Source of the DNA: an uncultured Pelagibacteraceae bacterium
GTDB taxonomy: Bacteria; Pseudomonadota; Alphaproteobacteria; Pelagibacterales; Pelagibacteraceae
Direction: 5' to 3'
Assembly (NCBI GenBank): GCA_902517535.1
Contig: CABYCK010000006.1
Span: 1 to 51,737, forward strand
Length of the DNA: 51,737 bases
The position numbers were made by a program, and so were the translations under genes. Position 1 is the stretch's first letter. Each line of letters opens with the position of its first letter. The notes under the pieces were generated by a model. It was not told the origin of the DNA and ran no database searches. It saw only the letters and a list, made by a program, of their open reading frames with translations. This document shows positions 1-51,737 of the stretch, piece by piece.

Positions 1-1092
1 ATTAAATTTACCTAAAGAAATATCTTTAATAATTTGTGAATTAGCCTCAATTTTATTCTCAAATCGGATTCTAGCTTTCAAAGTTTTTTGAACATCTGGA
101 TTATCGAAAACTTTATTTTCTTTTTTAATAATTTCAATTTCTGTTAAATAATAATTGTTTTTTTCTACTAATATTTGAGCTTCATTAATATTTTTTATCT
201 TAAATATTTTGTTAAAGATATTATCTGAAATATCATCAACTTTTTGTCCATTTGATTTTACTTTTTTTTGATTTACTTGCTCTACCCGTGTTACATCTAA
301 ATTATTCTTTTGAACTGCATCTTTAAAAGATTGACCATCTAAAATATTATTTTCTATTTCATCTAACTTTTTAAAAAAAACCTCATTAAATTCATTTCCA
401 CCAATTATTTGTGGAGTTATTTTTGCCACTTTAAATGTTTTTAACTCTTCAACAAATATATTCTTATTTTTTTCGTATACTTCTCTCATTTTTTTGTTTG
501 AAATTTTTTTGTTAGTATAAAATTTATCTAAATCAATATATTTTATTGATTTAGTCTGGTTTTCTTTATCATAAGCATTTTTAACTAATGACTGAGGAAT
601 AGAAAGTCCCCCTGATAAATAATTAATAAACTGTCTTCTTGACTCTTGATCTACTATATTCTTTTCAAAAACAGGAGCTGTAAGTCCGCTTTTTAAAAGG
701 AATTTTTCGTACTCAGTTCTAGAAAATTTTTCTTCTTTCTTAAATAACTCATCATTTTTAATTATATCTCTCAAAGAATTATCGCTTAATACAATACCTA
801 ATTTTTCTATCTCTAAACTCATGACTTTTTTTCCAATGTATTGAGATAATATTTCCTCAACTAAACTAGTTTTAGGTAAATTTTTGATTTGTTCATCATT
901 AAGCTTTAATTTGTTTAAATAATTCATAAATTCTTGAGTACTAATTTTTTTTGAGTCAATCGTAGCTATTACATTTTGATTGCCACCTCTAAAAACGTCT
1001 CCCATTCCCCAAAAAATAAATGGCAAAGTAATAATTCCTACTAGAATCTTAACAAAAAAAGATTTTGAATATTTTACTATTGAAGTTGTCAT
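1..1092 (-). CDS. PpiD/SurA-like periplasmic folding chaperone, C-terminus cut by window edge
   Basis: The reading frame is open from an ATG at 1092 down to base 1, so 364 codons are visible and the C-terminus lies outside the window. A single N-terminal membrane segment (about residues 10-27, ending FIFWGMGDVFRGG) is followed by a long charged helical region. This is the plan of PpiD, an inner-membrane-anchored periplasmic chaperone with a parvulin-type prolyl isomerase domain, or of proteins with a SurA N-terminal domain. It would assist folding of outer-membrane and periplasmic proteins as they leave the Sec channel. The gene is divergent from tpiA with a 62-base gap that must hold both promoters, although I could not pick out convincing -35/-10 boxes. 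In many alphaproteobacteria a PpiD gene sits beside tpiA/secG, which supports the call. Catalytic parvulin residues cannot be judged from the visible part. Confidence 0.75.
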   Translation of the reverse strand, partial: MTTSIVKYSKSFFVKILVGIITLPFIFWGMGDVFRGGNQNVIATIDSKKISTQEFMNYLNKLKLNDEQIKNLPKTSLVEEILSQYIGKKVMSLEIEKLGIVLSDNSLRDIIKNDELFKKEEKFSRTEYEKFLLKSGLTAPVFEKNIVDQESRRQFINYLSGGLSIPQSLVKNAYDKENQTKSIKYIDLDKFYTNKKISNKKMREVYEKNKNIFVEELKTFKVAKITPQIIGGNEFNEVFFKKLDEIENNILDGQSFKDAVQKNNLDVTRVEQVNQKKVKSNGQKVDDISDNIFNKIFKIKNINEAQILVEKNNYYLTEIEIIKKENKVFDNPDVQKTLKARIRFENKIEANSQIIKDISLGKFN

Positions 1093-1154
1093 ATTAATAA
1101 TCTATTAAGTCTTTAAAACTATACACCTATAGATCAAATTGTAAATTAAGGCAA

Positions 1155-1898
1155 ATGATGAAATATTTTATTGGAAATTGGAAAATGTTTGGTACCCCAA
1201 AGTCACTTAGTATACTAAATAAAGTTAATTATTTCATTTCAAGAGACAAAAATAAAAAGAAATACAAAGTAATTATTACCCCACCTTTTACTCTTATACA
1301 GACGTTTGTTGATCATTTTAAGAATAAGAAAATTTCTATTGGAGCACAAAATTCTTATCAAAAAGAGAAATTTTCTTCTGATACTGGAGCTATAAGTCCC
1401 TTTATGATAAGAAGCGTTGGAGCCAAATACACTCTTATTGGTCATTCTGACAACAGAAAAGAGGGTGATACAGACAAAATTTTAAAAGACAAAGTTAAAT
1501 TTGCTTCGAAAAATAATTTAAAAATTATTTTTTGTATAGGTGAAAACAAATTTCAAAAAAATAAAAAAAAAACCTTCAGCGTTTTAAAAAAACAATTGAT
1601 GAACGTTTTGGAAAAAAAGTTAATTGATAATATTATCATTGCCTATGAACCAATCTGGTCAATTGGAACAGGAAAAATTCCAAGTAAAAATGAATTAACA
1701 AAATCTACAATTTTTATCAAAAGTATAGTTAAGAAAATGTTGAAAAAAAAGACGCCTATAGTTCTTTATGGCGGTTCTGTAGATGAAAACAGTGTAAATT
1801 TATTCAAACAAATTAAAGAAATCGATGGTTTTTTGATTGGTGGAGCATCAAAATCTTCCAAAAAATTTATTGATATAATAAAAAATTACTATACATAA
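1155..1898 (+). CDS. tpiA: Triosephosphate isomerase
   Basis: This enzyme interconverts dihydroxyacetone phosphate and glyceraldehyde 3-phosphate in the cytoplasm. At 247 residues it has the normal length for the family. The substrate-binding Asn and Lys are in GNWKMFG (N8, K10), the catalytic His is H97 in LIGHSD, and the catalytic Glu is E165 in AYEPIWSIGTG, followed by the flexible loop 6. The phosphate-binding YGGSV motif is near the C-terminus. One oddity is that the usual GHSERR segment reads GHSDNRK, so the conserved Glu two residues after the catalytic His is Asp. The start has two adjacent ATGs (MMKYF) and the second may be the real one. secG follows after 5 bases, so the two are very likely cotranscribed. 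It also serves the glycerol pathway encoded further downstream. Confidence 0.96.
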   Translation: MMKYFIGNWKMFGTPKSLSILNKVNYFISRDKNKKKYKVIITPPFTLIQTFVDHFKNKKISIGAQNSYQKEKFSSDTGAISPFMIRSVGAKYTLIGHSDNRKEGDTDKILKDKVKFASKNNLKIIFCIGENKFQKNKKKTFSVLKKQLMNVLEKKLIDNIIIAYEPIWSIGTGKIPSKNELTKSTIFIKSIVKKMLKKKTPIVLYGGSVDENSVNLFKQIKEIDGFLIGGASKSSKKFIDIIKNYYT

Positions 1899-1903
1899 AT
1901 CTT

Positions 1904-2203
1904 ATGGAAAGCCTTCTAATAACAATTAACATTATACTTGCAATAGTTTTAGTAATAGCTGTTCTTTTACAAAGATCAGAAGGTGGAGCGTTAGGCCTTG
2001 GTGTTTCACAAGATAATTTCACGTCTACAAGATCGATTGGAACTTTTTTAACGAAATTTACCTCAGTTATTGCAACTTTATTTATCATTTGTAGTGTAAT
2101 AATAGTTGCCATTTCTAGAGATGAACTTCGTGAAACACAATCAGTTCTTGAGAAACAAGAAGAAGAAGACTCAAGTCTTCCACAAATTCCTCAATCAAAA
2201 TAA
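1904..2203 (+). CDS. secG: Preprotein translocase subunit SecG
   Basis: SecG is the small subunit of the SecYEG protein-conducting channel in the inner membrane. The 99-residue protein shows the two expected membrane helices (about residues 3-21 and 52-70). Between them is the typical cytoplasmic loop with LLQRSEGGALGLG, the hallmark of the family. A short, acidic Gln/Glu-rich tail follows. Its place between tpiA and pyrG is the standard alphaproteobacterial order. It starts 5 bases after the tpiA stop. Confidence 0.94.
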   Translation: MESLLITINIILAIVLVIAVLLQRSEGGALGLGVSQDNFTSTRSIGTFLTKFTSVIATLFIICSVIIVAISRDELRETQSVLEKQEEEDSSLPQIPQSK

Positions 2204-2249
2204 ATTAAATTCTTTGTATTTAACAATTAATGAAGTATAACATACTTCC

Positions 2250-3872
2250 ATGGCGCGATATATTTTCGTAACTGGCGGCGTGGTTTCATCTTTAGGCAAA
2301 GGATTATCATCTGCATCTCTAGCATATTTATTACAATCTAGAGGATACAAAGTTAGAATTAGAAAACTTGATCCTTATTTAAATGTTGATCCTGGAACAA
2401 TGAGTCCTTTTCAACATGGTGAAGTTTTTGTGACAGATGATGGAGCAGAAACGGATTTGGATTTAGGTCATTACGAAAGATTTTCTGGAATTTCGGCAAA
2501 AAAGACTGATAATATTACAACTGGAAAAATATATAGTGATGTTTTAAAAAGAGAGCGTCAGGGAAAATACTTAGGCAAAACTGTACAAGTTATTCCACAC
2601 ATTACTAACAGAATAAAAGAGTTTATTAAAAACGATGTTGCAAAAGAGGATTTTGTTATTTGTGAAATAGGTGGAACCGTTGGAGATATAGAAAGCCTAC
2701 CTTTTTTAGAAGCGATAAGACAATTTTCAAACGAGTTAGGTAGAAAAAATACTTTATTTATTCATCTTACTTTGGTTCCTTACATGAAAGCTTCAGATGA
2801 AATAAAAACAAAACCAACTCAACATTCAGTAAAAGAATTAAGAAGCATTGGTATTCAGCCAGATATTATTATTTGTAGATCAGAGAGATCTATTCCATTA
2901 GACCAAAGAAAGAAAATTTCTTTATTCTGCAACGTTTCAATTGATGATGTAATAGAAACTGTCGATGTAAAAACGATTTATGAGGCTCCGATAAGTTTTA
3001 ACAAAGAGAAATTAGATAAGAGAGTATTAAAATTTTTTAAAATAAAGTCTAAAAAGAAAGTAGATTTAAAACCATGGAAAAAGATTACAAAGTTAGTTTT
3101 AAATTCAAAAAGTAAAGTAAATATTGCCATTATTGGAAAATATGTAGAACTTAAAGATGCCTATAAATCTTTAGATGAAGCATTAACCCATGGGGGAATA
3201 GCTAATAACCTTAAAGTAAACCTTGTAAGATTAGAGTCAGACTATTTAAAACCTGAAAAAATAAAAAAGGAATTAAACAATGTTTCAGGAATACTTATAC
3301 CTGGTGGTTTTGGCAAAAGAGGAACAGAAGGAAAAATAGCAGCCATTACTTTTGCTAGAAAAAACAAAATTCCATTTTTAGGTATATGTTTTGGAATGCA
3401 AATGGCAGTTATTGAATTTGCAAGAAATAAATTAAACATTAAGAAAGCAACGTCTAGTGAGTTCGGCCCTTCCCAAGCCTCGGTTGTTGGATTAATGAGT
3501 GAATGGTCAAAGGATGGAAAGTTAATAAAAGGGACTGATAAAGATTTAGGTGGAACAATGCGCTTAGGGAGCTATGAAGCGAGACTTAAAAAGGACACAA
3601 AAATAAGTAAGATTTATAATTCATTAAAAATATACGAAAGACATCGACATAGATATGAAGTTAATATTAATTACAAAAAAGATTTTGAAAACAAAGGAAT
3701 GATTTTTTCAGGAATATCACCAGATAATAACTTACCTGAAATAATAGAACTAGAGGATCATCCTTGGTTTATAGGAGTACAGTTTCATCCTGAATTTAAA
3801 TCTAGACCTTTAGCACCGCATCCTTTATTCTCATCTTTTATAAAGGCAGCAAAAATCAATTCAAAAAAATGA
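2250..3872 (+). CDS. pyrG: CTP synthase (glutamine-hydrolysing)
   Basis: CTP synthase makes CTP from UTP, ATP and glutamine. The 540-residue length matches the family. The N-terminal synthetase domain opens with [13 protein letters not shown] (P-loop) and contains the UTP/Mg region [19 protein letters not shown]. The C-terminal class I glutamine amidotransferase domain has the oxyanion segment GGFGKRG, the nucleophile Cys in GICFGMQ, and the His-Glu pair in GVQFHPEF. The start codon gives [10 protein letters not shown], the conserved N-terminus. It overlaps kdsA by 4 bases (ATGA), so translation is probably coupled. Confidence 0.97.
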
Positions 3873-4696
3873 TAAATCATAACGTTAAATGTTCTAATTT
3901 TGAAATCGCAAACAATAAACCATTTACTTTAATCGCTGGCCCGTGCCAGCTTGAAAGCGAAGCACATGCAATTAAAATTTCTACTGAACTTAAAAAGATA
4001 ACCAATGAACTTGGAATTAATTTAATTTACAAAACTTCATTTGATAAAGCCAATAGAACCAGTCTAAAAGGCAAAAGAGGGATAGGATTAGAAAAATCTT
4101 TACCTATTTTTGATAAAATAAGAAAAGAAGTTGGTGTCCCAGTTTTAACAGATATCCATACTACTGAACAATGTTCAATTATTTCAGATCATGTTGATGT
4201 TTTACAGATACCTGCATTTTTATGTCGTCAAACAGACTTGCTTATTGCTGCCGCAAAAACAAAAAAAATTATCAATGTTAAGAAAGGTCAATTTCTAGCT
4301 CCTTGGGACATGGTTAATGTTATAAAAAAAATAGAGGACTCTGGAAATAAAAATATTTTAATTACAGAGAGAGGTGCAAGTTTCGGGTATAACACTTTAG
4401 TATCAGACATGAGAGCGTTACCTATTATGTCTAAATTTGGTTTTCCAATTGTATTTGATGCTACACATTCAGTTCAACAACCTGGTGGAATGGGTGAAAA
4501 AAGTGGAGGACAAAGAGAATTTGTTCCACATTTAGCTAGAGCTGCAATTGCAGTAGGTGTTGGAGCAATTTTTATTGAAACACATGAGGATCCAGATAAC
4601 GCGCCATCAGACGGCCCGAATATGGTACCATTAAATGAATTGAAGAATTTATTAAAAAAATTAATTGAAATAGATAATTTAATTAAGAATAAGTAG
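3869..4696 (+). CDS. kdsA: 3-deoxy-8-phosphooctulonate (KDO-8-P) synthase
   Basis: KdsA condenses phosphoenolpyruvate with arabinose 5-phosphate to make KDO-8-phosphate, the precursor of the inner-core sugar of lipopolysaccharide. The 275-residue protein has the family signatures [10 protein letters not shown] near the N-terminus, [20 protein letters not shown], and [13 protein letters not shown] towards the C-terminus. The Cys in AGPCQLES suggests the metal-dependent class, though this was not tested. It overlaps pyrG by 4 bases and touches the eno start directly. The gene implies an outer membrane with KDO-containing LPS. Confidence 0.96.
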
Positions 4697-5953
4697 ATGG
4701 CAAAAATTACCAACGTAAAAGGTCGTCAAGTTTTTGACAGCAGAGGAAACCCAACTGTTGAAGCAGAAGTTTTTTTAGACAATGATATTTCAGCTACAGC
4801 TATATCACCTTCTGGAGCATCAACAGGGGCTTTTGAAGCTCACGAACTAAGAGATCAAGACAAGAATAATTTTTTAGGTAAGAGTGTTCAAAAAGCTGTT
4901 GAAAATATTAATAAAAAGATTAGATCAAGTTTAAAGGGATTAGATCCAGCCGACCAGTCAAAAATTGATAGAGTTTTATTAGATTTAGACGGCAGCGAAA
5001 ATAAAAAAAATCTTGGAGCAAACGCAACTTTAGCAGTATCTTTAGCTAATTCTAAATCTTCAGCTCTATCATTTAAAAGCCCCCTTTATAAAAGTTTAGG
5101 AAAATCTTTCTCTTTGCCCAATCCTTTAATGAATATAATTAATGGAGGAGCTCATGCAGATAATGATTTAAAAATTCAAGAGTTTATGATTAGGCCAGAC
5201 TCTGCAAAAAATTTTACCGATGCTGTAGAAAAATGTTTTCTAGTCATTCAAAATTTGAAAATATTATTAAAATCAAAAAAAATGCTTATTAACGTTGGTG
5301 ACGAAGGAGGTTTTGCCCCATCAATTAATACTAATGAAGAAGCTCTTGAATTAATTGTACAGGCCATTGAAAAGGCAAACTTAAAACCAGGTATAGATAT
5401 TGTAATTTGCTTAGATGTAGCTGCCAATGAATTAATGAATAAAGAAGGCAAATATTCAATTCAATCAAGTAATTATAATACAGTTGATGATGTTATTGTT
5501 TACTATAAAAAGTTGATTTCGAGTTACCCTATTAAATCAATCGAAGACCCTTTTGCTGAAGAAGATTGGAATTCATGGAAAAAAATTACATCTGAGATTG
5601 GAAAAAAAATTCAAATTGTAGGTGATGATTTATTTGTAACAAATTCTAAAAGATTAAAAAAAGGAATAGATAACAAATCTGCTAATAGTATTTTAATTAA
5701 ACCAAATCAAATCGGGACTTTAACTGAAACATTAGAAGTTGTTACAATGGCAAAAAAAGCTAATTTTAATACAATTATTTCTCATAGATCAGGTGACTCA
5801 GAGGATACGTTTATAGCCGATTTATCAGTAGCAACAGAATCATCTCAAATAAAAACTGGATCTTTAGCAAGATCTGAAAGAGTGGCTAAATATAATAGGT
5901 TGTTACGCATCGAAGAAGAACTTGGAAATCAAGCCAAAATGGCTAAAATCTAA
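4697..5953 (+). CDS. eno: Enolase (phosphopyruvate hydratase)
   Basis: Enolase dehydrates 2-phosphoglycerate to phosphoenolpyruvate. The 418-residue protein is close to the usual length of about 425. It has the N-terminal signature ITNVKGRQVFDSRGNPTVE, the catalytic Glu loop GDEGGFAP, the Mg ligands in CLDVAANE, SIEDPFAEEDW and GDDLFVTN, the catalytic Lys in LIKPNQIGTLTE, and SHRSGDSED, which carries the mobile-loop His and Ser. It begins immediately after the kdsA stop and is followed by the ftsB-like gene at 5956, so it lies in the middle of a tight run. Confidence 0.97.
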   Translation: MAKITNVKGRQVFDSRGNPTVEAEVFLDNDISATAISPSGASTGAFEAHELRDQDKNNFLGKSVQKAVENINKKIRSSLKGLDPADQSKIDRVLLDLDGSENKKNLGANATLAVSLANSKSSALSFKSPLYKSLGKSFSLPNPLMNIINGGAHADNDLKIQEFMIRPDSAKNFTDAVEKCFLVIQNLKILLKSKKMLINVGDEGGFAPSINTNEEALELIVQAIEKANLKPGIDIVICLDVAANELMNKEGKYSIQSSNYNTVDDVIVYYKKLISSYPIKSIEDPFAEEDWNSWKKITSEIGKKIQIVGDDLFVTNSKRLKKGIDNKSANSILIKPNQIGTLTETLEVVTMAKKANFNTIISHRSGDSEDTFIADLSVATESSQIKTGSLARSERVAKYNRLLRIEEELGNQAKMAKI

Positions 5954-5955
5954 AT

Positions 5956-6249
5956 ATGCGGCTTATTGAAAGTTTTAAAAAGAAAAAACTTGTATTATTA
6001 AATATATTTTTAATGCTTTATGTTAGCATTAATCTTATTGGAGGAGAAAGAGGTTTAATTTCTTATTTCGAAAAAAACAAAGTATATGACAACCTTTTAA
6101 AAGAAGAAGCATCTGTTAGCAATGAGCTTAAGGACTTTAAACAAAAGATTAAATTAATAACAAATAATGATTTGGATTATTTAGATATATTATATAGAGA
6201 AAAATTAAAATTTGGAACCAAAGATGAAATTTTAATAAAATTAAAATGA
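5956..6249 (+). CDS. FtsB/DivIC-type septum formation initiator
   Basis: This 97-residue protein is a small bitopic membrane protein. It has a short basic N-terminus, one membrane helix (about residues 12-30), then a periplasmic stretch with heptad-like spacing (about 38-68) ending in [19 protein letters not shown]. That last motif is typical of FtsB/DivIC, where a 'REKL(G)' element follows the coiled coil. FtsB bridges FtsL and FtsQ at the divisome. Its position just after eno is conserved in proteobacteria. In many alphaproteobacteria the pyruvate dehydrogenase genes come next. Here lipA follows directly with a 4-base overlap. Confidence 0.85.
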
Positions 6250-7190
6250 GCAACAAAATTAGACATCCTGAAAAGATAAATAAACCAATTAATCCTCTTA
6301 AAAAAAAACCAGAATGGATAAGATCCAAAATAATAGACCCAAAAATTTTTTTTGAAACAAAACAAGTTGTTAACCAGAATAATCTAGTAACAGTTTGTCA
6401 AGAAGCGAACTGCCCAAATATTACAGAGTGCTGGAGCAAAAAACACGCAACATTTATGATTATGGGTGATACATGCACAAGAGCCTGTGCTTTTTGTGAT
6501 GTAAAAACTGGAAAACCGAAAAGTCTAGACATTTTTGAACCAGCAAAAATTTCTAATGCGGTTAAAAAATTAAATTTAAAACACGTAGTTATTACCTCTG
6601 TTGACAGAGACGATCTCGAAGATGGCGGTTCAAATCATTTCTATAAAGTTGTAAAAGCAACTAGAGAAAAAAATCCAAATACCTCTATAGAAGTTTTGAC
6701 ACCCGATTTTTTAAGAAAAGGTGAAGCGTACAAAAAAATTCTTGAAGCAGACCTTGATGTTTTTAATCATAATATTGAAACTGTACCGAGGCTTTATACA
6801 GCAGTTAGACCAGGAGCTAGATACTTTGCTTCGCTGGAACTTTTAAAAAATGCAAAGAAATTTAACAAAAAAGTTTTTACTAAATCTGGAATTATGGTTG
6901 GACTAGGTGAACATAAAGAAGAGATTGTTCAAGTTATGGATGATTTAAGATCTGCTGAGGTTGACTTCGTTACTATAGGACAATATTTACAGCCATCTCC
7001 AAAACATCATCCTTTACATCGCTACTATCATCCTGATGAGTTCAAACAATTTGAAATTTTAGCTAAATCAAAAGGGTTTTTATTAGTGTCCTCTTCTCCT
7101 TTAACTAGATCCTCTTATCATGCGGATCAAGATTTTAGAAAATTAAAAGACGCAAGAAACAAGCAACTTGAATGTCATCCGCATCAATAA
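6246..7190 (+). CDS. lipA: Lipoyl synthase (radical SAM)
   Basis: LipA inserts two sulfurs into protein-bound octanoyl chains to form the lipoyl cofactor of 2-oxoacid dehydrogenases and the glycine cleavage system. The 314-residue protein carries both cluster motifs. [13 protein letters not shown] binds the auxiliary 4Fe-4S cluster and [10 protein letters not shown] is the radical-SAM CxxxCxxC motif. The C-terminal region ends with [14 protein letters not shown], containing the conserved Arg-Ser-Ser-Tyr element that contributes a Ser ligand. It overlaps the ftsB-like gene by 4 bases and the next gene by 19 bases. No pyruvate dehydrogenase genes are adjacent, so the target enzymes must be encoded elsewhere. 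Confidence 0.96.
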
Positions 7191-7615
7191 AAAAAATTAT
7201 CCCTTGTAAAAAAAAACAACTTATCGAAATGGTTCTTGATATAGAAAGATATCCAGAATTTGTCCCGTGGTGCATTGAAGGTAAAGTGTGTAACAAAAAC
7301 GAAAGTGTTGATATAATTACCTTTACAGGCGACTTAAAAGTAGGAAAAAGTATTCTTAGTGAAACTTTTTCAAGCCACGTTTCTTATTATAAAGAGAAAG
7401 ACAAAATTATAGTTACCAATCTTGATGGACCATTAAAACATTTAAAAAATGAATGGACATTTAAAGAGATAAATAATGCCACACAATTAGAATTTTTCAT
7501 TGATTTTGAATTAAAAAATCCTATCTTAAATTCAATTATGAAAAAATCTTTTGAGCTAGGACTTAATAAAATAGCTAAGTCATTTGAAGAAAGAGCAATA
7601 AAATTAAATAAATAA
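7172..7615 (+). CDS. Coq10/RatA-like START-domain protein (ubiquinone-binding)
   Basis: The 147-residue protein is a polyketide cyclase/START-fold protein of the Coq10/RatA family. Evidence is the N-terminal [20 protein letters not shown], then [12 protein letters not shown], and the C-terminal amphipathic helix ending SFEERAIKL. Family members help deliver or use coenzyme Q in the respiratory chain. The E. coli member RatA was also described as affecting ribosome association, so that name is an alternative. It follows lipA in many alphaproteobacteria. The chosen ATG overlaps lipA by 19 bases, and no later Met fits because the conserved N-terminus would be lost. Confidence 0.85.
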
Positions 7616-7929
7616 TGTTAGGAATTACACTTTTACTATTATTACTCTCAATCACTTGTAGATTTTTGTCTTTATATATTAAAAACATTAGAACTGGAGA
7701 TCCTAACGAAAGTGATTTAACATTTTGGATGTTTTCTTATGATTTTAAATCTAAAAATAAGGAATGGAAACCTGAAAATAGTGGTTTTTTAAAGAGAAAA
7801 AGAAAAAGAAATGCTTTGATATTTGCTCTTTATATAAATGTATTTTTAATATTTCTTACATTTAATAGTTTTATAGCTCATTTATTAGATTTTATTGTAG
7901 AATTTGAGAAATTTAGTTATCCAGTATAA
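7615..7929 (+). CDS. Small two-helix membrane protein, unknown function
   Basis: I do not recognise this 104-residue protein. It has two hydrophobic helices, about residues 2-20 (LGITLLLLLLSITCRFLSLY) and 66-90. Between them is a polar loop with GDPNESDLTFWMFSYDFKSK and a Lys/Arg-rich patch (KRKRKR). The ATG overlaps the stop of the upstream START-domain gene by one base (TAATG), so it is probably translated by coupling. Its 3' end is only 3 bases from the convergent pncC gene with no hairpin between, so transcripts from both strands probably overlap here. Confidence 0.65.
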   Translation: MLGITLLLLLLSITCRFLSLYIKNIRTGDPNESDLTFWMFSYDFKSKNKEWKPENSGFLKRKRKRNALIFALYINVFLIFLTFNSFIAHLLDFIVEFEKFSYPV

Positions 7930-7932
7930 CAG

Positions 7933-8400
7933 TTATATTTGCTGCAAAATTAAATTAGCAGCTTTTTTAACTGTAGCTTTTTGAATTGAAGATCTTCCTT
8001 TATTTTTAAAAAAATTCTTACTCACAACTACTTTTTTTCCATTTTTAATACCAATATAAACTAGTCCTACAGGTTTTTTTTTAGTTCCACCGTTAGGTCC
8101 AGCAATTCCAGTTATAGAAACGCATACATTGCTTTTACTAATCTTAAATAGATTGTTAACCATAGATAAACAACATTGAATACTTACGGCGCCATGTTTT
8201 TGAATAATTTTTTTTGGAACTTTCAAAATACTCATTTTAGCTTGGTTAGAGTAAGTAACTAAACCCATTGTGAATACTTTAGATGCACCACTAACAGAAG
8301 TAATAGCACCTGAAAACATTCCACCCGTGCAAGACTCAGCTATGGCTAACTTAATTTTTTTTCTTTTTAAAAGAGAAACAATTTTCTTATTTAAGTTCAT
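7933..8400 (-). CDS. pncC: CinA C-terminal domain protein (nicotinamide-nucleotide amidase)
   Basis: The 155-residue protein corresponds to the stand-alone CinA C-terminal domain. In characterised members this domain deamidates nicotinamide mononucleotide to the nicotinate form as part of pyridine-nucleotide recycling. The signatures are AESCTGGMFSGAITSVSGAS near the N-terminus and VSITGIAGPNGGTKKKPVGLVYIG in the second half. The N-terminal molybdopterin-binding-like domain of full CinA is absent, as in the short PncC form. It overlaps pgpA by 4 bases and ends the minus-strand run ispDF-pgpA-pncC. Confidence 0.9.
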   Translation of the reverse strand: MNLNKKIVSLLKRKKIKLAIAESCTGGMFSGAITSVSGASKVFTMGLVTYSNQAKMSILKVPKKIIQKHGAVSIQCCLSMVNNLFKISKSNVCVSITGIAGPNGGTKKKPVGLVYIGIKNGKKVVVSKNFFKNKGRSSIQKATVKKAANLILQQI

Positions 8401-8915
8401 GTTAAAAGTTTTGATTTAATAACCATAAATATTATTAAAGTTAATACAACATATAATCCAGCAATTACGTCATCCATAATGACACCAAAACTATTTTTAA
8501 ACTTTCTATCAAAGAAATTAATAGGGAATGGTTTTTTAATATCAAAAAATCTAAATAAAATAAAAATATATATGTAAAATAAAATAGCTTCTTTAGAGTC
8601 CTTATTAATTCCATGAGCTATTTCATACATATAAATAGGTATTGATTGACCGATAACTTCGTCAATAACCACTTCTTTTGGGTCTTTGTTTGAATCATCT
8701 TTTATATAATTTGCAATTGCTAAGAAAGCACAAAGAAATATTGTAATTAATATAATCAAGATAATAGCATTAGATAAATTTAAAATATGGAATGAACTAA
8801 ATAAGAGCAAGGTGGTAATTAATGAAGTAATTGTACCAGGAGCATATCTAATAGTTCCAATCCCAAAAAAAGTTACGAATAAAAAATTTATATTATTAAT
8901 CATATTTAATGACAT
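8397..8915 (-). CDS. pgpA: Phosphatidylglycerophosphatase A
   Basis: PgpA removes the phosphate from phosphatidylglycerophosphate to give phosphatidylglycerol, a major membrane lipid. The 172-residue integral membrane protein shows the family elements FGIGTIRYAPGTITSL at the N-terminus, DPKEVVIDEVIGQ in the middle, and a C-terminal DDVIAGLY acidic motif, with several hydrophobic helices. The listed ATG gives MSLNMINN. The second Met (codon at 8903-8901) could equally be used. Either start overlaps the end of ispDF, which suggests coupling within the ispDF-pgpA-pncC operon. Confidence 0.9.
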   Translation of the reverse strand: MSLNMINNINFLFVTFFGIGTIRYAPGTITSLITTLLLFSSFHILNLSNAIILIILITIFLCAFLAIANYIKDDSNKDPKEVVIDEVIGQSIPIYMYEIAHGINKDSKEAILFYIYIFILFRFFDIKKPFPINFFDRKFKNSFGVIMDDVIAGLYVVLTLIIFMVIKSKLLT

Positions 8916-10041
8916 AAGTTATTACTTCGCAAGCTATAGCTTTTTCTTTTCCTATAATACCTAATTTTTCAGTTGTTTTTCCTTTAATATTAATTTGATT
9001 TTTAGAAATGCCGCAAACTTTAGAAATGCTTTGTATCATCTTATTTTTATATTTTTTAATTTTTGGAGTCTGAGTAATAATATTTATATCTATATTATTT
9101 ACAAAATAACCCTTTGATTTTATTTTTTCCATTACTTCTTGTAGCAAGATTGTTGATCTTATATTTTTAAATTTCTTGCTTTTATCGGAAAACATTTGGC
9201 CAATATCCCCCATTTTACAAGCTCCAAGAATTGCATCTGTAATTGCATGCAACACTGGATCTCCATCGGAATGACCCAATGTTCCCAAAGGAGATTTAAT
9301 TTTCAATCCAGCTAAATAAAGTTTTCTTTTGGGCACAAGTCTATGAACATCAAAACCTATCCCAACACTTTGTTTGGATCTATAAATATTTTTCAAATTT
9401 TGAAAATCTGATTGATCTGTAATCTTAAAGTTATTTTTTTCTCCTTCAATAAATTTAACTCTAGTTAAATCCATATACAAAGATATGTCATCATCTTTAT
9501 ATTTAGCGGTATTGACTTTATGTAGATGATAAATTTCTTTGAGATTAAAGGCTTGCGGAGTTTGCGTCAGAAATAGATTGTCTCTATTTTTACCTAGAAT
9601 GTATTCGTTTATGCTCGAATCTATTTTTTGTTTAACAGCATCTTGAATATTAATTTTTGGCACTACGGCTCTAGCATTTTTCATATTTCTAATTATTGTA
9701 GCAAATAATTTTAATGAAAAATTAGGTCTCGCTACATCATGAATTAAAACTTTTGAAATTCCTTTTATATTATTTACATATTTTAAACCGTTGAAAGCAG
9801 ATTGTTGTCGATTTTTTCCGCCTAAGATTAATTTAACATTTTTTAATTTTAGTGATTTGACTCGTTTTGAGTCTTTTCTATTATAAACAAGAATTATCTT
9901 TTTTATTTGTTTAAATTGGCGTGCTTTATCTACATTTATTTCAACTAATGATTTACGAGCAATTTTTTGATATGGTTTGCCTATATTAGATCTAAATCTA
10001 TGGCTATTACCTCCGGCTAAAATGATTAAACAAAAACTCAT
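8896..10041 (-). CDS. ispDF: Bifunctional IspD/IspF isoprenoid enzyme
   Basis: This 381-residue fusion carries two non-adjacent steps of the methylerythritol phosphate pathway. Residues about 1-215 form the IspD cytidylyltransferase (LAGGNSHRF near the start, KVLIHDVARPN, and LTQTPQAF). Residues about 222-381 form the IspF 2-C-methyl-D-erythritol 2,4-cyclodiphosphate synthase (GIGFDVHRL with metal-ligand Asp and His, then LGHSDGDPVLHAITDAILGA). The fusion is common in alphaproteobacteria. The IspD P-loop-like segment reads GKPYQKI rather than the usual PKQY, a modest deviation. It is divergent from ntrY with a 48-base gap. Confidence 0.95.
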   Translation of the reverse strand: MSFCLIILAGGNSHRFRSNIGKPYQKIARKSLVEINVDKARQFKQIKKIILVYNRKDSKRVKSLKLKNVKLILGGKNRQQSAFNGLKYVNNIKGISKVLIHDVARPNFSLKLFATIIRNMKNARAVVPKINIQDAVKQKIDSSINEYILGKNRDNLFLTQTPQAFNLKEIYHLHKVNTAKYKDDDISLYMDLTRVKFIEGEKNNFKITDQSDFQNLKNIYRSKQSVGIGFDVHRLVPKRKLYLAGLKIKSPLGTLGHSDGDPVLHAITDAILGACKMGDIGQMFSDKSKKFKNIRSTILLQEVMEKIKSKGYFVNNIDINIITQTPKIKKYKNKMIQSISKVCGISKNQINIKGKTTEKLGIIGKEKAIACEVITYVIKYD

Positions 10042-10089
10042 TGTATAAACTTATATTATATTTATATGAATAATTAATGCTTATTTAAA

Positions 10090-11871
10090 ATGTTTAAAAT
10101 TATAAAAAACTTCAATTGGATTATTTTATCTTCGTTTTTATGTATTTTTATGGGGATTGTAACGTTTTTAACCTTCATAAATGAAGGCTTTATATCATTA
10201 ACAGATAATAATTTACAAATTTTACTAATCATTGATATTTTTTTACTAATTGTCTTTTTTTCTTTAATTTTTAAAAATTTCTATAGATTTTATTATGCAG
10301 GAAAAAAAGCTAAAAAAGGCTCTCAAACAAATTTAAAATACATATCAATATTTTCAGTATTTACACTAATACCATCTCTAGTTGTTGCAGTATTCTCCTT
10401 ATTTCTTTTCAATTTCGGTATCCAAAATTATTTTGATAAACAAATTACAAATGCAGTAAATAATTCTTACGATATAGCTAAAAATTATTTAGAGGAAAGT
10501 AAAAAAAATGTTAAGTCAGATATAATTCTAATGAGTGTTGGTTTAAATAGAGCGTCAAATTTTTTTTATAGTAACCCAAATAGGTTTAAGGGAATAATGA
10601 AATCTGAAAAGATTTTAAGAAGAGTTGATGATATTTATTTAATAGATAGTTTAGGAAATATATTAATATCTGACGTAAGAGACTTATCAGATGAATTCAT
10701 TACACCCTCTGAAGAAAATTATGATGAAGCGCTTGAAGGAAAAATAGTTTTTATATCTGATAACTTAGATTACAAAACAACAGTAATGACAAAATTAACT
10801 TCTTTAGTAGATACTTATCTTTATATTTCAAGAAATATTGATCCAGAAATTTTAAGATATTTAAACGAAACAGAACAAGCAGTGAGTTTTTATTATTCTG
10901 TTGAAAACAGTCAAACAGGTATCAAAGTTACTTTTGCAATAATTTATATAATAGTAGTAACATTGTTATTATTTTTATCGACTTCAATAGCTATTACTTT
11001 TGCATCTCGATTAACTAAACCAATTGTAAATTTGATAAATGCTTCTGACTCAATAAGCAAAGGTGCTTTAGATGTTAAAGTTCCTAACATAGAAGTTGAT
11101 GATGAATTTAAGCAATTAAATTATAATTTTAATTCAATGATCGATAGGTTAAAAAAACAACAAGATAAACTATTAGTTACCGAAAGATATGAAGCTTGGG
11201 AAACAGTTGCAAGAAAACTAGCGCACGAAATAAAAAATCCGTTAACTCCAATACAATTATCTATCGATCGTTTAAGGGAAAAATACTCCTCTGAAATTAA
11301 AAATAACGGAGAAGACTTTAATAGATATTTGGAAACAATAAACAGACAAATAAAAGACATTGAAAACTTAGTTAACGAATTTTCAAATTTCGCAAGAATG
11401 CCAAGGCCAATTTTTAAAAAAGTAAATATAATTGACATTATTAAAAGGTCCGTAGACTTTTTTAAGATGTCATCTAAAAATCAAATAAAAATAATTAAAA
11501 AGAATAATGATTTATTAGTTAATGCAGATTCTGAACAATTAAATAGAGTATTTATTAATTTAATCAAAAACTCTGAAGAAGCTTTTTTAGACATCTATGA
11601 AAAAAACCCTAATTTTAAAGGTAAAATTGACATAGAAATTATTGGTAATAAAGACTATATAGTGGTTAAATTAACAGATAATGGCACAGGTATTTCTAAT
11701 ACAAAAAAAGTAATGACCCCTTATTATACTACTAAGATAAATGGCTCAGGCTTAGGTCTTCCAATTGTAAGCAAGATAATCAATGAACACGCTGGTGATT
11801 TTTTGATTAAAAATAAAAAAGAGTCAAAAGGAACAGTTATTGAAATTACGTTACCAAATATAAATGCATAA
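10090..11871 (+). CDS. ntrY: NtrY-type membrane sensor histidine kinase, without PAS domain
   Basis: NtrY is the sensor partner of NtrX and in other alphaproteobacteria has been linked to nitrogen, redox or envelope signalling. The 593-residue protein has three N-terminal membrane helices (about 10-30, 42-62, 87-108), a periplasmic or extracellular region of about 180 residues, a fourth helix (about 282-303), and a HAMP linker. Then come HisKA with the phospho-acceptor His in KLAHEIKNPLTPIQLS and an ATPase domain with the N-box (FINLIKNSEEAF), DNGTGIS and GSGLGLPI. HAMP leads almost directly into HisKA, so the PAS domain found in longer homologues (usually above 700 residues) is missing. It overlaps ntrX by 8 bases. 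Confidence 0.92.
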   Translation: MFKIIKNFNWIILSSFLCIFMGIVTFLTFINEGFISLTDNNLQILLIIDIFLLIVFFSLIFKNFYRFYYAGKKAKKGSQTNLKYISIFSVFTLIPSLVVAVFSLFLFNFGIQNYFDKQITNAVNNSYDIAKNYLEESKKNVKSDIILMSVGLNRASNFFYSNPNRFKGIMKSEKILRRVDDIYLIDSLGNILISDVRDLSDEFITPSEENYDEALEGKIVFISDNLDYKTTVMTKLTSLVDTYLYISRNIDPEILRYLNETEQAVSFYYSVENSQTGIKVTFAIIYIIVVTLLLFLSTSIAITFASRLTKPIVNLINASDSISKGALDVKVPNIEVDDEFKQLNYNFNSMIDRLKKQQDKLLVTERYEAWETVARKLAHEIKNPLTPIQLSIDRLREKYSSEIKNNGEDFNRYLETINRQIKDIENLVNEFSNFARMPRPIFKKVNIIDIIKRSVDFFKMSSKNQIKIIKKNNDLLVNADSEQLNRVFINLIKNSEEAFLDIYEKNPNFKGKIDIEIIGNKDYIVVKLTDNGTGISNTKKVMTPYYTTKINGSGLGLPIVSKIINEHAGDFLIKNKKESKGTVIEITLPNINA

Positions 11872-13234
11872 AGATATTTTAGTTATCGACGATAATCCTG
11901 ATATACGTTTTTTAATTTGTAAAATTTTAAAAGACAAAAATTTTAATGTTCGTTCAGCAGCTAACTACGATCAAGCTGTTTTAGAAATAAATAAAAAATT
12001 ACCTGATTTAGCTATTATAGATATCAAATTAGATAAAACTGACAAAGATGGCATAGATCTTTTAAAGTTGATTATAAGCAAAAACAAGTTAACTCCTGTA
12101 ATTATGATATCTGGACATGCTACAGTTCAAATTGCAGTAGAGGCAATAAGAATAGGAGCTTATGAATTTATTGAAAAACCTTTCTCAACAGAAAAAATTA
12201 TAAACTATGTTTTAAGAGGATTGGAAATAGCTACATTAAAACAAGAAAAAGATATTATAGAAAATAAACTTTTCCATTCTTTTGATTTAATAGGTAAAAG
12301 CCAATCTATTTTAAAAATACAAAAAACTATTGATAAACTATCTACTTCAGATAGTAGAATTTTAATTTCTGGACCAACTGGATCAGGCAAAGAACTAGTG
12401 GCAAGAAAAATACATAAAAATTCAAATAGATCAAAAGAACCATTTGTAATTTTAAATGCGGCATTATTGAAAGAAAAAACTTATGAAAAAGAATTATTTG
12501 GAGAAGAATTTGATGATGGAAATATATCTTTTGGAGCACTAGAGAGAGCTAACAAAGGAACTTTATTAATAGATGAAGTTTCTGAAATTCCTATTGAAAC
12601 ACAAGCTAATGTTTTAAGAGTATTGATTGACCAAAAGTTTAAAAGAATTAATGGATCTAAGTATGTTAACGTAAATATAAGATTAATCTCTTCTACGTCA
12701 AAAGATCTAAATGAATTGGTAAGTACCAACAATTTTAGAGAAGATCTTTTCCATCGTTTAAATGTAGTACCAATTGAGTTAACTGCTTTAAGCAATAGAA
12801 CAGAAGATATTCCATTGTTAATTGATTATTTTAAGACAAAACTTTCTGAAATTAATGGTTTTCCTCAACCAAAAATAGATATTAAAAATGATAATTTATA
12901 TACTTACAATTGGCCAGGTAATGTTCGAGAGTTAAGAAATTTAGTCGAAAGAGTTACTATTTTATCTTCTAATGAAAGCAAAGAAAGCATAAACAAGATG
13001 ATTAATGATATACTTAATTCAGCAATATCAATAAATAATAACGACAAAACATTAATTGAGAAGTCTTTCTCATCACCTTTAAAAGAAGCAAGAGAGCATT
13101 TTGAAAAAGAATATCTAACAAATCAACTTAAAAAGAACCACGGAAACATATCAAAAACAGCAGATTTTATTGGAATGGAAAGATCTGCATTACATAGAAA
13201 ATTAAAATCTTTAGGAATTAAAGGAATTAATTAA
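11864..13234 (+). CDS. ntrX: NtrX-type response regulator
   Basis: The 456-residue protein has a receiver domain (acidic pair D9/D10, phospho-acceptor D53, Lys in FIEKPFS), an AAA+ ATPase domain with Walker A GPTGSGKE (ending near K176) and Walker B LLIDE (224-228), and a C-terminal Fis-type helix-turn-helix (KNHGNISKTADFIGMERSAL). The GAFTGA loop that contacts sigma-54 in NtrC-type activators is not present. The corresponding segment at about 203-215 reads GEEFDDGNISFGA. This is known for NtrX proteins and suggests that it acts as a repressor or with another sigma factor. It overlaps ntrY by 8 bases and sits 1 base before trkA, the conserved alphaproteobacterial order. Confidence 0.93.
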   Translation: MHKDILVIDDNPDIRFLICKILKDKNFNVRSAANYDQAVLEINKKLPDLAIIDIKLDKTDKDGIDLLKLIISKNKLTPVIMISGHATVQIAVEAIRIGAYEFIEKPFSTEKIINYVLRGLEIATLKQEKDIIENKLFHSFDLIGKSQSILKIQKTIDKLSTSDSRILISGPTGSGKELVARKIHKNSNRSKEPFVILNAALLKEKTYEKELFGEEFDDGNISFGALERANKGTLLIDEVSEIPIETQANVLRVLIDQKFKRINGSKYVNVNIRLISSTSKDLNELVSTNNFREDLFHRLNVVPIELTALSNRTEDIPLLIDYFKTKLSEINGFPQPKIDIKNDNLYTYNWPGNVRELRNLVERVTILSSNESKESINKMINDILNSAISINNNDKTLIEKSFSSPLKEAREHFEKEYLTNQLKKNHGNISKTADFIGMERSALHRKLKSLGIKGIN

Positions 13235-13235
13235 A

Positions 13236-14609
13236 ATGAATATAATCATTTGTGGAGCCGGCAAAGTAGGCTTTTCAATTAGTAAACAATTATCTGCTCA
13301 AGGTCATTCAGTAACGGTGATTGACCAATCTTCTGATGATATTAAGAAAATTAATGACACTCAAGACGCAAAGGGTGTTGTTGGCAGAGCTACATTGCCA
13401 ACAGTTTTAGAAAATGCAGGGGCTGAAAAAACTGACATGATCATTGCAGTAACACGTAACGATGAAACTAATATGATTGTTTGTCAATTAGCCAGTTCTT
13501 TATTTAATATATCGAAAAAAATAGCTAGAATTAGAACAAAAGAATTTTTGGAGGGTAAATGGGGCAAACTTTTTAATAATTCAAATATACCAATCGATGT
13601 AATTATATCCCCTGAACTAGAAGTAGCTAAATCTTTATTTAGAAGATTGGAGGCACCAGGCGCTCTGGATAACGTCCCATTTGGTAAAGATAAAGTTAAA
13701 ATGTTAGAAATATCTATTGAAAAGAATTGTCCAATCAAAGAAGTGCCTTTAAAAAATTTAACAGAAAAGTTTCCAGACTTTAAAGCAAACATTTTAGGTG
13801 CTGTTAGAAAAGATAAATTTATCTATTTAAAAAAAAATGATAAAATGATCGAAGGTGATAATGTTTATGTAGTTGTAAGTAGTGAGCAGTTAAATGAAAT
13901 TTTAAAAGCATTTGGTCATGCTGAAAAAGTATCAAAAAATATATTAATTATTGGAGGAGGCAACATTGGATTGGCTTTAGCCAAAATGTTGGAAACTAAT
14001 TTCAGTGATGTGAGGGTTAAAATTATTGAAAAAGATAAAAAACGAGCAGAGGAAATAGCTAACGAACTGTCGTCCTCAATAGTAATAAATGGAGATGCTT
14101 TAGATGAAGAGATTCTTAAGGAAGCAAACTTAGAAGACTCTGAAACCGTTCTGGCTTTAACTAATGATGATGAAAATAATATGATGGCATGCGTACTCGC
14201 AGAAAAAACTGGTAAACGAAAAAGGACTATCGCAATAGTAAACAAAACTAATTATAGTTTATTACAAGACTCATTAAACATTGATGATTTAGTTGATCCA
14301 AGAATGACAACTGTTTCAAGAATTATGGAACAAGTTCATAGAGGAACTATTGGAACAGTGTATTCTTTATTAGATGGAGAATACGAATTTATTGAGGCAA
14401 AAATACTTGAAAAGTCTGAATTGCTCAATAAAAAAATTCGAGACTCTAATTTACCAGAAGATATTAGAATTGGAGCAATAGTTAGAAAAGAAAAAGTTAT
14501 TATTCCAAAATCAAACTTCATATTTGAAAAAGATGATCTAGTTGTATTTCTTGCCAAAAGAGAGCAGCTTAAAGAAATTGAAAATATATTTAGCATAAGT
14601 TCTATCTAG
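13236..14609 (+). CDS. trkA: Trk potassium uptake regulatory subunit TrkA
   Basis: TrkA is the cytoplasmic NAD(H)/nucleotide-binding gating ring of the TrkH potassium channel. The 457-residue protein contains two tandem RCK modules. The first Rossmann fold starts IICGAGKVGFSI at the N-terminus, and the second starts ILIIGGGNIGLAL at about residue 230. Each is followed by an RCK_C domain, with the last ending IFEKDDLVVFL. The gene follows ntrX by one base in the classic ntrYX-trkA arrangement. The channel gene trkH comes next after 2 bases, so both subunits are probably made from one transcript. Confidence 0.95.
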   Translation: MNIIICGAGKVGFSISKQLSAQGHSVTVIDQSSDDIKKINDTQDAKGVVGRATLPTVLENAGAEKTDMIIAVTRNDETNMIVCQLASSLFNISKKIARIRTKEFLEGKWGKLFNNSNIPIDVIISPELEVAKSLFRRLEAPGALDNVPFGKDKVKMLEISIEKNCPIKEVPLKNLTEKFPDFKANILGAVRKDKFIYLKKNDKMIEGDNVYVVVSSEQLNEILKAFGHAEKVSKNILIIGGGNIGLALAKMLETNFSDVRVKIIEKDKKRAEEIANELSSSIVINGDALDEEILKEANLEDSETVLALTNDDENNMMACVLAEKTGKRKRTIAIVNKTNYSLLQDSLNIDDLVDPRMTTVSRIMEQVHRGTIGTVYSLLDGEYEFIEAKILEKSELLNKKIRDSNLPEDIRIGAIVRKEKVIIPKSNFIFEKDDLVVFLAKREQLKEIENIFSISSI

Positions 14610-14611
14610 GA

Positions 14612-16030
14612 ATGAATTTTAAAAGTATCAGTTATTATTTAAGTTTTTTTTGTTTTCCAATTAGCATTTTATCTTTTATAAATATTTTATACTCTTCTTA
14701 TTTTGATTACTTTTTAGCTGTAGATTCTTATGTAATAACATTATTTATTTCAATTGCTATTGGTTTAGGATTTTATTTCATCGGAAAAAAAAGCGAAAAA
14801 AGAATAAATTTTATAGAGCAATTAACTTTAATCATCTTCGTTTATATTTTTATCTCTATATTTATTGCTTTGCCTCTTTATTTAAGTAATTATCAAATTA
14901 CTTTTGTAAATTCCTTGTTTGAAGCATTTTCAGGAGTAACAGGAACTGGTTTTTCAATTTTTAAAAACATAAAGTATTTAGATCCAACTTTAATTTTATG
15001 GAGATCATCCTCTCAGTGGATCGGCGGACTTTATTTTTTAATTTTCTTAATTATTGTTTTTTCTAATAAAAAATTTAAAATAAAGATGAATGATCTAACA
15101 TTTTCAGATAACGGAAGTGTAAACTTAGAAAATAATATTAAAAGTTTAGTTATAAAGATTTTTTTAATCTATGTTTGTCTAAGCGTATTAATCTTTTTTC
15201 TATTAAATATTTCTCAAATAAGACTTTTTAATTCTCTTAATCTCACAATGACACTTATTTCAAATGGTGGTTTCCTTCCAACTAATCTACTTAGTCAAAT
15301 AATTCAAACTAATTCACAAAAAATTGTATTCATATTATCTCTAATTATTACAATGATAAATTTTTTTTTTATTGTCAATATTCCAAACAAGAGAGTAATT
15401 ATTAATGAACATAAAGAAGATTTTTATCTGATAATTCTGTCAGTATTATTAACTTTAATTTTGTTTCTTTATTTTAAAGATTACGGGATATTAAATATAA
15501 TTATTGCAGTTTTAAGTAGTTTAAGTAACTCTGGTTTATCATTAATAAATTCTGACAATAATTTAATTTTATACTTTCTACTCCTTACATTAATTGGAGG
15601 CTCATTAATTTCAAACTCTTCAGGAATAAAACTTGCTAGAATATTTATTCTTTTAAAAACTGCGTCTTTTGAAATAATAAAATTAATAAGCCCAAATAAT
15701 GTGATAAATAAAAATATATTTAGTTCTGAAAAAGTAATTACAGACGAATATATCAAGATTTCTTTTTTAATATTTATATCTTTCTTTATAAGTCTTTTTA
15801 TTTTATCTAGTTTATTAATTATTGATAATATTAGTTTTGAAAAGTCATTTAAGCTATCAATATTGACTATAACTAATACTTATAACTCCGAAATGTTTGG
15901 TCTCGAGAATTTAGATTTTAAAAATTTATTAACAACATCTAAGATAGGTTTGATAATTTTTATGATTATTGGAAAAATTGAGCTAATATCAATTTTTTTA
16001 ATTTTCAAAAAAATATTTTTAAAAGATTAG
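14612..16030 (+). CDS. trkH: Trk potassium channel subunit TrkH
   Basis: This 472-residue polytopic inner-membrane protein has about ten hydrophobic helices and four pore-loop repeats. The selectivity-filter region of the first repeat is seen in FSGVTGTGFSIF, and related Gly-containing segments occur at SNGGFLPTNL, SNSGLSLI and NTYNSEMFG. TrkH conducts potassium into the cell under control of TrkA, whose gene lies 2 bases upstream. The family is usually about 480 residues, so this copy is complete. The sequence is extremely rich in Ile, Leu and Phe, which weakens conservation elsewhere, but the context and first pore loop support the call. Confidence 0.88.
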   Translation: MNFKSISYYLSFFCFPISILSFINILYSSYFDYFLAVDSYVITLFISIAIGLGFYFIGKKSEKRINFIEQLTLIIFVYIFISIFIALPLYLSNYQITFVNSLFEAFSGVTGTGFSIFKNIKYLDPTLILWRSSSQWIGGLYFLIFLIIVFSNKKFKIKMNDLTFSDNGSVNLENNIKSLVIKIFLIYVCLSVLIFFLLNISQIRLFNSLNLTMTLISNGGFLPTNLLSQIIQTNSQKIVFILSLIITMINFFFIVNIPNKRVIINEHKEDFYLIILSVLLTLILFLYFKDYGILNIIIAVLSSLSNSGLSLINSDNNLILYFLLLTLIGGSLISNSSGIKLARIFILLKTASFEIIKLISPNNVINKNIFSSEKVITDEYIKISFLIFISFFISLFILSSLLIIDNISFEKSFKLSILTITNTYNSEMFGLENLDFKNLLTTSKIGLIIFMIIGKIELISIFLIFKKIFLKD

Positions 16031-16031
16031 T

Positions 16032-17078
16032 ATGTCAAAAATTGTAATTATCGGTGCTGGTGCTATGGGTTCTGCTTTTTCGTTTCCATGTTCAGACAAC
16101 AATCATGATACCAATATTATAGGGACCCATCTAGAAAATGAATTTATTGATAAGATAAGAAGTAATAAAAATCTACATCCTGCACTAAATGTTAATATTC
16201 CAGAAAGCATCAAAATATTTAAATTTGATAATTTAAATGAATTATTCAAATCAAATGTTGATTTAATTGTTTTGGGTATCAGCTCGAAGGGAATAGAGTG
16301 GGTGTCAGATCAATTAAATACAATTGCAAAAAATAAAAAATTGCCCAATATTCTCATGTTAACTAAAGGCCTTAGTATTCATGAAAATAAATACGAACTG
16401 TTAGTTGATAAGCTTAAAAGATTATTAAAATCTAAAGGTATAATTAATGTTAATATCTCTGCAGTAGGGGGCCCTTGTTTAGCATCAGGATTAGCAAATA
16501 GAATTCACAGTAGCGTAGTTATTGCAAATGAAGATATCAAGATAGCTTCTAAAATATCAAATATGTTTAACACTAATTATTACCACACTACTTCATCAGA
16601 AGATCTTATTGGGGTAGAAGTATCAGCAGCCATTAAAAATATTTTTTCTATGGCAGTAGGTGCTGCAAAAGGTTTGTGTAGTAATAATACTTCAGATGAA
16701 ATTCGTGAAAAAAATTATTTAAACACAGCCTCTGCATTAATTAAGCAATCAATATATGAAATGGAAATATTTGTTGAGCATCTTAAGGGAAAAAAAGAAA
16801 CAGTCAAAGGTCTTGCAGGTTTAGGAGATCTTTATGTAAGCTCTGGAGGAGGTAGGAATGCAAAAATGGGTTCATACATAGGAGAAGGATTAACTTTTTC
16901 CGAGGCAAAAAAAACAAAAATGCAAAAAGTAACAATAGAAGGGGCAGATTTAGCAGTTGAAATTGCAAAAAAAATAAACGAGGATTTTGACGAAAAAAAA
17001 TTACCATTAATGCTTGCTATGATTAATGCGATATCAAATGACAAAAAGCTAGAACTAAATTGGGATTTATTTAGATGA
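16032..17078 (+). CDS. NAD(P)-dependent glycerol-3-phosphate dehydrogenase (GpsA-like)
   Basis: The 348-residue enzyme is a GpsA-family dehydrogenase that interconverts glycerol 3-phosphate and dihydroxyacetone phosphate. It has the Rossmann motif IGAGAMGSAF (residues 7-16), the catalytic Lys in EVSAAIKNIFSMA (K202), and GLAGLGDLYVSSGGG (260-274). The middle motif reads AVGGPCLASGLA instead of the usual SGPSFA form, so it belongs to a divergent branch. It is coupled by a 4-base overlap to the SHOCT gene, which lies 1 base before glpK. No FAD-dependent GlpD is seen in the window. The context suggests, but does not prove, a catabolic role oxidising GlpK product, with biosynthetic gpsA possibly elsewhere. 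Confidence 0.88.
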   Translation: MSKIVIIGAGAMGSAFSFPCSDNNHDTNIIGTHLENEFIDKIRSNKNLHPALNVNIPESIKIFKFDNLNELFKSNVDLIVLGISSKGIEWVSDQLNTIAKNKKLPNILMLTKGLSIHENKYELLVDKLKRLLKSKGIINVNISAVGGPCLASGLANRIHSSVVIANEDIKIASKISNMFNTNYYHTTSSEDLIGVEVSAAIKNIFSMAVGAAKGLCSNNTSDEIREKNYLNTASALIKQSIYEMEIFVEHLKGKKETVKGLAGLGDLYVSSGGGRNAKMGSYIGEGLTFSEAKKTKMQKVTIEGADLAVEIAKKINEDFDEKKLPLMLAMINAISNDKKLELNWDLFR

Positions 17079-17263
17079 AAAAATTTGTGTTAATATTTGT
17101 TATATTATTTATTCACTCTCAAATATTGGCTGACGATTCCCAAAAAACTAAAGATACTACTAGTATTTCTGATCAGCTCAAAATTTTACAGGAACTTTAT
17201 AAATCTGGAGTATTAAGTGGATATGAATACGAAAATGAAAAAAAAAAAATTTTAAATAAATGA
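17075..17263 (+). CDS. Small exported SHOCT-domain protein
   Basis: This 62-residue protein begins with a signal peptide (KKFVLIFVILFIHSQILA, likely cut before DDSQ) followed by a short polar linker. It ends with a SHOCT motif, ISDQLKILQELYKSGVLSGY followed by EYENEKKKILNK. SHOCT segments are short helical pairs of unknown function often found at protein ends. Here it is nearly the whole mature protein. It overlaps the upstream dehydrogenase by 4 bases (ATGA) and is followed 1 base later by glpK, so it is locked into the glycerol operon. Its role is unknown. An exported partner of the transporter is one possibility. Confidence 0.75.
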   Translation: MKKFVLIFVILFIHSQILADDSQKTKDTTSISDQLKILQELYKSGVLSGYEYENEKKKILNK

Positions 17264-17264
17264 T

Positions 17265-18746
17265 ATGAGAAAATTTATAATTTCCATTGATGCAGGCACT
17301 ACATCAAATAGGTCAATTTTATTTGACTTAAAAGGAAGAGCTGTTTACTCGTCACAAAAAGAATTTACTCAATATTTTCCTAAAAGTGGGTGGGTAGAAC
17401 ATGATCCGGATGAAATTTGGAGAACAACTATCAAAACTTTAAGAGATGTAATTGCTAAAGCAAAAAAATTAAAAGGAAAAATTTTAAGTATCGGAATTAC
17501 AAATCAAAGAGAAACAACTGTTCTTTGGGATATTAAAACTGGAAAACCTGTTTATAAAGCAATCGTTTGGCAAGATAGAAGACAAGAAGAATTTTGTAAA
17601 AAATTGAGAAAACAAAATAAAGATACAATGATTTTTAATAAAACTGGTTTATTAATTGATTCATACTTTTCAGGAACGAAAATAAAATGGATATTAGATA
17701 ATATTCCAAGATCTAGACAATTAATGAAAAAAAAACAATTGTTATTTGGAACTATTGATAGTTATTTGATTTGGAAACTAACCAAAGGGAAAATTCACGC
17801 TACTGATGCTACTAACGCTAGCAGGACTATGATTTACAATATTTCGTCAAATAAATGGGATGAGTCAATTTTAAAACTACTTAAAATTAAAAAACATATT
17901 CTTCCAGAAGTAAAAGATTGTGCTGATGATTATGGCCAAACACATTCTTCAATTACTGGAATATCAATCCCTATTAATGGAGTGGTCGGTGATCAACAAT
18001 CTGCAACAATAGGCCAATGTTGTTTTGAACCAGGTTCATTAAAAAGTACGTATGGGACAGGAGCGTTTATTTTATTGAATACAGGAAATAAAAAAATTTA
18101 CTCGAAAAATAGATTACTAACTACAATTGCTTACAGAATTAATGGGAAAACAACTTATGCTATGGAAGGTTCAATTTTCATAGCAGGAGCAGGAGTTCAG
18201 TGGTTGAGAGATAGAATGAAGTTTTTTAAAAATGCTCCAGAGACTGAAAGAATTATTAAAAAACTAAAAGACAATAACGGGATCTATTTAGTACCTGCCT
18301 TCACTGGTCTTGGAGCACCTTATTGGAATGCAAATTCAAGAGGTGTATTAAGTGGAATAACAAGAGATACAAGTCCTGAAGAAATAGTAAGAGCTACTAT
18401 TGAGGCAGTGGCTTATCAGACTTATGATTTATTTGAAGCAATGAAACACGACGGTTTAAGACCAAGAATAGTAAAGGTTGATGGCGGGATGGTAATGAAT
18501 AATTGGTTTTCACAATTTTTATCAGATGTTGTAAATGTAAAAGTTCTGAGACCAAAAGTTCAAGAAACGACCGCTGCAGGCGCTGCTTTTATGGCTGGTC
18601 TAAAAATTGGAGTATATAAATCTTTAAAAGATATTTCTAGGAATTGGCAAATAGACCGAAAATTTTCACCAAAAATGAATTTTAAGAAAAGAAATATTTT
18701 AATTAGAGGCTGGTCTAAAGCCATTAAAAGAACGCTAATTAATTAA
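17265..18746 (+). CDS. glpK: Glycerol kinase
   Basis: GlpK phosphorylates glycerol to glycerol 3-phosphate with ATP and so traps it in the cytoplasm. The 493-residue FGGY-family kinase has the N-terminal phosphate motif ISIDAGTTSNRSILFD, the substrate region TNQRETTVLWD with the conserved Arg-Glu, the FGGY signature regions around GVVGDQQSATIGQCCF and STYGTGAFILLN, and the C-terminal VDGGMVMNNWF and TTAAGAAFMAGL. It precedes the glycerol ABC transporter genes, which fits facilitator-independent uptake. A 99-base leader separates it from the binding-protein gene. Confidence 0.95.
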   Translation: MRKFIISIDAGTTSNRSILFDLKGRAVYSSQKEFTQYFPKSGWVEHDPDEIWRTTIKTLRDVIAKAKKLKGKILSIGITNQRETTVLWDIKTGKPVYKAIVWQDRRQEEFCKKLRKQNKDTMIFNKTGLLIDSYFSGTKIKWILDNIPRSRQLMKKKQLLFGTIDSYLIWKLTKGKIHATDATNASRTMIYNISSNKWDESILKLLKIKKHILPEVKDCADDYGQTHSSITGISIPINGVVGDQQSATIGQCCFEPGSLKSTYGTGAFILLNTGNKKIYSKNRLLTTIAYRINGKTTYAMEGSIFIAGAGVQWLRDRMKFFKNAPETERIIKKLKDNNGIYLVPAFTGLGAPYWNANSRGVLSGITRDTSPEEIVRATIEAVAYQTYDLFEAMKHDGLRPRIVKVDGGMVMNNWFSQFLSDVVNVKVLRPKVQETTAAGAAFMAGLKIGVYKSLKDISRNWQIDRKFSPKMNFKKRNILIRGWSKAIKRTLIN

Positions 18747-18845
18747 ATCAATCAATCACTAGTTGTATTGAGCAAATAAACATCTGTACAATTTTGTAAG
18801 ATTTTGCTTCAATTATAAAAATAATAAACAACAACGGGGGAATTA
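18747..18845 (+). promoter_or_regulatory. Leader of the glycerol binding-protein gene with strong Shine-Dalgarno
   Basis: This 99-base AT-rich gap precedes the binding-protein gene and is long for this genome. A run of five G at 18836-18840 sits 5 bases before the ATG and is an unusually strong ribosome-binding site compared with the weak or absent sites elsewhere in the window. A short inverted repeat (TACAA-TT-TTGTA, 18787-18798) could be an operator but is too short to be convincing. I could not assign -35/-10 boxes. High expression of the binding protein is the likely purpose. Confidence 0.5.
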
Positions 18846-20576
18846 ATGTTTAAAACATTTAAAACAATTCTAGCTATTGCTGTTTCTTTTTCAATCGTAA
18901 CTATTTCTTCTGCATTTGCAGACGGTCATATGGCTGCAATTAAGAAATGGTCTAATGGGGAATTTAGTCTTTCAGTTCTATCTGCAAAAGATAGAGAAAA
19001 AGAGCTACAATGGTTCCACGATGCTGCTAAGCCATTCAAAGGAATGTCTTTAAAAGTAGTATCTGAAGGAATACCTACCCATGTGTATGAGTCAAAAACT
19101 CTTACAAAAGCGTTTGAAGAGATAACTGGCATTAAAGTACAACACCAAATCATCGGAGAAGGTGATGTTGTAATGGCTGTTCAAACACAAATGCAAACGA
19201 ACGTAAGTATTTACGATGCGTATGTAAACGACTCAGACTTAATTGGTACGCACGCGCGTATGCAACAAGCTGTAAATTTAACTGACTGGATGAAAGGCGA
19301 GGGTAAAGCTGTCACTAATCCAATGTTGGATTTAGATGACTTCATAGGACTTCAATTTACTACGGGTCCTGATGGAAATCTTTATCAACTTCCAGACCAA
19401 CAATTTGCTAACCTTTATTGGTTCAGAAAAGATTGGTTTGACAGACCAGAAATCCAAAAAGCATTTAAGAAAAAATATGGTTATGATTTAGGTGTTCCAG
19501 TAAACTGGTCTGCTTATGAAGATATAGCTAAATTCTTTTCAGAAGATGTTAAAGAAATCGATGGCGTAAGAATATACGGCCACATGGACTACGGTAAAAG
19601 AGCTCCCGACTTAGGTTGGAGAATGACTGATGCGTGGCTATCAATGGCTGGTGCAGGAAGTAAAGGACTACCGAATGGAGTTCCAGTAGATGAATGGGGA
19701 ATAAGAATGGAACCAGGTTCTTGTAATCCAGTTGGTGCTAACGTATCAAAAGGTGGAGCTACAAATGGTCCAGCTGCTGTATACGCAATTAGAAAATGGG
19801 ATGAATGGTTAAGACAGTATGCACCTCCAGGTGCTGCAGCTATGGACTTTTACCAGTCTCTACCATCATTATCTTCAGGAAACGTTGCTCAGCAAATTTT
19901 CTGGTACACAGCTTTCACAGCATCTTTAGTAGGAAAAGATCCTAATAATAAAGTTGTTGACGCAAACGGTATGCCATTATGGAGAATGGGACCTTCACCA
20001 AAAGGACCATATTGGGAACAAGGTATGAAGCTTGGTTATCAAGACGTTGGATCATGGACTTTATTTAAGTCTACTGACGTTGAGAGAAGAAAAGCTGCAT
20101 GGTTGTACGCTCAATTTGCTGTTTCAAAAACAGTATCTCTTAAAAAAGCTGATGTTGGTATAACATTTGTGAGAAAAAGTACTATTAATCACAAACACTT
20201 TACTAAGAGAGCGCCTGAACTTGGCGGACTTGTAGAGTTCTATAGATCAAAAAACAGAAATGTTTGGTCACCAACAGGTGTCAACGTTCCAGATTATCCG
20301 AAGCTAGCACAATTATGGTGGCAGCATATAGGAGAAGTTAACTCTGGCACATTTACTCCACAACAAACTATGGATCGTCTTGCAGAGGAGATGGACCTAG
20401 TTATGTCTCGTATGGAAGCTGCTGATAAAAAAAGCAATGCATACGGTGGATGTGGACCAAGACTTAATAAAGACAGAGAAGCGTCTTATTGGTTAAATCA
20501 AAAAGGTTCGCCAAAAGCTAAAGTTAACGAGAAACCTCAAGGTAAAACCGTAGCATTTAAAAACGCTTGGAAGTAA
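18846..20576 (+). CDS. glpV: Glycerol ABC transporter substrate-binding protein (GlpV-like)
   Basis: The 576-residue protein begins with a signal peptide (basic MFKTFKT, hydrophobic core, cleavage likely after SSAFA before DGHM) and is a large periplasmic family 1 solute-binding protein. Its length, Trp-rich body and Cys-containing C-terminal region (AYGGCGPRLNKDREASYW) fit the GlpV glycerol-binding proteins described for the rhizobial glpSTPQV transporter. Two ATPases, two permeases and the DUF2160 protein follow in the expected set, with glpK upstream. It has the strongest ribosome-binding site in the window and an intrinsic terminator right after the stop, as expected for an abundant binding protein. 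Specificity for glycerol is inferred from context. Confidence 0.88.
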   Translation: MFKTFKTILAIAVSFSIVTISSAFADGHMAAIKKWSNGEFSLSVLSAKDREKELQWFHDAAKPFKGMSLKVVSEGIPTHVYESKTLTKAFEEITGIKVQHQIIGEGDVVMAVQTQMQTNVSIYDAYVNDSDLIGTHARMQQAVNLTDWMKGEGKAVTNPMLDLDDFIGLQFTTGPDGNLYQLPDQQFANLYWFRKDWFDRPEIQKAFKKKYGYDLGVPVNWSAYEDIAKFFSEDVKEIDGVRIYGHMDYGKRAPDLGWRMTDAWLSMAGAGSKGLPNGVPVDEWGIRMEPGSCNPVGANVSKGGATNGPAAVYAIRKWDEWLRQYAPPGAAAMDFYQSLPSLSSGNVAQQIFWYTAFTASLVGKDPNNKVVDANGMPLWRMGPSPKGPYWEQGMKLGYQDVGSWTLFKSTDVERRKAAWLYAQFAVSKTVSLKKADVGITFVRKSTINHKHFTKRAPELGGLVEFYRSKNRNVWSPTGVNVPDYPKLAQLWWQHIGEVNSGTFTPQQTMDRLAEEMDLVMSRMEAADKKSNAYGGCGPRLNKDREASYWLNQKGSPKAKVNEKPQGKTVAFKNAWK

Positions 20577-20595
20577 CCTGGGTTTAACTTAATTT

Positions 20596-20622
20596 AAAAG
20601 GGGGCATTTTCTGCCCCCTTTT
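20596..20622 (+). terminator. Intrinsic terminator / attenuator after glpV
   Basis: An 11-bp perfect stem (arms 20596-20606 and 20612-20622, core GGGGGCA/TGCCCCC) with a 5-base loop is followed by a T run. It lies 19 bases after the glpV stop and 27 bases before glpS. It is the most GC-rich element nearby and a textbook rho-independent terminator. In an ABC operon it probably lowers transcription of the transporter genes relative to the binding protein and protects the upstream mRNA. Confidence 0.9.
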
Positions 20623-20649
20623 TTTAAAACTAAATTATAAATTATAAAT

Positions 20650-21714
20650 ATGAGTTTAGAATTAAAAAATGTTGAAAAAAAAGTAGGAATTGACACTCAT
20701 ATACACCTAACCAATCTAAAATTAGAAAAAAATACTATTAATGTTTTACTTGGCTCAACTTTAGCAGGAAAAACAACTTTAATGCAAATTATGGCTGGTT
20801 TAGATAAACCAACAGCTGGTGAAATTTGGTTTAATGGTGAAAACGTAACTGGTAAAGAAGTCCAAAAAAGAAATTGTTCAATGGTTTATCAACAATTCAT
20901 TAATTATCCAAATTTTACAGTTTTTGAAAATATTGCATCACCTTTAAAGATAACTGGCATTAAATCTGATGAAATAAAAGAAAGAGTTGGAAAAGTTGCA
21001 GAACTTTTAAAATTATCAGCAATGCTTAATAAAAAACCAGATGAACTATCTGGTGGCCAACAACAAAGAACAGCTTTAGCAAGAGCGTTAGTTAAGGATT
21101 CAGATCTAATATTATTAGATGAGCCGTTAGCAAACCTTGATTTTAAATTGAGAGAAGAACTTAGAGAAGAGCTACCAAAACTATTTGAGGATAGAGACTG
21201 TATTGTTGTATATGCAACTACTGAACCTCAAGATGCATTAATGATAGGTGGAAATACGGCTACATTATTGGAAGGTAAAGTCATTCAATATGGAAAAACA
21301 CTAGACGTTTATAGTAAACCTGAAAATTTAACCTCAGCTAGAGTATTTAGTGACCCGCCAATGAATATTGCCGATATAAATAAAAATGGAGAAATATTCA
21401 AAATAGATAATAATAACGTAGAATGGAAATCAAATCTTAAAATCAAGGATGGAAGATATAAGATAGGTATAAGACCTCATAATATTACAACATATAAAGA
21501 AGGAAATAACTCAGTTGAAATTAATGGAAAAGTATTAATTTCAGAACTAAGTGGATCTGAAAGTTTAATACATTTTACAAATGGAAAACTTAATTGGGTT
21601 TCATTATCTAATGGCATTCAATCAAAAAATATTGGTGAAGAAACTAAATTATATATGAATATCGATGAATTTTTATACTTTGATCATAACAACAGATTGG
21701 TAAATCATGGCTAA
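20650..21714 (+). CDS. glpS: Glycerol ABC transporter ATPase 1 (GlpS-like)
   Basis: This is one of two different ATPase subunits of the glycerol importer. The 354-residue MalK-type protein has Walker A GSTLAGKT (35-42), Q-loop in MVYQQF, intact signature LSGGQ (133-137), Walker B LILLDE (D157, E158), and a C-terminal regulatory OB-type domain from about residue 230. The switch His after strand 8 is replaced: the usual VTHD reads ATTEPQDA (T191). The intact signature therefore serves the partner's nucleotide site, while its own site is probably slow. It starts after the terminator and overlaps glpT by 8 bases. Confidence 0.92.
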   Translation: MSLELKNVEKKVGIDTHIHLTNLKLEKNTINVLLGSTLAGKTTLMQIMAGLDKPTAGEIWFNGENVTGKEVQKRNCSMVYQQFINYPNFTVFENIASPLKITGIKSDEIKERVGKVAELLKLSAMLNKKPDELSGGQQQRTALARALVKDSDLILLDEPLANLDFKLREELREELPKLFEDRDCIVVYATTEPQDALMIGGNTATLLEGKVIQYGKTLDVYSKPENLTSARVFSDPPMNIADINKNGEIFKIDNNNVEWKSNLKIKDGRYKIGIRPHNITTYKEGNNSVEINGKVLISELSGSESLIHFTNGKLNWVSLSNGIQSKNIGEETKLYMNIDEFLYFDHNNRLVNHG

Positions 21715-22771
21715 AATTACTCTGAAAAATTTAAGTCACAGCTATTTATCTCAACAAACTAAAGATGAAGATTGGGCGTTAAGAAATGTTAATATAGACT
21801 GGAAAGACGGCGGTGCATATGCTTTGTTAGGCCCATCTGGTTGTGGCAAGACTACATTATTAAATATCATTTCAGGATTATTAAGACCTACTAAAGGTGA
21901 AGTATTATTTAATGATAGAGATATGACAGCACTTAATCCAGTCGAAAGAGATATTGCTCAAATATTTCAATTTCCAGTTATTTACGACACCATGACAGTT
22001 TATGATAATTTAGCATTTCCTTTAAAAAACAGAGGTCTTTCAGAAACAGAAATTGATACGAAAGTAAAAGAAATTGGTGAGATGTTAGAGCTTACATCGA
22101 CTTTAAACAATAAAGCTTCAGGTCTAACCGCTGACGGTAAACAAAAAATTTCTTTAGGCAGAGGGTTAGTTAGATCAGATGTCAACGTAATTATGTTTGA
22201 TGAACCTCTTACAGTTATCGATCCACATTTGAAGTGGGTTTTAAGATCTAAATTAAAAGAATTACATCAAAAGATTAATCGCACAATGATTTATGTAACT
22301 CATGATCAAATAGAAGCATTAACTTTTGCTGACGAAGTTGTCGTAATGCATGAAGGGCAGATTGTTCAAACAGGAACTCCAGTAGAATTATTTGAAAAAC
22401 CAAAACATACTTTTGTAGGTCATTTTATTGGCTCCCCAGGAATGAACATTCTACCTTGCGCTTTTGAAAATGGACAAATTAACTTTGGGGGAAAAATATT
22501 ACCCAACAGGGTTAATACAAAGAAAAATAATTTTAAAACAACCCAGATAGGGATTAGACCAGAATTTATAAATTTTTCTAAAGAAGGAATAGAGGTTAAA
22601 ATCAAAAGAGTTAGTGACACTGGTAGGCATAAAGTTGTCGATGCTGAGTGTAGTGGTGGAAAAATTAAAATTTTAGCTAATTCTTCAACAAAAATTCCAA
22701 GCGGAAGTGCCCATATTACTTTTGATCAAAATTATACTTATGCTTATGGAGATAACTGGATAATTGAATAA
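21707..22771 (+). CDS. glpT: Glycerol ABC transporter ATPase 2 (GlpT-like)
   Basis: This is the second ATPase subunit of the glycerol importer (GlpT of the ABC system, not the glycerol-3-phosphate antiporter of the same name). The 354-residue protein has Walker A GPSGCGKT (42-49), Walker B IMFDE (D165, E166) and the switch His in YVTHDQ (H199). The signature is degenerate: at the LSGGQ position it reads LTADG (140-144) within SGLTADGKQKISLGRG. A C-terminal regulatory domain follows from about residue 235. It is the mirror image of GlpS, so the pair is expected to be an obligate heterodimer. It overlaps glpS by 8 bases and glpP by 1 base. Confidence 0.92.
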   Translation: MAKITLKNLSHSYLSQQTKDEDWALRNVNIDWKDGGAYALLGPSGCGKTTLLNIISGLLRPTKGEVLFNDRDMTALNPVERDIAQIFQFPVIYDTMTVYDNLAFPLKNRGLSETEIDTKVKEIGEMLELTSTLNNKASGLTADGKQKISLGRGLVRSDVNVIMFDEPLTVIDPHLKWVLRSKLKELHQKINRTMIYVTHDQIEALTFADEVVVMHEGQIVQTGTPVELFEKPKHTFVGHFIGSPGMNILPCAFENGQINFGGKILPNRVNTKKNNFKTTQIGIRPEFINFSKEGIEVKIKRVSDTGRHKVVDAECSGGKIKILANSSTKIPSGSAHITFDQNYTYAYGDNWIIE

Positions 22772-23637
22772 TGAATAAAACTTTAAATCAAAAAGCTTGG
22801 CTATTTGTAATTCCAGTTTTTGTATTAGTTGCTTTTAATGCAGCAATTCCGTTGATGACTGTTGTTAATTACTCATTTCAAGAAACTTTTGGTAGCAATG
22901 TCTTTGCCTGGGAAGGCACTAGATGGTTTAAGGAAATTTTACATTCTGAAAGATTTCATGCCTCTCTAGGAAGACAAGTTATATTTACTTTTATAATTTT
23001 GTTAATACAATTACCTTTAGGAATAGGTATCGCTCTTAGTATGCCAAAAAAAGGATGGGGTGTTCCAGTTTGTCTAATCTTAATGTCTATGCCTTTATTA
23101 ATCCCATGGAATGTGGTGGGAGCTATGTGGAATATATTTGCACTGCCAGAAATTGGTTTTTTAGGAAATTCTTTGAACTCAATAGGTTTTGATTATAATT
23201 TTACTCAACAAAGCGGTGATGCATGGTTTACAACCATTTTAATGGATGTTTGGCATTGGACTTCATTGGTAGTTTTATTGTCTTACGCAGGTTTAAATTC
23301 AATTCAGCCAGCTTATTATCAGGCAGCAGAAATAGATGGAGCTAGTAGGTGGGACATATTTAGGTATATTGAGCTTCCAAAAATGAAAAAAGTACTAACA
23401 TTAGCTATCCTTTTAAGATTTATGGATAGTTTTATGATTTACACAGAGCCCTTTGTTTTAACTGGTGGTGGACCAGGAAATGCTACTAATTTTTTATCTT
23501 TAGATTTAGTCAAAATGGCTTTAGGTCAATTCGATCTTGGCCCAGCAGCAGCAATGTCTCTTATATATTTCTTAATTGTACTTTTAATTTGTTGGATTTT
23601 TTACACTATAATGATGAAAGACGAGGGTAGAACATGA
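22771..23637 (+). CDS. glpP: Glycerol ABC transporter permease 1 (GlpP-like)
   Basis: The 288-residue inner-membrane permease belongs to the MalF/UgpA class, with six hydrophobic helices. The EAA loop that docks on the ATPases is YYQAAEIDGASRWDIFRYIE followed by LPKMKK. The start ATG overlaps the glpT stop by one base and the 3' end overlaps glpQ by 4 bases, so the subunits are probably translated in equal amounts. Together with GlpQ it should form the transmembrane channel for glycerol. Assignment to glycerol rests on the gene set. Confidence 0.9.
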   Translation: MNKTLNQKAWLFVIPVFVLVAFNAAIPLMTVVNYSFQETFGSNVFAWEGTRWFKEILHSERFHASLGRQVIFTFIILLIQLPLGIGIALSMPKKGWGVPVCLILMSMPLLIPWNVVGAMWNIFALPEIGFLGNSLNSIGFDYNFTQQSGDAWFTTILMDVWHWTSLVVLLSYAGLNSIQPAYYQAAEIDGASRWDIFRYIELPKMKKVLTLAILLRFMDSFMIYTEPFVLTGGGPGNATNFLSLDLVKMALGQFDLGPAAAMSLIYFLIVLLICWIFYTIMMKDEGRT

Positions 23638-24434
23638 AAAAAATAAAATGGCTTATCCCAACAATTTATATAATATTTTTGATGTTACCAATTTATTGGT
23701 TGTTAAATATGTCATTTAAAACAACTACAGAAATTATTAACATATACTCTTTGTGGCCTAAAGATTTTACTTTAGAAAATTATAAAACAATTTTTACAGA
23801 CAGTACTTGGTATATGGGCTACGTAAACTCTATTACTTACACGGTTTTTAATACTATAATATCAGTATCTGCGGCTCTACCCGCTGCATATGCTTTTTCT
23901 AGATATAAATTCTTAGGAGATAAACATTTATTTTTTTGGTTATTAACAAATAGAATGGCTCCACCGGCTGTGTTTGCATTGCCATTTTTTCAATTTTATT
24001 CATCTGTAAATTTATTTGATACTCATATTGCAATAGCATTATCTCATTGCTTATTTAATATTCCATTAGCTGTATGGATATTAGAGGGTTTTATGTCAGC
24101 TGTTCCAAAAGAATTAGATGAAACAGCCTATGTAGACGGCTATTCTTTTGGACGATTTTTCTTTAAAATATTTATTCCAACAATAGCTGCAGGAATAGGA
24201 ATTACTATGTTTTTTTGTTTTATGTTTTCTTGGGTTGAGTTGTTACTTGCAAAAACCCTCACAGCTACTATAGCCAAGCCTATAGCAGCAATAATGACAA
24301 GGACTTCGAGCACATCAGGTTATGAATTGGGTTTGTTAGCAGCAGCAGGAAGCTTAACTATTATTCCTGGAGCAGTTGTAATTTATTTTGTAAGAAATTA
24401 TATTGCTAAAGGATTTGCGATGGGAAGGGTATAG
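23634..24434 (+). CDS. glpQ: Glycerol ABC transporter permease 2 (GlpQ-like)
   Basis: The 266-residue protein is a MalG/UgpE-class permease with six hydrophobic helices. Its EAA loop is ELDETAYVDGYSFGRFFFKI followed by FIPTI. The N-terminus WLIPTIYIIFLMLPIYWLLN is typical for this subunit. It overlaps glpP by 4 bases and abuts the DUF2160 gene with no gap. It is the second membrane half of the glycerol importer. Confidence 0.9.
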   Translation: MKKIKWLIPTIYIIFLMLPIYWLLNMSFKTTTEIINIYSLWPKDFTLENYKTIFTDSTWYMGYVNSITYTVFNTIISVSAALPAAYAFSRYKFLGDKHLFFWLLTNRMAPPAVFALPFFQFYSSVNLFDTHIAIALSHCLFNIPLAVWILEGFMSAVPKELDETAYVDGYSFGRFFFKIFIPTIAAGIGITMFFCFMFSWVELLLAKTLTATIAKPIAAIMTRTSSTSGYELGLLAAAGSLTIIPGAVVIYFVRNYIAKGFAMGRV

Positions 24435-24788
24435 ATGTTTACAAAATTACATGCTGCAACTTGGGGCGAAGTTGGTAAGGCTAAAGAAAAGGGATTATTC
24501 GATTTTGATTTATTCTCCTGGATGGCCTGGACCTGGCAAACTGCAACTTTTTTTATTTTTATAGCTTTATGTATAATCGTAATGCTTATTTGGGAAAAAA
24601 AAGCACCAGGTGGATCTCCAAGAAAAGGTATTTTAGGTTTAGATACAACTAGGGGTGATAGATTGTTTGTTTCTTTGTTGGGCAGTGCATTTATACATTT
24701 GGCTTGGCTGGGATTAGTTGGCAGTCTCTTGTGGATAGCATCTATTATTTGTGTTGCTTATTTTATTGTTGTATTTAAATACGTATAA
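24435..24788 (+). CDS. DUF2160 membrane protein of the glycerol transporter
   Basis: The 117-residue protein has three to four hydrophobic segments and the family signature FSWMAWTWQTATFFIFIALC. DUF2160 proteins are regularly encoded directly after GlpPQ-type permeases, as here where the start codon follows the glpQ stop immediately. The predicted topology and exclusive context suggest an accessory or stabilising subunit of the glycerol transporter, but no biochemical role is established to my knowledge. GAPDH begins 5 bases downstream. Confidence 0.85.
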   Translation: MFTKLHAATWGEVGKAKEKGLFDFDLFSWMAWTWQTATFFIFIALCIIVMLIWEKKAPGGSPRKGILGLDTTRGDRLFVSLLGSAFIHLAWLGLVGSLLWIASIICVAYFIVVFKYV

Positions 24789-24793
24789 CACAT

Positions 24794-25798
24794 ATGGTCA
24801 AAGTAGGAATTAATGGATTTGGTAGAATAGGGCGTCTTATCTTAAGAGCTTTATTAGAAAATTATGAAGGAAAAATTCAAGTAGTAGGCATTAATGATTT
24901 AGGTTCAATAGAGGCCAATGCTCATTTAATAAAGTTTGACAGCACTCATGGCACTTTAAATCTTGATATCAAAACAACTGGCGAAGGTTTTCAAATAGGT
25001 GATCAAAATATTAAAGTTTTTGCTGAAAGAGACCCAGAAAAATTACCTTGGGGAAAAATTGGAGCAGATGTTGTTTTAGAATGCACTGGTTTCTTTTTAG
25101 ATAAAAATTCAGCTGGAAAACATATTAAAGCTGGAGCTAAAAAAGTAATAATTTCTGCTCCCGCGAAAGAAGTAGATTTTACTGTAGTTCAAGGAGTTAA
25201 TAGTAAAGATTTAAAAAAAGAGCATAATATAATTTCAAATGGATCTTGCACTACTAACTGTTTAGCACCTGTCGCAATGGTCTTAGAAAACACTTTTGGT
25301 ATTGAGTATGGATATATGACTACTATTCATAGTTATACAGGAGATCAAAAACTTTTAGATACTCTTCACAAAGATTTAAGAAGAGCAAGAGCGTCAGGAG
25401 ATGCAATGATACCAACCTCCACAGGAGCAGCAAAAGCAATGAGTTTAGTTTTACCAAGTTTAAAAGGAAAACTTGATGGAACAGCTATAAGGGTGCCTAC
25501 ACCCAATGTTTCTTTGATTGACCTTACTTTTGTACCCAAAAAGGAGGTAACTTCTGAAAGCATTAATGAAGCTATGAGTAAAGCTGCTAAAGGACCTTTA
25601 AAAGGAATATTGTCAACTAACTCAGCTCCTTTAGTTTCTAAAGATTTTAATCACAACCCTCACAGTTCTATTTTTGACCTAACACAAACTCAAGTTATAA
25701 AAGGAAAGTTTAGTCGAGTATTATCATGGTATGACAATGAGTGGGGCTTTTCAAACAGGATGTGTGACACTGCAATTCAAATTGCATCTTTGATTTAA
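24794..25798 (+). CDS. gap: Glyceraldehyde-3-phosphate dehydrogenase
   Basis: GAPDH oxidises and phosphorylates glyceraldehyde 3-phosphate to 1,3-bisphosphoglycerate. The 334-residue protein has the Rossmann motif INGFGRIGRL, the acidic NAD-adenosine residue in INDLGS, the catalytic Cys in SNGSCTTNCLAP, the catalytic His in TTIHSYTGDQ, and the C-terminal SWYDNEWGFSNRM. The active-site motif has Gly where Ala is usual (SNASCTTN), a mild variation. The Asp suggests NAD preference. It lies 5 bases after the DUF2160 gene, at the end of the glycerol run, so glycerol carbon would flow straight into it through TpiA. Confidence 0.96.
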   Translation: MVKVGINGFGRIGRLILRALLENYEGKIQVVGINDLGSIEANAHLIKFDSTHGTLNLDIKTTGEGFQIGDQNIKVFAERDPEKLPWGKIGADVVLECTGFFLDKNSAGKHIKAGAKKVIISAPAKEVDFTVVQGVNSKDLKKEHNIISNGSCTTNCLAPVAMVLENTFGIEYGYMTTIHSYTGDQKLLDTLHKDLRRARASGDAMIPTSTGAAKAMSLVLPSLKGKLDGTAIRVPTPNVSLIDLTFVPKKEVTSESINEAMSKAAKGPLKGILSTNSAPLVSKDFNHNPHSSIFDLTQTQVIKGKFSRVLSWYDNEWGFSNRMCDTAIQIASLI

Positions 25799-25823
25799 TA
25801 TAAATAATAATTATTATAACAGC

Positions 25824-27158
25824 ATGAAATCATCTATAAAATTAATCAATCATGCTTCAGCGAAAATTTGCGTAGATGGGATATCAATAATTTCTGATCC
25901 CTGGTATGAGGGCTCAGTTTTTCATAAAGGCTGGAAATTAATTCACGAACTATCAGTTGAAGAAACAAAAAAACATCTTGAAAAAACAGATTACATATAT
26001 GTTTCTCATGAACATCCAGATCATTTTAGTCCAAGTTTTTTTTTCAACAAAAAATATAAAGCGATACTGGAGAAAAATAAAACAAAAATATTGTTTCAAG
26101 AAACCAAAGACAAAAGAGTGATTAATTTTTTAAAGAAAAATGGATTCGAAACAATTGAAGTTCCCAACAATAAAATTATAACTTTAAAAAATAATGTAAA
26201 AATCAAAATCGTCAAATTTGGATATATAGACTCTGCTTTAATTATAGAAGGTACCAAAGATAAAATTTTGAATTTAAACGATTGTCCACTTAATGACTTA
26301 ACAGAAATAAAAAATTTTAAAAAAGAGCACGGAAAATTTGATTTACTTTTAACTCAATTTAGTTATGCAGCCTGGAAAGGAAATGAAGATAATAAAGATT
26401 ATAGAAAAAATGCTGCAAAAGAAAAATTAAAAACTATTATTAATCAGTATAAAATTTTAGAATGTAAAAAAGTCGTACCATTCGCAAGTTTTATTTATTT
26501 TTCAAATAAATTGAATAAATTTATGAATGATGAGATAAATAAACCACATATATTTCATAATATTTTGAAATCAGAAATTGACTCAGTAATATTATCCCCA
26601 GGAGAAGAGCAATTTATTGATGAATTATCTCAAAATCAAAATTCATTAAATTTTTGGAAAAACGAATATAATAAGATTAATGAATTACCATTAGATACGT
26701 TTGATAAATCAATAGATTTTGAGACTCTTAAAGATGAATATATAAAATACAAAAAAAATATTATGGAAATAAATTCGAAATTCTTAATTTTTTTTTCATC
26801 AAAAATTAAATTTCTGAAATTTTTTCAGCCAATTAATATTTTTTTATTGGATCATAAAAAAAATTACGAATTCTCATTAATAAATGGATTTAAAGAATCT
26901 ATTAATAAAACACCAGATATTTCAATGCATAGTGAGTCGTTGTTGTTTATTTTCAAAAATGATTTCGGATACGATACTTTAACAGTTAATGGTTGTTTTA
27001 ATGCTTCAAAAGAAGGTTTTATAAAAACAACCAGATCTTTCGCTATAGGAAGCTTAAATTCTATGGGTCTTAAATTGAACTTAGGAATAATTTTTAATTA
27101 TAATCTAATTATCTTTTTTATAAAACTTCTTAAAAAAGTTTCTAAAAAACTAAAATGA
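25824..27158 (+). CDS. MBL-fold metallo-hydrolase of UlaG/CMAH-like type
   Basis: The 444-residue protein has the metal-binding HxHxDH motif (H62, H64, D66, H67 in VSHEHPDHFSP) of the metallo-beta-lactamase superfamily. The N-terminus LINHASAKICVDGISIISDP and the later NLNDCPLND and LLTQFSYAAW segments resemble the MBL part of CMP-N-acetylneuraminate hydroxylase-like proteins, which often occur in surface-polysaccharide loci. No Rieske domain precedes it. Residues about 290-444 are a Lys/Phe-rich extension I do not recognise. It overlaps the SGNH gene by 4 bases (ATGA), so the two products are likely to act together. Substrate is unknown. A role in cell-surface glycan chemistry is inference. 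Confidence 0.75.
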   Translation: MKSSIKLINHASAKICVDGISIISDPWYEGSVFHKGWKLIHELSVEETKKHLEKTDYIYVSHEHPDHFSPSFFFNKKYKAILEKNKTKILFQETKDKRVINFLKKNGFETIEVPNNKIITLKNNVKIKIVKFGYIDSALIIEGTKDKILNLNDCPLNDLTEIKNFKKEHGKFDLLLTQFSYAAWKGNEDNKDYRKNAAKEKLKTIINQYKILECKKVVPFASFIYFSNKLNKFMNDEINKPHIFHNILKSEIDSVILSPGEEQFIDELSQNQNSLNFWKNEYNKINELPLDTFDKSIDFETLKDEYIKYKKNIMEINSKFLIFFSSKIKFLKFFQPINIFLLDHKKNYEFSLINGFKESINKTPDISMHSESLLFIFKNDFGYDTLTVNGCFNASKEGFIKTTRSFAIGSLNSMGLKLNLGIIFNYNLIIFFIKLLKKVSKKLK

Positions 27159-28336
27159 AATATTTGAATTTAAAAAAAAAATTTTATTTTTCATTTATTG
27201 CCTTTATATTACTCTTTTTATTTATCGAGATATTTTTAAGACTATTAAATGTAGAATACCCCATATTTCAAAAACATGATGAAACTCGAGGTTTTTCGCT
27301 TTTGCCAAATAGCTCTGGTACCTGGCGTAAAGAAGGAAACGGTAAGGTAGTAATTAATTCTGAAGGACTAAGAGATCTTGATCATAAATTTAAGAAAGAC
27401 AAAAATACATTTAGAATAGCAATTCTTGGTGATTCCTTTGCTGAAGCTAGATCTGTTAACTTAAACGAAACTTTCTGGTCAAAAATTAGTTCAGGTCTAA
27501 TTGATTGTTCCTTTTTTAAAAACGAAAATAAAGAAGTAGAAATTATTAATTTTGGTGTTTCCGAATATGGTACTGCTCAACAACTTTTAACATTAAAAAA
27601 ACATGTATGGAAATATGATCCTGATTTGATTTTATTATCTTTTTTTAGTGGCAATGATGTTTCTGATAATCACAAATTATTATCAAGAAAAAAATATCGC
27701 CCATATTACTATTTAAAAAATGAAAAATTAATTTTAGATAATAGTTTTGTAAATACAAAACCTTATAAGATTTTAAGTTCCTTTTGGGGAAGATCTTTTA
27801 TTAGAATTAGTCAATATTCAAGAATTGCTCAATTAATACGAGAATCATATGTGCAATATTATTTTAAATCTCAAAAACAAAAAAATAATATCGCAAAATC
27901 AAAAAAATTAAAAAATAAAGATAAATCGAACGTATATAATCCTGCTAGCAAAAATTGGTCAGACGCTTGGTTAATTACTGAAAAAATTATTATTCAAATA
28001 AATAAAGAAATTAATTCTAATAAAAAAGATTTTATCCTCGTATCTCTATCTAATCCAATTCAGGTTCATCCATCTGAACAAGTATATAAAAAATTCTTAA
28101 AAAAAAATAATGTTTCCGACATTTTTTACCCAGAAAATAGATTGGAAGAATTTTCAAAAAGAAATAACATTAAATACATTCAAATTTCAAAAAGAATGCG
28201 ATCTGTTGCATTAAAAAATAATGTCTTCTTTCATGGTTTTCAAAATACTGAATTAGGCACAGGTCATTGGAATATTTTAGGACATAAAATAGCCGGTGAA
28301 ATAATTAGTCAAGATGTTTGTAAATTTTTTACTTAA
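27155..28336 (+). CDS. Membrane-anchored SGNH/GDSL hydrolase
   Basis: The 393-residue protein has an N-terminal membrane anchor (about residues 9-31) and then an SGNH hydrolase domain. Block I is ILGDSFAEA with the nucleophile Ser (S94), block III is SFFSGND, and the C-terminal catalytic region is GTGHWNILGHKIAGE (H371). The domain would face the periplasm and could be an acyl- or acetyl-esterase or transferase acting on a glycan or lipid. A Lys-rich insert lies at about residues 240-265. It is coupled by a 4-base overlap to the MBL-fold gene. Its 3' end overlaps by 8 bases a small ORF on the opposite strand. Confidence 0.78.
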   Translation: MKYLNLKKKFYFSFIAFILLFLFIEIFLRLLNVEYPIFQKHDETRGFSLLPNSSGTWRKEGNGKVVINSEGLRDLDHKFKKDKNTFRIAILGDSFAEARSVNLNETFWSKISSGLIDCSFFKNENKEVEIINFGVSEYGTAQQLLTLKKHVWKYDPDLILLSFFSGNDVSDNHKLLSRKKYRPYYYLKNEKLILDNSFVNTKPYKILSSFWGRSFIRISQYSRIAQLIRESYVQYYFKSQKQKNNIAKSKKLKNKDKSNVYNPASKNWSDAWLITEKIIIQINKEINSNKKDFILVSLSNPIQVHPSEQVYKKFLKKNNVSDIFYPENRLEEFSKRNNIKYIQISKRMRSVALKNNVFFHGFQNTELGTGHWNILGHKIAGEIISQDVCKFFT

Positions 28337-28493
28337 TACCTTTTTCAGCCTCTTCTATAAGTTTTAGAGTATTAATTGGTATATCTTTATTTTCCTCTTT
28401 ATTTTTAATCTTTATTTTTTCCTTTTTTTTAAAATTTTTTATTTCATTAACCGCTTCGAGAATATCATTGATTGTATATTTTTCTCTTATCAT
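28329..28493 (-). CDS. Small ORF, 54 residues, unknown
   Basis: An ATG at 28493 opens a 54-codon frame reading MIREKYTINDILEAVNEIKN, then a Lys/Glu-rich middle and PINTLKLIEEAEKGIK at the end. The ordered start (a probable helix TINDILEAVNEI) looks like real protein rather than random AT-rich translation, but there is no clear ribosome-binding site. It overlaps the 3' end of the convergent SGNH gene by 8 bases. I do not recognise a family. The 71-base stretch between it and the next small ORF (28494-28564) shows nothing I can name. Confidence 0.45.
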   Translation of the reverse strand: MIREKYTINDILEAVNEIKNFKKKEKIKIKNKEENKDIPINTLKLIEEAEKGIK

Positions 28494-28564
28494 TAGTTTA
28501 TTTATTACTTTTTTGAATAATTTTTAACTTTTAATTTAAAATAATTATTATTTTACTTAAATAA

Positions 28565-28780
28565 TTAATTTGATAACAAATATCCGCTAATTCCGATAAC
28601 CAATATAGAAACTAATATTTTAAATTTTTTTAAGATTTTTTCTTTCTTTTTTCCTTCGAATCTTCTTTTAGACAAAAAATAAATGTTGGTATCGTTTTTA
28701 TTTCTAAATTTAGGTCTTAAAGGTGATGGAATAGTTTTATTTTGTATGTGCTTAAATTTTTTGGGATTAATTTGTAACAT
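28565..28780 (-). CDS. Small ORF, 71 residues, possible tail-anchored membrane protein
   Basis: The frame encodes a basic N-terminal two thirds (including PSPLRPKFRNKN and a KRRFEGKKKEKILKKFK patch) and a single hydrophobic C-terminal helix (ILVSILVIGISGYLLS). This is the layout of a tail-anchored or basic membrane-associated protein. No family is recognised and no Shine-Dalgarno is visible. It is divergent from the iron transporter operon, whose Fur-like boxes begin about 70 bases upstream of its start, so it might share iron control. It could also be a chance frame in this AT-rich stretch. Confidence 0.45.
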   Translation of the reverse strand: MLQINPKKFKHIQNKTIPSPLRPKFRNKNDTNIYFLSKRRFEGKKKEKILKKFKILVSILVIGISGYLLSN

Positions 28781-28849
28781 TCTTATTAAATAAACCTTAT
28801 TTATTAATATTTATCAACAATCATTACTACCCTGAGGTGCGTCAATATT

Positions 28850-28868
28850 GTTAATAATAATCATTCTC
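28850..28868 (+). promoter_or_regulatory. Fur-like box 1 upstream of iron transporter
   Basis: This 19-base site matches the classical Fur consensus GATAATGATAATCATTATC at 16 of 19 positions by hand alignment, including the central AATCATT. It lies 44 bases before the fbpA start codon. With box 2 it forms a pair of near-identical sites, expected for iron-dependent repression of the operon. Confidence 0.7.
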
Positions 28869-28876
28869 AATTAGGT

Positions 28877-28895
28877 GTAAATAATAATCATTATC
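28877..28895 (+). promoter_or_regulatory. Fur-like box 2 upstream of iron transporter
   Basis: This second 19-base site also matches the classical Fur consensus at 16 of 19 positions and has the full right half ATAATCATTATC. It begins 27 bases after the start of box 1 and ends 16 bases before the fbpA ATG. The ribosome-binding sequence GGAG at 28904-28907 lies between it and the start codon. Binding here would block transcription initiation or early elongation when iron is plentiful. In alphaproteobacteria the regulator could be Fur/Mur or another family member. Confidence 0.72.
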
Positions 28896-28911
28896 AAAAA
28901 AATGGAGTAAA

Positions 28912-29931
28912 ATGAAAAAAATATCAATAATTGTAAGCACTATATTATTTGCTTTTGTGTCAAATTTATTTGCTAATGAAGTAAACATATTTAGTGCAAG
29001 ACACTATGACTCAGATGTTCAACTGTATGAAAAATTTACAGCTAAAACAGGTATTAAAGTGAATGTAATATCTGGAAAATCTGGGGCTTTAGAGAAAAGA
29101 ATAATAGAAGAAGGAACTGATAGTAAAGCTGACCTTTATATTACAGCAGATGCAGGAAGGTTAGGTGCATTTGAGTCAAATTTACAAGGCGGTCTTACAA
29201 GTTCTGCTATCAAATCAGTAGTTCCATCTAACTTTAGAACATCTAAATGGGTTGGGATAGCGAAAAGAGCAAGGATAGTTTATTTTGCTCCAGAAAGAGT
29301 TAGTGGCGCCGAACTATCTGGTTTAACTTATGAAAGTTTAGCTGATCCAAAATGGAAAGGCCGAATAGTAATTAGAGCTTCAAATAATATTTACAACCAA
29401 TCACTAGTGGCTTCATTAATTAAAAACAATGGAAAAGGAAAAATTGCAGAGTGGTCAAAGGGAATGGTTGCTAATATGGCTAGAGCTCCAAAAGGTAATG
29501 ATAGAGCTCAAATTCTAGCTGTAGCAGCAGGAGAGGCTGATATAGCGGTTGCTAATACATACTATTTAGCTCTAATGTTGTCAGGAAAAAAAGGACCAGA
29601 GCAACAAGCCGCTGCAAAAAAAGTAAAACCATTTTTTCCTAACCAAGATGGGAGAGGAACTCATATGAATATTAGTGGGGCAGGCCTAGTTAAAGGGGCA
29701 CCTAATAAAGACAATGCAATTAAATTAGTGGAATTTTTATTAAGTGAAGAAGCACAAAATCACATAGTAAATAATACATTCGAATATCCAATGATTGCAG
29801 GAATTTCTCCTCATCCACTTGTTGTGAACATGGGATTGGATTTTAAGCAAGATCTCAAAACTAAAGTTGTAAATTACGGAAAAAGACAAGCCGACGCTTT
29901 AGAAGTAATGACAGCTGCAGGATGGAAATAG
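28912..29931 (+). CDS. fbpA: Iron(III) ABC transporter substrate-binding protein (FbpA/FutA-like)
   Basis: The 339-residue protein has a signal peptide (KKISIIVSTILFAFVSNLFA, cut before NEVN) and begins its mature part with VNIFSARHYDSD, where H31 and Y32 fit the iron ligands of FutA-type proteins. The twin Tyr of the ferric-binding family is seen in ANTYYLALM (Y217, Y218). It would bind ferric iron in the periplasm and deliver it to the permease encoded downstream. Two Fur-like boxes precede it. The stop is followed 18 bases later by a small ORF and a nested hairpin, not directly by the permease. Confidence 0.92.
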   Translation: MKKISIIVSTILFAFVSNLFANEVNIFSARHYDSDVQLYEKFTAKTGIKVNVISGKSGALEKRIIEEGTDSKADLYITADAGRLGAFESNLQGGLTSSAIKSVVPSNFRTSKWVGIAKRARIVYFAPERVSGAELSGLTYESLADPKWKGRIVIRASNNIYNQSLVASLIKNNGKGKIAEWSKGMVANMARAPKGNDRAQILAVAAGEADIAVANTYYLALMLSGKKGPEQQAAAKKVKPFFPNQDGRGTHMNISGAGLVKGAPNKDNAIKLVEFLLSEEAQNHIVNNTFEYPMIAGISPHPLVVNMGLDFKQDLKTKVVNYGKRQADALEVMTAAGWK

Positions 29932-29949
29932 TTAACGTTTGTTAATTCT

Positions 29950-30120
29950 ATGAGGCGAATAACCAAAAAAAAAATCAACTTAAATAAGTTGAAAACCGGT
30001 TGTTCGCCTTGTATGAGGGAAGCTGAATTAATGAAACAAAAAATTTCAAATAGAAATTTGTCAGAAATAAAGATAAATGAGATTAAAGATATCGTTTCAT
30101 CAATTTTTAAAAAAAATTAA
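29950..30120 (+). CDS. 56-residue CxxC protein in the iron transport operon, unknown
   Basis: An ATG at 29950 opens a 56-codon frame: MRRITKKKINLNKLKTGCSP, then CMREAELMKQKISNRN, then a predicted helix ending DIVSSIFKKN. It contains one CxxC (CSPC, residues 18-21) and no signal peptide or membrane helix. The stop TAA shares its last base with the permease ATG (TAATG), so the frame is placed exactly as a coupled gene would be. A long open frame is also unlikely by chance in such AT-rich DNA. The first codons overlap a strong nested hairpin. The CxxC suggests metal or redox chemistry near iron import, which is inference. I do not recognise a family. An untranslated leader is the alternative. 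Confidence 0.55.
   Translation: MRRITKKKINLNKLKTGCSPCMREAELMKQKISNRNLSEIKINEIKDIVSSIFKKN
29953..30009 (+). other. Nested RNA hairpin between fbpA and fbpB
   Basis: The outer arms 29953-29964 (AGGCGAATAACC) and 29998-30009 (GGTTGTTCGCCT) pair over 12 bp with a single G-U wobble. Inside, 29975-29981 (TCAACTT) pairs with 29986-29992 (AAGTTGA) around a 4-base loop. No T run follows, so it is not a simple terminator. It begins just after the ATG of the 56-residue ORF. It may stabilise the fbpA part of the mRNA or regulate translation of the downstream genes. Confidence 0.65.
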
Positions 30121-31736
30121 TGAATAAATACAATTTTTGGTTTTTTAGCACTTTTACTATCGCATTAATTGTCACTCTACCAATTATCACAGTTTTTTTT
30201 AGTTTTTTTTCGGAGACTAGTAATTATTTTGTAATATTAAAAAGTACTTTTCTTTTTGATTATATAAATAATTCTTTATTAATTTTAATTTCAGTTTTAT
30301 TTATAACTTTTTTAGTGGGTGTAATATCTGCGTATTTTATCTCATTTTATGAGTTTCCATTATGTAAGTTTTTTAGCTGGGCACTGATTTTAGCTTTCGC
30401 AATTCCTGGTTATATATTTGCTTTTTCTATAATAGCATTTTTTGAAAATTACGGAACCGCCTACTCAATTCTTACAAATATCTTTGGAGAGCACAATTAC
30501 AATCCTATTATTCCAAAACTTGACGGAGTTCTAGGCTCTATTATTTCTATTAGTTTTTCATTATTTCCCTATGTATATGTTTTAACTAGGTCTTCCTTTT
30601 TTTTTCAATCAAACAATTATATTGAAGTTGGCCAAAATCTTGGTCTATCTGAAAAGGAAACTTTTTTAAAAATTATACTACCTTCAGCAAGACCAGCTAT
30701 AATTGCAGGGTTAGCTTTAGTTGCAATGGAGTGTTTATCAGATTTTGGAACAGTATCTATTTTTAGTGTATCGACGTTAACCACTGGCATATATAATTCA
30801 TGGATTTCTTTTGATGATCTTAATTCAGCAAATCAAATTTCATTTGTACTGCTGATATTCATATTAACTCTTTTATCCATAGAGATTTATTCTAGAAAAG
30901 AAGCAAAATATCATCAACCAGGAAGAGGATTTAAACCTATTAATAAAATTAAATTAAGTGGAAAAAAAGCATTATTGGCTTTTTCTTTTTGCCTGCTTGT
31001 TTTTTTAATAAGTTTTGTATTTCCAGTTTCACAGATGATATATTGGACATTTAAATTTCCAAAATATATTCAAGATATCGACCTTCTCAAGATTAACTTA
31101 AATACTTTATATTTAGTTGGCCTAGCAAGTTTAGTTTTAGTAATCATTTCTTTATTTATTAACTATGGAACCAGAATTTCTAAAAGTAAAATTCTAAATT
31201 ATTTAACAAATTTTTCTATTTCAGGATATGCTATTCCAGGAGTGATTTTAGCAGTAGCTTTCATTACTTTGTTTTCAAATTTAAGTGATTTAATTAATGA
31301 AAATACTAATATTGGTAGTATTAAAAAAGTATTTATTGGTTCTATATTTGGTCTGATACTTGCTTATTTTATCAGGTTCTTTTCTCTATCTTTCAATGGA
31401 ATAAAATCTAGTTATGAAAAAATAAATAATTCTATTGATGAAAGTGCTTATTTGCTTGGCTATTCAAAAATGAAAACATTTTCAAATATTCATATTCCAT
31501 ATCTTAAAAATAATATTATATTGATTGTTGTTCTTATCTCTTTAGAAATTATTAAAGAGTTGCCTATAACAATGATACTCAGGCCTTTTAATTTCGAAAC
31601 GTTTGCAACCCAAGCTTATATTTATGCTTCTCAAGATTTAATAGAGGCGGCAGCTCTACCCTCATTATTTTTGATTAGTTGGTCTACAATATTAATTTTA
31701 TTTTCTTCAAAATATATACTTTCACAAAAAAATTAA
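30120..31736 (+). CDS. fbpB: Iron(III) ABC transporter permease (FbpB-like)
   Basis: The 538-residue protein is a fused double permease with about twelve hydrophobic helices, as in FbpB/SfuB, where both membrane halves are in one chain. Two EAA-type loops are visible: IEVGQNLGLSEKETFLKIIL followed by PSAR near residue 180, and ESAYLLGYSKMKTFSNIHIP near residue 440. It would carry ferric iron from FbpA into the cytoplasm. Its ATG shares a base with the stop of the small CxxC ORF. The ATPase gene follows after 12 bases. Confidence 0.92.
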   Translation: MNKYNFWFFSTFTIALIVTLPIITVFFSFFSETSNYFVILKSTFLFDYINNSLLILISVLFITFLVGVISAYFISFYEFPLCKFFSWALILAFAIPGYIFAFSIIAFFENYGTAYSILTNIFGEHNYNPIIPKLDGVLGSIISISFSLFPYVYVLTRSSFFFQSNNYIEVGQNLGLSEKETFLKIILPSARPAIIAGLALVAMECLSDFGTVSIFSVSTLTTGIYNSWISFDDLNSANQISFVLLIFILTLLSIEIYSRKEAKYHQPGRGFKPINKIKLSGKKALLAFSFCLLVFLISFVFPVSQMIYWTFKFPKYIQDIDLLKINLNTLYLVGLASLVLVIISLFINYGTRISKSKILNYLTNFSISGYAIPGVILAVAFITLFSNLSDLINENTNIGSIKKVFIGSIFGLILAYFIRFFSLSFNGIKSSYEKINNSIDESAYLLGYSKMKTFSNIHIPYLKNNIILIVVLISLEIIKELPITMILRPFNFETFATQAYIYASQDLIEAAALPSLFLISWSTILILFSSKYILSQKN

Positions 31737-31748
31737 TATAATAGTTAA

Positions 31749-32819
31749 ATGTCAAATCATTTTTTCGAAATCAAAGAAGGTAACTTTGTTGCTAGTGAAA
31801 AAAATAAAGTCAATGGCGTTAATCTTAAGATAGAAAATAAAGGAGAAATAGTATCTTTATTAGGTCCATCTGGAGTTGGCAAAACAACTATTTTAAGAAC
31901 TATTGCTGGTCTTCAAAAACTTTATTCTGGTGAAATTTTTCTTAATAATAAATTAATTTCTTCAAACAATACTCACATTGAACCAGAGAAGAGAAATATT
32001 GCTTTGTCTTTTCAAGACAATTCTTTGTTTCCTAATTACAAAGTAATAGATAATATTAATTTTGGTAAAAAAAGATCTAATGGAAATGATTTTGTATATG
32101 AAGCAGATGACATTATTAAATTACTTCATATAGAGTCTATTTTAGAAAAATTTCCTCATCAAATAAGTGCTGGAGAAGCTCAAAGAGTGTCTTTAGCAAG
32201 ATCACTTATGTCGAAACCTGATTTATTATTACTGGATGAGCCTTTTTCAAATATAGATCAAAGTTTAAAAGATGAAATTCAAGTTTCTGTTAAAAAACTT
32301 TTAAAAGAGTTTAATTTAACAACAATAATTGTGACTCACGACTCTTACGAAGCTTTCTCAATGGCAGATAAATGTGGAATTATTTTAAATCAAGAATTAA
32401 AACAATATGACGTACCTTATAATGTTCATCATGAGCCTAACTCAATTGAAATAGCTAATTTTCTAAACAAAGGTGTATTTATTGATGTTAAAGTTGTCGA
32501 CAGTGAATGTGCTGTACATAGATTGAATCATAAAGAGTTAGGTGAGATCAGAGGGAAATTATCAAACAATTTTCCATCTGGAACAAAAGTAAAATTACTT
32601 TTACAACCCGAAGATTTAATTCACGACGATCAAAGTAAACTAAAATTGGAAGTTGTGGATAGGAAATTTAGAGGTACTAATTTTATTTATACTTTAAAAA
32701 CAAAAAATGGCGAACATTTACCAGTTTTTGTTCATTCTCATCATATTCATCAACATGAAAAATCTGAAAAATTTGGTATTAAATCTCCGATTTATATTGA
32801 CCATTTGGTATGTTTTTAA
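31749..32819 (+). CDS. fbpC: Iron(III) ABC transporter ATPase (FbpC-like)
   Basis: The 356-residue ATPase has Walker A GPSGVGKT (39-46), Q-loop in LSFQDNSLFPN, Walker B LLLLDE (D163, E164), and switch His in IIVTHDSYEA. The signature reads ISAGE (139-143, in HQISAGEAQR) rather than LSGGQ but keeps the functional Ser and second Gly. The C-terminal regulatory part (from about 240) ends with a His-rich stretch, VHSHHIHQHEK, unusual and possibly metal-binding. It would homodimerise under FbpB. tRNA-Arg begins 24 bases after its stop with no terminator between. Confidence 0.92.
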   Translation: MSNHFFEIKEGNFVASEKNKVNGVNLKIENKGEIVSLLGPSGVGKTTILRTIAGLQKLYSGEIFLNNKLISSNNTHIEPEKRNIALSFQDNSLFPNYKVIDNINFGKKRSNGNDFVYEADDIIKLLHIESILEKFPHQISAGEAQRVSLARSLMSKPDLLLLDEPFSNIDQSLKDEIQVSVKKLLKEFNLTTIIVTHDSYEAFSMADKCGIILNQELKQYDVPYNVHHEPNSIEIANFLNKGVFIDVKVVDSECAVHRLNHKELGEIRGKLSNNFPSGTKVKLLLQPEDLIHDDQSKLKLEVVDRKFRGTNFIYTLKTKNGEHLPVFVHSHHIHQHEKSEKFGIKSPIYIDHLVCF

Positions 32820-32843
32820 GTAAATATGATAACTTATTTAATT

Positions 32844-32920
32844 GCGCCCTTAGCTCAGTTGGATAGAGCATCGGTTTTCTAAACCGAGGGTCGTAGGTTC
32901 GAATCCTTCAGGGCGCGCCA
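32844..32920 (+). tRNA. tRNA-Arg (anticodon TCT)
   Basis: The 77-base gene folds as a complete cloverleaf. The acceptor arms GCGCCCT and AGGGCGC pair perfectly, the D-loop is AGCTCAGTTGGATAGAGC, the anticodon arm is TCGGT-TTTCTAA-ACCGA with anticodon TCT at 32878-32880, and the T arm contains GGTTCGAATCC. The 3' CCA is encoded. It reads AGA, the Arg codon favoured in this AT-rich genome. It lies between fbpC and the galE-like gene, both on the same strand with small gaps. Confidence 0.97.
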
Positions 32921-32933
32921 AAAAAAAATTTTA

Positions 32934-33911
32934 ATGACAAAAAAAATTCTTATTACTGGTGGAGCAGGTTACATTGGTTCACATATTTCAGAAATTTTAG
33001 TTAAAGAAAAAAAAAAGATATTCATTGTAGATAATTTATCAACCGGTCACGAAAAATTAATTAATAAAAAAGCCAAGTTCTATAGAGTCAACATAAATAA
33101 CATCAAAAAAATTAGATCGATAATAATTCAAAATAAAATTGATTCTGTTATACATTTAGCAGCAAGTTTAATTATTGGTGAGGGTGAAAAATATCCAAAA
33201 AAGTATTTTAAAAATAATGTTTTAAATACAAAAAATCTTATTACCGCATGTGCTAATACAACAATTAAAAATTTTATATTTTCATCAACGGCAGCAGTAT
33301 ATAAAGATGGAAAATTTAAAGTAACTGAAAAATCTAAATTAAGTCCCAAAAGTATTTATGGGAAGACAAAACTTACTGCAGAAAAGATTATAATTAAGAA
33401 TTGTAAAAAAAATAAAATTAATTATGGGATATTAAGATATTTTAATATAGTAGGATCAAGCCCAAGTGGAAAAATTGGTTTAATCAACAAAGGTGATCAT
33501 TTATTTAAAAATTACTCCATGGAAGCATTTAAAAAAAAACCTTTATTTAAGATTTATGGAACAAATTATCCGACAAAAGATGGATCATGTGTGAGAGATT
33601 TTATACATGTTTCAGACATTGCTGAAATCCATTCACTGGTTTTAAAAAAAATTGACAAAACTAATAAATCGAAAATTTTAAACTGTGGTTATAGTGAAGG
33701 AATATCTGTAAAACAGGTAGCAAAAAAATTTTTAAATTACACAAACAAGAATGCTAAAATTGTTGAAGTACAAAGAAGAAAGGGCGATCTAATTCAAATT
33801 ATTGCAGTGACTAAAAATTTGAAAAAATTTATACGATGGAAACCAAAGTTTGATAAATTAGATATAATGGTAAAAAGTTCGTTAAAATGGGAGAAAAATT
33901 CAAAATTTTAA
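32934..33911 (+). CDS. galE: UDP-glucose 4-epimerase-like NAD-dependent epimerase
   Basis: The 325-residue extended short-chain dehydrogenase has the NAD motif ITGGAGYIGSH, the cofactor segment VDNLSTGH, VIHLAAS, the catalytic Ser in FSSTAAVY, and the Tyr-Lys pair in YGKTKL. RDFIHVSDIAEIH is the GalE-type C-terminal hallmark. GalE interconverts UDP-glucose and UDP-galactose for surface polysaccharides and lipopolysaccharide. Related UDP-sugar epimerases cannot be excluded. It starts 13 bases after tRNA-Arg, so its transcript may include or start near the tRNA. Confidence 0.88.
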   Translation: MTKKILITGGAGYIGSHISEILVKEKKKIFIVDNLSTGHEKLINKKAKFYRVNINNIKKIRSIIIQNKIDSVIHLAASLIIGEGEKYPKKYFKNNVLNTKNLITACANTTIKNFIFSSTAAVYKDGKFKVTEKSKLSPKSIYGKTKLTAEKIIIKNCKKNKINYGILRYFNIVGSSPSGKIGLINKGDHLFKNYSMEAFKKKPLFKIYGTNYPTKDGSCVRDFIHVSDIAEIHSLVLKKIDKTNKSKILNCGYSEGISVKQVAKKFLNYTNKNAKIVEVQRRKGDLIQIIAVTKNLKKFIRWKPKFDKLDIMVKSSLKWEKNSKF

Positions 33912-33914
33912 CTG

Positions 33915-34952
33915 ATGAAAAAGGTTTCTTTAAAAAACTCTTTCTTAAAATATTGTGAAAAAAAAAAATTCGAGAAAAATATAAATCAAATCAAGATAAT
34001 AAATTCATTAGATAATTTTATAGAAAATCAAAACTTTTTTTTTAATTTTTTTTTAAAATCAAAAAAAGAACTGTGTTTTTATCTTTATGGTGGAGTAGGA
34101 GTTGGAAAAACAATGATCTTAGATCATTTTTACAATTACATAGATATACCAAAATTAAGATTACATTTTAACGAATTTATGATCAACTTTCATGACTTTA
34201 AACATAAGAACAAAACTGATTCGATAAACAAATTTGTTCAAAGTTTAAAGCAGTATAACTTAATTTTTTTGGATGAATTACAAGTAACTAATATTGTTGA
34301 TGCCATGATATTAGGAAAGTTATTTGAGACTATATTTCGTGAGAACATTAAAGTTTTAATTACTTCTAACATAAAAATTGATGATTTATACAAAGATGGT
34401 TTACAGAGAGATCAGTTTACACCTTTTATTTCAATTATTAAAAAAAATTCAATTCAAAAGGAATTAATTATTGATGAAGACTACAGAAAATCAGATTCTA
34501 ATAAATTACAAAGAGCTTATTATCCAAATAATGCAAAAACCGTCTTTCAACTAAATCAATCCTATAGAAAATTAACTAAAAATAAAAAAAAACAAAAAAT
34601 TACATTAAATATAAAAGGTAGGAAACTAATTATTCACGATTTTCATGACGGTATTGCTAAATTTGATTTTAAGTATTTATGTGACAATAACTTAGGAGCA
34701 GAAGACTTTATTGAAATAACTAATATATGTAAATTTGTTGTTATAGAAAATATTCCAATTTTTAATAATGAAAACATTAATCAACAACAAAGATTCATAA
34801 CTTTAATTGATATTTTTTATGAAAAAAAAATTTTTTTAATGATTTCACTTGAATCTAATCTTGAAACTTTAGGCTCTTCACAAAAATTAATTAAACCTTT
34901 TAAAAGAACCCTAAGTAGATTGTATGAGCTTACATCTTCCAATTATAATTAA
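33915..34952 (+). CDS. zapE: ZapE/AFG1-family ATPase
   Basis: The 345-residue protein is an AAA+-like ATPase of the AFG1/ZapE family. Walker A is LYGGVGVGKTMILDHFY, Walker B is LIFLDELQVTNIVDAMILG, and sensor 1 is VLITSNI, followed by DLYKDGLQRDQFTPFI, the family-specific motif. In E. coli ZapE affects Z-ring stability; mitochondrial AFG1 helps turn over respiratory proteins. It begins 3 bases after the galE-like gene, so the two are probably cotranscribed. Confidence 0.92.
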   Translation: MKKVSLKNSFLKYCEKKKFEKNINQIKIINSLDNFIENQNFFFNFFLKSKKELCFYLYGGVGVGKTMILDHFYNYIDIPKLRLHFNEFMINFHDFKHKNKTDSINKFVQSLKQYNLIFLDELQVTNIVDAMILGKLFETIFRENIKVLITSNIKIDDLYKDGLQRDQFTPFISIIKKNSIQKELIIDEDYRKSDSNKLQRAYYPNNAKTVFQLNQSYRKLTKNKKKQKITLNIKGRKLIIHDFHDGIAKFDFKYLCDNNLGAEDFIEITNICKFVVIENIPIFNNENINQQQRFITLIDIFYEKKIFLMISLESNLETLGSSQKLIKPFKRTLSRLYELTSSNYN

Positions 34953-35141
34953 TTTTAGGTTGTTTTATTATATATCTATACTTATAAATTCAATATCTTC
35001 TAGATCTAGTTGTTTCAAATACTGAATGCAACCATAAATCATATTGTTAAGGATCTTGGATTAATCCATAATTAATAGTTTTGAAATTTAATTTCAAAAA
35101 TATTGTTAACAATAAGAAAAAAAGAGAGGAAATCATAAATT
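34953..35141 (+). promoter_or_regulatory. Leader of the amino-acid transporter operon with perfect palindromes
   Basis: This 189-base gap is large for the genome and holds four perfect palindromes. They are CTAGATCTAG (35000-35009), TGGATTAATCCA (35057-35068), a 21-base element with arms TTTTGAAATT and AATTTCAAAA around one T (35079-35099), and TATTGTTAACAATA (35101-35114). TATTGTTAA also occurs at 35042-35050 as a direct repeat. A good Shine-Dalgarno, GAGAGGA, lies at 35124-35130, 11 bases before aapJ. The last two palindromes are dimer-type operator candidates. I could not fix the -10/-35 boxes. Confidence 0.5.
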
Positions 35142-36188
35142 ATGATTAAATCAATTAAAAATTGGATTTTAGTTGTTCTTGCTTCTTCTTTGCTTGTGGC
35201 TTGTGGCCAAGGTGGCGGAGGATCTGGATCAAAAAAATCTAAAACTTTAGACAACACTAAAAAAGCTGGTTTTGTGAAATGTGGAGTTTCACAAGGACTT
35301 CCAGGATTCTCTAACGCAGATGAGTCTGGAAATTGGACTGGTATAGATGTTGATGTATGTAGAGCTGTTGCAGCCGCTGTTTTAGGTGATGCTGACAAAG
35401 TAAAATACACTCCATTAAGTGCTAAAGAAAGATTCACTGCTTTAACATCTGGTGAAATCGATGTATTAGCACGTAACACAACTTGGACATTATCTAGAGA
35501 TGCTGACATAGGTTTAACTTTTGTTGGTGTTAACTTTTACGATGGTCAAGGTTTCATGGTTAGAAAAAATTCTGGAATCAATTCAGTGAATGATTTTAGA
35601 GATGGTATATCTGCTTGTACAAATACAGGTACGACAACTGAGCTAAACATGAGAGACTTCTTCAATTCTAAGAACATTAAGTACGAACCAATTGCGTTTG
35701 AAAAAGCAGACGAAGTAGTTCAAGCTTATGATGCTGGAAGATGTGATACTTATACGACTGACAAATCTGGATTAGCTGCTCAAAGAACAAAATTGAGTGC
35801 ACCGGACGATCACAAAGTATTACCTGAAACAATTTCTAAAGAACCACTAGGACCTGTTGTAAGACAAGGTGACTCAGTTTGGGAAGATATTGTTAGATGG
35901 TCTCTAAACACAATGATCGAAGCAGAAGAATATGGTGTTAATTCATCAAACGCTTCAAGCCTTAAAGACTCTGATAACCCTGCTATTAAAAGATTAGTTG
36001 GTTCTGAGGGTGAATTAGGTGCTGCATTTGGTCTTGACAATGAATGGAGCTTAAGAATTATCGAGCAAGTTGGTAATTATGGTGAAAGCTACAAAAAACA
36101 TATAGCTGACACAAACATTTTACCAAATAGAGGTCCAAATGAGTTATGGACTAAAGGTGGAATACTTTACGTACCACCAGCAAGATAA
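35142..36188 (+). CDS. aapJ: General L-amino acid ABC transporter substrate-binding protein (AapJ-like), predicted lipoprotein
   Basis: The 348-residue protein is a family 3 solute-binding protein of the AapJ type, with VKCGVSQGLPGFSNADESGN, the ligand Arg region VLARNTTWTLSRDADIGLTF, and the Cys pair CTNTGTTTELNMRDFF / GRCDTYTTDKSGLAAQR. AapJ delivers a broad range of L-amino acids to AapQM. Unusually, the N-terminus ends in a lipobox (LLVAC, Cys21) followed by a Gly/Ser-rich linker, so it is predicted to be lipid-anchored rather than free in the periplasm. It has a strong Shine-Dalgarno, a palindrome-rich leader, and a terminator after the stop, all signs of high and regulated expression. 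Confidence 0.92.
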   Translation: MIKSIKNWILVVLASSLLVACGQGGGGSGSKKSKTLDNTKKAGFVKCGVSQGLPGFSNADESGNWTGIDVDVCRAVAAAVLGDADKVKYTPLSAKERFTALTSGEIDVLARNTTWTLSRDADIGLTFVGVNFYDGQGFMVRKNSGINSVNDFRDGISACTNTGTTTELNMRDFFNSKNIKYEPIAFEKADEVVQAYDAGRCDTYTTDKSGLAAQRTKLSAPDDHKVLPETISKEPLGPVVRQGDSVWEDIVRWSLNTMIEAEEYGVNSSNASSLKDSDNPAIKRLVGSEGELGAAFGLDNEWSLRIIEQVGNYGESYKKHIADTNILPNRGPNELWTKGGILYVPPAR

Positions 36189-36202
36189 TTGCTGAAAAAA
36201 TT

Positions 36203-36232
36203 AAAAAGGGCTGGATTTATCTGGCCCTTTTT
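36203..36232 (+). terminator. Intrinsic terminator / attenuator after aapJ
   Basis: A 9-bp stem (AAAAAGGGC at 36203-36211, GCCCTTTTT at 36224-36232) with a 12-base loop ends in a run of T. It lies 14 bases after the aapJ stop and 27 bases before aapQ, the same position as the hairpin after glpV. It probably sets a high ratio of binding protein to membrane components. Confidence 0.85.
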
Positions 36233-36259
36233 TTTATTCTCAATTATATTCCTCATTAA

Positions 36260-37438
36260 ATGAATTTAAAAAATTTAAAACTTAATTTAAGCAATAAAAA
36301 TAAGGATTTAATACCCCAAGTTTTGACGGTATTACTTTTAATTTTAGTTGTTATTTATTTTACAATAAACGCTCAAAGTAACATGGGAAACAGAGGAATT
36401 TCTTTTGGTTTTGGTTTTCTTTCTCAAGAATCGTCGTTTGATATCACTTTTTCATTAATAGATTACGATGGATCTCATTCTTACGCTAGAGCTTTTTTAG
36501 TAGGTTTACTAAATACTATTTTAGTTTCAGCAATAGGTATATTTTTTGCAACAATACTGGGAGTAACAGTTGGTATAGGGAGACTATCCCAGAATTACTT
36601 AATTGCTAAGGCCGCAGAGTGTTACGTGGAAATATTTAGAAATATACCTTTAATATTACAAATTTTCTTTTGGTACTTTGCAGCTTTAAGGGCCCTACCT
36701 TTAACAGTAGACTCGATCAATTTTTATGACATTAGCTTTTTAAATGTAAAAGGGTGGTACGTTCCAAGGTTTATTTGGACGAATTTTTCAATATTCTTTT
36801 ATTCAATTATTTTAGCGATTATTTTGATAATATTTTTGACAAAATACGCTAGAAAACAAAGAGATGAATTTGGTAAACAATTACCAATTCTTTACATATC
36901 TTTTGGTTTGTTAATCGTTCTACCATTGCTTACTTTTTTATTTGGTGGCGTAAGTTTGTCATTTGAAATTCCTGAATTAGAGCAATTGTCCAAAACTGTT
37001 TATGTCTACAAAGGTGGAGTTAGTATAATACCAGAGCTAATTTCTCTTGCATTAGCACTGTCAATGTATACTGCTACATTCATAGCGGAAAATGTTAGAG
37101 CAGGAATACTTGGAGTAAACAAAGGTCAAAAAGAAGCAGCTGCATCGATTGGCTTAACAAAAGGTCAAATTTTAAAATTAGTAGTTATGCCCCAAGCATT
37201 AAGAATAATTATTCCTCCAACAACCAACCAATATTTAAATTTAACAAAAAATTCATCATTAGCAGCTGCTATAGCTTATCCAGATATAGTATTAGTTTTT
37301 GCTGGAACTGCTTTAATGCAAACAGGCAGAGCAATTGAAATAATTTCTATTACAATGCTTACATACCTATCTTTAAGTTTATCAATTTCAGTTTTTATGA
37401 ATTGGTATAATAAAAAAATGGCCATTAAGGAAAAATAA
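36260..37438 (+). CDS. aapQ: General L-amino acid ABC transporter permease (AapQ-like)
   Basis: The 392-residue membrane protein is the first permease of the Aap system, longer than ordinary polar amino-acid permeases, as is normal for AapQ. It has about eight hydrophobic helices, VEIFRNIPLILQIFFWYFAA near residue 125, and a C-terminal EAA loop, GQKEAAASIGLTKGQILKLV. It begins 27 bases after the terminator. The final base of its stop is shared with the aapM ATG. Confidence 0.92.
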   Translation: MNLKNLKLNLSNKNKDLIPQVLTVLLLILVVIYFTINAQSNMGNRGISFGFGFLSQESSFDITFSLIDYDGSHSYARAFLVGLLNTILVSAIGIFFATILGVTVGIGRLSQNYLIAKAAECYVEIFRNIPLILQIFFWYFAALRALPLTVDSINFYDISFLNVKGWYVPRFIWTNFSIFFYSIILAIILIIFLTKYARKQRDEFGKQLPILYISFGLLIVLPLLTFLFGGVSLSFEIPELEQLSKTVYVYKGGVSIIPELISLALALSMYTATFIAENVRAGILGVNKGQKEAAASIGLTKGQILKLVVMPQALRIIIPPTTNQYLNLTKNSSLAAAIAYPDIVLVFAGTALMQTGRAIEIISITMLTYLSLSLSISVFMNWYNKKMAIKEK

Positions 37439-38694
37439 TGAAAAATATTTTTATAAGACCAAATAAAGAAAATTTAACAAGTTTTGTAACCATAGGCAGT
37501 TTCTTAGTTTTTATTAGTTTTATTGACGTTTTAGCAAATACTTTTTTAAACCTAAATTTTACTAGTTTTTTGCCTAGCAAATTAAGCTATTTTGCACCAT
37601 TAATTCTTGGAACTATAGGATTATATTTAATTAGAATTGAGTTTAGTGGTAATAAGCTATTAGACAGAATTAATACTAATTTTAATTCAAGTAACCTTAA
37701 TGCTATTTTGAGTTTAATAGTAATTTTTACCCTAATAAAATATATTCCACCTATATTAAATTGGTTCTTTTTCGATGCAAATTTTGCTGGAAATACAAAA
37801 GAGGATTGCACAGGTAGTGGGGCTTGTTGGGTTTTTGTTAAAGTTTGGTTTAACAGATTTGTTTACGGAATGTACCCAGACTCCGAGCAATGGCGTATTA
37901 ACTCAGCTTTTATATTGTTATTTGCCTTAGTAGGAGCATCTTTCTTTGTCCCCGCAAAATTGAAAAAATACTTTTTAATTTTTTTAATTTTTGTTTATCC
38001 GATTATTGGATTAAAGCTTATTTCTGGTGGAGAATTCGGACTTAAATATGTTGAAACAGGAGCCTGGGGAGGTTTATCATTGACATTTATAGTGTCTGCT
38101 TTTGCACTAATATTGTGTTTCCCAGTAGGAATGTTTTTAGCACTAGGCAGAAGATCAAGTCTGCCCGCTATTCGATACACTTCTATAGGTTTTATAGAAC
38201 TTTGGAGAGGCGTTCCTTTGATAACAGTTTTGTTTATGTCAGCAGTAATGTTTCCAATGTTTTTACCTGACGGCACTTATGTTGATAAATTAATAAGAGT
38301 TTTAATCGCTATTACGCTTTTTGAAGCTGCATATATGGCAGAGGTTATAAGAGGTGGTTTGCAGGCTCTTCCAAAAGGGCAATACGAAGCTGCTAAATCT
38401 TTAGGTATGGGCTATTGGAGAATGCACTTTCTTATAATCTTACCTCAAGCTTTAAAATTAGTAATCCCCGGTATAGCCAACACATTTCTAGCTTTAGTTA
38501 AAGACACCCCTTTAATATTTGTTGTAGGCTTGTTAGAGCTTGCTGGAATGGTAAATTTAGCAAAAACTAATCCAAAATGGCTGGGTATGGCCATGGAAGG
38601 GTACGTATTTGCTGGTTTAGTTTTCTGGGTTATTTGTTATGCTATGAGTAGATATAGTCAAAATTTAGAAAAAAAATTAAGTACGGAAAGATAA
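37438..38694 (+). CDS. aapM: General L-amino acid ABC transporter permease (AapM-like)
   Basis: The 418-residue protein is the second Aap permease. It has about nine hydrophobic helices, the family motif FIELWRGVPLITVLFMSAVM, and the EAA loop GQYEAAKSLGMGYWRMHFLI. A central extracytoplasmic loop carries two Cys (EDCTGSGACWVFVK) that could form a disulfide. It overlaps aapQ by one base and is directly followed by the ATPase gene with no gap. Confidence 0.92.
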   Translation: MKNIFIRPNKENLTSFVTIGSFLVFISFIDVLANTFLNLNFTSFLPSKLSYFAPLILGTIGLYLIRIEFSGNKLLDRINTNFNSSNLNAILSLIVIFTLIKYIPPILNWFFFDANFAGNTKEDCTGSGACWVFVKVWFNRFVYGMYPDSEQWRINSAFILLFALVGASFFVPAKLKKYFLIFLIFVYPIIGLKLISGGEFGLKYVETGAWGGLSLTFIVSAFALILCFPVGMFLALGRRSSLPAIRYTSIGFIELWRGVPLITVLFMSAVMFPMFLPDGTYVDKLIRVLIAITLFEAAYMAEVIRGGLQALPKGQYEAAKSLGMGYWRMHFLIILPQALKLVIPGIANTFLALVKDTPLIFVVGLLELAGMVNLAKTNPKWLGMAMEGYVFAGLVFWVICYAMSRYSQNLEKKLSTER

Positions 38695-39426
38695 ATGAAT
38701 AAAATAATTGAATTAAAAAATGTAAATAAATGGTTTGATAAATTTCAAGCTTTAAAAGAAGTAAATTTAGAAGTTAACCAACAAGAAAAAATAGTAATTT
38801 GCGGACCTTCTGGTTCAGGTAAATCAACTTTAATAAGGTGTATTAATAGACTTGAAGAACATCAAGAGGGGGAAATAATTGTCGATGGAAAAGAAATTTC
38901 GGAAAATACGAAAGATATTGAAAAAATAAGAGCCGAAGTGGGAATGGTGTTTCAACAATTTAACTTATTTCCACATCTTTCAATTTTAGACAATTGTACA
39001 CTTGCACCTATATGGGTAAAAAAAATGCCAAAAAAACAGGCTGAAGAACTTGCTATGAATAATCTGAAAAGAGTTCAAATTGCTGATCAAGCAAAAAAAT
39101 TTCCAGGACAACTTTCGGGAGGTCAACAACAAAGATCTGCTCTAGCAAGAGCCTTATGCATGGAGCCAAAAATAATGTTATTTGATGAACCTACATCAGC
39201 CCTTGATCCAGAAATGATAAAAGAAGTACTAGATTCTATGGTTGACTTAGCTAAGGCGGGTATGACGATGATAGTTGTGACTCACGAAATGGGTTTTGCA
39301 AAAGAAGTTGCTGATAACATGATATTTATGGATGAAGGTAGAATTGTAGAAAAAGCTAAAACTAAAGATTTTTTTGATAACCCAAAATCTGATAGAACCA
39401 AACTTTTCTTAAGTCAAATACTATAG
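38695..39426 (+). CDS. aapP: General L-amino acid ABC transporter ATPase (AapP-like)
   Basis: The 243-residue ATPase is the GlnQ/AapP type, with Walker [11 protein letters not shown]-loop [12 protein letters not shown], signature LSGGQQQR, Walker [13 protein letters not shown] and switch His in VVTHEMGFA. All catalytic motifs are intact, in contrast to the glycerol ATPases upstream. It completes aapJQMP. Its 3' end overlaps the convergent cysteine-synthase-like gene by 6 bases. Confidence 0.95.
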
Positions 39427-40416
39427 CCATTTAGGAACTGGTAAATTTTTACTTTTTAAAAATTCTTTATTAAAAATTTTACTTGCATATCGTTTACCAT
39501 GATCACAAAGAATTGTTACTATTGTTTTTCCTGGACCTATTTTTTTTCCTAGCTTTATTGCTCCAGCAATATTTATTCCTGAAGAACCACCTAAAATTAT
39601 TTTTTGTTTTTCAATTAAATCGTATACTATATTTAAAGCCTCTATATCATCAGTTTGAAAAGCATCATCAATTATTGCTTTTTCAAAATTTTTAGTAATT
39701 CTACCAGTTCCTATTCCTTCTGTAATAGAAGAACCTTTATTCTGCAATTTATTAAATTTAAAATAAGAGTATAAAGACGAGCCCATTGGATCTGACAAAG
39801 CTATTTTTATATTTTTGTTCTTATTTTTAAGTCCTATTGAAACTCCTGATAAAGTACCACCGGTTCCAACTGCACAAGTAAAAGCATCAACCTTTCCAGC
39901 CGTTTGACTCCAAATCTCTTCTGCTGTGGTTTGTATATGTGCTTCTGTATTAATAATATTATCAAATTGATTAGCCCAAAAAACACCGTTTGGATCTTTA
40001 TTGTTTAACTCTTCAGCAATTTTTTTAGATTGTTTAATATAATTATTTGGATCTGAATAAGGGACGGCCTCAACTTCTATTAATTCAGCACCTAATTTTT
40101 TTAAAGTTTCCTTTTTTTCTATTGATTGGGTTTTTGGTATTACTATTTTTAGTTTTAATTGATATGCTTTACAAACTATCGCTAAACCTATACCAGTGTT
40201 CCCAGCAGTCCCCTCTACAATTGTTCCACCTTTTGATATTAATTTATTTTTAATTGCGTCTTTTACTATGAAAAGAGCTGCTCTATCTTTTACTGACTCA
40301 CCCGGATTAAAGTACTCTGCTTTTCCATAAATATTGCAACCAGTCAATTCTGAGGCTTGTTTTAACCTTACTAATGGTGTATTTCCAATTTTAGATAAAA
40401 TAACGCTACTTTCCAT
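39421..40416 (-). CDS. Cysteine synthase-like PLP enzyme
   Basis: The 331-residue protein belongs to the fold-type II PLP family of O-acetylserine sulfhydrylases and cystathionine beta-synthases. The PLP Lys is in [11 protein letters not shown], the substrate loop is [12 protein letters not shown], and the phosphate-binding loop is [12 protein letters not shown]. Classical CysK has EPTSGNTG, so the Gly-Thr-Ala variant marks a separate subgroup usually still annotated cysteine synthase. It would make cysteine from O-acetylserine and sulfide. SAR11 has unusual sulfur needs, so the donor may differ. It is divergent from the DUF6134-like gene by 12 bases. Confidence 0.85.
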
Positions 40417-40428
40417 ATCACTAATTAT

Positions 40429-41112
40429 ATGAAAAAAATAATCCTTTCAATTATAATTTTTTTAAATGCTAATTTTTTAGCTTATAGTCATGTTGAGCAT
40501 TATGCTAATTTCAATTATTTGGAGTACGAATTATTTAGAAACAATAAATCCATCGGTTATCATAAATATGATTTCATAAGAGAGGGGGAAATTTTGACAG
40601 TCAAAAGTGAGGTAAAATTCAAAATTACAAAATTAGGTGTAGATCTTTATGAATATTTTGCTGAAAGTGATGAGGTTTATAAAAACAATGAATTTTATAA
40701 ATTTTCATCAAAAACTAATCAAAATAAAAAACGAAAATATGTCAATATAGGAGTTGACTCAAACAATAAAGATTTAATTATTGACGGATCCTCTTATCAA
40801 GGCAAAACATCTAAAGATGCTATAGTCGGCACATGGTGGAATCACAAAATTATAAAATCAAAATCTCAAATAAGCGCAATTTCTGGAAGAATAATTGAAC
40901 AAACTGTAACTTTTGTAGGCAAAGAAACCTTAAAAATTGGTGACAAAAGTTACAAAACCTTAAGATTTAATTTTAAATCATCAGACAAAACTCTACCTGA
41001 CAATAAAAAACTTAACACTGATATTTGGTATGATGAAAATACTTTTTTATGGGTTAAAGCTGCTTTCGATAAAACAGGATATTGGGAGTATAGAATTAAA
41101 ACTCATAAATAA
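40429..41112 (+). CDS. Exported DUF6134-like protein
   Basis: The 227-residue protein has a signal peptide (KKIILSIIIFLNANFLAYS, cut near SHVEH) and then a beta-rich body (YELFRNNKSIGYHKYDFIRE, then TWWNH, then TDIWYDENTFLWVKAAFDKT). This pattern, short repeats of 'V(f/y)(r/l)nG..iG.h...' type, resembles DUF6134-type periplasmic proteins with a lipocalin or VioE/LolA-like barrel. That assignment is from memory of the family and was not checked. It is unlinked by function to its neighbours and is divergent from the cysteine synthase-like gene, sharing a 12-base gap. Confidence 0.65.
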   Translation: MKKIILSIIIFLNANFLAYSHVEHYANFNYLEYELFRNNKSIGYHKYDFIREGEILTVKSEVKFKITKLGVDLYEYFAESDEVYKNNEFYKFSSKTNQNKKRKYVNIGVDSNNKDLIIDGSSYQGKTSKDAIVGTWWNHKIIKSKSQISAISGRIIEQTVTFVGKETLKIGDKSYKTLRFNFKSSDKTLPDNKKLNTDIWYDENTFLWVKAAFDKTGYWEYRIKTHK

Positions 41113-41274
41113 TTTAAAATTTAATTCCTTTTTTTCTGATTAAGTCAACATATATTATCCATTTTATTTCAATTTTAAAGGCTAAAAAATAGGATTTTTT
41201 TTTTCCCAAAATGAACAATTTTTGTTGCCAAATTAAGAAAATTAGGGTTGTATAAATAAAATTTGGGAGTTCAC

Positions 41275-41640
41275 ATGGAAGAAAATTTTAACGTTCATCT
41301 AGGTAAAAAACTTAGATTAAGAAGATTATCCTTAGGATTAACACAAACTAAAGTAGCTCAAGCAATTAACGTTACATTTCAACAAATACAAAAATACGAA
41401 AAAGGCACTAACGGAGTAAGTTCTAATAGACTTATGCAATTATCACAGTTTTTGAAAGTTCCAATAATATACTTTTTTGAGGATTTTAAAGAATTTAAAG
41501 ATATAGAAGGAGACTCTCAAAATAGCGAAGATTTGAATTATTCATTTTTAACAAGAACTTTTTCCTCAATGTCTAAACAACAAAAAGAAAAAATTCTTCA
41601 AATACTAAACAATACATCAAAATTCGAAAAAGTTGGATAA
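41275..41640 (+). CDS. XRE-family helix-turn-helix regulator
   Basis: The 121-residue protein has an N-terminal Cro/C1-type helix-turn-helix (LGKKLRLRRLSLGLTQTKVA, then QAINVTFQQIQKYEKGTNGV), followed by a short C-terminal region ending KEKILQILNN. The TFQQIQKYEKG recognition segment is typical of the alphaproteobacterial PraR/CerR-like group, often tied to surface, stress or quorum control. I chose the ATG at 41275 because GGGAG at 41265-41269 lies 5 bases upstream. A TTG start at 41263 would bury that site. The 162-base gap ahead contains runs of T and no clear promoter. The next gene follows after 2 bases. Confidence 0.88.
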   Translation: MEENFNVHLGKKLRLRRLSLGLTQTKVAQAINVTFQQIQKYEKGTNGVSSNRLMQLSQFLKVPIIYFFEDFKEFKDIEGDSQNSEDLNYSFLTRTFSSMSKQQKEKILQILNNTSKFEKVG

Positions 41641-41642
41641 AA

Positions 41643-41942
41643 TTGATCAGGAAACTAATTTTAAAAGTTTTTTTTTTATTTTTATCAATAAGTATTTCAT
41701 TTTCTAACGCAAGCGCTAGTAGTTTTAAAAACTGTCTAGTAAATAATACAACTGACAAAGATAAAATAATGTTAGTAAGATGGGTTTTCTCTGCGATGTC
41801 TCACCATCCAGCGCTAGCTAATGATTATAAAGTATCAAAAAATAAGTTTTTAAAACATGAAATGGCTGTTGCAGACTATTTGGAATATGTCTTGGGGACG
41901 AAATGTAAGTCTGAAACAGAAGCAGCTCTTAAAGGTGATTAA
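41643..41942 (+). CDS. Small exported protein with TTG start, unknown
   Basis: The 99-residue frame has no ATG ahead of its signal peptide and most likely starts at TTG 41643. This gives a basic-hydrophobic leader (IRKLILKVFFLFLSISISFS) cut near NASA-SS. The mature part, KNCLVNNTTDKDKIMLVRWV followed by FSAMSHHPALAND and YLEYVLGTKCKS, has two Cys that could form a disulfide. It starts 2 bases after the regulator stop, so the pair may be coexpressed. I do not recognise a family with confidence. Confidence 0.65.
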   Translation: MIRKLILKVFFLFLSISISFSNASASSFKNCLVNNTTDKDKIMLVRWVFSAMSHHPALANDYKVSKNKFLKHEMAVADYLEYVLGTKCKSETEAALKGD

Positions 41943-41951
41943 AAAGAATTT

Positions 41952-42077
41952 ATGGCAGCTTTTGAATTTCTAGGAACTACAGCTTTTGAAAGTCTAGCAA
42001 GAGATCCAAATGTCAATAAAGCTCTAGAAACTTGGATAAATCAATTAGATAAAAATTTTTTTCAAAAATTTGACTGA
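41952..42077 (+). CDS. Small ORF, 41 residues, unknown
   Basis: An ATG 9 bases after the previous stop opens a 41-codon frame reading MAAFEFLGTTAFESLARDPN, VNKALETWINQLDKNFFQKF, D. The composition is balanced for this genome and it looks like a short amphipathic helical protein rather than a chance frame. There is no strong ribosome-binding site. It ends 5 bases before the 3' end of the convergent tRNA-Asn gene. Confidence 0.45.
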   Translation: MAAFEFLGTTAFESLARDPNVNKALETWINQLDKNFFQKFD

Positions 42078-42082
42078 TTTAG

Positions 42083-42158
42083 TGGCTCCTCGGGCAGGAC
42101 TCGAACCTGCGACCAATTGATTAACAGTCAACTGCTCTACCAACTGAGCTACCGAGGA
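42083..42158 (-). tRNA. tRNA-Asn (anticodon GTT)
   Basis: Read on the minus strand, the 76-base gene has paired acceptor arms TCCTCGG and CCGAGGA, D-arm AGCTCAGTTGGTAGAGC, an anticodon loop CTGTTAA with anticodon GTT, T-arm GGTTCGAGTCC and an encoded CCA. The fold is complete. It lies 48 bases downstream of tRNA-Cys on the same strand, so they may form one transcript. Confidence 0.97.
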
Positions 42159-42206
42159 ATGAAAATGAACATACTTTTTTTGAAAAAATAAAACAACTCA
42201 TTTTTT

Positions 42207-42280
42207 TGGAGGCCACGTCCAGAATCGAACTGGAATAAAAGGATTTGCAATCCTCTGCGTAACCATTCCGCCACGTGGCC
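42207..42280 (-). tRNA. tRNA-Cys (anticodon GCA)
   Basis: Read on the minus strand, the 74-base gene has paired acceptor arms GGCCACG and CGTGGCC, anticodon loop TTGCAAA with anticodon GCA, T-arm GTTCGATTC, the U at the discriminator position expected for tRNA-Cys, and an encoded CCA. It is upstream of tRNA-Asn in the same orientation and antisense to the flanking protein genes. The remaining gap 42281-42397 before valS shows no other feature. Confidence 0.97.
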
Positions 42281-42397
42281 TAATTATATCTTAAAAGGTA
42301 TTTAAATCATTTATAAGGTTCAATAAAGCTAAAATCTATACCTTTTAGGTTTTTAAACATTTGATATAACCTATTTAGTGAAATATTCATAAAAAAA

Positions 42398-45046
42398 ATG
42401 GAATTTAAAAAATATAACCATAATATAGAAGAAAAAAAAATCTCAGATTTTTGGATTAAAAAAGGCTTATTCAAACCGAAGAAAACTAAATCTAAAAAAA
42501 AATTCTCCATAGTAATTCCACCTCCTAACATAACTGGAAGATTGCATATGGGTCACGCATTAAATAATAGCCTTCAAGACGTGCTTGTTAGATTTAATAG
42601 AATGAAGGGCCTTGAAACATTATGGCAGCCTGGAACAGACCATGCAGGAATTGCAACACAAGCAGTTGTCGAAAATAACTTGTTAAAAGAGGGAATTAAA
42701 AAGAATGATTTAGGAAGGGATAAATTTATAAAAAAAGTTTGGGACTGGAAAGAAGAGTCGGGTGGAATAATTTTAGACCAGCTTAAAAAACTAGGTTGTT
42801 CGTGTGACTGGTCTAGAACTAGGTTTACAATGGATAAAAATTTGTCCAAAGCGGTGATTAAAGTTTTTGTAAATCTTTATAACCGGAAATTAATTTATAA
42901 GGACAAGAAATTAGTTAATTGGGATACACAGCTTCAAACTGCAATATCCGACTTAGAAGTGGTACAAAAAGATGTTCAATCTCAATTGTATTATATTGAT
43001 TATTCAATAGAGAATTCTGATGAAAAAATCACTATTGCAACAACTAGACCAGAAACTATGATGGGAGATACAGCGGTTGCAGTAAATCCCAAAGATCAAA
43101 GATATATTAATCTAATTGGAAAAAATGTTCTAATTCCTATTGTTAACAGAAAAGTTAAAATCATTGCTGATCATTATGCTGACCCAGATCAAGGCTCAGG
43201 AGCTGTTAAAATTACTCCAGCCCATGATTTTAATGATTATGAGGTTGGTAAAAGAAATAAATTAGAAATTATTAATATTTTTGAAATAAATGGAAAAATT
43301 AATAAAAATGGAGTCAAAGAATTTTATGGCATGGATAGATTTGAAGCAAGAAAGGTTTTAATTAAAAAGTTAAGAGAAAATGGAAATCTTGTAAAAATTG
43401 AAAATATTAAAAATAAAGTTCCATATGGAGATAGATCAAACACTGTAATAGAACCTCTTTTAACTGAGCAGTGGTTTGTAGACGCAAAAAAGTTGTCAAA
43501 AAAACCAATTAAAATAGTTAAGGATGGAAAAACTTCTTTTTTTCCAAGTAACTGGACAAAGACATTTTTTCAATGGATGAATGAGATTGAACCATGGTGT
43601 ATATCACGCCAAATCTGGTGGGGTCATAGAATACCTGCTTGGTACGACGATAGTGGAAATATTTTTGTAGCTGAAAATGAAAAAGATGCAAAATTGTTAG
43701 CAATAAAAAAAAATAAGAATAAAAAATTTTTATTAAGACAAGAGACCGATGTTTTAGATACATGGTTTTCATCTGCATTATGGCCTTTTGCTACACTAGG
43801 TTGGCCACAAAAAACTAAAGAACTCGTTAAATTTTATCCAACTTCTGTTCTTATAACAGGTTTTGATATCATTTTTTTCTGGGTTGCAAGAATGTTGATG
43901 ATGGGAAATTATTTCAATAAATATACTCCATTTCACAAAGTTTATGTCCATGCACTCGTAAGAGATGAGAAGGGTCAAAAAATGTCAAAATCTAAGGGCA
44001 ATGTGATTGATCCACTAGAACTTATTAACGAATATGGAGCTGATAGTTTAAGATTTACATTAATTTCAATGGCTTCACCTGGAAGAGATGTAAAATTATC
44101 GAAAGATAGAGTTACAGGCAATAGAAATTTTATAACAAAAATTTGGAGTGCTAATAACTTTTTAAAACTCAACGATTGTAAATTAGTAAAAAAAATAAAT
44201 TTGAATTCAGTAAACCTATCAATTAATCATTGGATATACTGTGAATTTATAAAAATGCAAAATTTAGTCACCAAAAGTATTGACATTTTTAGATTTGATG
44301 AAGCAGCTAAACATGTATATCAGTTTGTTTGGCATTCTTATTGTGATTGGTATCTAGAGTTTTTAAAACCTATTTTCAATTCAAAAAATAAAGGTGATAT
44401 TAAAGAAGCAAAAGCTTTTTCATCATTTATGATGTCAAATATTCTAAAAATTCTTCACCCTTTTATCCCTTTTTTTACAGAAAGCCTATGGTCTTCAAAT
44501 AGATATAAAAAGATTTATAAGAATTATTTAATCTCTTCTAGTTGGCCAGATTTTAAAAAAATGAATAAATTTACAAAAAATCAAAGTAATATTAATGATA
44601 TAATTGAATTAATTTCTAATATCAGGTCTACTAAAGCAGAGCTTAAAATTACTCCAAAATTAAATTGTGACATATTTTTTGATAAAAAATCAGTAAGATT
44701 ACAAAAATTGATAAATACGAATATTAATTTTATAAAACAAGTAGGGAGAGTGAATAGTATCCTTAAAACCAAAACAAGAAATAAAAATAGTTTAGATATT
44801 TTAGTTCTCAAAGAGAAAATGACCCTAAATTTTAATGAAGATGTTGATTTAGCTTCTCAAAAAGAAAGAATTTTACAAAAAGTTGAGACAATTAATAAGC
44901 AAATCCTAGCTCTAAAAAATAAGCTTAAAAATAAGGCTTATGTGACAAATGCACCTAAAGAAATTGTACAAAATGATAAAAATTTAGTTAAAGAATTAAC
45001 TATTGAAGATGGAAAATTAAGAAGTATTGTATCTAGTATTAATTAA
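42398..45046 (+). CDS. valS: Valine--tRNA ligase
   Basis: The 882-residue class I synthetase charges tRNA-Val. The HIGH motif is in PPPNITGRLHMGHALNNS, the editing-domain motif is TTRPETMMGDTAVAVNP, and the KMSKS loop is GQKMSKSKGNVIDP. A C-terminal coiled coil (about 815-880, SQKERILQKVETINKQILAL) is typical of ValRS. Length agrees with the shorter alphaproteobacterial form. It abuts ilvD with no gap, so valine charging and valine/isoleucine synthesis are probably cotranscribed. Confidence 0.96.
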   Translation: MEFKKYNHNIEEKKISDFWIKKGLFKPKKTKSKKKFSIVIPPPNITGRLHMGHALNNSLQDVLVRFNRMKGLETLWQPGTDHAGIATQAVVENNLLKEGIKKNDLGRDKFIKKVWDWKEESGGIILDQLKKLGCSCDWSRTRFTMDKNLSKAVIKVFVNLYNRKLIYKDKKLVNWDTQLQTAISDLEVVQKDVQSQLYYIDYSIENSDEKITIATTRPETMMGDTAVAVNPKDQRYINLIGKNVLIPIVNRKVKIIADHYADPDQGSGAVKITPAHDFNDYEVGKRNKLEIINIFEINGKINKNGVKEFYGMDRFEARKVLIKKLRENGNLVKIENIKNKVPYGDRSNTVIEPLLTEQWFVDAKKLSKKPIKIVKDGKTSFFPSNWTKTFFQWMNEIEPWCISRQIWWGHRIPAWYDDSGNIFVAENEKDAKLLAIKKNKNKKFLLRQETDVLDTWFSSALWPFATLGWPQKTKELVKFYPTSVLITGFDIIFFWVARMLMMGNYFNKYTPFHKVYVHALVRDEKGQKMSKSKGNVIDPLELINEYGADSLRFTLISMASPGRDVKLSKDRVTGNRNFITKIWSANNFLKLNDCKLVKKINLNSVNLSINHWIYCEFIKMQNLVTKSIDIFRFDEAAKHVYQFVWHSYCDWYLEFLKPIFNSKNKGDIKEAKAFSSFMMSNILKILHPFIPFFTESLWSSNRYKKIYKNYLISSSWPDFKKMNKFTKNQSNINDIIELISNIRSTKAELKITPKLNCDIFFDKKSVRLQKLINTNINFIKQVGRVNSILKTKTRNKNSLDILVLKEKMTLNFNEDVDLASQKERILQKVETINKQILALKNKLKNKAYVTNAPKEIVQNDKNLVKELTIEDGKLRSIVSSIN

Positions 45047-46765
45047 ATGCCTAAAATTGATAAAAAAAAATTACCTAGTCGTCATACCTCATTAGGACCA
45101 GATAGAGCTCCTCATAGATCTTTTTACTATGCAATGGGAGAAACAGAGCAAGATGTGGCAAAACCATTTGTAGGTGTGGTATCTACTTGGAATGAAGCAG
45201 CTCCATGCAATACTGCTTTAATGAGACAGGCTCAATCGGTTAAAAAAGGAGTGAAAGAATCTGGCGGGACACCAAGAGAATTTTGCACAATAACTGTAAC
45301 CGACGGTATTGCTATGGGACATGAAGGAATGAAATCTTCTTTGATTTCCAGAGAAGTAATAGCTGACTCTGCTGAACTGACAGTAAGAGGACATTGCTAT
45401 GATGCTTTAGTGGGAATCGCTGGATGTGATAAATCATTACCTGGTTTAATGATGTCAATGTTAAGATTAAATGTTCCAAGTGTATTTATTTATGGTGGCT
45501 CAATATTACCAGGAAAATTTAAAGGCAAAGATGTAACCGTTGTAGATGTATTTGAAGCTGTTGGAAAACATTCTTCAGGGACAATGTCCTCAGAGGAATT
45601 GAGAGAACTAGAATTAGTTGCTTGTCCAAGCGCCGGAGCATGTGGTGGACAATTCACAGCAAATACAATGGCATGTGTGTCAGAGGCAATAGGATTGGCT
45701 TTACCATATTCAGCAGGAACACCAGCCCCATACGAAGAAAGAGACAAATATGCTTTTGAAAGCGGGCAAGCAGTAATGAATTTATTAGAAAAAAAAATCA
45801 AACCGAGAGAAATAGTTAAAAAAAAATCTTTAGAAAACGCTGCTACGATTGTAGCAGCGACAGGTGGTTCTACAAATGCTGCTCTTCATTTACCAGCACT
45901 AGCCAATGAAATTGGAGTAAAGTTTGATTTAATGGATGTGGCGAAAATTTTTAAAAAAACACCTTATCTCGCTGATTTAAAACCTGGAGGAAAATATGTT
46001 GCTAAGGATATGTGGGAAGCAGGAGGTGTTCCTATGTTACTTAAGACATTATTCGATGGAGGATACATCCATGGTGATTGCATGACAGTTACGGGCAAAA
46101 CAATGAAAGAAAATTTAAGAAATATTAAATTTAATAAAGATCAAAAAGTTTTAAGAGAGCACAATAAACCTTTATCCCCAGATGGTGGTGTAGTAGGATT
46201 GAAAGGAAATTTAGCCTCAGAAGGCGCAATCGTAAAAATAGCTGGATTAAAAAAATTACAATTTTCTGGAATAGCAAGATGCTTTGATAACGAAGAAGAT
46301 GCAATGAAAGCAGTTCAAACTAAAAAATATAAAGATGGTGATGTTATTATAATTAGATACGAGGGGCCAAGAGGTGGACCGGGTATGCGAGAAATGTTGT
46401 CTACGACTGGTGCGATTTATGGGCAAGGTAAAGGTGAAAAAGTTGCTTTAATAACTGATGGCAGGTTTTCAGGAGCAACCAGAGGTTTTTGCGTAGGACA
46501 TGTCGGACCTGAGGCAGCATTAGGTGGTCCAATCGCTCTACTTAAAAATGGAGACAAAATAGATATTGATGCAAAAAAAGGAACCATAAATGTCAGATTA
46601 ACTAGAGCTCAATTGAAAGCTAGAAGAAAAAAATGGAAAGCAAAAAAATCTCAATTTGGCTCTGGAACTTTATGGAAATATGCTCAAACCGTTGGACCAG
46701 CTTACCTAGGAGCACCAACTCATCCTGGTAAGAAAAAAGAAGTTAAAGATTATTCTAAAATTTAA
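45047..46765 (+). CDS. ilvD: Dihydroxy-acid dehydratase
   Basis: IlvD dehydrates dihydroxy-isovalerate and dihydroxy-methylvalerate in valine and isoleucine synthesis, using an iron-sulfur cluster. The 572-residue protein has the cluster Cys regions [19 protein letters not shown] and [17 protein letters not shown], and the C-terminal [20 protein letters not shown] with [12 protein letters not shown]. It starts immediately after valS and shares one base with the next gene. Its iron need fits the iron transport operon elsewhere in the window. Confidence 0.96.
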
Positions 46766-47967
46766 TGAAGATTAGACCAGTTATTTTATGTGGTGGTGCT
46801 GGAACCAGGTTATGGTCTGATAGAAAAAAAAATCAAGCTAAACAATTCATAGATTTCGGTGGATGGACATTATTTGGAAAAACTCTTGATAGAATTAAAC
46901 ATTCGTCATTTGATTACCCTGTAATCAGCACAAATATAAAATATCTTAAAGATATAAAAAAAAACTTAAAAAACAAAGGGATTAAAAAATACAAGATAGT
47001 TTTAGAGCCTTCCAAAAAAAATACTGCACCAGCGATTTTAACAGCAGCCTTAATAAAAGATATTCCGGAAAAACAACCAATAATTTTTTTATCTTCAGAC
47101 CATTTGATTGAAAAAACTAGAAAATTTAACGATGAAATCAAAAAACATAAAAAATTTCTTAATAATGAAAATATTTTTATTTTTGGTATCAAACCCACAT
47201 CTAATTCTGACCAATTTGGATATTTTGTTACAAAGAAAATTAAAAATTTAAACCAAGTCTCAAGATTTATTGAAAAACCCAATTTATTAAAAGCTAAAAA
47301 GATTATTAAAAATGGAGGCTATTGGAATTCAGGTATGTTTTTTTTAAGAAAAGATTCATTAATTAACAATTTTAAGAAGCATCAAAAAAAAATTTATAAA
47401 AACTCTTTACTAGCAGTTATTAGAAGTAAATCTAAAAATAATATTTATTATCTTAATAAAAAAACTTTTAATATGAACCCACCAAAATCATTTGATTATG
47501 CCATTTTAGAAAAAACAAAAAAGATTAATGCGATAAAATTAAATATGCGTTGGTCAGACCTAGGAAGTTGGAAAGAAATTCTTCTAATGTTTAAAAGACA
47601 TAAAATGAAATATTTTAAGAAAAAAAATGTCTTTCGTAGACCATGGGGAAATTATGTAAATTTGTATAATGGAAAAAATTTTTTAATTAAAGAACTAAAC
47701 GTTAAACCAAAAGGAGTCTTAAGTTTACAAAAACATTTTCACAGATCCGAGCACTGGGTTGTAATCCAAGGAAATCCAAAAATTACTTTAAATAAAAAGT
47801 TTATTTCAAAAAAACCTAACGAAACAATTTTTATTCCAAAGGGAGCTATACATAGAATACAAAACCCTAATAAAAAACTTGTTAAAATTATGGAGGCTCA
47901 ATTAGGTTCAATTTTAAAAGAAACCGATATAGTAAGATACGAGGATATATATGGACGAGTTAACTAA
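46765..47967 (+). CDS. Mannose-1-phosphate guanylyltransferase, ManC/CpsB-like
   Basis: The 400-residue protein has a nucleotidyltransferase domain (LCGGAGTRLW, then NQAKQFIDFGG, FLSSDHLIEK, RFIEKPN, YWNSGMFFLRKDSL, RWSDLGSWKEI) and a C-terminal cupin (about 285-395, KPKGVLSLQKHFHRSEHWVV, then IQGNPKITLNK, FIPKGAIHRIQNP). That is the ManC/CpsB plan, making GDP-mannose and often with phosphomannose isomerase activity. At 400 residues it is shorter than the usual 460-480. The signature lacks the normal Pro-Leu-Ser segment (LWSDRKKNQAKQF). It overlaps ilvD by one base and the convergent xth by 8 bases. Confidence 0.83.
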   Translation: MKIRPVILCGGAGTRLWSDRKKNQAKQFIDFGGWTLFGKTLDRIKHSSFDYPVISTNIKYLKDIKKNLKNKGIKKYKIVLEPSKKNTAPAILTAALIKDIPEKQPIIFLSSDHLIEKTRKFNDEIKKHKKFLNNENIFIFGIKPTSNSDQFGYFVTKKIKNLNQVSRFIEKPNLLKAKKIIKNGGYWNSGMFFLRKDSLINNFKKHQKKIYKNSLLAVIRSKSKNNIYYLNKKTFNMNPPKSFDYAILEKTKKINAIKLNMRWSDLGSWKEILLMFKRHKMKYFKKKNVFRRPWGNYVNLYNGKNFLIKELNVKPKGVLSLQKHFHRSEHWVVIQGNPKITLNKKFISKKPNETIFIPKGAIHRIQNPNKKLVKIMEAQLGSILKETDIVRYEDIYGRVN

Positions 47968-48736
47968 TTTCCAATTCAATTGGTGTATGATCAGAAGGTT
48001 TTGTTTTTGATCTTGGATTTTTATTAATATTTATTGATACAATATTATCCAATAAATTATTTGATAACAGGAAATGATCAATCCTCATACCATAATTTTT
48101 TTGCCATGAACCAGCGAAATAATCCCAAAAAGTGTACTCTTGTTTATTTCTATTCTTAATACGGTAGACATCTTTAAAACCTAAGTTTAACAATTCTCGA
48201 AATTTTTTTCTTATCTCTAATTTACCAAGAGCATCGTTTTCATATCTTTTAAAATCATAAACATCAATTTCTTCTGGTATTATATTAAAATCTCCCGCAA
48301 TCAATAATTTAGAATTTTTAGACAGTTCTTTTTTTATATTTAAAATAAAATTATTTAACCACTTTTTCTTATATTCGTATTTTTCAGTATCTATTGGGTT
48401 CCCATTAGGAACATATATATTAATGAGATTTATTTTACTTCTTTTAATCTGAATTTCACCAGTAATAACTCTTGATTGTTTCAAATCATCGCTAATTAAA
48501 TTCTTTTTTATATTTTTTACTTCAATTTTAGAAATAATCGCCACTCCATTATAACTTTTTTGACCATACACGTGAGATTCGTATCCAATTTTTTTGAACT
48601 CTTCATAAGGAAAATTTTCATCTTGAGTTTTAATTTCCTGTAATAATAAAATATCTGGTTTAGCTTGTTTTATATAATTTAATATATTTGTAATTCTTGC
48701 TCTAACTGAATTTACATTCCAAGATATTATCTTCAT
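47960..48736 (-). CDS. xthA: Exodeoxyribonuclease III
   Basis: This Mg-dependent nuclease cuts 5' of abasic sites and trims 3' ends in base-excision repair. The 258-residue product starts MKIISWNVNSVRARI. Other motifs are LLLQEIKTQDENFP, LIAGDFNIIPEEIDVYD and RIDHFLLSNN, and KPSDHTPIELEI at the end. I chose the ATG at 48736 because it shares a base with the stop of the upstream erpA/iscA-like gene (TAATG) and starts the conserved fold. An upstream in-frame ATG at 48766 would add ten residues that lie inside the neighbouring gene. The 3' end overlaps the convergent manC-like gene by 8 bases. Confidence 0.93.
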   Translation of the reverse strand: MKIISWNVNSVRARITNILNYIKQAKPDILLLQEIKTQDENFPYEEFKKIGYESHVYGQKSYNGVAIISKIEVKNIKKNLISDDLKQSRVITGEIQIKRSKINLINIYVPNGNPIDTEKYEYKKKWLNNFILNIKKELSKNSKLLIAGDFNIIPEEIDVYDFKRYENDALGKLEIRKKFRELLNLGFKDVYRIKNRNKQEYTFWDYFAGSWQKNYGMRIDHFLLSNNLLDNIVSININKNPRSKTKPSDHTPIELEIS

Positions 48737-49050
48737 TAAACTGAAAATGACAATCCACAGCCACAAGAGGCTGAAGCCTTTGGATTATCAATAACAAAAG
48801 ACTCACCAATCATCTCTTTTTTAAAATCAACTATTGAACCAGCAATTATATCCAATGAAATCTTGTCAATAATCGCCTGATCAAATAAAATATCATCTTT
48901 TTCTAGTTTATCCTCAAAACTAAAATTATATTTAAAACCTGAACATCCACCACCTTGAACTGAAATTCTGAAATATTTTTTAGCTTCACTTTTCGTGATT
49001 TTTTCTATTTCGCTCTTGGCTCTAGCGGTAAATTCTAATTTTTTTTCCAT
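48736..49050 (-). CDS. ErpA/IscA-type iron-sulfur cluster insertion protein
   Basis: The 104-residue A-type carrier has the three conserved Cys in GGGCSGFKYNFSFE and SASCGCGLSF. It hands iron-sulfur clusters to target enzymes, such as IlvD and LipA in this window. It could be ErpA or IscA, and sequence alone does not separate them here. The stop overlaps the xthA start (TAATG), and it is divergent from dgt with a 31-base gap. Confidence 0.92.
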   Translation of the reverse strand: MEKKLEFTARAKSEIEKITKSEAKKYFRISVQGGGCSGFKYNFSFEDKLEKDDILFDQAIIDKISLDIIAGSIVDFKKEMIGESFVIDNPKASASCGCGLSFSV

Positions 49051-49081
49051 AATTATCTAGTATATAATCTATATAGTTATC

Positions 49082-50221
49082 ATGCAAAAAAATTCAATTA
49101 ATACATTATCAAAATTAGCAGTTCCATTGAAGTCAAAGGGTAGGTTTTTCAAAGACAGCAAAACAGACATAAGAACTGATTTTCAAAGAGATAGGGACAG
49201 AATTATTCATTCTACCGCTTTTAGAAGGCTAAAGCATAAAACTCAAGTATTTGTAAATACAACAGGCGATCATTACAGAACCCGAATAACTCACTCTCTA
49301 GAAGTGGCACAAATAGCTAGAACTTTATCAAAGTTTTTTAATTTAAATGAAGATTTGTGTGAAACACTTAGTTTAGCTCACGATTTAGGCCACACTCCTT
49401 TTGGACACGCGGGAGAAGATGAACTTAATAAATGTATGAAAAAATATGGAGGCTTTGATCACAATATTCAAACAATAAGAATAATAACATTTTTAGAAAA
49501 CAGATATTATAATTTTAAAGGTCTTAATTTAACTTTTGAAACATTGGATGGTTTGCTGAAACACAATGGACCTATTAAAAACATCAGTACATACAATCAG
49601 ATGATAGAAACAAATTATTTAAGAAATAGAATAAATTTTTTATCTAGCCCATCTTTGGAAGCTCAAATTGCATCTATTTCTGATGATATTGCCTACAACA
49701 GTCATGATCTTGAAGATGGACTTAGTGCTAAATTATTTAGATTAGAAGATCTATCTAATATTCCTATTTTAAATCAAATTATATTGAAACATAAAAAAAA
49801 ATTTAAAAATTATTCAATAGATTTAATCATAAGACAAATCATAAGGGAGATAATTAATGAGATGGTAAAAGATTTGATTTTAACAACTAAAAAAAATATT
49901 AAATATAGAAAAATTAAAAACTTAAACGATGTTTACAAAACAAAATTACCTATTGTTTCATTCTCTTCTAAAATGAAAATATTCGATGTAAAAATAAAAA
50001 ATTTTTTAAGACAAAAAATGTATTACCATGCGAAAATTAAGCAAAATACAAATAAAGGAAAGGTAATAATTAAAAAATTATTTTTTACTATAATGAAAAA
50101 TCCAAAAACATATTTAAATGTTGGTAAGTATGATAATTCTAATATTGAGAGATCTATATGTGATTTTATAGCTGGTATGACTGATAGATATGCAATAAAT
50201 CTCTATGATACAATTAAATGA
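49082..50221 (+). CDS. dgt: Deoxyguanosinetriphosphate triphosphohydrolase-like protein
   Basis: The 379-residue HD-domain protein removes triphosphate from dNTPs. Motifs are DRDRIIHSTAFRRLKHKTQV, YRTRITHSLEVAQIARTL, the HD pair LAHDLGHTPFGHAGEDEL, and SISDDIAYNSHDLEDGL, supplying the remaining metal ligands. Its length is that of the short bacterial dGTPase-like group rather than E. coli Dgt (about 505). It overlaps argS by 4 bases. The erpA-xth-dgt-argS neighbourhood is common in alphaproteobacteria. Confidence 0.93.
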   Translation: MQKNSINTLSKLAVPLKSKGRFFKDSKTDIRTDFQRDRDRIIHSTAFRRLKHKTQVFVNTTGDHYRTRITHSLEVAQIARTLSKFFNLNEDLCETLSLAHDLGHTPFGHAGEDELNKCMKKYGGFDHNIQTIRIITFLENRYYNFKGLNLTFETLDGLLKHNGPIKNISTYNQMIETNYLRNRINFLSSPSLEAQIASISDDIAYNSHDLEDGLSAKLFRLEDLSNIPILNQIILKHKKKFKNYSIDLIIRQIIREIINEMVKDLILTTKKNIKYRKIKNLNDVYKTKLPIVSFSSKMKIFDVKIKNFLRQKMYYHAKIKQNTNKGKVIIKKLFFTIMKNPKTYLNVGKYDNSNIERSICDFIAGMTDRYAINLYDTIK

Positions 50222-51737
50222 ATATATTTGAAAATTATTTATCAAAAATAAATAAAGTTATTTTAGACAATAAAGGTATTTTAAAACTCGAAAATCTTGA
50301 TCTTTTGAAGAATGTGAATTTAGAAATCCCTCCGGAAAAATTCAAATTTGATCTATCAACTAATATTTCTCTAGTTTTAGCCAAAGCAAATAGAAACAAT
50401 CCAAGCAAATTAGCAAATGAAATCAAAGATTTATTTTTAAAAAAAATAAATCATTTTGAAAAAATTGAAGTAGCAGAACCTGGTTTTCTAAACATTAAAT
50501 TATCTAAAGAGGCGTTACTATCAAATATTAGTTATATTATAAACTCAAAGAACAGTTACGGATCACAAAAATCTAAAAAAATCTTTAATATAGAATTTGT
50601 CTCCGCTAACCCTACGGGGCCAATGCACGTAGGACACTGTAGAGGAGCAATATTTGGAGACGTACTTGCAAATTTATTATTATTCAATGGGAACAAAGTT
50701 ACCAAAGAGTATTATATTAATGACTATGGTAACCAGATTAAAAATTTTATCGAGTCTGTTTTTTTGAGAATTAGAGAAATTAAATACAAAGAGAAATTTC
50801 CAATAAATAAAAATTTGTACCCTGGTGAGTATATTAAAGAAATTGCTAAAAAAATAATAGTTAAAAACAAAGCCAATAAGTTTGATAATTTAAAAACTTC
50901 TTTTGATAAATTAAAAAAAATTTCATTGGAGGAGTCTATGTTACTTATCAAGAATGATTTAAAGCAACTTGGTATCATACATGATAACTTTTCATCTGAA
51001 ACAGATCTAGTAAGTAAAGATTTGGTAAACAAAGCTGTTAACAAACTAAAAGAAAAAAATTTTGTAGAAGAGGGTTTTCTTGACCCACCGAAAGGAGAGT
51101 CTAATAAAGAGTGGAAAAAAGTTAAAAGATTGATTTTTAAATCATCTTTATTCGGTGATGATACAAATAGAGCTTTGCAGAAGAATGATGGTTCTTGGAC
51201 GTATTTTGCAAATGATGTTGCTTATCATATGGATAAAATAGATAGAAAATTTAAAAATTTAATAAACGTTCTTGGAGCAGATCACACAGGCTATACTAAA
51301 AGAATTTCTGCTGCTGTACTAGCTCTTTCAAATAATAAAGTTAAATTAGATTGCAAAGTTTGCCAATTAGTAAAACTATTCAAAGATGGAAAACCATTTA
51401 AAATGTCCAAAAGATCTGGGGACTTTATTTCTCTTAAAGACTTGTTAAACGAGATAGATAAAGATTCTATAAGATTTATGATGCTTAATAGAAGTCATGA
51501 TGTAGAACTAGATTTTGATTTTGATAAGATTAAAGAAAAAACAAAAGATAATCCAGTTTATTATGTTCAATATGCCTATGCTAGAATTAATTCGTTATAT
51601 AGAATTTTAAATGACAAAACAAACACCAAAACTGATTTAGACACAAAAAATTTTTTACTTAATGATTATGAAAAAAAATTATTAAAAAAGATATTCGAAT
51701 GGCCAAAAATTGTAGAAGCTGCGTCAAATAAATTTGA
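50218..51737 (+). CDS. argS: Arginine--tRNA ligase, C-terminus cut by window edge
   Basis: The frame starts at ATG 50218, overlapping the dgt stop (ATGA), and stays open to the window edge (506 codons seen). It begins MNIFENYLSKINKVI, an Arg-add-1-like N-domain. It then has the class I motif EFVSANPTGPMHVGHCRGA (HIGH-type HVGH) and the KMSKS-like FKMSKRSGDFISLKDL, followed by the ArgS-type signature DSIRFMMLNRSHDVELDFDF. The last visible region is the start of the anticodon-binding domain. It charges tRNA-Arg, for which a gene (anticodon TCT) is in this window. Confidence 0.95.
   Translation, partial: MNIFENYLSKINKVILDNKGILKLENLDLLKNVNLEIPPEKFKFDLSTNISLVLAKANRNNPSKLANEIKDLFLKKINHFEKIEVAEPGFLNIKLSKEALLSNISYIINSKNSYGSQKSKKIFNIEFVSANPTGPMHVGHCRGAIFGDVLANLLLFNGNKVTKEYYINDYGNQIKNFIESVFLRIREIKYKEKFPINKNLYPGEYIKEIAKKIIVKNKANKFDNLKTSFDKLKKISLEESMLLIKNDLKQLGIIHDNFSSETDLVSKDLVNKAVNKLKEKNFVEEGFLDPPKGESNKEWKKVKRLIFKSSLFGDDTNRALQKNDGSWTYFANDVAYHMDKIDRKFKNLINVLGADHTGYTKRISAAVLALSNNKVKLDCKVCQLVKLFKDGKPFKMSKRSGDFISLKDLLNEIDKDSIRFMMLNRSHDVELDFDFDKIKEKTKDNPVYYVQYAYARINSLYRILNDKTNTKTDLDTKNFLLNDYEKKLLKKIFEWPKIVEAASNKF

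Follow-up and report, generated by a model that had tools for sequence, protein, structure and literature searches.

A probable CxxC small-protein gene and an overlapping RNA hairpin in the iron(III) transporter operon of SAR11 bacteria

The window analysed here, a stretch of 51,737 nucleotides from a SAR11 draft genome (865 kb, 34 contigs), carries on its forward strand a ferric-binding SBP gene of the sfuC/fbpA type (28912..29931), whose PDB relatives with E <= 1e-10 were nearly all named as iron- or ferric-binding (best E 2e-93). Family searches identified an ABC permease gene of the sfuB type (30120..31736, 538 residues, BPD permease match) and an ABC ATPase gene of the sfuA type (31749..32819), both on the same strand. 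Between the SBP and permease genes lies, exactly as a sequence-only reading of this DNA had claimed, a frame of 56 codons for a CxxC small protein (MRRITKKKINLNKLKTGCSPCMREAELMKQKISNRNLSEIKINEIKDIVSSIFKKN; 29950..30120, forward strand; ORF and comparative evidence), with its ATG at 29950, 18 bases past the SBP stop codon, and its TAA at 30118-30120. The one CSPC motif that had been announced was found at codons 18-21 (30001..30012, forward strand). No good Shine-Dalgarno sequence was seen before the small-gene ATG in the window.

A motif scan located a Fur-like box upstream of the SBP gene (TAATAATCATTATCA, 28882..28896, no strand assigned), with one mismatch to TGATAATNATTATCA, which we take to be the Fur box consensus and against which the box was scored. 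Such a box, with at most three mismatches, was present upstream of the SBP gene in all of the 80 named loci (the best 80 of 514) and was exact in 53, against a background of 4-6 mismatches for the best match in 321 of 344 blocks of 150 bases from the window. In iron-limited Ca. P. ubique HTCC1062 the sfuC, sfuB and sfuA transcripts were reported to rise 16-, 10- and 5-fold, and sfuC was proposed as a marker of SAR11 iron limitation; in the 2010 expression table of that work sfuB and sfuC bear the consecutive tags SAR11_1237 and SAR11_1238, with no gene numbered between them (PMC2864753).

Homologues of the small gene were searched in SAR11 and beyond. With tblastn at E <= 0.1, 256 of 397 genomes of the family gave a match, those near the limit including chance ones. 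A profile built from 45 members matched 189 of 297 genomes of the order at the same threshold, all but three in the same family, and these three matches were in other frames, or short and weak. In the class search 23 of 289 genomes matched, the convincing ones being the window's own genome and one other of the same family (G003); outside the family these 289 genomes gave fragmentary or chance-like matches only (best E 0.0028, within a 946-residue frame). One match from another family of the order (G405, E 9.7e-5) was rejected as a homologue, lying within a 233-residue frame on a contig different from that of its SBP locus. Among the genomes searched, convincing members of this small protein family thus appear to occur only in SAR11. 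In the SAR11 loci that were read, homologues lay between the SBP and permease genes, the position at which conservation had been proposed for checking by tBLASTn.

The 80 named SAR11 loci, the best 80 of 514 confirmed, were fetched by SBP alignment alone and so were not chosen for the small gene. A profile match lay between SBP and permease in 49 of them, with none in 31; by class, 44 copies were intact, five were short, split or cut, and 31 loci were without. All 188 classed loci comprised 130 intact copies, 11 broken or cut ones and 47 loci with none, many of the 188 having been picked because they matched and at least 24 occurring in both sets, so that counts include duplicates unless called distinct. 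L004 (G273, window's genus) is identical to L219 (AG-430-K10) over the copy and the 100 bases before it. The isolate Ca. P. ubique HTCC9565 (L162) carries the gene. When the presence (any copy) or absence of the small gene was mapped on a FastTree tree built from 162 distinct SBPs, at least 18 changes were needed, and the gene's distribution is therefore patchy. The SBP was also searched in 30 genomes that had given no clear full match: 18 had an SBP match at E <= 1e-20 and 12 had none. In 16 of those 18 the 700 bases past the SBP held no such frame, although L128 shows a remnant; the other two, L130 and L131, have a divergent copy with CxxxCxxC (CKKGCKTC) in that spot.

Eleven of the 188 loci were called broken by rule, of which L061, L068, L069 and L179 were taken as near-full divergent variants with partial profile coverage and L149 is cut by the contig end; truly truncated or frame-shifted copies number about six (L034, L042, L044, L144, L193, L220). 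L155 was classed as intact although it is without an early start codon, and ACG replaces the small-gene ATG at two distinct loci, L045 (= L182) and L048. A tblastn search at E 0.001 did not pick up L061, L064 or L068; matches of the family-wide search in G330 and G156 coincide with L061 and L064. Since 31 of the best 80 transporter loci lack a copy and about six of 188 have a damaged one, transport does not need the small gene. Homologous spacers gave a mixed answer to the sequence-only reading: some are without the frame and most without the coupled stop, while full frames keep both the CxxC and codon-level constraint.

This constraint was estimated as pooled Nei-Gojobori dN/dS over pairs differing at no more than 25% of sites; because the same pairs recur along the tree, the values are estimates and not tests. 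For 61 distinct copies of the window's type (three of these, L033, L053 and L063, belong to other types and were excluded from the RNA counts), dN/dS was 0.16 overall, 0.24 in codons 1-21 and 0.11 in codons 22-54, outside the hairpin described below, against 0.97-2.49 in the shifted frames. A second type (CxxCxxxC, 29 copies) gave 0.31, with 0.80 and 2.31 in the shifted frames. The proposed dN/dS comparison across homologues thus revealed codon-level constraint (0.16 and 0.31 versus 0.80-2.49), and the claim that the frame is open beyond chance held, with homologues at the same place. We conclude that the window frame is very probably a real protein-coding gene of SAR11.

The CxxC was kept in all 99 distinct peptides of at least 50 residues, a count favoured by the profiles used to recognise copies, which contain the CxxC themselves. 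The motif was CSPC in 69, CDPC in 10, CAPC in seven and of other kinds in 13; exactly two cysteines were present in 70 of the 99 and CxxCxxxC in 28. In an alignment of 34 sequences (A4), C18 and C21 were invariant, and N12, P20, E24, R35, K41, E44 and I48 nearly so. The truncated copy of L044, shorter than 50 residues and outside the 99, has FSPC, with Phe in place of the first cysteine. The motif also survives where the hairpin arm has been rewritten (CVIC in L143, CSTC in L009); part of its DNA conservation in the window's genus may nevertheless stem from the RNA, its codons being in the 3' arm.

Family and structure searches gave the small protein no relatives. No significant match was obtained in Pfam or NCBIfam for the window protein and the 45 members, and nothing significant in a PDB sequence search. 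AlphaFold2 predicted helices at residues 19-31 and 42-53 and no strands (pLDDT 74.5, pTM 0.43), so that the C-terminal helix claimed earlier is plausible at modest confidence; a PDB fold search with this two-helix model returned no match at E <= 10. Three comparisons with known families were made. The 45 members reached 15 Pfam families at E <= 1, and FeoC, presumably PF09012, was not one of them. BFD-like [2Fe-2S] domains, which we take to be PF04324, have four cysteines in CxC and CxxC; this candidate was rejected, the window protein having two cysteines and no such Pfam match. The thioredoxin-like TIGR00412/ArsE family shares a CxxC followed by a helix, and a sub-threshold likeness was seen in 17 of the 45 members (best E 0.0018), but the window protein scored 16.8 bits against a cut-off of 62 and its model, at modest confidence, is without the strands of a thioredoxin fold; this assignment was rejected as well.

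The first 21 codons coincide with an RNA structure that the sequence-only reading had not mentioned. From folding and pair counts, its 5' arm (29949..29964) includes the start codon, its 3' arm (29998..30013) overlaps the CSPC codons, and an inner hairpin (29975..29992) is formed by 29975-29981 pairing with 29986-29992, all on the forward strand. The fold of 29945-30022 has -27.1 kcal/mol (z -7.2), a value reached by 0 of 200 shuffles. In the 58 window-type sequences, 92.0% of cells were paired and nine of the 23 pairs had changed on both sides; 0 of 500 shuffles paired as well and slid versions paired in 36-48% of cells. The long stem's innermost pair (columns 18-52) was open in 37 of the 58. 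As an automatic consensus RNAalifold, run on 61 sequences (three of other types included), returned the short inner hairpin only and counts against the long stem, whereas it is backed by pair counts and by folds of single sequences. When synonymous codons were randomised, no more than two of 200 versions folded as stably in 53 of the 58 copies, and the synonymous difference pS was lower in codons 1-21 than in codons 22-54 (0.35 versus 0.49, from different sets of pairs). In L009 both arms have changed together, with one amino acid in each (MSR, CSTC). Given such compensatory changes, the first 21 codons in the window's genus are most probably also a conserved RNA hairpin.

The protein and the hairpin can each occur without the other. 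In genus g3 the arms have been rewritten (L143 versus L147 and L151) with both cysteines kept; copies in other lineages are without a strong hairpin (L178, L185, L187, L215, L216; z >= -1.5); L045 and L048 keep the stem although the ATG is lost; and the damaged copies L144 and L220 still have a hairpin at that place (z -4.0 and -6.3). The 100 bases past the SBP stop reached z < -2 in 24 of 27 NLN-type loci (the majority of the window's type, though L148, L151 and L159 belong to others). The same held for 11 of the 20 remaining copies and for 16 of the 29 distinct loci that have none, compared with 11 of 76 controls inside the SBP gene and four of 74 downstream, four of the 80 loci having been dropped as duplicate or too short. 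A hairpin past the SBP gene is thus commoner than in the controls, is not universal and occurs with and without the small gene. A purely RNA element as the full explanation was rejected by the codon-level constraint outside the hairpin. No U-rich tract follows the stem in the window, where the 3' arm is followed by UGAGGGAAGCUG, and an intrinsic terminator was rejected there for this reason. Elsewhere in the window, two further genes that look SBP-like by eye are followed by a hairpin with a U-tract resembling an internal ABC-operon terminator: 36186-36262 (z -4.4) after 35142-36188, and 20574-20655 (z -1.9) after 18846-20576.

The slot between SBP and permease holds other elements in some relatives. 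Of the 188 classed loci, 13 have a flavodoxin gene placed after the small gene and before the permease; all 13 carry intact copies, and four are duplicates of others. Ten of the 188 have a Prx-like gene in the slot (five with intact copies, one classed as broken, four without the small gene). Slot genes of the flavodoxin kind (PF00258) occur in L014, L016, L018, L023, L025, L029, L031 and L088, and of the Prx-like kind (Redoxin, PF08534) in L069, L141 and L142; three flavodoxin or Prx-like slot proteins were typed by Pfam.

At the Rfam gathering score, the potC RNA (RF01751) lies directly 3' of the small gene in L186 (7230-7296), L157 (3065-3129) and L154 (3140-3204), followed by a permease or peroxiredoxin gene in sfu-type operons. 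RF01751 had no match in the window at this score, stayed below it in L177, L178, L161, L185 and others, and gave none at E <= 0.5 in 13 further loci; the same UUACCC loop nevertheless caps a hairpin in several of these loci. A permissive rule, which admits a few chance cases such as L142 and L187, found UUACC-loop hairpins in 29 of 158 distinct spacers. The UUACCC loop is complementary to a GGGUAA just before the permease start, and this motif pair was observed in 14 distinct cases among 186 loci, including the sfuC-sfuB spacers of L177, L178, L185, L043, L061, L063 and L070. The pair possibly forms a pseudoknot that Rfam's model of potC does not include; those loci get no score from that model. 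Like the hairpin of the window, potC RNA is a hairpin in the SBP-permease slot of SAR11 sfu-type operons, there following small-gene homologues; unlike it, potC RNA has the loop UUUACCC and lies outside the coding frame. In 2010 it was tabulated as an orphan, marine only (PMC2864571).

CxxC motifs occur widely in proteins that bind metals or Fe-S clusters or carry out thiol redox chemistry. Because of this background, the operon context and the precedent of FeoC, we infer an iron or thiol accessory role, and our tentative first choice (probability about 0.45) is a gene under Fur control that is not essential, encodes a cytosolic CxxC accessory to the SfuABC Fe(III) importer and overlaps a stem-loop that tunes expression. 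The operon would be under Fur control, and the small protein would be produced together with the importer when iron is limiting. A cytosolic protein of two helices, it would bind iron or another thiol-loving metal through the CxxC at the start of helix 1, or cycle as a thiol, and would act, like FeoC, as a helpful but dispensable accessory, either dealing with iron as it enters or adjusting the transporter. The stem-loop just past the SBP gene would tune the SBP dose relative to the permease, and might also gate small-gene translation, since the AUG sits in the stem. FeoC is an Fe-S cluster protein that shields FeoB against FtsH (PMC10710835); it resembles the protein described here as a small, cytosolic (here predicted) product of an iron-importer operon, but it serves the ferrous importer FeoB, whereas this protein, of about 56 residues and usually two cysteines, accompanies a ferric SBP-ABC system. 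The interpretation in the sequence-only reading is partly supported, by a real gene without a named family, its strongly constrained CxxC, the shared operon position, the Fur-like box and the redox genes in the slot of some relatives; the metal or redox role itself is a proposal.

A different weighting, possible though rather unlikely, would make the RNA hairpin the main function, acting through stability, processing or attenuation to set how much SBP there is relative to permease, with the protein as a minor passenger. The compensatory stem changes favour it, including L009, where two amino acids change too, as do the stem that stays in the two ACG loci, the hairpins of the damaged copies, the excess of z < -2 in distinct SBP loci without the frame and the hairpins after the other two SBP-like genes. 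In Clostridia, stem-loops downstream of the SBP gene set ABC stoichiometry (PMC9045158), and the window likewise has a stable stem between SBP and translocator genes; here, unlike there, the stem is inside a conserved coding frame, covers the AUG and is without a U-tract. The lowest dN/dS, however, belongs to the codons outside the hairpin, and five of the copies named above keep the protein without a strong hairpin. The stop codon raises another reading: in the window the small-gene stop and the permease ATG share one A, at 30120, so that the TAATG of the sequence-only reading is correct, and a small frame of this kind could be a leader that brings ribosomes to the permease start, its peptide inert. 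Shine-Dalgarno matches of at least four before the permease are indeed rarer at gaps of up to 12 bases (1 of 31 loci, versus 32 of 95 with larger gaps, a weak comparison because the loci are related and partly duplicate). The overlap is no defining feature of the family, though, as the gap is -1 in only five of 81 loci (few close relatives, with the frame-shifted copy of L090 among them) and negative in 16, and in 60 of the 81 loci the distance from the small gene to the permease is 46-114 bases (52 copies) or over 500 (eight copies), yet the protein is conserved. Coupling as a conserved function was rejected on these widely varying gaps, and a leader, which would need no conserved C-terminal half, is distinctly improbable.

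The protein might instead be a mini-redoxin, a thiol-redox partner of the peroxiredoxin or flavodoxin that shares its slot and not an iron handler. The PF08534 and PF00258 genes and the weak TIGR00412 likeness point that way, but a score so far under the cut-off and a model without strands argue against a thioredoxin fold, neither partner adjoins the small gene in 112 of the 130 intact loci, and we consider the idea improbable. The hairpin 3' arm encodes the CxxC, and in the window's genus a self-regulating dual element can be imagined in which the CxxC peptide would sense cytosolic iron or redox state, bind its own mRNA hairpin and adjust permease versus SBP, as potC RNA would in the same slot of sister lineages; we regard this as highly improbable. 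The Fur-controlled accessory with its overlapping stem-loop remains the reading we prefer.

A literature search by title and abstract start found no paper on the small gene, which is apparently unnamed and without a named family. An earlier study excluded intergenic regions with a conserved protein-coding region and cites an additional file (PMC2704228), whose list may contain the small frame. The position of potC RNA beside sfu-type operons gives this orphan an iron-uptake context, and the link suggests that this cis-regulatory RNA may respond to iron or peroxide. SAR11 bacteria are among the most abundant marine heterotrophs, and a conserved small protein with an overlapping RNA structure is a concrete candidate for tuning iron import, or for handling imported iron, in a minimal genome.
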